Source of the DNA: Acidimicrobiales bacterium
Lineage (GTDB): Bacteria; Actinomycetota; Acidimicrobiia; Acidimicrobiales; GCA-2861595
DNA length: 38,991 nucleotides
Assembly: GCA_036262515.1 (NCBI GenBank)
Contig: DATAIT010000129.1
Location: 1-38,991 of the forward strand
Reading direction: 5' to 3'
This document shows, piece after piece, positions 1-38,991 of this stretch. Below the pieces are notes generated by a model that was given only the letters and a program-made list of their open reading frames with translations, did no database searches and had not been told where the DNA came from. The translations under genes were made by a program, and so were the position numbers. Positions within the stretch are counted from its first letter, which is position 1. Each line of letters starts with the position of its first letter.

Positions 1-816
1 CTTGGAGCCCTGCTTGGTGACCTTGGAGCGGACCACCTTGAGGTCCGACTCGTGGTGGCGGGGGGTCAGGCCGGCCCACGAGCACAGGGCCCGGGCGCTC
101 GCAAAGCGCGAGACGTCGCCGATCTCGGCCACGAAGATGGCGGCGATGGTCTTGCCCACCCCCTCGATGGCTTGGATGGCCCAATAGCCGGGGTCGTCTT
201 TGAGCCAGGAGAAGATCTCCCGTTCCAGCATGGCCACCTCGGCGTCGAGAGCCCCCACCAAGTCCCGCAGCGACTCCACCCGCACGGTGTAGCCATGGGG
301 CAGGACCAACTCGTCCAGGTAGGCCGAGCCGGCCGGTCCCCACAGCTCGTCGACTGGTGGGTGCAGCCCGAACTTTGCCAGCACCGCCTTCACCTGGGAC
401 TTGAGCCCGGTGCGCAGCGCCACCAGCTTGGCCCGGTAGCGCACCAGCTCCCGCAGCTCGCGCACCGCCGGCGGGGCGATCCAGGCCTCGGGCAGCTCGC
501 CCAGGCGCAGGCGGGCGGCCAGGTGCTGGCAGTCCTTGTAGTCGTTCTTCACCCGCCGGTTCTCCCAGTGCAGCCCCGAGGGGTGCACCAGGTGGACGTT
601 GGCTCCTTCCTCCTGCAAGACGTCCACCGCCCAGTACCAGCCGTAGGTGGCCTCGATTGCCACCTCGGGGTCGGGACCGGCCTCGGCCATCACGGCGGCC
701 AGGGAGGCGGGGTCGTTGACGATGCGCACCAGGCCGAGCTCTTCGCCCGCTTCGTTCTGTCGCAGGATCAGCGATCGGCGTCGGTGCAAGTCGATGGCGA
801 CGTACTGTCGTTCCAC
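1..816 (-). CDS. IS110-family transposase, C-terminus cut by window edge
   Basis: The open frame begins at a GTG (816) and runs 272 codons off the left edge without a stop. The N-terminal RuvC-like DEDD domain is recognisable: D9 in YVAIDLHR, E55 in VAIEATYGWYW, and D92/D95 in KNDYKD. The C-terminal Transposase_20 region follows, with IQAIEGVGKTIAAIF and then WAGLTPRHHES and VTKQGS. Known family members move by a DEDD nuclease plus a catalytic serine, guided in studied cases by a bridge RNA encoded in the element. Family length is about 320-400 aa, so some 50-130 residues lie outside the window. No frameshift or stop is seen, so it may be active. The non-coding stretch just upstream is strongly structured, as expected for this family. 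Confidence 0.93.
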   Translation of the reverse strand, partial: MERQYVAIDLHRRRSLILRQNEAGEELGLVRIVNDPASLAAVMAEAGPDPEVAIEATYGWYWAVDVLQEEGANVHLVHPSGLHWENRRVKNDYKDCQHLAARLRLGELPEAWIAPPAVRELRELVRYRAKLVALRTGLKSQVKAVLAKFGLHPPVDELWGPAGSAYLDELVLPHGYTVRVESLRDLVGALDAEVAMLEREIFSWLKDDPGYWAIQAIEGVGKTIAAIFVAEIGDVSRFASARALCSWAGLTPRHHESDLKVVRSKVTKQGSK

Positions 817-1031
817 GGGTCCTCTCCTTCGGGAACGGGTTGGTTTGGTCGCCTCGAGTCTTGCGCTCGACCGCTTACCGGCGGGAGAGGACCCCGTCTT
901 CGTGGTCGTTCTGCGAGCAGCCACCGCGTGCTCCATTGGCCGGCTGGGGCCGGGCCCGTCGCCCGACTCGTCCAGCAAGAGCGAGGCATCGCTCTGTCAT
1001 GCCATCACGTCGGCGCTAGGGGGTGATGGCA
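817..1031 (-). ncRNA. Candidate IS110 bridge RNA region upstream of the transposase
   Basis: On the transposase strand this non-coding stretch contains nested inverted repeats. GGGTCCTCTCC (817-827) pairs with GGAGAGGACCC (884-894) and encloses a smaller hairpin TCGAG/CTCGA (854-858/866-870). GAGCGA/TCGCTC (979-984/989-994) forms a hairpin with a 4-base loop. TGCCATCAC/GTGATGGCA (1000-1008/1023-1031) forms a 9-bp stem. In IS110 elements the region between the element end and the transposase start encodes a bridge RNA with two internal loops that pair with target and donor DNA. Position and structure fit, but no guide matches could be tested. Confidence 0.42.
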
Positions 1032-1137
1032 CGGCCTCGTACTAGCGGGCGCGCTTCGAGGAGGGCGAGGGCGCCCGCCCGCTGCGGGGCCGAGTAGCGG
1101 CGCGTCGGAGATTCCACTGAGCGACGTGAGGCGCTGC

Positions 1138-1785
1138 CTATCGGTCGCCGAGTGCCGTGACGAGGACCGGGCCGAACGGGTCATCCCGGAACGATTCAAC
1201 GAGCGTCTGCTCGGTGCGCGGATTGATCCAATCTGGGTCGCCGCCGGCTTCGAGAAGTAGCCGAAGGATCCGCTGCAGGTCTATCCCAAGCTCGGGCAAC
1301 AACGGCTCGTCCACCACTTGGCGTGCATCCAGCGCGGCGCGGGCGAGGGCAGGGTTGCCAAAGGAATCCCGGGCGTCGACATCAGCTCCGAGGAGGACGA
1401 CGCGTTCGAGCACGCCGAACGCGTTCATGAACTGTTCGGACGTGTTCATGATCTCGATGCTTGGCGGCTGACCAGAGAGCGCCCGATTCCGACCGAACCT
1501 CGTCGAGAACACGGCTGCACGGATTTGCGTCATGAAGCACCGGGACGTTCCACTTGTTGACCTGGGATTGATCCATGTAGTTGACGTCTGCTCCTCGATC
1601 CAAGAGAGCATTGGCAATTTCGAACTGCCAGACTTCAGGGCCACCTGGAGCGTCGATTGGCCGTCATCCTTGGCAGGCGGTGCCTTGGCTACGGAGTTCA
1701 CTGCATCTAGATCGGCGTCCAGCCGCGCCAGGACGGCTGCAAGATCGCCACGACGTATCGCCTGGAACAGTGCCTTCCTTCACAT
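1138..1785 (-). pseudogene. Ankyrin-repeat protein, frameshifted
   Basis: Ankyrin units can be read (LLDRGADVNYMD, VVLLGADVDARDSFGNPALA, LRLLLEAGGDPDWINPRTEQ), but only by changing frame. The central segment from about 1627 to 1525 reads sensibly in a different frame from the parts on either side. The change is explained by a missing C near 1627 and an extra A in the TTT run at 1524-1526 (plus strand), which restores the frame. At the 5' end the natural start (GTG at 1783) is also out of frame, consistent with one extra G just after it. A frame stays open from GTG 1701 to TAG 1138, but it would carry about 34 scrambled residues. The product would have been a small intracellular protein-interaction protein. 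Three one-base changes in short homopolymers could be decay or sequencing error. Confidence 0.72.
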
Positions 1786-1963
1786 GGACAAGCGTCGCAG
1801 ACGCGAAGCGGCACGAAGGTGGTCATCATGGCCACAATCGAGCGCGGCTATTGCCGGGTTGTTGCGCTGGCCGCCACGCCGACTTGTGAATCGCGAGCGG
1901 CGCCGGCGCCAAAGCGGTCGTCGACTCGGCCGCCGGCCCGGCCTCGTACTACGGCGGTCGGCG

Positions 1964-2005
1964 TGCGGCATGACTGATGGCATATGTGTGGCATACTTGT
2001 GGCAT
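1964..2005 (+). promoter_or_regulatory. Leaderless promoter with four phased repeats for the toxin-antitoxin pair
   Basis: A CATACT -10 box (1992-1997) lies 6 bases before the ATG at 2004, so transcription would start at or next to the start codon. The same stretch carries an octamer four times: TGCGGCAT (1964-1971), GATGGCAT (1976-1983), TGTGGCAT (1987-1994) and TGTGGCAT (1998-2005). The repeats start 12, 11 and 11 bases apart, about one helical turn, and the last two flank or overlap the -10 box and start codon. This is the arrangement expected for cooperative binding of a small dimeric antitoxin that represses its own operon. Binding itself is inference. Confidence 0.6.
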
Positions 2006-2240
2006 GAGTCGAGAACGCTTGAGCACGACCGTCGATGGTGACCTTTTGGCCGAGGCCCGTCATCTCCGGCCAGGCGCGAACGACGCAGCCTTGATGGACG
2101 AGGCGCTGCGGGCACTACTCGCTCGGCACCGGGCCGCCGAGATCGACTCGACATACGGCACGTACGACCGTCATCCCCTCGAGGAGCCCGATGAGTGGGG
2201 CGATCTGGCATCGTTCCGGCAGGCCGCGGCCGGCACATGA
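2004..2240 (+). CDS. Ribbon-helix-helix-like antitoxin of a MazEF-type pair
   Basis: A 78-aa acidic protein, starting [21 protein letters not shown]. The N-terminus reads as a beta strand followed by two helices, as in ribbon-helix-helix DNA-binding antitoxins. The C-terminal acidic tail ([13 protein letters not shown]) is typical of the part that wraps and blocks a MazF toxin. The ATG at 2004 is preferred over the in-frame start at 1977 because the -10 box CATACT sits 6 bases upstream (leaderless transcript) and residues 1977-2003 lie in the operator. The stop overlaps the toxin start (ATGA, 2237-2240), giving translational coupling. Likely autoregulated through the phased octamers upstream. 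Confidence 0.85.
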
Positions 2241-2566
2241 CCGACCTTCCCGCTCGCGGCGAGGTGTGGTGGTGTGAGCTCCCGGCGATCGGGCGGCGAC
2301 CTGTCGTCGTCCTGACACGGGACGCCGCGATTCCCCGACTGGGGCGGACGCTCGTCGGTCCGTGCACCACGACCATCCGGGGTCTCGCGAGCGAGGTTGT
2401 GCTGGAGCCCGGAGACGACCCGGTACCGAGGCGGTCAGCTGTCAACCTTGATTCCGTCGAGAGCGTGTCGCTGGCCGTCCTCGTCGAGCGGCTCGGTCGC
2501 CTCAGCAGCGAGCGAATGGCCAAAGTGTGCGCCGCACTCGCCGTCGCCGTCGATTGCGAAGGGTGA
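2237..2566 (+). CDS. MazF/PemK-type endoribonuclease toxin
   Basis: 109 aa with hallmark MazF/PemK features. [10 protein letters not shown] at the N-terminus is followed by [11 protein letters not shown], a central [11 protein letters not shown] strand and the late NLDSVESV motif. The family cleaves mRNA or tRNA at short sequence motifs when released from its antitoxin. Length is normal (about 110 aa) and there are no interruptions, so this module looks intact, unlike the VapBC-like one at about 4.1-4.6 kb. The start overlaps the antitoxin stop by 4 bases. It lies directly upstream of a truncated integrase, consistent with passenger DNA of a former mobile element. Confidence 0.93.
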
Positions 2567-2795
2567 CCCGGCCGGCGAATGCCGCTTGCGAGCCCCGGCG
2601 CCAGCGCGATCGGATGATCGGCACGGCTGGGGCCACCGCTCGCCGCCGAGCAGGGCCGCCGGGCAATGGCGCGCCGACCGGCACGCCGGTTCGGCTGCCG
2701 AGGTTGAGCTGGTTAGGCGGCGCGAGCGGCCTGCTCGTGGAGTGCGTCAGGAGCAAGATCGGCGCCGTTGGGCCACACCACCGTTCCAAGCTCGG

Positions 2796-3656
2796 GATCG
2801 ACTGAGGCCCCTGCCCAAGTTCCTCGACGACGCCGACTTCACCCTCTTCATGCGGGCCCTGGCCGAGGAGCCCGAACCGCTGACCCGCCTGGCCATCGAG
2901 TTGCTGGCCCGCACCGGCATGCGCGTGGGCGAGCTGTGCGACCTGGAGGCCGGTGCCGTGGTGCTCATCGGCGACGGGCACTGGCTGCGCAACCCGGTGG
3001 GCAAGCTCCACAACGACCGCTACATCCCCCTCCACGACCATCTGGTCGAGCTCATCGCCGAGTGGTCAGAGGGACACGACGACGCCGGCACCGGGCGGTT
3101 GTTGACCAAGAACGGGCGACCGCTGCGGCGCGACATCGTTGCCCGCATGCTCGACCGGGTGGCCCGCCGGGCCGGCATCGGCCACGTCCACCCCCACCGC
3201 CTTCGCCACACCCTCGCCACCCAGGCCATCAACCGGGGCATGAGCCTGGAGGCGGTGGCCGCCCTGCTGGGGCACCGCTCGTTGGAAATGATCATGACCT
3301 ATGCCCGTATCGCCGATCGCACCGTGGCCGAGGAGTACTTCAACGTGAGCGCCAAGGTCGACGCCCTCTACGGCAAGCCGGCCACGCTCCCGGCCGGCGA
3401 GGAGGGGCCGGCCATGGCTCGGCTGCGCAAGGAGCACCACCGCATGCTGGGCAACGGCTACTGCACCCGCCCCGTCGAGCTCGACTGCGCCTTCGAGTCG
3501 ATCTGCGAGCGGTGCTCCTACTTCGCCACCACCGTCGAGTTCCGGCCCACCCTTCGCCGCCAGCGCAACGACGCCCGGCGCAAGAACCAGACCGGTCGAG
3601 AGGAGCTCTTCACCACGCTGCTCGACGGCATCGAGAAATCTGCTGATACCCCTTGA
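2796..3656 (+). pseudogene. Tyrosine recombinase catalytic domain, N-terminus missing
   Basis: Clear homology begins at RLRPLPKFLDDADF (about 2799) and continues to the stop. Catalytic motifs are all present: the first Arg in ARTGMRVGELCDL, HPHRLRHT (H-x-x-R-H), the second His in LLGHRS and the nucleophile Tyr in MTYARI. A C-terminal extension carries cysteines (CAFESICERCSYF), often seen in actinobacterial integrases. The core-binding (SAM-like) domain is absent. The frame stays open upstream to 2397, but those residues are out-of-frame MazF sequence and low-complexity Arg/Ala/Pro. No start with a plausible ribosome site precedes the catalytic domain. Most likely a 5'-truncated integrase left by a deletion between the toxin gene and here. 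Confidence 0.82.
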
Positions 3657-3947
3657 CAGGGATCACCCGCATAATGGCGAGTTGTTGCGCCAGGCGCCAC
3701 GCCGAACTGGGCGATCGGTCCTCCTGGCGCCAAGTCGAGGGCACGCGACCAGTCCTGGAGCCAGGCCGAACTCATCGGCACCTCCTATCAGAAGACCTCG
3801 TGGTAGTCGCCGAGGACGAACTGCTCCGGAGTCCTCCGGCAGGCGTGGGAAGTCGACGTCCACAGTCGCCAGCTCGGCGTTGTCGTCGAGCATGTCGCTG
3901 GCACTCAGCATGCGCGCATACTGCCGGGGATTCGCGCAACGTGCCAC
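3657..3947 (-). pseudogene. Two overlapping remnants of unknown genes
   Basis: On the minus strand a first fragment reads MLSASDMLDDNAELATVDV and, after an apparent frameshift, TPEQFVLGDYHEVF followed by a stop. The stop is followed at once by a strong AGGAGG site and an ATG at 3775, which opens MSSAWLQDWSRALDLAPGG. That second frame runs into the antisense of the integrase 3' end, where it loses protein-like character. I do not recognise either product. The layout (stop, Shine-Dalgarno, start) suggests two former operon genes, the second truncated by the event that brought in the integrase. Tentative. Confidence 0.3.
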
Positions 3948-4059
3948 GGCACTGCGTCGTACGGCGCGCCGGCGTTCGGAGCGGGTCGTACGGCCGGAGA
4001 GCCCACCGAACGTGCGGCCCCCCTGCTCCCGGGGCCTCGGGCGTCACCGGCCACGGTTC

Positions 4060-4489
4060 TTACGTGGCGGAGACGGTCTCGAGCCTGAGCCCGGGAACGC
4101 CGGCAAAGATGCCGTCGCTCGATACCAGGGGAACCCCGAGGCGTAGCGCCGTTGCGGCGATCCATCGGTCGGCGTCGTGCGCCCCCTGACCGAGCGCGTG
4201 GCCCGCTCGGACGCATGTGGCCCGGATTTGCGAGTACGCCTCCACAAGCTCCGGTCCCGAATGGACGGTCACGGACTGGCTGATCTGGGCATCCAGTGAT
4301 CGCAGGCGGGCAGCCCCCATCCCCGCAGCAGGGCGCCGAAGCGGAGTTCGGCCACGGTCTGGAACGAGATGAACGCCGGGCGGCCTGATGATCGGACCGT
4401 AGGCAGCGGTCAGGGTCGAGTTCGGAACCAAAGTCGCGGTGTAGACGCCGGTCGATGACGACCGGGCCTCGTTCGGTTGTCGGGGTCAC
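4060..4489 (-). pseudogene. VapC-like PIN-domain toxin, multiply frameshifted
   Basis: A PIN-domain ribonuclease can be reconstructed only by switching frames three times. Segments are MTPTTERGPVVID, then GVYTATLVPNSTLTAAYG (a 2-base loss removes the expected DTG), then AFISFQTVAELRFGALLRGW (an extra C in a CCC run), then ARLRSLDAQISQSVTVH (a lost G in a G run) through GAHDADRWIAATALRLGVP and LVSSDGIFAGV. The second acidic residue (VAELRFG) and the later DADRWIAATA motif fit VapC. The GTG start at 4489 overlaps the stop of the antitoxin gene (GTGA). Intact members cleave tRNA or rRNA; this one should be inactive. Confidence 0.75.
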
Positions 4490-4647
4490 GCCTCCAAGGC
4501 GGCGAGGAAGGCGGCGCCCTCGTCATCGGTGATGTCCTCGATCACCATCTCAGCCGAGGGCGGCAGCGGCCGGGCGCGGCGGAGCAGCTCGTCGACCGGC
4601 AGCTCAAGCGTGCTGCCGGTGTCGGCCTCAACGGGCTCCGAGGACAT
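4486..4647 (-). CDS. Small acidic antitoxin of the decayed VapBC-like pair
   Basis: 53 aa, MSSEPVEADTGSTLELPVDE to DDEGAAFLAALEA. It is acidic and has no clear N-terminal DNA-binding fold, so it resembles short actinobacterial antitoxins that sit directly before PIN toxins rather than a classical VapB. It is assigned by position: its stop overlaps the toxin start by 4 bases on the same strand. The ATG at 4647 is chosen because upstream in-frame residues look non-coding. The frame is intact although its toxin partner is broken, as expected when a toxin is lost first. Confidence 0.6.
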   Translation of the reverse strand: MSSEPVEADTGSTLELPVDELLRRARPLPPSAEMVIEDITDDEGAAFLAALEA

Positions 4648-4814
4648 GACACGAGCATACGGTCGCTTCTGCCCGGTAGTGCGACTGCCCGCCCCGAAAA
4701 GTTTCTCGGATTCCTCCGCGAGATTTTCCGCCCCCACCGGCCTTTGTAGGGCATAGAACCAAACCGCCCCCACTTCCTACAGACGAGTGCATTGGCCCGC
4801 GCCGGTCGCCGGCG

Positions 4815-6491
4815 ATGATGCGGGTGACCACCATCAAAGCTTGCGCCCACGGCGTGGAGGCCATGGTCGCCTAGTACGCCGGCCTGGCCGCCGACCAGGC
4901 CAAGCGAGACGGCGCCTGCCGGGACCGGTCGACTACTACCTGGCCGAGGACGAGCCCCCCGGGCGGTGGGTGGACAGCCGCCCGGCCAAGCACGCGGTGG
5001 GTGATCCAGAGGCCCTGCGCGCCGATTGGCGGGCCCAGGCCGCCGCCGCCGGCCTGGACGCCCTCCACGTGGTCCGCACCGCCCCGGGCCTGGCCAGCGT
5101 CGACCGGTCCGGGATCGTGGCCGAGGCCCTGGCTCGGGTGGCGGCCGAGTCCGCCACCTGGCTGCACGCCGACCTGAGCCGCCACATCGCCACCCTCGTC
5201 CCCGTCGGCGCCGCTGCCGGCGGGGCCGAGACGGTGGCCCTGGTGGAGAAGCTCACCGCTTGGCCGCAGGCCAAACAATGCGTCGAGTTGCAGCCCGAGG
5301 CGCCGGCCGACGAGCCTCGCCGCCGGGACGGGCGGCCGGTGAGCGAGGCGGTGACCGACCGCCACCTCACCGCCTCCGCCGTGCTCGACCAGGAGACCCG
5401 CCTGCTCGGCTGAGCGGCGGGCGCAGCCACCGACCCGGGTCCGCTCGCCGACGGCGACGACGCCCAGGTGGCGGTGGCCGAGGCGGTGGCCGGCACCGAG
5501 CGCCTGGTGCTGGTGGTTGGACCGGCCGGCACCGGCAAGGCCACCGCCCTCGGCACCGCCGCCCGCTCGCTGGCTGCCGAGGGCCGCCCGGCCCTCGGCC
5601 TCGCTCCCTCCGGCAAGGCGGCCGACGTGCTCGTTGCCGAGACGGGCTGGCCGGCCACCACCCTGGCCAAGCTGCTATCCGACGCCGGCCGTCCCGGCTA
5701 CCGGCCCCCGCCGGCCGGCACCACGGTGGTCCTCGACGAGGCCGGGATGGCCGCCACCGACGACCTCGATGCCCTGGTGGGCCTGTTGGACCGTCATCGC
5801 TGGCGACTGGTGTGCGTGGGCGACCCGGCCCAGCTGCCGGCCGTCGGCCGGGGCGGGATGTTCGAGCTGTGGTGCGAGCGGGTGGGCGCCCACACCCTCG
5901 AGGAGGTGCGCCGCTTCGACGAGACCTGGCAGGCCGAGGCCAGCCTGGCCCTGCGCCGGGGGAAGCGGTCGGCGGCTGCCGCCTACGCCGCCCACGGTCG
6001 CCTCGACGCCGTCCACTCCGCCCTCCTGCCCGAGCGGGTGGCCCGGTTCCACCGGCTGCGCACCCGCGCCGGTCGCAGCCTGGCCACCACAACCGCCTCG
6101 GCCGGCATGGCCCGGGACGTCAACCTGGCCATCCAGCACAGCCACAATCCCGGCCGGGTCGGGCCGTCCGTGCCCCTGGCCGACGGCAGCGCCGCCTTCG
6201 CCGGCGACCGGGTGGCCACCCGCCTTCGCCGCCGTCATCGCCCGGCCGCCGAACGCCACCACCGCCGTGGCCGAGCGGCTGGACTCGCCCATCCCGGTTC
6301 CCGTCGCCGAGCCACAGGAAGCGCGGGCGCCACGGTCGGCGGAGCCGCCACTGCCCCCACGAGCAGCCGAGCCAGCGCCACCGCCAGAGGTCAATTCGGA
6401 CGACGAGGACGATGACCTCCCGGCCCGCATGCTCCGTCACCTCCAGGCCCTCGAAGAACGAGCGACGAAGCTGCGGAAGCTCCGACGGTAG
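4815..6491 (+). pseudogene. MobF-type (TraA/TrwC-like) relaxase-helicase, heavily degraded
   Basis: The start MMRVTTIKACAHGVEAMVA is typical of actinobacterial MobF relaxases, but a TAG (4872) replaces the next Tyr codon. After a one-base loss near 4930 the frame resumes as VDYYLAEDEPPGRWV. Most of the relaxase core, including the HUH metal site, is then missing, and the text jumps to the linker (SATWLHADLSRHIATLVP). A TGA at 5411-5413 interrupts the same frame before the helicase: Walker A GPAGTGKAT, Walker B VVLDEAGM and VGDPAQLPAVGRGGMF. A further deletion and frame change near 6220 leads to a C-terminal tail ending LEERATKLRKLRR. At least two nonsense codons, two frame changes and two internal deletions mark it as long dead. 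It shows that conjugative DNA once integrated here. Confidence 0.85.
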
Positions 6492-6729
6492 AGGCAGGTG
6501 TCGCCGCCGAGCGGTTGGCGACTGGACACGATTTGGACACAGAAGGGAGGACATCCAGTGGACGCAACGGTAAACAACGGCACGTCAAAGATGCAGGTCA
6601 GGCGCCATTTCCGTCGTTACCGCAGGTCACCGAAACGCGCACAACTGTTCCCCGCTTACAGGCGGCTCACCGTCTTCATGGCTTGTGCCCTGCGGTGTCG
6701 TGATTCGCCGCTCCCCGTTGGCGAGAGGG

Positions 6730-7131
6730 TCAGCTACGCCGGCGCAGCCAGACCATGGCGCCCGCGTAGCTGACGGCACCGGCGAACAGCACGGGGGCAT
6801 ACGGCTCCGGCGTGCGGCCGTGGGCCGTTTCCCAGAACGCGGCTCCGACGAGGATGCCGATGATCACCATCCCGGCGAAGGCCGTCGCCCCCACGTCGAG
6901 CAGGGCCCACCGCTCGTCCCGCCCGTCGCCGCGCATCATGCGAATGGTCTCGTTGCGCCCGCCCAGGCTGAACACCGCGGCGATGGCGGCCATGACGCCG
7001 AAGGTGATCAGCGCGTCCCCCTTGTTGCCGCCGAGCCACTGGGCCGTTCCACCCGTCAGGCCGAGCCCGACGCACAGGGCCGGGGTGGCCCAGGGCCGCA
7101 GATACCACTTCAGTTCACTGTTCGTTCCCAT
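6730..7131 (-). CDS. Four-helix membrane protein paired with an XRE regulator
   Basis: 133 aa with four hydrophobic segments (about residues 15-35, 40-58, 78-100 and 112-129) separated by a charged loop, RNETIRMMRGDGRDER. I do not recognise a named family; small proteins like this commonly follow a compact XRE regulator in Gram-positive genomes. The ATG (7131) lies inside the end of the upstream regulator gene (17-bp overlap), so the two are one operon and translationally coupled. Function unknown; a sensor or partner of the regulator in the membrane is possible but is only context inference. Confidence 0.8.
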   Translation of the reverse strand: MGTNSELKWYLRPWATPALCVGLGLTGGTAQWLGGNKGDALITFGVMAAIAAVFSLGGRNETIRMMRGDGRDERWALLDVGATAFAGMVIIGILVGAAFWETAHGRTPEPYAPVLFAGAVSYAGAMVWLRRRS

Positions 7132-7318
7132 CGGGATCGAAGACCTCCTCCACGGTAAGGGCGAAGAACCTCGCCAGGTTCATGGCTAAGGGGAGTGACG
7201 GCGTGTATCGCTCCGTTTCGATGGCGTTGATGGTCTGCCGCGAGACGGCCATCGCCTGCGCCAACTCGGCCTGGGACAGTCCCCGGGTCGTGCGCAGGGT
7301 CCGAACCTCGTTTCTCAC
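7115..7318 (-). CDS. Compact XRE-family (Cro/CI-like) regulator
   Basis: 67 aa, almost only a helix-turn-helix: VRTLRTTRGLSQAELAQAM, then VSRQTINAIETERYTPSLPL and a short tail FFALTVEEVFDPDG. This is the minimal Cro/CI-like repressor form often coupled to a small membrane protein. The GTG start at 7318 is supported by GGGAG 8-12 bases upstream and by the conserved opening (RNEVRTLR). The promoter upstream overlaps inverted repeats that are obvious candidate operators, so autoregulation is likely. Confidence 0.9.
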   Translation of the reverse strand: MRNEVRTLRTTRGLSQAELAQAMAVSRQTINAIETERYTPSLPLAMNLARFFALTVEEVFDPDGNEQ

Positions 7319-7343
7319 TGTCGCTCCCGATGGAAAGCCTGCT

Positions 7344-7382
7344 TGACAGTGACAAGGTAGCTTGACATCCCGGACATGTCAA
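7344..7382 (-). promoter_or_regulatory. Promoter and inverted-repeat operator of the XRE operon
   Basis: On the minus strand a consensus -35 TTGACA (7377-7382) is followed after 17 bases by TACCTT (7354-7359). The -35 box is one arm of the perfect inverted repeat TTGACAT-N7-ATGTCAA (7362-7368/7376-7382). A related TTGACA motif lies just downstream at about 7343-7348. Two TTGACA/TGTCAA-type sites straddling the promoter fit binding by dimers of the compact XRE repressor. The match to consensus spacing is directly visible; binding is inferred. Confidence 0.7.
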
Positions 7383-7564
7383 GGAAACTTTCCACCGACC
7401 CCTCCAATGGGGCGGCCGCCTTCCGGGCGCGCCGACGGAGTCGACGATGTCTCAGCCGTCCGTCGGAGCGACGGTCAGCGTCGACGCCGTACGGCCCCGA
7501 TTTCGGCGGATCCCCGGACCGGGCCGGGGAACGCGAGCCCGGTCCGGGAAGCCGTGTGGCGTGA

Positions 7565-10500
7565 TCAGTCGTCGTTCACGATGGTGGCGATGCCGGTGCC
7601 GTCGGAGATGGTGGCGCCGGTGGGCGAGGACAACTTGAGCTTGAACGTCTCGTTCGGCTCGGCGACGGAGTCCCCGATGGCCTTGACCGTGATCACCTTG
7701 ATCGTGTCGCCGGGGGCGAAGGTGACCTGTGTCAACGGCTTCTTCTTGTAGTCCGTGCCGGCGATGGCGGTGCCGTCGGCCGTGGCGTAGTACACCGTGG
7801 ACGTCCCCGTGGTATCCCCCGAGCGGGTGATGACCATCGACGTCGTGCCCGGCGAGGCGGCGCTGCCCTCGTTGAACGAGACGTCGTTGACGCTGAAGAA
7901 CGTCGTCGGCCCCGGAACGGGATCGTCGTTCACGATGGTGGCGACGCCCTTGAGGTCCGAGATGACCGCGCCCAGCGGCGACGAGAGCTTCAGCGAGAAC
8001 GCCTCGTTCGGCTCGTTGGTGGTATCACCGTTGACCGACACCGTCACCGTCTTGGTGGTCTGACCCGGCCCGAAGGTGACGGTGCTGGGACCGACGGCCA
8101 CGAAGTCACCTGGCGAGGCGGCCGTGCCAGACGCCGTCGCGTAGGTCACCTTGGAGCTGCCAGAGGTGTCACCGGAGCGGGTGATGGTGAAGGTGGCCTC
8201 GGTGGCCGGGGCGAGCCCGGTGTTGCCCTCGGTGACCGACAGGTCGTTGACGGCCAGGTAGCTGGCACCGGCCGCAGCCACCGTGATGGTCACCGTGGCG
8301 TTGGCCGTACCCCCGTTGCCGTCGCTGGCCGTGTAGGAGAAGCCCCCGGCGCCGCTGAAGCCGAAGTCGGGCGTGTAGGTGAACGAGCCGTCGGCGTTGA
8401 GGCTCACCGAGCCGCCCACCACCGATGCGGCCGAGCCGGCGGTGAGCGAATCGTTTTCGGGGTCGGTGTCGTTGGACAGCACACCGGGCGCGTTGACCGA
8501 CAGCGCCGTGTTGGCCGGCGTCGAGTACGAGTCACCGACGGCCATGGGGCTGTCGTCCGCGGCGGAGACGGTGATCGTCACGGTGGCCGTGTCGGTGCCT
8601 CCGTCGCCGTCGTCGGCCGTGTACGTAAAGCTGTCCGTGCCGTTGAAGTTGGTTCCGGGCGTGTAGGTGAACGAGCCGTCGGCGTTGAGCGTGACGCTGC
8701 CGTTGGCCGGCGTCGACGCCGAGCCGGCGGTCAGGGTGTCACCGTTGCCGTCGGTGTCGTTGGCCAGCACGCCGGGGGCGGTGACGACCAGCGGCGTGTC
8801 CTCGACCGTGCCGTAGGCGTCGTCGCCGGCGACGGGAGCCAGCTTGACGTCGGCCAGGCGCCACAGCTCACTGCCGGTCGCGGCGTCGGTGGCCGAGAAG
8901 AACATGGTGCCCAAGGCCGGTGTGAGCCCGGCGGGCGACGCACTCGCGCTGCCGGCGTTGACGTCCTCGACCAGCACCGTCCCGGCGGCGGTGCCGTCGG
9001 TCTTCCAGAGCTCGGTGCCCTTGCTCGCCGTGGTGGCCGAGAAGTAGACGACGCCACCGACCACGGTGAGCTGGTTCGGGCTCGAGTTGGCGGTTCCGGG
9101 ATTGATGTCCTTGACCAGGACGGTGCCCGTGTCGGTCCCATCGGTCTTCCACAGCTCGAAGCCCTGGGCGCCGGTGCCGCCGTTGGCGGAGAAGAGCACG
9201 ATGCTACCGAGGACCCGGAACTGCCCCGGGGTGGAGCTGCCGACCGCGCTGTTGTTGATCACCATCACCGTGCCCGCCGCCGTGCCGTCGCTCTTCCACA
9301 GCTCGGTGCCGTTTTCGGCATCGGTGGCCGAGAACAGCAGCGTGGAACCCCAGGCGAAAAGGTTGTTCGGGGTCGATGCCGTCGTGCCCGGATTGATGTC
9401 CTTGACGAGGACGGTGCCCGGATCGCTGCCGTCGGTCTTCCACAGCTCGACGCCGGCGCCCACACCGGTGGCAGTGCCGTTGGTGGCCCGGAAGAACACG
9501 GTGGACCCGATGACGGTCAGCTGGACGGGAGAGCTGCTAGCCGTCGCCGTCTGAGTGTTGATGTCCTTCACCATCACGGTGCCTGCGGTGGTGCCGTCGC
9601 TCTTCCACAGCTCGATGCCGTTGACGCCGTTGTTGGCGGAGAAGTACAGCGTGCTACCGGCGATGGCGAAGTTGGCCGGCGAGCTGCTGGCCGTCGCCGT
9701 GGTCGTGTTGATGTCCTTGACCAGGACCGTGCCGGCGGGCGTGCCGTCGCTCTTCCACAGCTCGGTGCCCGTGCCGCCGTTGGCCGTGAAGAACAGGGTG
9801 CTGCCGACGACCCGCAGGTTGGCGGGAGAGCTGCTGCTCGTGCCCGTGTTGATGTCCTTGACCAGGACGGTGCCGGCTGCAGTGCCGTCGCTCGTCCACA
9901 GCTCGGTGCCGGTCTGCCCGGTGGAGCTGCCGCTGTTGGCCGAGAAGTACAGCGTGCCGTTGAACTCGGTGAGGTTGCTGGGCGAGCTGTCGCCGAAGGT
10001 GCCCGGGCGGATGTCCTTGACCATCACCGTGCCGGCGGCGGTGCCGTCGGTCTTCCACAGCTCGATGCCGGTGCCGAAGACGTCCTCGCTGGCCGAGAAG
10101 AACACGGTGCTGCCGATCTGCTTGAAGTTGCCCGGGCTGGACCCGGCACCGGCAGACGTGACGTTGATGTCCTTGACCAGGGTGGCGCCGTCGACGGTCA
10201 CCGCCATCGTGACGGTGGCCGTGTCGGTGCGTCCCGTGCCGTCGCTGACGACGTAGGTGAAGCTGTCGGTGCCGAGGAAGTTCGCGTCGGGGGTGTAGGT
10301 GTAGGACCCGTTCGAGTTGAGCACGACGCTGCCATGGTCGGGATCGCTGGCCGAGCCGGCCGTCAGCACGTCGTTGTCGCCGTCGGTGTCGTTGGCCAGC
10401 ACGCCTGGGGCTGGGACGCTCAGCGGCGTGTCCTCCACCGTTTGGTCGGAGTCGTCCACGGCGACGGGATCGTCGGCCACCGCTGACACGTTGATGGTCA

Positions 10501-11725
10501 CGGTGGCATCGTCCCAGGCGCCCCTCGCGTCTCTGGCCACGTACTTGAACGAGTCCGGACCGAAGTAGTTGGCGTCGGGTGTGTAGGTGAAGGACCCGTC
10601 GGCGTTGATGGTCGCGTTGCCATGCGGCGGGTCGCTCGGGAACGTGTAAGTGGTGCTGGTCGACTGCAGCGGCTCACTCGGGCCGGGAACGAAGATCGCC
10701 TGGGCGTTGGTCGCGGTCAGGGGGTTGGCGTCGGGGTCGGTGTCGTTGGCCAGCACTCCCGATGCGGCGGGGATGGTCAACGGCGTGTCCTCGGCGGTCC
10801 CGAAGGAATCGTCGTTGGCTACCGGAGTGCCGTTGGCCACGTCGGAAGCCAGGCTGCACGTCGACGACCCCACCACCATGTCGCCGCGGGCGGTGGCGCC
10901 CAGCAGGTACATGTGGGCGGCGTTGACGGTGATGGAGTTGGAGCCGATCACCTGCTCGTTCAGGACGATCGTGAAGAAGTCGCCGACGTGGTCGATCGAG
11001 CCGCTCACGGTCCAGTTGGGCGGCGGGTTGGTGGGGATGGGCACGATGTATGCCGGGAGCGGCTCCTGGGTGCTGGCGTCGTACTTCGTCTCGATGTGGC
11101 CGTTGGCGAAGGTGGCGGAACCGCTCACGCCCGACTCATCGGCGGTGCAGGTGCTGTGGGCGTTGTCACCGACCAGCGGGCCCGGGCCGAACCCACCCGG
11201 GTAGGTGCACGGCCCGGAGAAGCCCGTCGCACAGCTCGCTGCGGTCGGGGTGTCGTAAAGACGGACGTCGGCCGTGCTGGTGACCGAGCCGGCGCTCGGC
11301 GTTCCGACCGTGGTGACCTTCAGCGGTCCCGAGGGCCCGGCGGTGCTGACGTTGTCGGGCCAGATCCCTCCGAAGATGACGGCTGGGCCGTACACGGCCT
11401 TGGCGCCGTCGAGATCCTCGGCTTCCAGCGTCGTGGACGACCCACCGGGCGGGAGCGCCACCGACGGGGAGTACGAGACGTCGGTGGATGGCACGGCCGT
11501 GCCGGCACCCCGCAGCGTGCGAGGCCCACCGAAGAGCCCGACGTTGACGTAGTAGCCGAAGGCGCTGCCGTTGACGGTGCTGACCACGGCCCCGGCGGGG
11601 CTCTGGAGGGCGCCGGCCAGGACGCTGGCCACCAGGGCCGAGCTGACCAACGCGGCGGTGGTCGAACGGAAGACTCCCAGTCTTGCCCGCCGCGCCGGAC
11701 GGACACTTTCCCCGGAGTGCCTCAT
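7565..11725 (-). CDS. Giant secreted multi-domain adhesin-like protein
   Basis: 1,386 aa. The start ATG 11725 has GGGGGA upstream and opens a signal peptide (LVSSALVASVLAGAL then an AGA-type site near residue 45); an in-frame extension to 11827 is unlikely. Domains in order: a choice-of-anchor-P-like region (about 50-300; SAFGYYVNVGLFGGP, HSTCTADESGVSGS); two cadherin/VCBS-like repeats (AEDTPLTIPAASGVLANDTD, VEDTPLSVPAPGVLANDTDG); eight ELWxxDGT repeats plus a degenerate ninth; two more VCBS-like repeats; and two C-terminal Calx-beta domains (VSVNGDTTNEPNEAFSLKLS). It ends at TIVNDD, without LPXTG or a C-terminal helix, so it is probably released or loosely wall-bound. The repeats imply Ca2+-stabilised extracellular structure and adhesion. 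It forms its own transcription unit. Confidence 0.9.
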   Translation of the reverse strand: MRHSGESVRPARRARLGVFRSTTAALVSSALVASVLAGALQSPAGAVVSTVNGSAFGYYVNVGLFGGPRTLRGAGTAVPSTDVSYSPSVALPPGGSSTTLEAEDLDGAKAVYGPAVIFGGIWPDNVSTAGPSGPLKVTTVGTPSAGSVTSTADVRLYDTPTAASCATGFSGPCTYPGGFGPGPLVGDNAHSTCTADESGVSGSATFANGHIETKYDASTQEPLPAYIVPIPTNPPPNWTVSGSIDHVGDFFTIVLNEQVIGSNSITVNAAHMYLLGATARGDMVVGSSTCSLASDVANGTPVANDDSFGTAEDTPLTIPAASGVLANDTDPDANPLTATNAQAIFVPGPSEPLQSTSTTYTFPSDPPHGNATINADGSFTYTPDANYFGPDSFKYVARDARGAWDDATVTINVSAVADDPVAVDDSDQTVEDTPLSVPAPGVLANDTDGDNDVLTAGSASDPDHGSVVLNSNGSYTYTPDANFLGTDSFTYVVSDGTGRTDTATVTMAVTVDGATLVKDINVTSAGAGSSPGNFKQIGSTVFFSASEDVFGTGIELWKTDGTAAGTVMVKDIRPGTFGDSSPSNLTEFNGTLYFSANSGSSTGQTGTELWTSDGTAAGTVLVKDINTGTSSSSPANLRVVGSTLFFTANGGTGTELWKSDGTPAGTVLVKDINTTTATASSSPANFAIAGSTLYFSANNGVNGIELWKSDGTTAGTVMVKDINTQTATASSSPVQLTVIGSTVFFRATNGTATGVGAGVELWKTDGSDPGTVLVKDINPGTTASTPNNLFAWGSTLLFSATDAENGTELWKSDGTAAGTVMVINNSAVGSSTPGQFRVLGSIVLFSANGGTGAQGFELWKTDGTDTGTVLVKDINPGTANSSPNQLTVVGGVVYFSATTASKGTELWKTDGTAAGTVLVEDVNAGSASASPAGLTPALGTMFFSATDAATGSELWRLADVKLAPVAGDDAYGTVEDTPLVVTAPGVLANDTDGNGDTLTAGSASTPANGSVTLNADGSFTYTPGTNFNGTDSFTYTADDGDGGTDTATVTITVSAADDSPMAVGDSYSTPANTALSVNAPGVLSNDTDPENDSLTAGSAASVVGGSVSLNADGSFTYTPDFGFSGAGGFSYTASDGNGGTANATVTITVAAAGASYLAVNDLSVTEGNTGLAPATEATFTITRSGDTSGSSKVTYATASGTAASPGDFVAVGPSTVTFGPGQTTKTVTVSVNGDTTNEPNEAFSLKLSSPLGAVISDLKGVATIVNDDPVPGPTTFFSVNDVSFNEGSAASPGTTSMVITRSGDTTGTSTVYYATADGTAIAGTDYKKKPLTQVTFAPGDTIKVITVKAIGDSVAEPNETFKLKLSSPTGATISDGTGIATIVNDD
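8845..10190 (-). repeat. Tandem ELWxxDGT repeat array inside the secreted protein
   Basis: About 1.3 kb encodes successive units of roughly 45-55 residues with the core GTELWKSDGTAAGTVLVKDI. Eight units have the full ELWxxDGT core, and the ninth (SELWRLADVK) is degenerate and closes the array. The DNA between units is similar but not identical, so the repeats are old and have diverged, with some close pairs. Arrays of this kind are predicted to form beta-propeller-like surfaces; nine blades would be compatible with one or more propellers. Confidence 0.85.
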
Positions 11726-11811
11726 CGCTGTTTCCCCCTTGGAACCCTTCGCCGACGGTCGGCACTTCAGTGTGACCGCTCGTTCGACCGATTTCATCGG
11801 CCACCATGGCG

Positions 11812-11830
11812 TATGTGCGAATCGCACATA
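11812..11830. promoter_or_regulatory. 19-bp palindrome upstream of the giant secreted protein
   Basis: TATGTGCGA and TCGCACATA flank a single central A, a perfect 9-bp inverted repeat about 87 bases before the ATG at 11725. The inner TGTGC/GCACA resembles CRP/FNR-family half-sites (TGTGA/TCACA) but is not an exact match. It may be an operator controlling the adhesin-like gene. It is short for a terminator and has no T-run. Confidence 0.45.
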
Positions 11831-11880
11831 GGCGTCAAAAACCAGACGGATCCCCTGAAACTGACGCTCGGAACGGCAGT

Positions 11881-11901
11881 CCCACCACTGCGCGTGGTGG
11901 G
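11881..11901. terminator. Short stem-loop between the two large secreted genes
   Basis: CCCACCAC (11881-11888) pairs perfectly with GTGGTGGG (11894-11901) around a 5-base loop. It lies 40 bases beyond the larger terminator-like hairpin at 11941-11971 in the direction of minus-strand transcription, so it could act as a back-up terminator or as part of the next gene's leader. No T-tract follows. Confidence 0.4.
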
Positions 11902-11940
11902 CCGAACACGCCGCTCCGCATGGCGTCCGTGCTCGCGACG

Positions 11941-11971
11941 AAGTGGAGGCCCCCGCGCGGGGCCTCCACTT
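11941..11971 (-). terminator. Strong terminator hairpin after the PKD/PxKF gene
   Basis: A perfect 13-bp stem, AAGTGGAGGCCCC (11941-11953) and GGGGCCTCCACTT (11959-11971), around a 5-base loop. It begins 25 bases beyond the stop codon of the gene ending at 11996. The T-tract is weak, as is common in GC-rich actinobacteria. It separates the 509-aa secreted protein gene from the 1,386-aa one. Confidence 0.75.
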
Positions 11972-11995
11972 CTGCGAATACCGGTCTGAGACGCT

Positions 11996-13525
11996 TTACT
12001 TGAGGTCGAAGGTCGCCGTCGGGTTCACGAAGAACGAGGGGTCGGTGACGGTCAGCCTGTAGGTGCCGGCGGTGAGGTCGCTGGCGGTGCACCCGGAGAT
12101 GGCCGGGGTGGCGCAGAACTGACTGCGCTTGGTGGACAGGTTGTAGATGTACTGCGCCGTGTCCCAGCGCATCGCCTTGCCGTTGGTGGCGACCTCGCTG
12201 ACCGCCGCCTCGTTGACGGCCCCATCGGCGACGCCGTCGACCTTCTGCAGCTGCACCATCGGGGTCAGCGTCGACACCGGCGCACTGCTGCAGTCGGTGA
12301 CCGTGATCTTGACGGGGATGGTGCTCCCGAGCTTGAACACGCTCCTCGGCACGCCGGCTCCGCTGTTGATCGGAGCGAGGAAGGTGCTGGCCGTGTTCTT
12401 GGTGGCGTAGCTCGTCATGGCTGAGCTCGACCCCGCACCGGCGTCGTCATCGGTGACGGCGACGATGATGCTCTTCGTGCCCGCCGAGCCCGTGTAGGAG
12501 TGCGAGCCGGACACGGTGCCCGGCGAGGAACCCGGCTCCGTGCTGACGGGGTCGGTGGTGGTGTTGCCGTCGCCCCAGTTGATCGAGGCGGTGGGGTGCG
12601 TGTCGGCGCTGCCGGCGTCGGTGTAGTCGGCGCTGACAGTCACGCTGCATGCAGTGGCCGACGAGACGGTCGGGGCCGACACGACCGGGGCGGCGTTGCT
12701 GATCGTGACCGATGCCGTGGCCTGACCCGACAGGGGGGTGGCAGCTCCATCGGTGACCGCCAGCTGCACGGTCGCCGTACCGTTGTCCGTGCACGTGATC
12801 GTCGCCGCCGTGAGCGACGTCGCGTTGGCGAGGCTGCACGTGCCGGGGCTGACCGACGAGGCGGCGATGGTCCACGCACTGGCGTGGGTCGTGGCGTCGC
12901 CGGTGTCCTGCCAGCTGCCACCGTTCAGGGCGATCGAGCTGCCCTCGGCCCCGGCGTAGGGGCCTCCGGCGTTCACGACGGGCGCGGCGTTCTGGACGAT
13001 GACGTCGCCCCCGCCCCCGTTCCCGCCGTCGGCGACGCAGTCGACCGTGACGCCGTACTGGGGCTTGCCGTTGCCGCCGGACGTCCCGACGACGACGCTC
13101 TCGTCGTCATTGGCCACGGTCACCTCGACCTTGTAGTTGGCGTCGGAATCCGGCGTGCCCGAGATCCGGGTCACGATCGGGATCGAGAAGCTGTCCCCCG
13201 GGCCCCACTCGCCCGGCGCCTTGCCGTCGAAGCTGGCGGCCGTGGCGGCGGTGATGCCGGACCCGGCGGGCACCGCGAAGGTGACGTTGACATCCTCGCC
13301 CGGAGCGAAGTGCTCGTTGCCGTTGTACGAGATCTGGATCTGTCCAGTCACCGACGCTGCACAGTTCGCCTTGGCGAGGGAGAAGGCGGCGTTGGGACCA
13401 CTCGTGCCGGTGTCACCGTCGAGTGACATCGTGTCGGCGTTCGCAGCCATCGCCGTGGCCACGGTCAACGCCGTGACACCCGCCGTGACCGCCAACCGCC
13501 GAGCTCCCGAGCGGAATCCCGCCAT
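11996..13525 (-). CDS. Secreted PKD-like protein with C-terminal PxKF domain
   Basis: 509 aa. ATG 13525 is preceded by GGAGG and opens a signal peptide (ARRLAVTAGVTALTVATAMA, cleavage after ANA, about residue 30). An N-terminal beta-rich domain (about 35-175) is followed by a Gly/Asn linker GGNGGGGD and two PKD/Ig-like domains (NAAPVVNAGGPYAGAEGSS near 185; NAAPVVSAPTVSSATACS near 280, with INWGDGNTTT). The C-terminal PxKF domain starts at SVFKLGSTIPVKITVTDC and ends SFFVNPTATFDLK. These are extracellular folds of actinobacterial surface or exported proteins. No sorting signal is seen. The in-frame extension to 13672 is Arg-rich and lacks a signal peptide at its start, so it is rejected. Confidence 0.88.
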   Translation of the reverse strand: MAGFRSGARRLAVTAGVTALTVATAMAANADTMSLDGDTGTSGPNAAFSLAKANCAASVTGQIQISYNGNEHFAPGEDVNVTFAVPAGSGITAATAASFDGKAPGEWGPGDSFSIPIVTRISGTPDSDANYKVEVTVANDDESVVVGTSGGNGKPQYGVTVDCVADGGNGGGGDVIVQNAAPVVNAGGPYAGAEGSSIALNGGSWQDTGDATTHASAWTIAASSVSPGTCSLANATSLTAATITCTDNGTATVQLAVTDGAATPLSGQATASVTISNAAPVVSAPTVSSATACSVTVSADYTDAGSADTHPTASINWGDGNTTTDPVSTEPGSSPGTVSGSHSYTGSAGTKSIIVAVTDDDAGAGSSSAMTSYATKNTASTFLAPINSGAGVPRSVFKLGSTIPVKITVTDCSSAPVSTLTPMVQLQKVDGVADGAVNEAAVSEVATNGKAMRWDTAQYIYNLSTKRSQFCATPAISGCTASDLTAGTYRLTVTDPSFFVNPTATFDLK

Positions 13526-13867
13526 GTGTGTGCTCCTCCGAAGACGTGAAAGATCGCCGATGTGGCCGCGATGGATCCGGCGTCGGTTTCGCCACCCGCC
13601 GGGGGCCAGGCGACCAGATACAGCCCACCGGATCGATGCTCCGCCGCCGGGGATGGCCCCGACAAACGTCACCGTACGTGGTTGCCTTCCGGTTTCCTAT
13701 GGTCAAATGACGAATGCCGCCCGCAGGAATCCACGCAGAGTGGGACAGCGGAGGAGCTTGGGGCGGAAACGGCCGACCTGGGGCGCCCCGAGCGCGGGGC
13801 AGTTACCTGCGAGGTCCGGCCCTCAGCGCCCTCTCGCCGCGGCGACGGGGCGTGGGCCCGGAACTAC
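13526..13867. other. Leader and spacer upstream of the PKD/PxKF gene
   Basis: About 340 bases without a convincing gene. Frames through it are Arg/Pro-rich and lack ribosome sites. On the minus strand it is the 5' leader of the gene starting at 13525. GC-rich complementary segments suggest RNA structure, but I could not match it to a riboswitch class. A TTGACC at about 13705-13710 (minus strand) could be a -35 element, but no good -10 follows at normal spacing. Confidence 0.4.
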
Positions 13868-13899
13868 AAGAGGGGTGGCCCCATCGGGCCACCCCTCTT
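13868..13899 (-). terminator. Strong terminator hairpin after the Pro/Val/Gly-repeat gene
   Basis: A perfect 14-bp stem, AAGAGGGGTGGCCC (13868-13881) and GGGCCACCCCTCTT (13886-13899), with a 4-base CATC loop. It lies 41 bases beyond the stop of the gene ending at 13941. It closes that single-gene unit and insulates it from the next secreted-protein gene. Confidence 0.8.
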
Positions 13900-13940
13900 T
13901 CGACTCGGCGGGCGTGCGCCCGCAGCGACCGGTCAGCCGA

Positions 13941-14486
13941 TCAGCCGGCGTTGACGCCAGCGGTGGCCGTGGCACCGCCCTGCACGAGGCCGAGGCCGGG
14001 CACGGCGGGGACCAGCTGCGTCACCGTGGAGACGATGCCGGCGACCGCCTCGGTCGAGGGCACAGCCGGGACGGCCGGCAGGCCGGGCACCGAGGGGAGC
14101 GAACCGCCGAGCGGCAGCGACGACAGGTCCGGCAGGCCCGGCAGGGCGGGGACGCCGGGAAGCGCAGGCAGGCCGGGCAGCGTCGGAACACCAGGCACCG
14201 CAGGCAGCGTGGGGACACCGGGCACCGCCGGCATGCCGGGGACGGCGGGCAGGGCGTCGAGCCCGGGCACGGCGGGGATGGCGGGCACGGCCGGGACCGG
14301 CACCTCGATGCCGGTGCCGTCGACGGATGCGGCGATCGTGCCGTCGGTGGCGACCGATGCCTTCACGACGGGAACGTGGGGGCTGTCCAGACCCGGCAGC
14401 CCACCGAGCACGGCATGGGCGGCAGGGGCGGCGACGAGCATGGCGGCGGTGGCGACGAGGCCGGTGATGCGGGCACGGGGAGTCAT
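13941..14486 (-). CDS. Secreted Pro/Val/Gly/Leu-repeat protein
   Basis: 181 aa. The N-terminus (ARITGLVATAAMLVAAPAAHA) is a signal peptide with an AHA cleavage site near residue 25. After a short region (about 26-65) with ASVDGTGIEVPVPAVP, the protein is made almost entirely of 6-9-residue units such as PAVPGVPTLPGLPALPGV (about 65-150). It ends with VSTVTQLVPAVPGLGLVQ and a small Ala/Gly tail. Such elastin-like low-complexity sequence suggests an extended, flexible extracellular or wall-associated polymer. I do not recognise a family beyond its composition. The ATG at 14486 has AAGGAT about 12 bases upstream. It forms its own unit between hairpins. Confidence 0.8.
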   Translation of the reverse strand: MTPRARITGLVATAAMLVAAPAAHAVLGGLPGLDSPHVPVVKASVATDGTIAASVDGTGIEVPVPAVPAIPAVPGLDALPAVPGMPAVPGVPTLPAVPGVPTLPGLPALPGVPALPGLPDLSSLPLGGSLPSVPGLPAVPAVPSTEAVAGIVSTVTQLVPAVPGLGLVQGGATATAGVNAG

Positions 14487-14613
14487 TGGGGTGGGATCCT
14501 TTTCGGCTCTGGGACGGGGTGGGTGTGGTTCGAATTGACCACTCCTACGTTCTCGGCGTCCCGCCTCGAACCTTGACCGGAATCTTCCGGGCGTCCGGCC
14601 GGGAGGCGGACGC

Positions 14614-14653
14614 GAAGAAGGGCCTCCCGCACTCCCGGGAGAGCCCCTTCTTC
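14614..14653. terminator. Long hairpin upstream of the repeat-protein gene
   Basis: Outer stem GAAGAAGGG (14614-14622) pairs with CCCTTCTTC (14645-14653); an inner stem CTCCC/GGGAG (14624-14628/14637-14641) sits inside. Reading either way it ends in a pyrimidine or purine run, so it could be a bidirectional terminator. It lies 128 bases upstream of the repeat-protein ATG. Confidence 0.5.
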
Positions 14654-14845
14654 ATGAGCAGGAGGCCCTGAACCCGCCACGTTGCGAGCCTGGTGTCCTG
14701 CCCTCCGCCCCTACTGCAACGGTAGACCTGGAACCAGCCGGCGCCATCGGACATTTGGCCAATCCGCGAGGGCGGCGGCGCCGCCTCGTCGCCGGTTCCC
14801 GGCCAGCGGGCGCCGGCCGTGGCGACGGGCGGTGGACTTCGGTGT

Positions 14846-14890
14846 GGCCACCCCGCCCCCGGGAAGGGACAGGGCCGGGGCGGGGTGGCC
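14846..14890 (-). terminator. Terminator-like hairpin after the ABC exporter operon
   Basis: A perfect 14-bp GC-rich stem, GGCCACCCCGCCCC (14846-14859) and GGGGCGGGGTGGCC (14877-14890), around a 17-base loop. It is about 150 bases beyond the permease stop at 15037. There is no T-tract, which is common in this genome. Confidence 0.6.
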
Positions 14891-15036
14891 CACCGGCGGT
14901 TCGTCGAAGACAGGTGGGACTGTTTTGATGAACCAGTCACCAGAACGACGGCCGGGCGGGATCGGTTCCCGTCCCGACGAAATTCGCCCGGCCGGCCGCT
15001 GCCGCGGCGCCCCCGCCCCTTCGCTGCGGACGCCCC

Positions 15037-15851
15037 CTACGCCGCCCGCCGGTAGCGGCGCACGGCGAGCGGCCCGAACACGGCGATGATGGCGGCGGAC
15101 CACAGCAGCGACTGGACGACGAAGCTGGTGGTGCGCCCGCCGATGGACAGCGCCCGTACGGCGTCGACGGTGACCGAGAGCGGCTGGTGGCGGGCGAAGA
15201 CCTGCAGCCAACCCGGCATGGTGGACACCGGGACGAAGGCCGACGAGGCGAACACCAACGGGGCCAGCATCGGGAATCCGGCCGCCTGCGCGCTCTCGCC
15301 GTTGCGCACGGACAGTCCGATCAGGGCGAAGATCACCGAGAGGGAGCAGGCGAAGAACAGCAGCACCACGAGCCCGCCGATGAAGGCGACGGGGTTGGTG
15401 TGCACCCGGAACCCGACGAGGTAGCCGACGACGCACATCAACACGACCACGAACATGTTCCGGACGAGATCGCTCACGATGCGGCCGCCCAGCACCGCGG
15501 ACCGCGCCATGGGAAGGGAGCGGAACCGCTCGATCAGGCCCTTCTGGAGGTCGTCGGCCAGGCCCACGCCCGTGCCGAGCGCGCCGAAGGTGACGGTCTG
15601 GGCGAAGATTCCGGGCATCAGGTAGTCGACGTACCGCATGCCCGGCACGGGGATGGCGCCGCCGAAGGCATACCGGAACAGCAGGACGAAGATGACGGGC
15701 TGGATGGTGGAGAACACCAGCAGCTGCGGCAGCCGCACGATCGTCCGCAGGTTGCGGCCGGCGATGGTCAGGGTGTCGGTGACCGCCCACCCGAGCACGC
15801 TCCGCGGCTGGGTGACGGCTTTGGGAGTGGGCGCCGGGCTCGTGACGGTGG

Positions 15852-15855
<4 letters not shown>
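15037..15855 (-). CDS. ABC-2 type (DrrB-like) export permease
   Basis: 272 aa membrane protein of the daunorubicin-resistance (DrrB) family. Its N-terminal cytoplasmic segment is followed by about six transmembrane helices (LLVFSTIQPVIFVLLFRYAF, FGALGTGVGLADDL, NMFVVVLMCVVGYLVGF, IGGLVVLLFFACSLSVIFAL, MLAPLVFASSAFVPVSTM and a last helix near WSAAIIAVFGPLAV). The signature VDYLMPGIFAQTVTFGALG fits the ABC2_membrane domain. The start overlaps the stop of the ATPase gene (ATGA, 15852-15855), so the two subunits are coupled. The exporter probably pumps an amphipathic compound or lipid; the substrate cannot be told from sequence. Confidence 0.93.
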
Positions 15856-16883
<1,028 letters not shown>

Positions 16884-16906
16884 GACCGGAGACCTTTGCA
16901 CAAGTC

Positions 16907-16922
16907 CTTGAAGGTGGTCAAG
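16907..16922. promoter_or_regulatory. Inverted repeat between the ABC exporter and MarR genes
   Basis: CTTGA (16907-16911) and TCAAG (16918-16922) form a perfect inverted repeat with a 6-base spacer. Further CAAGT and AAGTG copies overlap its edges. It is 24 bases upstream of the exporter ATG and about 60 bases upstream of the MarR start, the usual place for a MarR-family operator. No clear -10 for the exporter was found. Confidence 0.5.
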
Positions 16923-16984
16923 TGTTTAAGGGGTTCGATCATCGGATGGCGTGAACGACCGTGCCGGACCGCTATCCTGCGTTC

Positions 16985-17413
16985 GTGGCCGTGCCCCGCG
17001 CCGTGAGCACCGAGGAGCTGGCGGCCGACGCATGGCGGGCCATCCTCGACTACTTCATCTCCAACCGCGACCGCCACATCGCCTTGGCGGCCGACGTCGG
17101 GCTCACCGTCGGCAGCATGCGCACGCTGCTGTCCCTTGATCCCGAGGAGCCCAAGGCGATGCGTGCATTGGCGGAGGACTGGAAGTGCGACGCGTCGAAC
17201 GTCACGTGGCTCGTCGACCGTCTCGAGGAGCGCCAGCTCGTCGAGCGACGCACGTCGAGCACCGATCGGCGGGTGAAGACGGTGGTCCTCACGCCCGCCG
17301 GGGTCGCCCTCAAGACCGACCTGCTCCGGCGGATGTACGAGCCCCCGGACGGCTTGCGGGCGTTGCCGCGGGCCGATCTCGAGGCGCTCGTCCGTGCCCT
17401 CGGCAAGCTCTGA
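16985..17413 (+). CDS. MarR-family transcriptional regulator
   Basis: 142 aa winged helix protein. The DNA-binding region covers MRALAEDWKCDASNVTWLVD (recognition helix) and the wing ERRTSSTDRRVKTVVLTPAG, followed by a dimerisation helix (LLRRMYEPPDGLRALPRADL). The GTG at 16985 is chosen over the one at 16961 because a TATCCT -10 box (16973-16978) ends 6 bases upstream, implying a leaderless transcript starting at this codon. It probably represses the divergent exporter operon and responds to an exported small molecule. It converges on the DUF457-like gene, with stops only 12 bases apart. Confidence 0.9.
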   Translation: MAVPRAVSTEELAADAWRAILDYFISNRDRHIALAADVGLTVGSMRTLLSLDPEEPKAMRALAEDWKCDASNVTWLVDRLEERQLVERRTSSTDRRVKTVVLTPAGVALKTDLLRRMYEPPDGLRALPRADLEALVRALGKL

Positions 17414-17425
17414 GCGGAGCACGGG

Positions 17426-17932
17426 CTAGGGCCGGGCCCGGCCCTCGCCCGCCAGGTCCCGGCTGAGGCGCCCCGTCCCCACGAACCGGCGCCGGCGTTC
17501 CGGCTCGTAGAGGCGGAACCGTCCCCACCACCAGACCAGGGCGACGGCGCCGACCACCTCCTGGGCCACGACCACCAGTGGCGGGCGGCCCAGGCTGGGA
17601 AGCCCGTCCCCCACCAGGTCGATCCCGAAGGCCGGCCACCAGAACACCTTGGTGCGGGCCCACATGGCGTCGAGCACGAGGTGGAGGAACATCCCGATGG
17701 GGAGCGCCAGCACGCGCCGGCGGGTGCCCCGCCGGCCCCGCGTGCCGACCATCACCGCGGTCAGCGTGAGGACGGCCGCGGCCAGGGTGTGAATGTGACG
17801 CGGCCCGCCGAGGAACACGTCGACGGCGTCCGGGAGCAGAGCCCCGGCCACCACGAGGCGGTAGTCGATGGCCGGGTCCCGGAAGACATGCCAGACCATT
17901 ACCAGCGAGCATCCGGCGAACCAGAGGAGCAC
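17426..17932 (-). CDS. DUF457/YdjM-like membrane-bound metal-dependent hydrolase homologue
   Basis: 168 aa with about four transmembrane helices. HVFRDPAIDYRLVVAGALLP and DAVDVFLGGPRHIHTLAAAV place Asp and His residues near membrane borders. FLHLVLDAMW, then ARTKVFWWPAFGIDL, are typical of this integral membrane family, whose annotation as hydrolases is not well supported by biochemistry. The GTG at 17932 lies 4 bases after the zinc ribbon gene stop (17937-17939), so it is the last gene of that operon; a longer frame upstream is antisense or shadow. The last codons sit in an 18-bp GC palindrome (17428-17445) shared with the convergent MarR gene end. Confidence 0.78.
   Translation of the reverse strand: MLLWFAGCSLVMVWHVFRDPAIDYRLVVAGALLPDAVDVFLGGPRHIHTLAAAVLTLTAVMVGTRGRRGTRRRVLALPIGMFLHLVLDAMWARTKVFWWPAFGIDLVGDGLPSLGRPPLVVVAQEVVGAVALVWWWGRFRLYEPERRRRFVGTGRLSRDLAGEGRARP
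17428..17445. terminator. 18-bp GC palindrome at the convergent gene ends
   Basis: AGGGCCGGG followed by CCCGGCCCT is a perfect palindrome overlapping the final codons of the DUF457-like gene and lying 14 bases after the MarR stop. It could form a hairpin on both transcripts and act as a compact bidirectional terminator, although there is no T-tract and no loop beyond what melting of the centre would give. Confidence 0.35.
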
Positions 17933-17936
17933 GCCC

Positions 17937-18650
17937 CTAGTGGACGAGGATGCGGCCGCACTGGTCGCAGAGGACCAGGTCGTCGGGCGCCGCCCGCTTG
18001 ATCCGCTCGACCTCTTGGGCCGGGAGCGTGAGGTGGCACCCGCCGCACGACCGGCCGGACACCCGGGCCGCGCCCTCCCCGCCCAGCCGAACCCGGAGCG
18101 CCTCATAGGTGACGAGCAGCTCGTCGGGGAGCTGGGCCGCAAGCGCGGCCCGGCGGGCGGCGACCTCGGCCAGCTCGGCGTCGATCACGCTCTCGCCCGC
18201 CGCGATCAGCGCCTGGAGGCGGTCTGCCTCGACCCCCAGCGCCGACAGCGCCCCCTCCAGCTCGGACACCTCTGCGGCCAGCGGCTCCTCCGCCTCCATG
18301 GTGGCCATGAGGTCGTCCTCGAGGGCCGAGCGCCGGGTCTTGATGGACTCTACCTCGGCCGTCATGGCCAGGATGTCCTTGGTGGCCGACACCTGGCCCG
18401 AGTAGAGACGTCCCTCGATCTCCTTGATCCGCTCCGTCGCCGCCCCGATGGCGTTGTCCACCTGCGTCTGGCGCCCGAGCACCTCGGCCCGGCGGGCCCC
18501 GGTCGCCGCCAGCCGCCCCTTGACCTCCGCCGCTTGCGCCGCGCTTGCCGCCAGCTCCGCCCGCTCGGCCAGGCTGGCCCGCCGGTGACGGAGCTGATCG
18601 GCGGCGGTATCGAACGCCTGGACCTCGAGGAGGACCTCGAAGACGCTCAT
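17937..18650 (-). CDS. C4 zinc ribbon coiled-coil protein (CdsZ-like)
   Basis: 237 aa. Residues about 5-180 form a long Ala/Glu/Arg-rich coiled coil (AADQLRHRRASLAERAEL through ERIKEIEGRLYS and VESIKTRRSALEDDL). The C-terminus is a zinc ribbon with two CxxC knuckles, SCGGCHLTLPAQEVERI and LVLCDQCGRILV. Homologues occur widely in actinobacteria, and the mycobacterial one (CdsZ) has been linked to cell growth regulation; the exact role here is inference. ATG 18650 overlaps the stop of the penicillin-binding protein gene (ATGA), so the two are coupled. The frame continues far upstream, but that part is a shadow of the PBP gene. Confidence 0.9.
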   Translation of the reverse strand: MSVFEVLLEVQAFDTAADQLRHRRASLAERAELAASAAQAAEVKGRLAATGARRAEVLGRQTQVDNAIGAATERIKEIEGRLYSGQVSATKDILAMTAEVESIKTRRSALEDDLMATMEAEEPLAAEVSELEGALSALGVEADRLQALIAAGESVIDAELAEVAARRAALAAQLPDELLVTYEALRVRLGGEGAARVSGRSCGGCHLTLPAQEVERIKRAAPDDLVLCDQCGRILVH

Positions 18651-20755
18651 GGGGATCCGGCCGCAGCCACGCCCGGGGCAGCCGCCGCGGGGGCCGGCGC
18701 CGGGGCGGCGCTGGGCGTCGGTGCCGCCGGTGGGGCAGGTGCCGGTGGAGCGGGCGGTGGCTGGACGCCCTCGACGGCGGTGGGCGGACCGCCGGTGGTC
18801 GGCGACGTCGCGCTGGTGCGGCGTCGGGGCCTGCTGTCCGGCGAGCTCTTGTCGCGCAGGTACTTCCCGGACTTCACCTTGGTGGAGGGCTGCTCGAAGT
18901 CGACGGCCTCCACGCCTTCGAGCGCCTCGCGCATGTAGCCGGCCCAGATCTGGGCCGGAAAGGAGCCGCCGGTGACGTTGCGCCCGCCCACGCCCCGCAT
19001 CGACACGTTCCCCACCGGTGAGCCCATCCACACGGCTGTGGCCAGCTGCGGGGTGAAGCCGACGAACCAGGCGTTCTGCCAATCCTGCGATGTGCCGGTC
19101 TTCCCGGCGACCTGGCGACCCGGGAGGCGGGCGGCCGTGCCGGTACCCTGCTCCACCACCTTGCGCATCACCTGCTCGGCCACGCGCGCCGTCTGGACGG
19201 AGAACGCCCGCTTTCCCTTCGACGGACCCTCGAAGAGCACCTTCCCGGAGCGGTCGACGACCTTCTCGATGAACGTCGGCGCGTGGTACACGCCCTCGGC
19301 GGCGATGGTGGCGTACGCGGCGGCCATCTCCAGCGGCGTGGCCTCCTCGGCGCCCAGGGAGATGGAGGGGAAGGCGTCGAGACGGTCTCTCGGGAGGCCC
19401 AGCTTCACCGCCATGTCGACCACCTTGTCGAGCCCGACCAGCACGCCGAGCCGGGCGTAGGCGCAGTTGACCGACTTGACCGTTGCCGTGGTGAGCGTCA
19501 TCACCCCCCCTCCGGTGCCCTCGTAGTTGCCCGGCTTGTACGGGTCGAAGCCGGGCACCTTCAGCGTCCCGCACGATCCGTTGATCGTGTCGTTGGGGCT
19601 GAAGCCCTCCTCCAGGGCGGTCAGCAGCACGAACGGCTTGAACGAGGACCCGGGCTGGCGCTTGCCCTGGGTGGCCAGGTTGTACTTGGCCGTCCCGAAG
19701 TCGTCGCCGGCGACCATGGCCCGCACGTATCCGGTCCCCGGTTCGACCGACACGACGGCGCTGGTGAACCGCCCCCGCAGGATCGACGAGGGGAGGACCT
19801 TGGCACGCGACTTCTCGGCCAGGGCCTGCAGGTTCGGATCGAGGCTGGTCTGGATGTGGAGGCCCCCCTTGAACACGGCGTTGTAGCGCTCCTGCACCGT
19901 CTCGCCCAGCCGCCGGTCGGCCAGCAGCCGCTGCTTGACCTCCTCGACGAAGTAGTCGTTCGGCGGGGGCAGCGGCGTGAACACCTTGGTGGGAACGGGA
20001 TCGTGGCTGAGCCGGACGGCCTCGGCGGACGACAGGTGCCCGTTCGTCACCATCCGCTCGAGCGCCAGGTCGCGCCGGTCGCGGGCACGGTCGGGCTGCT
20101 TCACCGGGTCGTAACCGAGCGGGTTCCGGATGATGCCGGCCAGGAGGGCGCCCTGACCGAGCGTGAGATCCTCGACCCGGCTGTTGAAGTAGGTCTCGGC
20201 TGCCGCCTGGAGCCCGTAGGCGCCGTTGCCGAAGTACACGATGTTGAGGTAGCGCTCGAGTATCTCGCGCTTCGGCAGCCGGTCCTCGAGACGCACGGCA
20301 AGCAGCGCCTCCTTGACCTTGCGGTCCACGCTCTTCTCGGGGGTCAGGAGCGCGTTCTTCACCAGCTGCTGGGTGATGGTGGACCCGCCCTGGAGCACCT
20401 CGCCGGACGAGACGTTGGTCACCAGGGCGCGCAGCGTGGAGCGCAGGTTCACGCCGCCGTGGTCCCAGAACCGCTCGTCCTCCACGTCGAGGATGGCGTT
20501 GACGACGTGTTCCGGGACCTGCTGCAACGTGACCGGCGAGCGGTTCTCCTCGGCGTGGAGCACGGCGAGCAGCCGGCCGTCGCGCCCGTACACGGCCGAG
20601 TTCTGAGCCACCTCGCCGAGCGAGCCGACGTCCTGCGACGTCCCGTGGCCCGCACGGAGGACTCCCTCCGTGACCGGCGCCAGCATGGCGACGCCCACGG
20701 CGACGGCCGCCCCGGCCACGCCGACGGTGGCGGCGAAGCGGGCCAGAGGTCGCAC
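18647..20755 (-). CDS. Class A (bifunctional) penicillin-binding protein
   Basis: 702 aa. An N-terminal membrane anchor (about 5-27) is followed by a GT51 transglycosylase (about 60-235) with catalytic Glu92 in EDERFWDHGG and GGSTITQQLVKNALL. The transpeptidase (about 325-610) has S370-SFK in QPGSSFKPF, SVN at 428-430 and KTGTS at 552-556. A Pro/Ala tail (665-700) probably lies in the wall. It polymerises and cross-links peptidoglycan outside the membrane. The GTG at 20755 starts just before the anchor; a TAGCGT box (20764-20769) 8 bases upstream suggests a leaderless or near-leaderless transcript. It is first in an operon with the zinc ribbon and DUF457-like genes, divergent from hsp20. Confidence 0.95.
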   Translation of the reverse strand: MRPLARFAATVGVAGAAVAVGVAMLAPVTEGVLRAGHGTSQDVGSLGEVAQNSAVYGRDGRLLAVLHAEENRSPVTLQQVPEHVVNAILDVEDERFWDHGGVNLRSTLRALVTNVSSGEVLQGGSTITQQLVKNALLTPEKSVDRKVKEALLAVRLEDRLPKREILERYLNIVYFGNGAYGLQAAAETYFNSRVEDLTLGQGALLAGIIRNPLGYDPVKQPDRARDRRDLALERMVTNGHLSSAEAVRLSHDPVPTKVFTPLPPPNDYFVEEVKQRLLADRRLGETVQERYNAVFKGGLHIQTSLDPNLQALAEKSRAKVLPSSILRGRFTSAVVSVEPGTGYVRAMVAGDDFGTAKYNLATQGKRQPGSSFKPFVLLTALEEGFSPNDTINGSCGTLKVPGFDPYKPGNYEGTGGGVMTLTTATVKSVNCAYARLGVLVGLDKVVDMAVKLGLPRDRLDAFPSISLGAEEATPLEMAAAYATIAAEGVYHAPTFIEKVVDRSGKVLFEGPSKGKRAFSVQTARVAEQVMRKVVEQGTGTAARLPGRQVAGKTGTSQDWQNAWFVGFTPQLATAVWMGSPVGNVSMRGVGGRNVTGGSFPAQIWAGYMREALEGVEAVDFEQPSTKVKSGKYLRDKSSPDSRPRRRTSATSPTTGGPPTAVEGVQPPPAPPAPAPPAAPTPSAAPAPAPAAAAPGVAAAGSP

Positions 20756-20806
20756 TGCCCCACACGCTACCGGGCCCTTTCGGGGGTCGCGCCGCGGGGG
20801 CGGGGG

Positions 20807-20812
20807 TATGTT
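20807..20812 (+). promoter_or_regulatory. -10 box of the leaderless hsp20 transcript
   Basis: TATGTT (20807-20812) is separated by 7 bases from the ATG at 20820, the spacing expected if transcription starts at the start codon. The alternative ATG at 20808 would lie inside this box. The divergent PBP promoter (minus-strand TAGCGT, 20764-20769) lies only about 40 bases away. Confidence 0.5.
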
Positions 20813-20819
20813 CGTCCCC

Positions 20820-21209
20820 ATGGCCAAGGACATCGACGACCGTCTCCAGGACCTCCAGGACCGCCGGGAGGGTCGCTCCGGCGAGACCGGGGGCGAGGTC
20901 ATGCGGGTGCCGGTGAACATCTACGAAGCCGAGGAGGCCCTGGTCGTGGTGGCGCCCCTCCCGGGCGTGAAGCCGGACGACATCACGGTGGCCGTGGAGG
21001 GCTCCGAGCTGCGCATCGCCGCCGCCATGCGCTCGCCGGCGTCGAAGGACTACCTCGTCCACGAGTGGCACTACGGCCCGTTCGAGCGCACCGTCGCGCT
21101 GCCCGACGGGTTCGGCGGCGGCGGCAGCGCCACCTACGGCAACGGCCAGCTGGCCATCCGTCTGACGCGCGGGGCCGGCGGTGGGCCGGTCCCCGTGAAG
21201 CCGGCGTGA
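20820..21209 (+). CDS. Hsp20/alpha-crystallin family small heat-shock protein
   Basis: 129 aa ATP-independent holdase of the alpha-crystallin type. After a short charged N-terminus (MAKDIDDRLQDLQDRREG), the domain runs VPVNIYEAEEALVVVAPLPG, VKPDDITVAVEGSELRIAA, FERTVALPDGF and the final strand GQLAIRLTRG. It lacks a normal IxI tail motif, ending instead in a Gly/Pro-rich segment, which may alter oligomerisation. The start at 20820 is favoured by the -10 box 7 bases upstream. It converges with the cupredoxin gene (16 bases between stops). Confidence 0.9.
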   Translation: MAKDIDDRLQDLQDRREGRSGETGGEVMRVPVNIYEAEEALVVVAPLPGVKPDDITVAVEGSELRIAAAMRSPASKDYLVHEWHYGPFERTVALPDGFGGGGSATYGNGQLAIRLTRGAGGGPVPVKPA

Positions 21210-21225
21210 TCGGGACGCGGCTCGT

Positions 21226-21582
21226 TCAGCGGACCACGACGGTGCCCGTCATCTGCACGGGGTGCAGCGAGCACTTGTAGGCGTAGGTTCCCGGCGTCTC
21301 GAAGGTGTGCCGGAAGGTGCCAGAGTCCTGCACGTCGCTCTTGAACGACTCGTCGTCGGCAACCACGTCGTGCGAGATCCCCTGATCCGCGAACCGCCAC
21401 GTCACCGTGTCACCGGCCTCGATGGTGATCTTGTCCGGCTTGAAGGCGATGTCGCGCAGCACCACCGTCCCCTTCGCCGGCGGTCCGGGGGGCGTCGCCG
21501 AACCGTCGTCAGCGCCCGACCCGCATCCCGTCAAGAGCCCTGTGAACACCACCGCAGCGGCCAGGACCGCACCGTTCCCCAC
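21226..21582 (-). CDS. Cupredoxin (plastocyanin-like) lipoprotein
   Basis: 118 aa. GTG 21582 opens a lipoprotein signal (AVLAAAVVFTGLLTGC; lipobox LTGC, Cys20), with GAGG about 9 bases upstream. After a short linker comes a beta-barrel domain: VVLRDIAFKPDKITIEAGDT, VTWRFADQGISHDVV (His ligand) and GTYAYKCSLHPVQMTG (Cys, His and Met ligands of a type 1 copper site). All four ligands are present, so it should bind copper and carry electrons at the outer face of the membrane. The partner is not in the window. Longer upstream frames do not begin with a signal peptide. Confidence 0.9.
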   Translation of the reverse strand: MGNGAVLAAAVVFTGLLTGCGSGADDGSATPPGPPAKGTVVLRDIAFKPDKITIEAGDTVTWRFADQGISHDVVADDESFKSDVQDSGTFRHTFETPGTYAYKCSLHPVQMTGTVVVR

Positions 21583-21712
21583 CGTCGGACCTCGCTCGTC
21601 GACCAGGCGCCGGAGCCTACCGATGCCCGTGCCGACGCGGCGGGACGCGGCGGCCGCCGGGTCCCGATCGGGCCCACCTAGGAGGAGATTCGCGACAGAG
21701 GACCTTTGCACC

Positions 21713-21742
21713 TTTACCCGCTCGGTCGCGATCCGGTATCTT
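21713..21742 (+). promoter_or_regulatory. Candidate promoter of the 52-aa membrane protein gene
   Basis: TTTACC (21713-21718) and TATCTT (21737-21742) are separated by 18 bases, which puts the start near 21750, about 46 bases before the ATG. The downstream AGGAGAGG site confirms a leadered transcript. The -35 is weak. Confidence 0.4.
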
Positions 21743-21795
21743 CGGGCGCGCCGCCGGTCGGATGCGGCACCGAGCGAACGCAGGAGAGGCGTCAG

Positions 21796-21954
21796 ATGAG
21801 CACAAGCAACACCCGGGGTTCCCTGTCCCACCACCAGGCGCGGCACCCAGTCGACAGCGCCAAGGCGCTGGACCAGCTGTTCGAGAAGGTCATCCTCGGG
21901 GTTCTCATCGCGGTCGGCATCCTCGCCTTCTGCGTCTACATCCTCTCGAGGTAG
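21796..21954 (+). CDS. 52-aa single-span membrane protein
   Basis: The ATG at 21796 is preceded by AGGAGAGG at 6 bases. The product has a polar N-terminal half (MSTSNTRGSLSHHQARH) and one C-terminal transmembrane helix, EKVILGVLIAVGILAFCVYI, ending LSR. No known family is evident. Small membrane proteins of this type are often subunits or regulators of larger complexes; neither neighbour is an obvious partner. Confidence comes from the ribosome site and a clean hydrophobic segment. Confidence 0.7.
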   Translation: MSTSNTRGSLSHHQARHPVDSAKALDQLFEKVILGVLIAVGILAFCVYILSR

Positions 21955-22030
21955 CCGGGCGGCGGTGGGGCCCCTGCCCCACCGCCCCGCTCACCGCTCA
22001 CCGCAGCTGCAGGTCCGCGACCGGCCGTCT

Positions 22031-22180
22031 TCACACGACCCGGCGGCCGCGGTACCCGGTGAGCGCGCCCACGATCACGAGGGCCAGAGCGATGATGAGG
22101 GCCCACTTGAGGCCCTCGACGAACAGGCCGAGACCGCCGAACAGCAGCGCCAGCAGCAGGAGCAGCAACACGACGCCCAT
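22031..22180 (-). CDS. 49-aa two-helix hydrophobic membrane protein
   Basis: The ATG at 22180 has a perfect AGGAGG 7 bases upstream. The product is almost wholly hydrophobic: VVLLLLLLALLFGGLGLFVE then WALIIALALVIVGALTG, ending YRGRRVV. Two helices with a basic C-terminal tail suggest a membrane-embedded hairpin. The in-frame ATG at 22198 lies before the ribosome site and is less likely. I do not recognise a named family; tiny proteins like this are common in actinobacteria. It is divergent from the SNF2 helicase gene. Confidence 0.7.
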   Translation of the reverse strand: MGVVLLLLLLALLFGGLGLFVEGLKWALIIALALVIVGALTGYRGRRVV

Positions 22181-22310
22181 GGGAACGCCTCCTCTCATGT
22201 CGCCCGCCAGGTCCGGGCGCTGGCGGCGCATGTACCCGCGGCCGCCGGCGCTGCACACCTGAAGGTGCGAATCGCCCAGGAGGCCGGCCCGTGCTCGCCC
22301 AGCGTCGCGA

Positions 22311-25300
22311 ATGCGCGTATCATGGGGCCGTTGGCTGTCCCCGCCGGGTCGACGGCCATGCACGGCAAGCGCCACAAACCAACGGCGTCCTGGGGCAGAC
22401 ATTGCCCAGCCGCCGGGGCTCCCCGGTGCCGAACCGATCCTGGAGACTCAACTGGACCGCACCCATCTCGAGGCACTCGTCTCAGCGGAGGCGTGGGGAT
22501 ACGCCGCGCCGGCTGACCTCGAGCTGCTCCGGGCCGACCAGCGGGAATGGGCGGCCACCCTCCACCGGCTGATCATCGAGACCGACGAGGCACTGGCCGG
22601 CGCGTCGCGCATCACCGGCGACGAACGCGAGCAGGTGCTGGCCGACCTGTCCGGCGAGCGGGCGCGGCTCCTGGCCGCCATGCAACGACTCACGGGTCGC
22701 AACGGCGCCCCGTCGCCGCCGGTGGAGGGCGACGACGACGACGCCGACAACGACGAGCCGGGAGTGCTCGCACTGCAGGCGTCGTGGGACGCCGGCGACG
22801 TCGTCGTGTGGGCGGCGGCCCGGTCCGTCCCGGCGGCCGGGCCCGACGAGGTGCACCGGCTGGTCGACGAGGCCGGTGGCGCCACGGTCGAGTGGAGCCT
22901 GCATCGAGGCGTGCCGCTGCCCACCGGCGAGACGGCCGCCGCCGTCACGGCACCGGTGACCGGGGCCCTCGGATGGCTCGTCGGCGTCGGTGCCGGGCAG
23001 CTCGGCACCGAAGCCGCCCCGAGCGTCCACTGGCTGGCCGACGTGGCGGTGTGGGCCACCGAGCTGGTCGCCCTCGGTCGCATGGCACCCACGCTGACCC
23101 GTGCGGACAAGAACACGGCCCCGGCCCGCCACGGCACCGGGCGCTTCGCCGTGCGGTGGGCGCCGGCCGTCGTCGACGCCGCGCGCCTCCGGGAGCTGGC
23201 GGCCCGCATGCCGGGGGCGGTCGGTGCGCTCACATCGGCGCCGTCGAGCCCCGAGCGGCTCTGCCGGGCCGTCCTGGCCGCCGCCGTCGACGCCATCTGT
23301 CGCGCCGGCGCGTCGCGACTGGTCACCGCAGCCACGGCCGCCATCGCCCGTACCCGGGGCGACATGGCGGAGACGCTGCTGGCCCGGCTCGACGGCGCGC
23401 CGTTCACCGCCAACGCCCGCCCGGCCGGGGAGATGGCCGACGAGCTGAAGCGCTGGGCGGCGCCGGTCCTGTCGGCCGGCACCGTGGGCCTCACCGTCCG
23501 CCTCGACGCCCCCGAGAAGGACGGCGGCTGGCTTCTGCACGTCGAGGTCTCCGGCATCGAGCGCCACCTGGTGGCGGTCGAGGAGGCGCTGGCGTCGCCC
23601 AACCGGGCCAAGGCCCAGGAGGCCAACGTCCAGCTGCGCCGGCTCGAGCGCCTCCTGCCACCGCTGCTTCGGCCCACCCGTACCCGCGGGACGGTCGTGC
23701 TCGGCGCCGACGAGGCATGGGACCTCATGACCCGCACCGGCGCCGCGCTGGTGGCGGCCGGGTTCGACGTCCGCGTGCCCGCCGCCTCCCGCCGCCGCAC
23801 CGGGCCCCGCCTCCACATGCAGGCCGACGCCTTCAGCACACCGTCCAAAGTCGGTGCCCAGCAGCTGTCGAAGGTGCGCTGGTCGGTGGTGTTCGGCGAC
23901 GCCCGGCTCGACGCCGCAGAGATCGCCCGCCTGGCCGCCCAGGCCCGACCGCTGGTGCGGGTGAAGGGCAAGTGGGTCGAGCTCGAGCGGGCGGACCTCG
24001 ACGCCGCCGCCCGCGCCCTGGCCGAGGCGGTCGGCACAACCGAGCTGTCGGGTGCCGCCATCCTCCGCCACGCCGTCGGGCTGGAGGGCTCGTCCCTCGG
24101 CGGGTCCGTCCTCGTCGACGGCGGCGGTTGGGCCGTCGACCTGGTGAAGGGCGCCACCGACTCCCCGCCGGAGCCGCTGCCGGCGCCCGAGGGATTCGTC
24201 GGGGAGCTGCGGTCGTACCAGGCCGAGGCCCGCGGCTGGCTGCGGTTCCTCGACGGCGCCGGCCTCGGCGGCTGCCTCGCCATGGACATGGGGCTCGGCA
24301 AGACGCCCACCGTCCTCGCCCACCTGCTGGAGACCCGGGGCGACGGGCCGTGCCTGGTCGTGGCTCCTCCGGCCGTGCTCGGCAACTGGGCGACCGAGGC
24401 GGCCCGCTTCACACCAGAGCTGCGCGTGCGCGTCCACCACGGCACCGACCGGGCGACGGCCGCCGAGCTGGCGGCCGAGGCCGCCGGAGCCGACGTCGTC
24501 CTCACCACCTACGCCACGGCCGTGCGCGACGTGGAGGCGCTGGCCGGCCTCGACTGGCACCGGATCGTCGTCGACGAGGCGCAGACGATCAAGAACCCGG
24601 CCAGCGAGACGGCCAAGCAGCTGCGCCGCGTGCCGGCCCGCTCCCGGCTGGCGCTCACCGGTACGCCGATCGAGAACGGGCTGGGGGACCTGTGGTCGAT
24701 CCTCGACTTCACCAACCCCGGGCTGGTCGGGCCACGGGCGGTGTTCGTCGAGCAGCTCTCGAAGGCCCAGGGGGGGTCGAGGCCCGGCGAAGCCGCCCTC
24801 CGCGCCCTCAACGGCCTCCTCGTGTTCCGGCGCAGCAAGGCCGAGCCCGAGATCGCCGCCGAGCTGCCCGACAAGATCGACGAGCTCGATCACTGCGGCA
24901 TGACACCCGAACAGATCGGCCTGTACCAGGCCGTGCTCGATCGGCTGGTGCCCGCCGGCGCCGCCGTCCCGGCGGGCGAGGATCCCGCCGCCAGGAAGGG
25001 GCAGGTTTTGGCGGCCATCACCGCCCTGAAGCAGATCTGCGACCACCCCGCCGCCTACCTGCACGACGACAAGGAGTCGCTCGAGGGCCGGTCCGGCAAG
25101 CTCACCCGGCTCAACGAGCTGCTCGACGCCATCTTCGCGGCCGGCGAGCGGGTGCTGATCTTCACCCACTTCGCATCATGGGGGGAGCGACTGGCCACCT
25201 ACCTCACCCAGCGCACGGGCCTGCCCATCGCGTGCTACCACGGCGGTCTCACCCGGCCCATACGCGATCGCCTCGTGAAGGAGTTCCAGGGCGGCACGGG

Positions 25301-25673
25301 TCCCGGCGCCCTGGTGCTGTCGATCAAGGCGGGGGGCTCGGGACTCAACCTTACGGCCGCCAGCCACGTGGTCCTCTACGACCGCTGGTGGAACCCGGCG
25401 GTGGAGGACCAAGCTCGCGACCGGGCGTGGCGCATCGGGCAGAAGAACGCCGTCGTCAGCCACCGCCTCATCTGCCCGGGCACCGTCGACGAGCGGGTCG
25501 AGGAGGTCGTCGCCGGCAAGCGCCGGATCGCCGACCTCGCCCTCCCGGCCAGCAGCTCGCTGGGCGACCTCGGCGCCGACCAGCTGCGGGCGGCCCTGGG
25601 CCTGCGTCCCGACGAGGTGATCGCAGAGTCGGCCGAACGACCCGGCTTGGGTGAAGAGGAGACGGCCGCATGA
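22311..25673 (+). CDS. SNF2-family DNA-dependent ATPase/helicase
   Basis: Up to 1,120 aa. An N-terminal half (about 60-600) of SNF2-associated (DUF3670-like) character includes KVRWSVVFGDARLDAAEI and RPLVRVKGKWVELE. The C-terminal half is the Rad54/HepA-type motor: motif I MDMGLGKTPT (near 663), motif II VVDEAQTIKNP (near 753), motif III ALTGTPIENG, motif V SIKAGGSGLNLT and motif VI QARDRAWRIGQ (near 1040). Such proteins translocate on DNA and remodel protein-DNA complexes, often in repair. The start is uncertain: a TATCAT box (22318-22323) lies inside the longest frame and no ribosome site is evident, so translation may begin downstream at a non-standard codon. It overlaps the next gene by 4 bases. 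Confidence 0.9.
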   Translation: MRVSWGRWLSPPGRRPCTASATNQRRPGADIAQPPGLPGAEPILETQLDRTHLEALVSAEAWGYAAPADLELLRADQREWAATLHRLIIETDEALAGASRITGDEREQVLADLSGERARLLAAMQRLTGRNGAPSPPVEGDDDDADNDEPGVLALQASWDAGDVVVWAAARSVPAAGPDEVHRLVDEAGGATVEWSLHRGVPLPTGETAAAVTAPVTGALGWLVGVGAGQLGTEAAPSVHWLADVAVWATELVALGRMAPTLTRADKNTAPARHGTGRFAVRWAPAVVDAARLRELAARMPGAVGALTSAPSSPERLCRAVLAAAVDAICRAGASRLVTAATAAIARTRGDMAETLLARLDGAPFTANARPAGEMADELKRWAAPVLSAGTVGLTVRLDAPEKDGGWLLHVEVSGIERHLVAVEEALASPNRAKAQEANVQLRRLERLLPPLLRPTRTRGTVVLGADEAWDLMTRTGAALVAAGFDVRVPAASRRRTGPRLHMQADAFSTPSKVGAQQLSKVRWSVVFGDARLDAAEIARLAAQARPLVRVKGKWVELERADLDAAARALAEAVGTTELSGAAILRHAVGLEGSSLGGSVLVDGGGWAVDLVKGATDSPPEPLPAPEGFVGELRSYQAEARGWLRFLDGAGLGGCLAMDMGLGKTPTVLAHLLETRGDGPCLVVAPPAVLGNWATEAARFTPELRVRVHHGTDRATAAELAAEAAGADVVLTTYATAVRDVEALAGLDWHRIVVDEAQTIKNPASETAKQLRRVPARSRLALTGTPIENGLGDLWSILDFTNPGLVGPRAVFVEQLSKAQGGSRPGEAALRALNGLLVFRRSKAEPEIAAELPDKIDELDHCGMTPEQIGLYQAVLDRLVPAGAAVPAGEDPAARKGQVLAAITALKQICDHPAAYLHDDKESLEGRSGKLTRLNELLDAIFAAGERVLIFTHFASWGERLATYLTQRTGLPIACYHGGLTRPIRDRLVKEFQGGTGPGALVLSIKAGGSGLNLTAASHVVLYDRWWNPAVEDQARDRAWRIGQKNAVVSHRLICPGTVDERVEEVVAGKRRIADLALPASSSLGDLGADQLRAALGLRPDEVIAESAERPGLGEEETAA

Positions 25674-25945
25674 GCAGGCGGCGGCGGGGGCGGCGCCAGC
25701 TCCGTCCCTCCGACGCCTTCTGGGGGCGGCGCGAGGACACGCCGGCTCCCGTCTCCCCCATCACCCCGACGCTCGACCCCTCGGCCGTGCCGCGGTCCCT
25801 CGGCGACCCGCCGCTCTCCATCAACGCCGCGGCCGCCCAGCACCACCTGTCGGTCGTCTACGAGGAGGCGGTGAGGGCGGCCACCGCCCTGGCCGCCGCC
25901 AACGGGCTCCTCGACGCGGGGGCCGGTTCCGACGACGTCGGTTAG
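25670..25945 (+). CDS. 91-aa basic partner of the SNF2 helicase
   Basis: The ATG overlaps the helicase stop (ATGA, 25670-25673), so it is translationally coupled. The product starts with a strongly basic segment, MSRRRRGRRQLRPSDAFWGR, passes through a Pro-rich linker and ends in a helix, HHLSVVYEEAVRAATALAAA. No family is recognised. The basic head could bind nucleic acid and the helix could mediate contact, suggesting an accessory subunit of the helicase; this is context inference only. Confidence 0.75.
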   Translation: MSRRRRGRRQLRPSDAFWGRREDTPAPVSPITPTLDPSAVPRSLGDPPLSINAAAAQHHLSVVYEEAVRAATALAAANGLLDAGAGSDDVG

Positions 25946-26009
25946 CGGCCCTTCACGGGATCGGCGCCGCTCGGCGGGACCTGGAACGGGCGCTTAGGGG
26001 AGGAGGCAC

Positions 26010-27401
26010 GTGGAGAGCCATGCGGAGCTGCTGCGGCGGGCGGCGGATCTGGCCGCCGAGTTCCGGGCGTCGCTGCCCGAGCGGCCGGTCGCCCCCGGGG
26101 CCGACGACGAAGAGATCCGTGCCGGATTCGACAGGTCGCTGCCGACCGCACCGACCGAGCCGGGCGACGTGCTCGACGCCCTCGTCTCGGCCGCCGATCC
26201 AGGCCTCCTCGCCACGGCCGGCCCGCGCTACTTCGGCTTCGTCATCGGCGGCGCGCTCCCGGGGGCCACGGCGGCCGAGATGCTCGCCGCCGGTTGGGAC
26301 CAGTGCGCCTTCAACGGTGTGACGTCACCGGCCGCCGCCATGGCCGAGCGGGCGGCGGGCGGATGGCTGAAGGAGCTGTTGGGCATACCGGCAGGGGCGT
26401 CGGTGGGCTTCGTCACGGGCGCCCAGGCGGCCAACACCGTCGGCCTGGCCGCAGGCCGCCACGCCGTGCTGGCGGAGGCTGGCTGGGACGTGGAGGCACA
26501 GGGGGTGGCCGGCGGGCCGGCCGTGCGCGTGGTCGCCGGCGTGGAGCGCCACGCCACCATCGACCGCTCGCTGCGCCTGCTCGGGCTCGGGACGGCGGCG
26601 GTCGAGCCGGTCGCCGCCGACGCCAACGGGGCCATGGACCCCGCCGACCTCGTCCGAGTCCTCGACGCCGCTCCCCCGGGTCCCACCATCGTGTGCCTCC
26701 AGGCGGGAAACGTGAACACCGGCGCCTGCGACCCGCTCCGCCCGGCCTGCGAGGCGGCCCGGCGCCACGGCGCCTGGGTGCACGTCGACGGGGCGTTCGG
26801 GCTCTGGGCGGCGGCGAGCCCGGCGACCCGGCACCTCGTCGACGGCATCGAGCTGGCCGACTCGTGGGGGTGCGACGGACACAAGTGGCTGAACGTGCCG
26901 TACGACTGCGGCTACGCGTTCTGCGCCCATCCCGAGACGCACGCCCGGGCCGTCTCGTACACGGCCGCCTACCTCGTCGGCTCGCACGACCGGTCGGCCT
27001 CGGGCGCCGACTTCACGTTGGAGTCGTCGCGCAGAGCCCGAGGCTTCGCCACCTGGGCCGCGCTGCTCGAGCTGGGTCGTGACGGGATCGCCGGGCTGAT
27101 CGAGCGCAACTGCGAGCTGGCCCGGCGGTTCGCCGGCAGGCTCGAGGCGGGCGGCGCCGACATCGCCAACCAGGTCGTGCTCAACCAGGTCCTGGCCGGC
27201 TTCGGCGACGACGCCCGCACCGATCGCATCATCGAGGACGTCCAGCGGGAGGGCACCTGCTGGTTGGGCGGCACCACCTGGCGCGAGCGCCGGCTCATGC
27301 GCATCTCGGTGTCGAACTGGTCCACCACCGAGGCGGACGTCGACCGCTCCGTAGCCGCCATCCTCCGGGTCGCTGCCGCCACGCCGCCTCCCGGCGGGTA
27401 G
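26010..27401 (+). CDS. PLP-dependent decarboxylase-family enzyme (group II fold)
   Basis: 463 aa. The GTG at 26010 is preceded by AGGAGG at 26001-26006. The fold is that of aromatic-L-amino-acid/glutamate decarboxylases. TAGPRYFGFVIGGALPGATA opens the catalytic domain, VTGAQAANTVGLAAGRHAVL forms the phosphate-binding loop, HVDGAFGLWAA carries the Asp260 that contacts the pyridine nitrogen, and CDGHKWLNVPYDCG carries the Schiff-base Lys292. The C-terminal small domain includes NQVVLNQVLAGF and RISVSNWSTT. The likely reaction is decarboxylation of an L-amino acid. The substrate is not readable from sequence. It appears to be a single gene. Confidence 0.9.
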   Translation: MESHAELLRRAADLAAEFRASLPERPVAPGADDEEIRAGFDRSLPTAPTEPGDVLDALVSAADPGLLATAGPRYFGFVIGGALPGATAAEMLAAGWDQCAFNGVTSPAAAMAERAAGGWLKELLGIPAGASVGFVTGAQAANTVGLAAGRHAVLAEAGWDVEAQGVAGGPAVRVVAGVERHATIDRSLRLLGLGTAAVEPVAADANGAMDPADLVRVLDAAPPGPTIVCLQAGNVNTGACDPLRPACEAARRHGAWVHVDGAFGLWAAASPATRHLVDGIELADSWGCDGHKWLNVPYDCGYAFCAHPETHARAVSYTAAYLVGSHDRSASGADFTLESSRRARGFATWAALLELGRDGIAGLIERNCELARRFAGRLEAGGADIANQVVLNQVLAGFGDDARTDRIIEDVQREGTCWLGGTTWRERRLMRISVSNWSTTEADVDRSVAAILRVAAATPPPGG

Positions 27402-27473
27402 CGGCGCCACCCGCGCAGGCTTCGGGCTGCGGCGGGCGTGGGGCCCGACAAGCCGGAGTCCGTCGTGCCTTCC

Positions 27474-27479
27474 TAGTCT
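27474..27479 (+). promoter_or_regulatory. -10 box of the leaderless UvrD-like helicase transcript
   Basis: TAGTCT (27474-27479) is followed by 7 bases and the ATG at 27487. This is the same spacing seen before hsp20 and at 38053. No ribosome site is present upstream of the ATG, which agrees with leaderless translation. Confidence 0.55.
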
Positions 27480-27486
27480 GCCCACC

Positions 27487-30336
27487 ATGACCGCTCCGGG
27501 ACCGGTGCCGCTGGGCCGGGGCGTGGTGATCCGCGCCGGCTCGGCCGTGCCGGCCGCCTGGGCCGACGCCCCCGTCGTCACCGTCGACGACCGTGCGCTG
27601 GCGGATCCGGGGTCGACGGTGACCGCCCTGCACGACGCGTGGACCACCCGCACAGGGGTGGTCGTCGCCCTCGCCGTCGACCCAGCGGACTTCCGTTCCC
27701 CCGCGTCGTGGGACCTCGAGGCGTGGACCCTTTTCCCGTCGTTCGAGGCCTGGACCGACCGCCTCCACTTCCTGGTGTGGGCCAACACCTACGACGCCCG
27801 GGGCGAGGGCCGACCCGTGTGGTGGTGGGCGCGCAAGGCCGAGCGGGCGGGCGCCCGTCCCAAGGTCGACCCTGACGGGCCGGGCGACGTGGTGTTGCAC
27901 GACGGGTGCCCGGCCTGGGTCGACGGTGGGCCGCGCGCCCCGTTCGACGCCGCCGTGCTCGGGGCCGAGGTGGTCCACGCCGAGACCGTCGACCTCGGCC
28001 GGATCGTCGCCGCACCCCCGCCAGTGGAACCCGGCGCCGAGCTGGCACCGGACCAGCTTGCGGCCGTGGCCCATCGAAGCGGGGCGGCCCGGATCATCGC
28101 GCCGGCCGGGTCGGGCAAGACCCGTGTCCTCACGGAACGGCTCCGACACCTCATCGTCGAACGGGGGTACGAGCCCGAGACCGTGCTCGCCGTGGCCTAC
28201 AACAAGAAAGCCCAGGAGGAGCTCCAGGAGCGCTGCGCCGGGTTCCGCCCGCGGGTGCAGACGCTCAACGCGCTGGGTTTCGCCCTGCTCACCAGAGCTC
28301 GTGGCCGCGCCCCGCGCGTGCTCGACGACCGGGAGGTGCGCAGGATCGTCGACGAGCTCGTCCCCCGCCGCCAGCGCCGGGCCAACACCGATCCCATCGG
28401 GCCCTACATCGAAGGCCTCTCGCTGATACGCCTCGGCCTACGCGACCCGGCGGAGGTGGAGGCGGAGCGGGACGACGTACCGGGTCTGGCCGACGCCTTC
28501 GGTCCGTACCGCCGGCGGCTGGCCGCCGCCGGTGCCGTGGACTTCGACGACCAGGTCTACGGCGCGGTCGAGCTCCTCCTGGCCGACGGCCACTTCCGCC
28601 GCTCGGCCCAGGCCGGCTGCCGCCACCTGCTGGTGGACGAGTTCCAGGACCTCACCCCGGCGCACGTGCTGCTGCTGCGCCTGCTCGCCGCACCGGCGCT
28701 CGACGTGTTCGGCGTCGGCGACGACGACCAGGTGATCTACGGCCACGCGGGCGCCGACCCGGCCTTCCTGGTTGACTACCGGAGCTACTTCCCGGGAGCG
28801 GCCGACCACCGCCTGGAGGTGAACTACCGCTGCCCGGTGGCCGTCGTCGACTCGGCCCGCACCCTCCTCGGCTACAACGACCGCCGGGTGGCGAAGGAGA
28901 TCCGGCCGGGGCCGCACGCCGACGCAGCGGCAGACGCCCTCGTCGTACACCACCACGCGCCGGAAGCCGGCGCCGGCGCCCTCCAGAAGATCGTGCAGGA
29001 CTGGCTGTCCGAACCCGGCGCGACCCCGTCCGGCGTGGCCGTGCTCACCCGGGTGAACTCCCTGCTGCTGGCGCCGCATGTCGCCCTGGCCGAGGCCGGC
29101 GTGCCGCTGACGTCGGTGTTGCGGCCCGAGGTCCTCGACCGCACGGGCGTGCGCGCCGCCCTCGCCTACATCCGCATCGGTGCCGACCCGGAGCGCATCG
29201 ACGGTGACGACGTGGCCGAGGTGCACCGCCGCCCGTCGCGAGGCTTCCCCAACTGGATCACAAAGTGGTTGCGGGGCCGATTCACGCTCGCCCGCCTCCG
29301 GGCCATCGCCGACAAGCTCGACGACGCCAAGGTCGCCGCCAAGATGGTCGACCTGGTCGACGACCTGGAGCTGGTGGCGACGGTCGCGGCCCGCGGAACC
29401 ACCCGGGAGGTCCTGTCGGTGGTGAAGGACCGGGTCGGACTCGGTGGCGCGATGGGCCTCCTCGACGCGTCACACGCCGGCGAGGGGGGGTCGAGCCATC
29501 TCGACGACCTGGAGGCGCTGGAGCAGGTCGCCGGCCTCCACCCCGATCCGGCGACGTTCGAGTCGTGGCTGCGCACCGTGTTCCATCGCGAGGCGGCGCC
29601 GGATGGCGTCACTCTGTCGACCGTGCACCGGGTGAAGGGCCGGGAGTGGGACAGGGTGGCCATCTTCGGCGTCAGCGCCGGCCTGATGCCCCACCGTTTG
29701 GCCGAGGACGAGGAGGAGGAGCGTCGGGTCCTGCACGTGGCGGTCACCCGGGGACGCCGCCGGGTCGCCGTCCTGGTCGACGACTCCCGTCCCTCGCCGT
29801 TCCTCGCCGAGCTGGCCGGCACCGCTCCGCACATCCCGGCCGCCGAGCGGACGCGCCCGGCCGCCGGCCGGAGGGCGGCCGGTACAGCGGCGCGCCCGGT
29901 CGGCGCGGCCAAGGCGCCGAGCGTGGAAGCCCGTGTCGGCCTCACCTTCGTGGTCAACGGCGGACTCGAAGGCACCGTGGCGACGGTCGACGACGGGGGG
30001 GTCCTGCTCGCCGTGGAGGGAGGCGCCTCCCTGCGGGTCGCCTACGGCGAGACCGTCACCATCCGGGGCCGCGCCGCCGTGCTCGTCCCCCGGCCCGACC
30101 TGCCGCCTGAGGTGGAGAGGGCGGAGGACGCCCTTCGGGCATGGCGAACGGAGCGCTGCCGGCGCGACAAGGTTTCCGCCTTCATCGTCCTCTACGACCG
30201 CCACCTGCGGGCCATCGCCACCCGGCGACCGTCCACGCTGGCGGAGCTTCGCACGGTGGACGGCATCGGTCCGACGAAGCTGGAGCTCTACGGCGACGAG
30301 ATCCTGGCCATCCTCGACGGGCTCGACGCCGACTGA
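27487..30336 (+). CDS. UvrD/Rep-family helicase with N-terminal extension and HRDC-like C-terminus
   Basis: 949 aa. Residues 1-185 form an extension without helicase motifs (Trp-rich, e.g. SFEAWTDRLHFLVWANTYD). Superfamily 1A motifs follow: Walker A APAGSGKTRVLTER (near 205), VLAVAYNKKAQEEL, Walker B LLVDEFQDLTPAH (near 383), GVGDDDQVIYGHAGA, VNYRCPVAVVDSAR, then VTLSTVHRVKGREWDRVAIF and LHVAVTRGRRRVAVLVDD. A Pro/Ala linker leads to a C-terminal HRDC-like module (AFIVLYDRHLRAIATRRPST to VDGIGPTKLELYGDEI). It should unwind DNA 3'-5', probably in repair. This layout recalls mycobacterial UvrD2 but with a longer N-terminus. The ATG at 27487 is supported by the TAGTCT box 7 bases upstream. Confidence 0.92.
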   Translation: MTAPGPVPLGRGVVIRAGSAVPAAWADAPVVTVDDRALADPGSTVTALHDAWTTRTGVVVALAVDPADFRSPASWDLEAWTLFPSFEAWTDRLHFLVWANTYDARGEGRPVWWWARKAERAGARPKVDPDGPGDVVLHDGCPAWVDGGPRAPFDAAVLGAEVVHAETVDLGRIVAAPPPVEPGAELAPDQLAAVAHRSGAARIIAPAGSGKTRVLTERLRHLIVERGYEPETVLAVAYNKKAQEELQERCAGFRPRVQTLNALGFALLTRARGRAPRVLDDREVRRIVDELVPRRQRRANTDPIGPYIEGLSLIRLGLRDPAEVEAERDDVPGLADAFGPYRRRLAAAGAVDFDDQVYGAVELLLADGHFRRSAQAGCRHLLVDEFQDLTPAHVLLLRLLAAPALDVFGVGDDDQVIYGHAGADPAFLVDYRSYFPGAADHRLEVNYRCPVAVVDSARTLLGYNDRRVAKEIRPGPHADAAADALVVHHHAPEAGAGALQKIVQDWLSEPGATPSGVAVLTRVNSLLLAPHVALAEAGVPLTSVLRPEVLDRTGVRAALAYIRIGADPERIDGDDVAEVHRRPSRGFPNWITKWLRGRFTLARLRAIADKLDDAKVAAKMVDLVDDLELVATVAARGTTREVLSVVKDRVGLGGAMGLLDASHAGEGGSSHLDDLEALEQVAGLHPDPATFESWLRTVFHREAAPDGVTLSTVHRVKGREWDRVAIFGVSAGLMPHRLAEDEEEERRVLHVAVTRGRRRVAVLVDDSRPSPFLAELAGTAPHIPAAERTRPAAGRRAAGTAARPVGAAKAPSVEARVGLTFVVNGGLEGTVATVDDGGVLLAVEGGASLRVAYGETVTIRGRAAVLVPRPDLPPEVERAEDALRAWRTERCRRDKVSAFIVLYDRHLRAIATRRPSTLAELRTVDGIGPTKLELYGDEILAILDGLDAD

Positions 30337-30461
30337 GCAGGCCGGGCGTCGGTGGGAGGGTGACGGCACCGCCCCGGTCCGGCGACTCCGGCTGCACCGC
30401 ACGCCGTCACAGAAGGGCGCGTTCGCCCGAGGACGCGCAGAAAGGCGCCGGGCCGGGACTG

Positions 30462-31031
30462 CTAGTGGCGGGCCGACGGCGCGACGAAACGGAACCGCAC
30501 GCTGGTGGCGAGGTGCTCCACCTCGAGGGCCTGGCGGAATCGGGGGAGGGCATGGCCATCGATGCGGGTGCTCACCGTCGTCACGTCCGCATCGTCGTCG
30601 ACGTCCACGGTGAGGGCCACCTGCGGCCGGGCACCGTCGGAGAGCACCCTGGTGCGGACCGAGCGCACGCCGTCGTAGGTCTCCACATCGCGGCTCAATG
30701 CCGCAGCGGCGGCCGTGGCATGCACATAGGTGGGATGACCTCCGGCCCGGGCCGAGACGTCGAGACGGGTGACGCGGTCGCCGCCCAGCTGGTGCCGGAG
30801 CCACCGCCACCCCAGATAGGCCACGAGGACGGCGAGGACCACCGCCGCCGGCCAGAACCATCCCTCGTTGCGGGCGACGAAGCCGCGGACGCCGTCGCCC
30901 AGCACCGGCTCGTCGGCCCGGTCGGCACCGAAGGCGCCGTAGCTGCGCGCCAGCCCGTACCCACCGGCGGCGAGGAGCAGCAGACCGATGACGGCGAGCA
31001 CCGGATTGCTGCGTCGCAGCGGGTCCTTCAC
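30462..31031 (-). CDS. Two-helix DUF6286-like protein, end of the Asp23 operon
   Basis: 189 aa. Two N-terminal transmembrane helices (NPVLAVIGLLLLAAGGYGLA, WFWPAAVVLAVLVAYLGW) are followed by a cytoplasmic alpha/beta domain of the Asp23-like type: VTRLDVSARAGGHPTYVHAT, VRSVRTRVLSDGARPQVALT, VDVDDDADVTTVSTRI. It ends HLATSVRFRFVAPSARH. Actinobacterial DUF6286-type proteins occur next to Asp23/AmaP genes. The GTG start at 31031 overlaps the stop of the AmaP-like gene (GTGA). Probable role: membrane attachment of the Asp23 assembly. It converges on the UvrD-like gene across 125 bases of hairpin-rich spacer. Confidence 0.8.
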   Translation of the reverse strand: MKDPLRRSNPVLAVIGLLLLAAGGYGLARSYGAFGADRADEPVLGDGVRGFVARNEGWFWPAAVVLAVLVAYLGWRWLRHQLGGDRVTRLDVSARAGGHPTYVHATAAAAALSRDVETYDGVRSVRTRVLSDGARPQVALTVDVDDDADVTTVSTRIDGHALPRFRQALEVEHLATSVRFRFVAPSARH

Positions 31032-31552
31032 CGGTCGCGTACCTTCACGTCCACGGCCACGGCCGTGCCACCGAGCCCTGTCGCCCGCAGGCGCGCCGCC
31101 GCGACATCGGCCACCGCCGGCTCGAGATCCTTGGGCAGCCGCCGGTTGGATGCCGCCTCGATGTGGGCCTTGGCCGGCGAGACCTTGGCCCGAGCCGACG
31201 CCACGCCGTCCACCCGGGCGGTGGTCCGCTGCAGCGACCGCTCGAGGCTCCTGCGCGACACCTCGGTGCTCCCACCGTCGTGGTCGCGGAGGACGAGGGC
31301 TTGGGGCCGCCGTCCGGCCAGCTGGAGGAGGAGCAGGACCAGCCCGGCGGCCGCCAGCCCGGCGAACAGCCAGCGCGCCGACGCAGAGCTCCAGGCGTGC
31401 GTCCGCCCATCTGCGTACCACCGGTCGTGCGGCAGCAGGACCGGTGGGCGACCGGCCGCAGCCGCCGCGATCTCGACTGCGACCACGAGGCCGCCGGCGA
31501 GGATTGTCAGCGCCACCACGGCGGCGAGCGCGCGGTTGACGATGCGGGCCAC
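31028..31552 (-). CDS. AmaP-like Asp23 membrane anchor protein
   Basis: 174 aa. Two transmembrane helices (about 5-32, ALAAVVALTILAGGLVVAVE; and about 62-80, WLFAGLAAAGLVLLLLQLAG) frame an extracytoplasmic loop. A cytoplasmic domain follows with TEVSRRSLERSLQRTTARVD and VDGVASARAKVSPAKAHIEA. This matches the alkaline-shock membrane anchor AmaP, which recruits Asp23 to the membrane in firmicutes; the same role here is inferred. GTG 31552 lies 3 bases after the stop of the Asp23-like gene. The stop overlaps the next start. Confidence 0.85.
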   Translation of the reverse strand: MARIVNRALAAVVALTILAGGLVVAVEIAAAAAGRPPVLLPHDRWYADGRTHAWSSASARWLFAGLAAAGLVLLLLQLAGRRPQALVLRDHDGGSTEVSRRSLERSLQRTTARVDGVASARAKVSPAKAHIEAASNRRLPKDLEPAVADVAAARLRATGLGGTAVAVDVKVRDR

Positions 31553-31555
31553 GGC

Positions 31556-31981
31556 TCAGACCACCCGCCGGCGGGCCGGGCCGTCGTCGGCGGGGAGATC
31601 TGCGACAGTCACCGTCACCTCCCGTACGGCCATGCCGGCAAGCTCCCGGAGGCGACTGGTGACGTGCTCGCGCACCCGCCCCGCGGTCTGGCCCACGGGG
31701 AGGGGGTAGCGGACCCGGATGGTCAGGTCCACAGAGGCCCACCCGCCGTCCACGTCGGCCGATGCACCGGCCGTCTCCCCCGACGCCCAGGGGGCCAGCC
31801 TCGACACACCCGAGCGCACGGTCTCCACACCGTCCACCTCGCCGGCCGCCCGCGCCGCGACCTTCTCGCAGGCACGACGGGAGATGGTGGTCACGCCGAA
31901 CGGCGTCACCAATCGGTCCGTTGCCCCGGCCAGCGGGACGGTTGCGTCCGCCTCGGCCACCGCCGGAGCGGTCATGGTCAC
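31556..31981 (-). CDS. Asp23/Gls24-family envelope stress protein
   Basis: 141 aa. The Asp23 domain spans about 25-130: VTTISRRACEKVAARAAGEV, VDGVETVRSGVSRL, then the paired strands ASVDLTIRVRYPLPVGQTAG and VREHVTSRLRELAGM followed by VREVTVTVADLP. In gram-positive bacteria these proteins form filaments or patches at the membrane during envelope stress. GTG 31981 overlaps the stop of the DUF2273-like gene (GTGA). It is one of three Asp23-type paralogues in the operon, and is divergent in sequence from the one at 32747-33190. Confidence 0.88.
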   Translation of the reverse strand: MTMTAPAVAEADATVPLAGATDRLVTPFGVTTISRRACEKVAARAAGEVDGVETVRSGVSRLAPWASGETAGASADVDGGWASVDLTIRVRYPLPVGQTAGRVREHVTSRLRELAGMAVREVTVTVADLPADDGPARRRVV

Positions 31982-32163
31982 CGGGGCGACCGGCGCGAGC
32001 CGTTGATGTACTCGGTGAGGTCGACCTCGCCCTCGACCACCTTCACGACGAGGACGCCGAGGGCGCCGAAGAAGGCGACGATCAGCATGTCGCCGAAGCC
32101 CTCGAAGGCGAAGGCGATGCCGAGGAGGAGTCCGGCGAACAGCCCGACCACCGTTGATTGCAT
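31978..32163 (-). CDS. DUF2273-like small membrane protein
   Basis: 61 aa with two hydrophobic segments (VVGLFAGLLLGIAFAFEGFG, MLIVAFFGALGVLVVKVV), then VEGEVDLTEYINGSRRSPR. Small DUF2273 proteins are regular members of Asp23 clusters; the EVDLTEYI tail is typical. ATG 32163 has AGGAGG about 9 bases upstream, the best ribosome site of the operon, suggesting high expression. It is coupled to the following Asp23-like gene. Confidence 0.85.
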   Translation of the reverse strand: MQSTVVGLFAGLLLGIAFAFEGFGDMLIVAFFGALGVLVVKVVEGEVDLTEYINGSRRSPR

Positions 32164-32182
32164 GGGATGTGCCTCCTTGATG

Positions 32183-32440
32183 TCAGAGCAGGATTCGTTG
32201 GGACCGTCGCCGCCGGGGCCACCGTTCGAGCCAGCGAGTGCGGCGCCGGTGGTGGAACACCACGTTTCCCGGCGACCTGGGAGGTCCGGTCAAGCGGTGA
32301 TAGGCCTCGAGGCCCGCCTGGAAGCGCGCCGGGGTGCCGCCGTGGTCGGGGTGGTGCACGGCGGCAAAGCGCCGGAAGGCGGCCCGCACCTCGGCCGGCG
32401 ACGCTGCGGGCCGCACGCCCAGGACCTCATGGGGCTGCAA
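32183..32440 (-). CDS. Small J-domain (DnaJ-like) protein inside the Asp23 operon
   Basis: 85 aa. The J domain is clear: HEVLGVRPAASPAEVRAAFR, then FAAVHHPDHGG with the HPD tripeptide that stimulates DnaK ATP hydrolysis, then RFQAGLEAYHRL. There is no Gly/Phe region, zinc finger or client-binding C-terminus; instead a very basic tail (HHRRRTRWLERWPRRRR). A TTG at 32440 is the only start that keeps the domain complete, and it overlaps the upstream Asp23-like gene by 14 bases. Probably a specialised co-chaperone that directs DnaK to the Asp23 assembly or to a nucleic acid or membrane surface; this is inference. Confidence 0.85.
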   Translation of the reverse strand: MQPHEVLGVRPAASPAEVRAAFRRFAAVHHPDHGGTPARFQAGLEAYHRLTGPPRSPGNVVFHHRRRTRWLERWPRRRRSQRILL

Positions 32441-32750
32441 CGAGCACCTGCGCGGACGCGGGCGAGCCGGCGCCCCCCGGCAGCTCCACGTCGTCGATCG
32501 AGACGGTGACCGGCATCGTCGCGGCGAGGGGCCCGACCGCCCTCCTGACGTCTGCCGCGACGTCGGGGAGCGGGCGGCCCAAGGCGGCCACGATGTGGAC
32601 CTCCACGCCGTCGTCGCCGATCTTCACGCCCTCCACACGGCGGCCGGGCAGGTAGCAGGCCACCTCTGCCACGGCTCCACCAGCCATGCGGACGACGTCC
32701 GGGCAGGCAAGGACGGCGGCCACGACCCGGTCGGGGTCGACGTTCGTCAC
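32427..32750 (-). CDS. Short Asp23-like protein
   Basis: 107 aa. Its pattern follows Asp23 modules in reduced form: RVVAAVLACPDVVRMAGGAV, RVEGVKIGDDGVEVHIVAAL, LPDVAADVRRAVGPLAATMP and VTVSIDDVELPG. The GTG start overlaps the stop of the preceding Asp23 gene by 4 bases, and its own end overlaps the J-domain gene. It may be a capping or regulatory paralogue of the main Asp23 subunits. Confidence 0.78.
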   Translation of the reverse strand: MTNVDPDRVVAAVLACPDVVRMAGGAVAEVACYLPGRRVEGVKIGDDGVEVHIVAALGRPLPDVAADVRRAVGPLAATMPVTVSIDDVELPGGAGSPASAQVLVAAP

Positions 32751-33190
32751 TTGACCCTGGGCTCGTCCGAGTCGGTGTCCTCACCGAGGAACACGTCATC
32801 CACGGCGACGTTGACCTCCGTCACTTCGAGACCGGTCATGCGCTGCACGCGGTCGATGACGTTCTTGCGCACCGATTCGGCCACGTCGGGGATCGAGACG
32901 CCGTACTCGGCGACGAGGTCGACGTCGATGGCGGACTGGCGCTCCCCCACCTCGACCCTCACGCCCTGGGTGACGTTCGGGCCGCCGCCCACGGGCAGCT
33001 TCTCCTTCAGGGACCCGAACGCGCGGGCGCTCCCGGAGCCCATCTGGTGGACGCCGGCGATCTCGCGGGCTGCGATGCCGGCGATCTTGGCGACCACCGA
33101 GTCGGCGATCGAGGTCCGGCCTTGGGGCCCGACCAGTGCCTGGCCCGCTCCGTCGGGAGCCTGCGGAACCATCGTTGACTGTTGCGACAT
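32747..33190 (-). CDS. Asp23/Gls24-family protein, first gene of the operon
   Basis: 147 aa. The classic Asp23 domain is readable: GRTSIADSVVAKIAGIAARE, IAGVHQMGSGSARAFGSL, VTQGVRVEVGERQSAIDVDL, VAEYGVSIPDVAESVRKNVI and VQRMTGLEVTEVNVAVDDVF. It is the closest in the cluster to canonical Asp23. ATG 33190 is preceded by GAGGGAGAG at 5-13 bases. It leads seven tightly overlapping genes that run to 30462. No convincing promoter motif was found in the 240-base divergent region, so the control, probably by an envelope-stress sigma factor, is not readable. Confidence 0.9.
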   Translation of the reverse strand: MSQQSTMVPQAPDGAGQALVGPQGRTSIADSVVAKIAGIAAREIAGVHQMGSGSARAFGSLKEKLPVGGGPNVTQGVRVEVGERQSAIDVDLVAEYGVSIPDVAESVRKNVIDRVQRMTGLEVTEVNVAVDDVFLGEDTDSDEPRVK

Positions 33191-33386
33191 GGCGCTCTCC
33201 CTCTGCCTCTACGCGCTTTCCGTCCTTCCCCGGGTGCCGACGAACAAACGGAGAATTCGTCACGAGCCCGTCACCACCCGTTGCGACCGAGGGTGGGCGG
33301 CGCCGTGGAATCTCGCTCGCGACCAGCCCGAGGGTCACGGCCGGTCGGGAGGTGGGGCATCCCCAGGAGCGGGCTCGGTCGGAGCA

Positions 33387-33401
33387 GTCGTAACGTACGA
33401 C
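33387..33401. promoter_or_regulatory. 15-bp inverted repeat over a candidate -10 box
   Basis: GTCGTA (33387-33392) and TACGAC (33396-33401) form a perfect inverted repeat around ACG. The TANNNT motif TAACGT (33391-33396) lies inside it, so a transcript of the 125-aa gene could start near 33403 and a repressor bound here would block it. Confidence 0.35.
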
Positions 33402-33427
33402 ACCGGGACGTCGTGAGGAGGGTGGCC

Positions 33428-33805
33428 GTGGACAGCATCGAGTGGCTCGAGTTGTGCTTTCGAGCGCTCGGTGTGCCCGAGGGGCTCCCCGATCAGGAGC
33501 GGCGCAGGGTCGCCGAGCACACGCTGCTCGAACGGGCCGGCCAGCCGATCGACATCCTCGGGATCGGGGCAGCCGAGGCGGCCATCGACCTGGTCGTCCG
33601 GTACGGCCAGGCCAACGAGCTCGACCAGGTGATGCTGCTCTGGGAGCAGGCCGCCCACCTCGAGATCTCCGACCTCGGCGACGAGGGGACCCGACGAGCC
33701 ACCCTGTGCGCCAAGCGGCTGCTCGCCGACGTGGTCGCCGTCGTCGAGCACGGGCCCCTTTTGGGTCCTGGTGGAAACGGCTCGGCGGGCGCACCACCGG
33801 GCTGA
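33428..33805 (+). CDS. Unknown 125-aa acidic protein
   Basis: The GTG at 33428 has GAGGAGG (33414-33420) 7 bases upstream, so it is preferred over the GTG at 33422 and the longer frame. The sequence is mainly helical (VDSIEWLELCFRALGVPEGL, RRVAEHTLLERAGQP, ATLCAKRLLADVVAVVEHG) with a Gly/Pro tail. I do not recognise a family. It is divergent from the Asp23 operon and upstream of the SRPBCC gene, but neither link proves a shared function. Codon pattern and ribosome site support a real gene. Confidence 0.7.
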   Translation: MDSIEWLELCFRALGVPEGLPDQERRRVAEHTLLERAGQPIDILGIGAAEAAIDLVVRYGQANELDQVMLLWEQAAHLEISDLGDEGTRRATLCAKRLLADVVAVVEHGPLLGPGGNGSAGAPPG

Positions 33806-33894
33806 CGCGCCAGGCCTCGAGTCCCCACGCTGCGCCCGAGGGCCGGCGGCCGCGCGCCGGTGCGTGGCGCCCGGCTGTGGTGCACCATGACTGG

Positions 33895-34371
33895 ATGCGA
33901 CGACTCACGCATTACGTGTTCAGGAGCGTGTGGACGGTCGACGCACCGCTCGACGACATCCGACCCGTGCTGGCCGATGTCCGCACCTACCCGGCGTGGT
34001 GGCCCGAGATCCGCTCGGTGACGGATCTCGGCGGCGGTCGCTTCGAGATGGTGGCCCGGTCGCTGCTGCCCTACGAGTTGCGCTTCGTGAGCGAGGAGGA
34101 CACGGCGATGCGGGGTTCGGGCGTCATCGGCGCCCGGCTGTCGGGTGAACTCGAGGGATTCGCCCGCTGGACCACGGAGCAGGTGGGTGCGACCAGCAGG
34201 TTGGTGTACGACCAGGAGGTGGAGACGCGCAAGGCGCTGCTCAACGCCTTGGCCCCCGTCGCCCGGCCCGGCTTCCGGTTCAACCACTTCCTGATGATGC
34301 GCCATGGGCGAACCGGCCTGCGGACGTTCATGGCCGGCTACCGCCGCGGGCAGGGCTCCGCCGGCTCCTGA
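33895..34371 (+). CDS. SRPBCC/polyketide-cyclase-like (START-fold) protein
   Basis: 158 aa. The helix-grip fold is indicated by FRSVWTVDAPLDDIRPVLAD, VRTYPAWWPEIRSVTDLGGG, RFEMVARSLLPYELRFVS and a C-terminal helix HFLMMRHGRTGLRTFMAGY. Members bind hydrophobic ligands in a central cavity; some are cyclases or lipid carriers, others unknown. ATG 33895 gives the complete first strand. A second ATG at 33887 is out of frame. It converges on the CPBP protease gene. Confidence 0.85.
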   Translation: MRRLTHYVFRSVWTVDAPLDDIRPVLADVRTYPAWWPEIRSVTDLGGGRFEMVARSLLPYELRFVSEEDTAMRGSGVIGARLSGELEGFARWTTEQVGATSRLVYDQEVETRKALLNALAPVARPGFRFNHFLMMRHGRTGLRTFMAGYRRGQGSAGS

Positions 34372-34433
34372 GCGAGGGGCCACCCACGACATTCCCGGCC
34401 GTGGCGGATGCTCGGGCCCGGCCCTGGACCGCC

Positions 34434-35255
34434 TCAGAGGACGATGGTGAGAACGGCCACCGTGAAGAACACGGTCTGGCCGCTGTGGACGGCAATGCCC
34501 ATCAGCGCGCTCCGGTACCGCTTGGTCGGGTACGCCATGGTGAAGATTCCGGCCAGCGACGGCAGGATCACCCACGGCTCGTGCAGATGGTACGCAGCGA
34601 AGAGCATGCCGTTGACGACCCAGTCCCGATCACCGAATGCGCCGTTCATCCTGGGCAGGAGGAAGCCGCGGAACAACAGCGCCTCACCGAGGACCGTGTT
34701 GAGGACCAACATCACCACGATGAGCGCGAACCAGGCCCACGCCCCGTGGAGGAAGCTCTGCCCGGCGTCCGACTCGAGAAACGCGCCGAGGTCGCGAGTG
34801 GCCGGCACGGGGAGCCGGGGGATGAGCTGCTCGGCGGCGAGACCGATGGTCAAGGGGAGGACCAAGAGCCACAGCCTCCCTCCGGTTCGACCCGTCCGCG
34901 GGCTCCGGGGAGAGCGCAGCCACAGCACGTCCCGGAGGGTGGTCCATCGAAGGTTGCCCTGTTCGCGCCACACCAGCGCGAGGACGAGCACGAACTGCCA
35001 GGCCAGGCCGGCGGCGATGCAGATGATGAGGGCGCGGGTGAGGCGCAGCTGTCCACCGAGCGCGTCGGCCAGCCGGGGAGCGCCGATCCATGCCAGAGCA
35101 CCCATCGGCAGCGCGGCGGCGGCCCAGATGCCCAGGATCGACGTTCGGGTGTACTGCGGGATGGCGATCTCCGGAACGGCGGGACCGGCGGAGGACGAGG
35201 AGCTGGCCTCGATCTCGAAGCGGCGTCGGGTCGGCGTGCGGGTGGTTGTCGTCAT
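34434..35255 (-). CDS. CPBP-family intramembrane protease, first motif altered
   Basis: 273 aa with about eight transmembrane helices. The Abi/Rce1-like CPBP domain occupies the C-terminal part: GEALLFRGFLLPRM (motif 1), FAAYHLHEPW (F-x-x-x-H, motif 2) and GIAVHSGQTVFF (motif 3). Motif 1 normally reads EExxxR; here the second Glu is Ala while the first Glu and the Arg remain. The first Glu is the catalytic one in Rce1, so activity may persist. Substrates in bacteria are mostly unknown (peptide maturation or bacteriocin immunity in some). ATG 35255 starts before a Ser/Thr-rich cytoplasmic tail. It is divergent from the response regulator. Confidence 0.88.
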   Translation of the reverse strand: MTTTTRTPTRRRFEIEASSSSSAGPAVPEIAIPQYTRTSILGIWAAAALPMGALAWIGAPRLADALGGQLRLTRALIICIAAGLAWQFVLVLALVWREQGNLRWTTLRDVLWLRSPRSPRTGRTGGRLWLLVLPLTIGLAAEQLIPRLPVPATRDLGAFLESDAGQSFLHGAWAWFALIVVMLVLNTVLGEALLFRGFLLPRMNGAFGDRDWVVNGMLFAAYHLHEPWVILPSLAGIFTMAYPTKRYRSALMGIAVHSGQTVFFTVAVLTIVL

Positions 35256-35352
35256 ACGACGAGGATGCTCCCCGACGACGCCGTCGTCGTCCGCTTCGCG
35301 GCTATTGCCGGTACTCCTCCCGGCGGTGTGTCGCGCCCCGGCCAGGCCCACA

Positions 35353-35372
35353 CGTACATCTCGGGATGTACG
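35353..35372. promoter_or_regulatory. Inverted repeat between the protease and response regulator genes
   Basis: CGTACATC (35353-35360) and GATGTACG (35365-35372) form a perfect 8-bp inverted repeat with a 4-base spacer, about 150 bases upstream of the regulator ATG and 100 bases upstream of the protease ATG. LuxR-type regulators bind such 18-20-bp dyads. It is a reasonable site for the neighbouring regulator. Confidence 0.45.
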
Positions 35373-35524
35373 CGTGCCTCCTGCCCGGGGAGCCCTGCCG
35401 CCCGGCCCCGACTGATAGGAATGCGCACGCGCGTCGCCATGACGGCGACGGGCTCGTGCCGGCCTCGGGCACCTCGCCGTTCCCGAGTCCCGTCGCAGCT
35501 GCGCCACGAGGGGGAACCGGTCCC

Positions 35525-36199
35525 ATGATCCGAGTTGCCGTCGCCGACGACCAGGGGTTGGTTCGAGGCGGCTTCGCCGTGCTGCTGCGCACGGCCGGGG
35601 ACTTCGAGGTGGTCGGTGAGGCGGCCGACGGTCGCGCTGCTGTCGACCTCGTGGCGCGGACGCGGCCGGACGTCATCCTCATGGACATCCGAATGCCCGA
35701 GATCGACGGCGTCGAAGCCACCCGGCGCATCACCGGCGACGCCCGCCTGTCCGCGACACGCGTCCTCATCGTCACGACCTTCGACCACGACGCCTACGTG
35801 TTCGACGCCCTGCGGGCGGGGGCCAGCGGCTTCCTGCTCAAGGACACGCTCCCCGACGACCTCCTGGCCGCCGTGCGCGTCGTCGCCGGGGGTGACGCCC
35901 TCCTGGCGCCTAGTGTGACGCGGCGCCTCGTCGAGGAGTTCGTCGGCCGCTCCGAGGCCCCCACGGTCGAATTACCGCCCGAGTTCGGCCTCTTGACGCC
36001 GCGTGAGACCGAGGTCCTCGCCGCCGTTGCCCGAGGCCTCTCGAACGCCGAGATCGCGGAGCAGCTGTTCATGTCCCACGGGACGGCGAAGACCCACGTG
36101 AGCCGGCTGCTCACCAAGCTCGATGCCCGGGACCGGGCACAGCTGGTGGTGATCGCCTACGAAGCCGGCGTGGTGACGCCCGGGTTCCTGGAGGGCTGA
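35525..36199 (+). CDS. NarL/FixJ-type response regulator without an adjacent kinase
   Basis: 224 aa. The receiver domain (1-120) has the acidic pair ADDQ (Asp8, Asp9), the phospho-acceptor in DVILMDIRMPEIDG (Asp54), Thr in VTTFDHDAYVF, and Lys in SGFLLKDTLPDDL. The LuxR-type helix-turn-helix (about 155-215) reads LTPRETEVLAAVARGLSNAE, IAEQLFMSHGTAKTHVSRLL. It should bind DNA as a dimer after phosphorylation. ATG 35525 has GAGGGGGAA upstream. No histidine kinase lies next to it, unlike most members, which are paired. The divergent CPBP protease and the dyad between them are possible targets. Confidence 0.94.
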   Translation: MIRVAVADDQGLVRGGFAVLLRTAGDFEVVGEAADGRAAVDLVARTRPDVILMDIRMPEIDGVEATRRITGDARLSATRVLIVTTFDHDAYVFDALRAGASGFLLKDTLPDDLLAAVRVVAGGDALLAPSVTRRLVEEFVGRSEAPTVELPPEFGLLTPRETEVLAAVARGLSNAEIAEQLFMSHGTAKTHVSRLLTKLDARDRAQLVVIAYEAGVVTPGFLEG

Positions 36200-36383
36200 A
36201 GGTCGCGCCCTCAAGAGGCCCGAACCAGCCGCGGCCCCTTCCGGCCGAAGGGTGCGCAACTAGCGGGATTGGTGCAATTTGCCCATCCCGACAGCGATGA
36301 CCCGAGACCGAGATCAGGCGCGTGCCTCGAGGTCCGTCGAACGCCGAGATCGCTGGCGACGATCCCCCGTCGATAGATGCGCT

Positions 36384-36410
36384 GAAAACATCCGGATTCC
36401 GGATGTTTTC
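36384..36410. terminator. 27-bp palindromic hairpin, probable bidirectional terminator
   Basis: GAAAACATCCGGA (36384-36396) and TCCGGATGTTTTC (36398-36410) are perfect 13-bp arms around one T. A-rich and T-rich arm ends give a terminator-like base and T-run in both directions. It lies 185 bases after the response regulator stop. A protein-binding dyad is the alternative. Confidence 0.55.
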
Positions 36411-36456
36411 CGCGCACCTGTCCGGAGGACCCCGCCCCGTCACCAGGGCGCTTTCC

Positions 36457-36501
36457 GGTGGGCGCTGAGGACTCGAACCCCCGGCCCCTTGCTTGTAAGG
36501 G
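36457..36501 (-). other. tRNA 3'-half remnant, likely attachment site (att)
   Basis: On the minus strand the sequence reads from an anticodon-loop-like CCCTTACAAG through GGGGTTCGAGTCC (T arm, with one base lost in its 3' side) to GCGCCCACC (acceptor 3' side and CC). It aligns best with the 3' half of a tRNA-Val(TAC). The matching 5' acceptor, D arm and 5' anticodon stem are absent upstream on that strand, so this is not a functional tRNA. Tyrosine integrases commonly use the tRNA 3' half as the crossover core, leaving such a copy at one end. A frameshifted integrase begins 400 bases away. Confidence 0.6.
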
Positions 36502-36899
36502 AACTCGACGAGCGTCCACGAGCGCGCCTGACGGCCCGCGAGCACTCTCTGGTAACTGGAGTTATCGGAGACCTCTCGTTCTGCCGCAAGGGATCCTCCG
36601 TCCATGCTCGTCGCCCGAGTTTCGTCCAGTGCCAGCACGTCCCCTGGTTGGCGACGAGCCTCGCGGCACCGCAGTTGGCTACGTTCGTGGCTACGTCGCG
36701 ACCGAAGACTCGGGAGGGACCCGGGCGCGGTGCCCCAGATATCGCCGGCTCGGTCCGCCGGTCACCTGGCGGGTTCGCGGCATTGGTCTGTCGATAGGGG
36801 CAGCGTCTTGCGCCCGCTCGTACCGTCGACGGTGACGAACCGAGCTGGGCGCGAACCGCCTCGGCTCGAGCCCGGCTCTCGAGTGAGAGGAGAGCCGCC

Positions 36900-37840
36900 A
36901 TGGCGGACTCGACGTCCCTTGTCCTGTACGACCCCCGCACCGCCGACCCGGAGGTGATCGCCCCTCGCCGGCTTCCTGGCCGGCTACAGCGGGCGCACCC
37001 GTGAGGCGTACGCCCTGGACCTGCGCCAGTTCTTCGCCTGGTGCAAGGATCGCCAGCTGCGACTGTTCGACGCCCACCGCACCGACATCGAGCTGTACGC
37101 CCGCGACCTCGAGGAGCACGGCAAGGCCAAGGCCACCATCGGCCGGCGGCTGTCGACCATCGCCGGGTTCTACCGCTACGCCGCCGAGGAGGGACTCATC
37201 GAGCACTCCCCGGCCGTCCACGTCCGCCGGCCCCGCCTCGACTACGAGTCGCACGCCGTGGGCCTGGACCGCAATGAGCTGGGCGCCTTCCTGGTGGCGG
37301 CCGGCCTGGCATCAGCCCAGGCCCACGCCCTGGCCTCGCTGCTGGCCCTCAACGGTCTGCGCATCTCCGAGGCCCTCGGGGCGAACATCGAGAACCTCGG
37401 CCTCGAGCGGGGGCACCGCACCCTGCTCGTGCACCGCAAGGGCGGCAAAGACGGTGACCATCCCGCTGGCACCCCGTACGGCCCGGGCCGTCGACCTGGC
37501 CATCGGCGACCGACTCGACGGCCCCATCTTCGTGGATGTCTCCGGCGCCCGTCTGCGTCGCGATGCGGCAGCCAGGATGGTGCGCCGCCTGGCCAGGCGG
37601 GCCGGCATCGCGAAGCGGATCGGCCCCCACAGCCTGCGGCACTCCTTCATCACCGCCGCCCTCGATGCCGGCGTGCCGCTGCGTGACGTGCAGGAGGCGG
37701 CCTCCCATGCCGACCCCCGCACCACCATGCGCTACGACCGGGCCCGCCAGTCCCTGGACCGTCACGCCATCTACATCGTGGCCACCTTCGTGGCCGGCGC
37801 CTCCCGGGGCGACGCCGGCCCCGCTTCTCGGCACCGGTAG
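36900..37840 (+). pseudogene. Tyrosine recombinase, full length with two one-base frameshifts
   Basis: ATG 36900 has a GAGAGGAGAG ribosome site. The protein reads MADSTSLVLYDPRTADPEVI, then (after an extra C in the CCCC run near 36963) AGFLAGYSGRTREAYALDL with the core-binding domain (TIGRRLSTIAGFYRYAAEEG) and GLRISEALGANIENL with the catalytic Arg. After an extra A in the AAA run near 37447 it continues TVTIPLAPRTARAVDLAIG, GPHSLRHSFITAALDAG (H-x-x-R-H), EAASHADPRTTMRYDRA (His and Tyr nucleophile). All catalytic residues are present. Both defects sit in homopolymers, so either recent inactivation or sequencing error is possible. It is distinct from the truncated recombinase at 2796-3656. Confidence 0.85.
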
Positions 37841-38039
37841 TAGCCCGTGACGCGGAGCGCCGGCGGCCGGCGCTCCGTATCTCCTTGTCGGACCGGGCGC
37901 TCATGCCGTGCGGCTCACCGAATCGCTGGCCAGAGCCGCTCCCGAGCCGGCAGTCGGCGCGCGCTCCAGCGCTGACCTCGGCGAGCGCTGCTGGCTCACG
38001 TCGACGCTGATGTGTGGCCCCGTTGGGACCACGTCCGGC

Positions 38040-38045
38040 TATGAT
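38040..38045 (+). promoter_or_regulatory. -10 box of a leaderless two-gene operon
   Basis: TATGAT (38040-38045) is followed by 7 bases and the ATG at 38053. The in-frame ATG at 38041 lies inside the box, which argues for the start at 38053. No ribosome site precedes either ATG. Confidence 0.55.
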
Positions 38046-38052
38046 TGGGCCG

Positions 38053-38214
38053 ATGGTTCGCGTTGAGTTTGAGCGGGTCGAAGCTCTTGAGTTGCTCGGC
38101 ATGACCCTCGCGCACATGAATAACGCCGAGGCACGGGGCGAGATTTCTCCGCGCGTCGCCTTGCTGATGGCCATCCGGGACAAGCTTGCCCTCGCGCTTC
38201 GGGAGGAGCCATGA
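38053..38214 (+). CDS. 53-aa small protein coupled to a helix-turn-helix protein
   Basis: MVRVEFERVEALELLGMTLA, then NNAEARGEISPRVALLMAIR and KLALALREEP. Mostly helical and charged; no family recognised. The ATG is supported by a TATGAT box at leaderless spacing. Its stop overlaps the start of the next gene (ATGA, 38211-38214). Codon use is less GC-extreme than the core genes, which fits imported DNA. Confidence 0.6.
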   Translation: MVRVEFERVEALELLGMTLAHMNNAEARGEISPRVALLMAIRDKLALALREEP

Positions 38215-38471
38215 CGTACAGCGACGCACAGGTGGAGGCAGCCAACGCAACCATGGAGAAGCATCGGGGTGGCGACACCGGCGAGCTCGGTGCAGCCCTC
38301 GCCGTCGTGGGCTTGAGTGCGGAGCGAGCAGCCAAGGAAGCTCAGATCCGGGATGACATGATCCGAGTCGCACACCGCTCCGGCGCCTCGCTCCGCCAAC
38401 TCGCCGAGGTCGCTGGCTTGGACCGCAAGACCGTGACAGCGATCGTGGCCGCCACCAACACGAAGGACTGA
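38211..38471 (+). CDS. 86-aa protein with a C-terminal helix-turn-helix
   Basis: The N-terminal part (DAQVEAANATMEKHRGGDTG, LAVVGLSAERAAKEAQIR) is helical. The C-terminal 35 residues, MIRVAHRSGASLRQLAEVAG then LDRKTVTAIVAATN, have the spacing of a helix-turn-helix of the sigma-region-4/resolvase kind. It overlaps the preceding gene by 4 bases. The pair resembles the size and layout of small toxin-antitoxin or phage regulatory modules, but no toxin motif is seen, so function is unassigned. Confidence 0.65.
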   Translation: MTYSDAQVEAANATMEKHRGGDTGELGAALAVVGLSAERAAKEAQIRDDMIRVAHRSGASLRQLAEVAGLDRKTVTAIVAATNTKD

Positions 38472-38857
38472 CCGCGGGCCTGCGTGAACGAGGTGCCGTT
38501 GTACGCGCCCAGGCCGACGACCGACTGGATGACCGCTCCGGCGCCGACGCCGCTCGCTATCACCAACTCGGCGTGGCCGTCGGGTCGGGAACCAGCACGA
38601 GGCGCGCTGCAGAGTCGGCTCGTGCGTTGGCCCCCGCCAGGAGCGCATGACTTCTCCCGTCGACCTCTTTACCGTCCGAACAGGCGGAGCAGGACACCGG
38701 TGAGCGCCGCGTAGGGGCCGCTGCCCTCGTACGCGTCTCGCGGCTTCGAGGTGCGCCATGACGAGTGCAAGAACTGCCAGTTTCGAGGCATCTCGTCTGG
38801 CTTCGCCTTGGGTAGCCGAGTCCTGCCCCGGCGCTTCATGCCACCTGATCCCACTGG
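38472..38857. other. Spacer between the small operon and the group II intron
   Basis: No gene can be supported. A minus-strand frame (38669-38854) begins near the intron 3' end and ends LLRLFGR, and might be exon sequence of an interrupted gene, but it has no recognisable motif. Other frames are low complexity. This would be the 3' exon side of the intron. Confidence 0.4.
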
Positions 38858-38939
38858 TAGTCAGGGGCGCGGTGCCGTTGCCGGCCCGTTTCCCCATCCC
38901 CCTTTCAATCCGTGCATGCGGTTCTCCCGCACACGGCTT
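38858..38939 (-). mobile_element. Group II intron 3' end (domains V and VI), body beyond the edge
   Basis: On the minus strand, domain V is visible at 38939-38907: the AGC catalytic triad in AAGCCGTGTGCGG, a GAGA-type tetraloop, and the returning strand CCGCATGCACGGATT with the usual two-base bulge. Domain VI follows: GGGG/CCCC base stem, CGG/CCG, then GCCG-GCAA-CGGC with a GNRA loop, and the 3' terminus about CTGACTACC (38858-38864). Domain V is 33 bases rather than 34. The reverse transcriptase and the 5' part should lie right of 38991. Group II introns splice themselves and move by reverse transcription into DNA. Whether this copy is complete cannot be told. Confidence 0.72.
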
Positions 38940-38991
38940 ACCGACGGTCGTCTGAACATGGTTACGCAGCCTTCGGGTAGCGGATGGTGCC

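Follow-up and report, generated by a model that had tools for sequence, protein, structure and literature searches.

Evidence for a lineage of group II introns, related to class C, that inserts directly behind host start codons

The window analyzed here is the entire contig C129 (38,991 nt) of a 129-contig genome, and it breaks off within a mobile element. The feature at its very end (38852-38991, minus strand) is almost certainly the 3′ end of a group II intron. Comparison with related introns indicates that this intron probably belongs to a mobile, endonuclease-less lineage that affiliates with class C and inserts right after the start codon of leaderless genes. Directly observable are the position of insertion, the single start codon at empty sites, an intron-borne RTG, the covariation of EBS1 with IBS1 and an open in-frame ORF. 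The original prediction recognized an intron end at this place and overlooked the main point, namely that the intron/exon border is a start codon and that the lineage appears to be specific for start codons and their promoters.

Within the window, the assignment as an intron 3′ end is upheld by the agreement of the RF00029 match, a repeat 100% identical on contig C126, copies of 38851-38991 with 77-92% identity in genomes of the same order, and the C-terminus of the reverse transcriptase (RT) (Table 1). Domain V is located exactly where it had been placed, on the minus strand, with triad, GNRA loop and bulge visible, and the domain VI-like stem with its GCAA loop directly follows. The RF00029 search proposed with the prediction yielded a real, full-length match at 38860-38941 on the minus strand (33.7 bits, E 4.8e-5; permissive search of the last 392 bases only), which nevertheless stays below the gathering score of 40; a cmscan of the whole window returned no Rfam match at gathering score. 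The low score is partly explained by the triad G facing an A instead of a U, a variant common to the actinobacterial relatives compared. Six of ten complete relatives exceeded the cut-off over the full length, and in the whole genome RF00029 matched at two places only, both at this intron repeat. A single-strand folding z of -2.06 for the feature is weak evidence on its own.

Table 1 Features of the intron 3′ end and its flank in the window
Feature	Position	Strand	Evidence
RT/maturase ORF, last nine codons (GTIRYPKAA)	38965..38991	-	sequence; C-terminus matches relatives; remainder beyond contig
Stop codon TAA of the RT ORF	38962..38964	-	sequence; position matches relatives
Domain V with AGC triad, GAGA (GNRA) tetraloop and two-base bulge	38907..38939	-	RF00029
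Domain VI with GCAA loop and putative bulged branch-point A at 38858	38856..38902	-	inferred by comparison with relatives
Last three intron bases GTG, putative intron-borne start codon	38852..38854	-	discordant triplets in L086, L105 and L101; empty sites
3′ exon, remainder of the 61-aa frame opening at the intron-borne GTG	38669..38851	-	ORF listing
141-nt repeat, identical at the end of contig C126	38851..38991	-	flanks diverge from 38850 downward

The RT had been expected just outside the window. Most of it does lie beyond the contig, which breaks off where homologous introns carry the RT ORF upstream of domain V, but the last nine codons and the stop codon (38962-38991) are inside. The RT ORFs of the relatives, which share this C-terminus, affiliate with TIGR04416 (416 bits), RVT_1 and GIIM; profile scans detected no endonuclease domain in them. 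The 3′ exon was correctly sought below the intron, at 38669-38857, but this border has to be moved: the intron ends at 38852 and not at 38858. By comparison with relatives, in which the domain VI pairing GGGG/CU[A]CC is kept, 38858 is likely the branch-point A, 7 nt from the intron end. The 61-aa frame of the 3′ exon, a candidate host gene, had no NCBIfam family match and no relatives.

An RT-based search for relatives yielded 80 loci assigned to named organisms, and many of these contain the complete intron together with its two flanks. In 33 of 37 distinct 5′ exons, a TANNNT hexamer is located 6-7 nt before an RTG and the intron begins right after this triplet, compared with 0.5 cases expected from shuffled sequences and with a base rate of 0.6% for TANNNT at that spacing before all RTG in the same loci. 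The 37 junctions comprise those of the relatives and of the queA and gcvT copies of this genome, and these two copies show the box, the spacing and the RTG as well. The 5′ exon of the window copy is unassembled. The intron 5′ end directly behind the RTG reads GTGCG, TTGCG or TCGCG. The first set of 5′ junctions was biased, since an NTG before the intron had been required, and the survey was repeated with a flank-blind HMM of the intron 5′ end. Among the full-length starts in the lineage, this model gave one exception, a GCG behind an intact TAGAAT box in L101. The spacing between TANNNT and RTG varies from 6 to 7 nt inside one subfamily, and the middle bases of the hexamer are free. Leaderless genes have this layout, with a -10 box placed 6-7 nt ahead of their start codon. 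No -35 motif was found, and TANNNT is for this reason considered a promoter by position and conservation only. The host genes starting at the target codon encompass queA, gcvT, MTHFR, ilvE, hemB and ettA. Insertion of the lineage at a start codon behind a -10 box is strongly supported by these junctions, and leaderless transcription of the host genes would be in line with their layout.

The 3′ border of the introns is likewise a start codon. Introns of the lineage terminate with CUACCARUG or with a sequence close to it, and among 48 distinct 3′ flanks retrieved with a domain V/VI pattern the border triplet was ATG in 42 and GTG in six. Starting at this RTG, 38 of the 48 flanks have a frame that runs on for 90 codons or more, or as far as the sequence reaches, versus 9 and 27 for the other two frames; L073 and L098 are among the few flanks open for a few codons only. 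Occupied and empty orthologous sites differ by a precise insertion. A single RTG was present at the empty queA sites of G001 and G003, at the empty gcvT sites of C104, G001 and G003, and at seven Nannocystis sites that are empty in sister species. The TANNNT hexamer is kept at empty sites while its middle bases drift (e.g. TACACT/TAGACT and TAGGCT/TAGTGT), and in all three testable cases the empty site of a GTG-type intron has a native GTG. For L086, the search for a clean empty site gave none.

In some copies the two border triplets disagree, with a 5′ GTG and a 3′ ATG in L086 and L105 and a 5′ GCG and a 3′ ATG in L101, and therefore the 3′ triplet travels with the intron. The branch-point geometry concurs: the A of CUACC places the intron end 7 nt further on, after the RUG, as in the sister group ending in CUACCUCAC and in the class C consensus (PMC4028801). 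A 3′ RTG belonging to the exon as a target-site duplication is ruled out by the discordant triplets together with this geometry. An intron-borne RTG is thus strongly supported for the lineage by the alignments, and, with RTG as the last three intron bases, the host gene would possess a start codon in spliced as well as in unspliced RNA. In four non-actinobacterial introns (L084, L092, L100 and L115), AGGA or AGGAGG occurs about 7 nt before the terminal RTG; these motifs inside domain VI are possibly Shine-Dalgarno sequences that could allow initiation on the host gene without prior splicing.

The hairpin GCCG-NUCAYN-CGGC of domain I contains EBS1. Across the entire alignment, a single column separates the intron types perfectly, with CAC in 4/4 GTG-ended and CAT in 29/29 ATG-ended introns, and EBS1 CAY agrees with the terminal RTG in 33/33 relatives. 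The evidence for CAC consists of four GTG-type copies of one subfamily. The EBS1 of this genome's own intron lies outside the assembly and is predicted to be CAC; among 396 genomes of the phylum, GTG-ended introns were found in this genome only. An EBS1 of the ATG type (CAU) can form a wobble pair with GTG, which fits the one-way discordance of the border triplets. The next base of EBS1 pairs with the exon base before the RTG at 30 of 32 sites (18.9 expected; 0 of 20,000 shuffles were as good), and the pairing signal stops after this fourth pair. The covariation strongly supports an EBS1-IBS1 interaction of four pairs, formed by CAY plus one base with N-RTG. The EBS1 loop CUCAUN (e.g. intron positions 200-232 in L059) resembles the anticodon loop of the initiator tRNA, CUCAUAA. 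This likeness is probably a convergence on AUG pairing.

Four pairs cannot specify a site, and therefore the -10 region must contribute to target recognition. The free middle bases and the spacing of 6-7 nt suggest that this region is read as a promoter and not base-paired. A competing view, which we regard as a serious candidate although it falls short of an even chance, accepts start-codon insertion as real but proposes that TANNNT is read as DNA by the RNA or the protein of the intron, as an IBS2-like or protein-bound element, and not as a promoter melted by RNA polymerase. Direct reading of the DNA would account for the fixed TA and T, the nearly fixed distance and the missing -35 signal; it is less easily reconciled with middle bases that are free and a spacing that varies by one nucleotide inside one subfamily, both unlike base pairing, or with the conservation of the box at empty orthologous sites. 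The question touches recognition only and leaves the rest of the model intact.

In 22 of 35 copies (unselected count), the RT frame extends back through domains I-III to the host start codon without a stop. Among the 25 non-actinobacterial copies the frame is shared by 21, where one third would be expected; L103 and L108, which have a 194-codon leader out of frame, are counted as failures. In 17 copies, which were chosen as in-frame, 573-636 nt precede the RT and the other frames hold 3-12 stops. Eight actinobacterial copies have a leader: reading from the host start codon, no stop occurs for 125-128 codons, until RTGGTGA, in which an overlapping RTG falls into the RT frame and represents the RT start. 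In the simplest reading of these frames, the RT is likely made from the host start codon, through an unbroken frame or through re-initiation coupled to the leader. An alternative in which the RT has an internal start of its own, and the frame from the host codon is open merely as a side effect of GC-rich DNA and a conserved ribozyme, appears unlikely. Five of the 35 copies (L091, L095, L104, L105 and L111) do break the frame rule, shuffling gave a chance of about 1% per copy for an open frame at such GC content, and neighbours in the tree are not independent of each other; yet the 21 of 25 non-actinobacterial copies remain in frame in spite of the distance to the RT, L106 keeps its open frame at a lower GC content (0 of 2000 shuffles do), and every actinobacterial leader terminates at one common overlapping motif, RTGGTGA. 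Two loci, L061 (G086:C9) and L031 (G035:C4), comprise about 600 nt of 5′ ribozyme and domain V and no RT, and are apparent ORF-less derivatives.

With the host start codon as the preferred origin of RT translation, the proposed working of the element would be as follows. The target would consist of the -10 box (TANNNT), 6-7 nt and an RTG, with EBS1 pairing to N-RTG. The host promoter would transcribe the host start codon, the intron and the gene into one RNA, whose 5′-terminal RUG would serve for leaderless translation of the intron ORF, either as a fusion whose frame spans domains I-III or, in Actinobacteria, through a leader with translational coupling to the start of the RT. Before splicing, the 3′ RUG of the intron would equip the host gene with a start codon; splicing would then restore the original leaderless mRNA. 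Both this restoration and a targeting assisted by the polymerase are inferred. A 5′ exon of 3 nt would be unusually short for splicing and counts against the model. In yeast mitochondria, the introns aI1 and aI2 have ORFs fused in frame to the upstream exon, and the host start codon initiates the intron protein. The upstream exon here would, in contrast, be just the start codon, and the intron would itself supply a substitute start codon at the 3′ terminus.

Among group II introns, the element is related to class C but differs from this class in two features, the target and the 3′ end. With class C (IIC) introns such as GsI-IIC it shares the RF02003 domain model, and the RT of GsI-IIC is its nearest solved RT (230 bits). 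Likewise, no endonuclease domain was found in the relatives' RT ORFs, the EBS1-IBS1 pairing is short and the branch A lies 7 nt from the end. In contrast, the 5′ exon of the start-codon lineage is a -10 box plus a start codon, whereas class C introns are located behind a terminator or attC, and its introns have the 3′ end CUACCARUG where the consensus for class C reads CCUACYCGAU (PMC4028801). Maximum-likelihood analysis of 46 RTs placed the 32 start-codon introns together on one side of a single branch (96/94); their records carry the names of eight phyla, and some are metagenome bins. This clade adjoins class C-like rows in the tree, which contained no curated class references, and is separate from the class C-like Bacillales rows; most of the inspected Bacillales introns outside the clade are located behind terminators, as judged by eye. 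The nearest RT relatives outside the clade are actinobacterial sister introns (L035-L038, L063 and L064). These have a similar domain V but end in CUACCUCAC instead of RTG and have no start-codon junction.

The Azotobacter groEL introns of Michel et al. 2007 are reportedly inserted at the termination codon of groEL and hence likewise at the edge codon of a housekeeping gene (PMC4465626); they differ in that the codon is a stop and not a start, and they have been described with a large 5′ insertion. A review from 2015 distinguished three target specificities of bacterial group II introns, i.e. homing sites, terminators and attC (PMC4424553). Our literature search, with partial coverage, found no earlier start-codon, leaderless or promoter specificity for group II introns, and priority is unproven. 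If the present reading is true, a specificity for start codons and promoters would be a fourth beside these three. It would also follow the opposite logic to class C introns, which occupy sites behind terminators and are seldom transcribed (PMC8919778), explain the survival of introns in the housekeeping genes queA, gcvT, ilvE, hemB and ettA, and make each insertion the mark of a candidate leaderless promoter. Cultured Nannocystis would then offer a testable system for the splicing of a 3-nt 5′ exon and for the passage of ribosomes through a ribozyme. The full reading as a fourth target class goes beyond the working model and is held with less confidence, at slightly under an even chance. It proposes that the intron homes to leaderless promoters and reverse-splices into melted DNA behind the start codon, takes over the host promoter and start codon and translates its RT straight through the ribozyme, carries the start codon of the host gene at its own 3′ end, and may recognize AUG by the EBS1 loop (CUCAUN) much like the initiator anticodon.

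Selection after insertion offers a different explanation of the site pattern, in which an ordinary class C-like intron of low specificity inserts widely and only the copies behind leaderless start codons, harmless and expressed, survive. The EBS1-IBS1 interaction, with four pairs too few for a choice of site, and the other targets of the relatives outside the clade would agree with such a history. We nonetheless consider it rather improbable, since box and spacing are common to 33 of 37 sites, the three GTG-type introns that could be tested all occupy sites with a native GTG start, and EBS1 covaries with the start codon, which argues for a specificity built into the intron. Survival may still have sharpened the pattern.

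The window contig stops inside the intron because the intron is present in several copies and its body was not assembled. Contigs C50 and C66 end in an identical 141-base stretch that reaches into the intron 5′ end, and RF02003 (group-II-D1D4-4), which matched in 10/10 complete relatives, scored 69.1 bits at both of these 5′ ends, which lie outside the window. On C50, the last part of an ORF resembling RuvB is present (translation judged by eye), and C126 begins with queA (NCBIfam). The flanks of C50 and C126 adjoin in G001 and G003, and therefore one full intron copy lies between them. C66 ends upstream of gcvT, which follows the C66 gene in G001 and G003. This makes C66 a doubtful 5′ partner for the window copy, which represents a third site or a rearrangement and whose 5′ exon is absent from the assembly. 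That the window holds just a dead 3′ fragment, as its 140 intron bases and an isolated RT fragment of the same kind on C30 could indicate, is very unlikely, since the two 3′ ends, like the two 5′ ends, are identical to each other and all four break off 141 nt into the repeat, the expectation for recent full-length copies with an unassembled body.

The fragment on C30 (L006; 2-184, minus strand), an isolated piece of a same-family RT (LANIYLHAFDRAWAERGAGEVVRYADDF), lies at the beginning of the contig, adjoins unrelated sequence on its inner side and represents a truncated copy. In the same assembly, positions 1-46 of C104 (L171) hold an uninterrupted gcvT promoter and start site whose flank is the same as at the intron-bearing end of C66 (L068). 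This suggests polymorphism of the gcvT insertion within the sampled population, or else an artefact of assembly. Another RT-like domain (RVT_1, 50 bits), a stretch of 186 aa in a 1139-aa open frame at G000 C114:5071-5628, was set aside as apparently belonging to a different RT system. Lastly, the region of a 279-aa ORF at 37001-37840 on the plus strand of the window contains overlapping frames with GLRISEALG and HSLRHSFITAALDAG, which by eye resemble a tyrosine recombinase.
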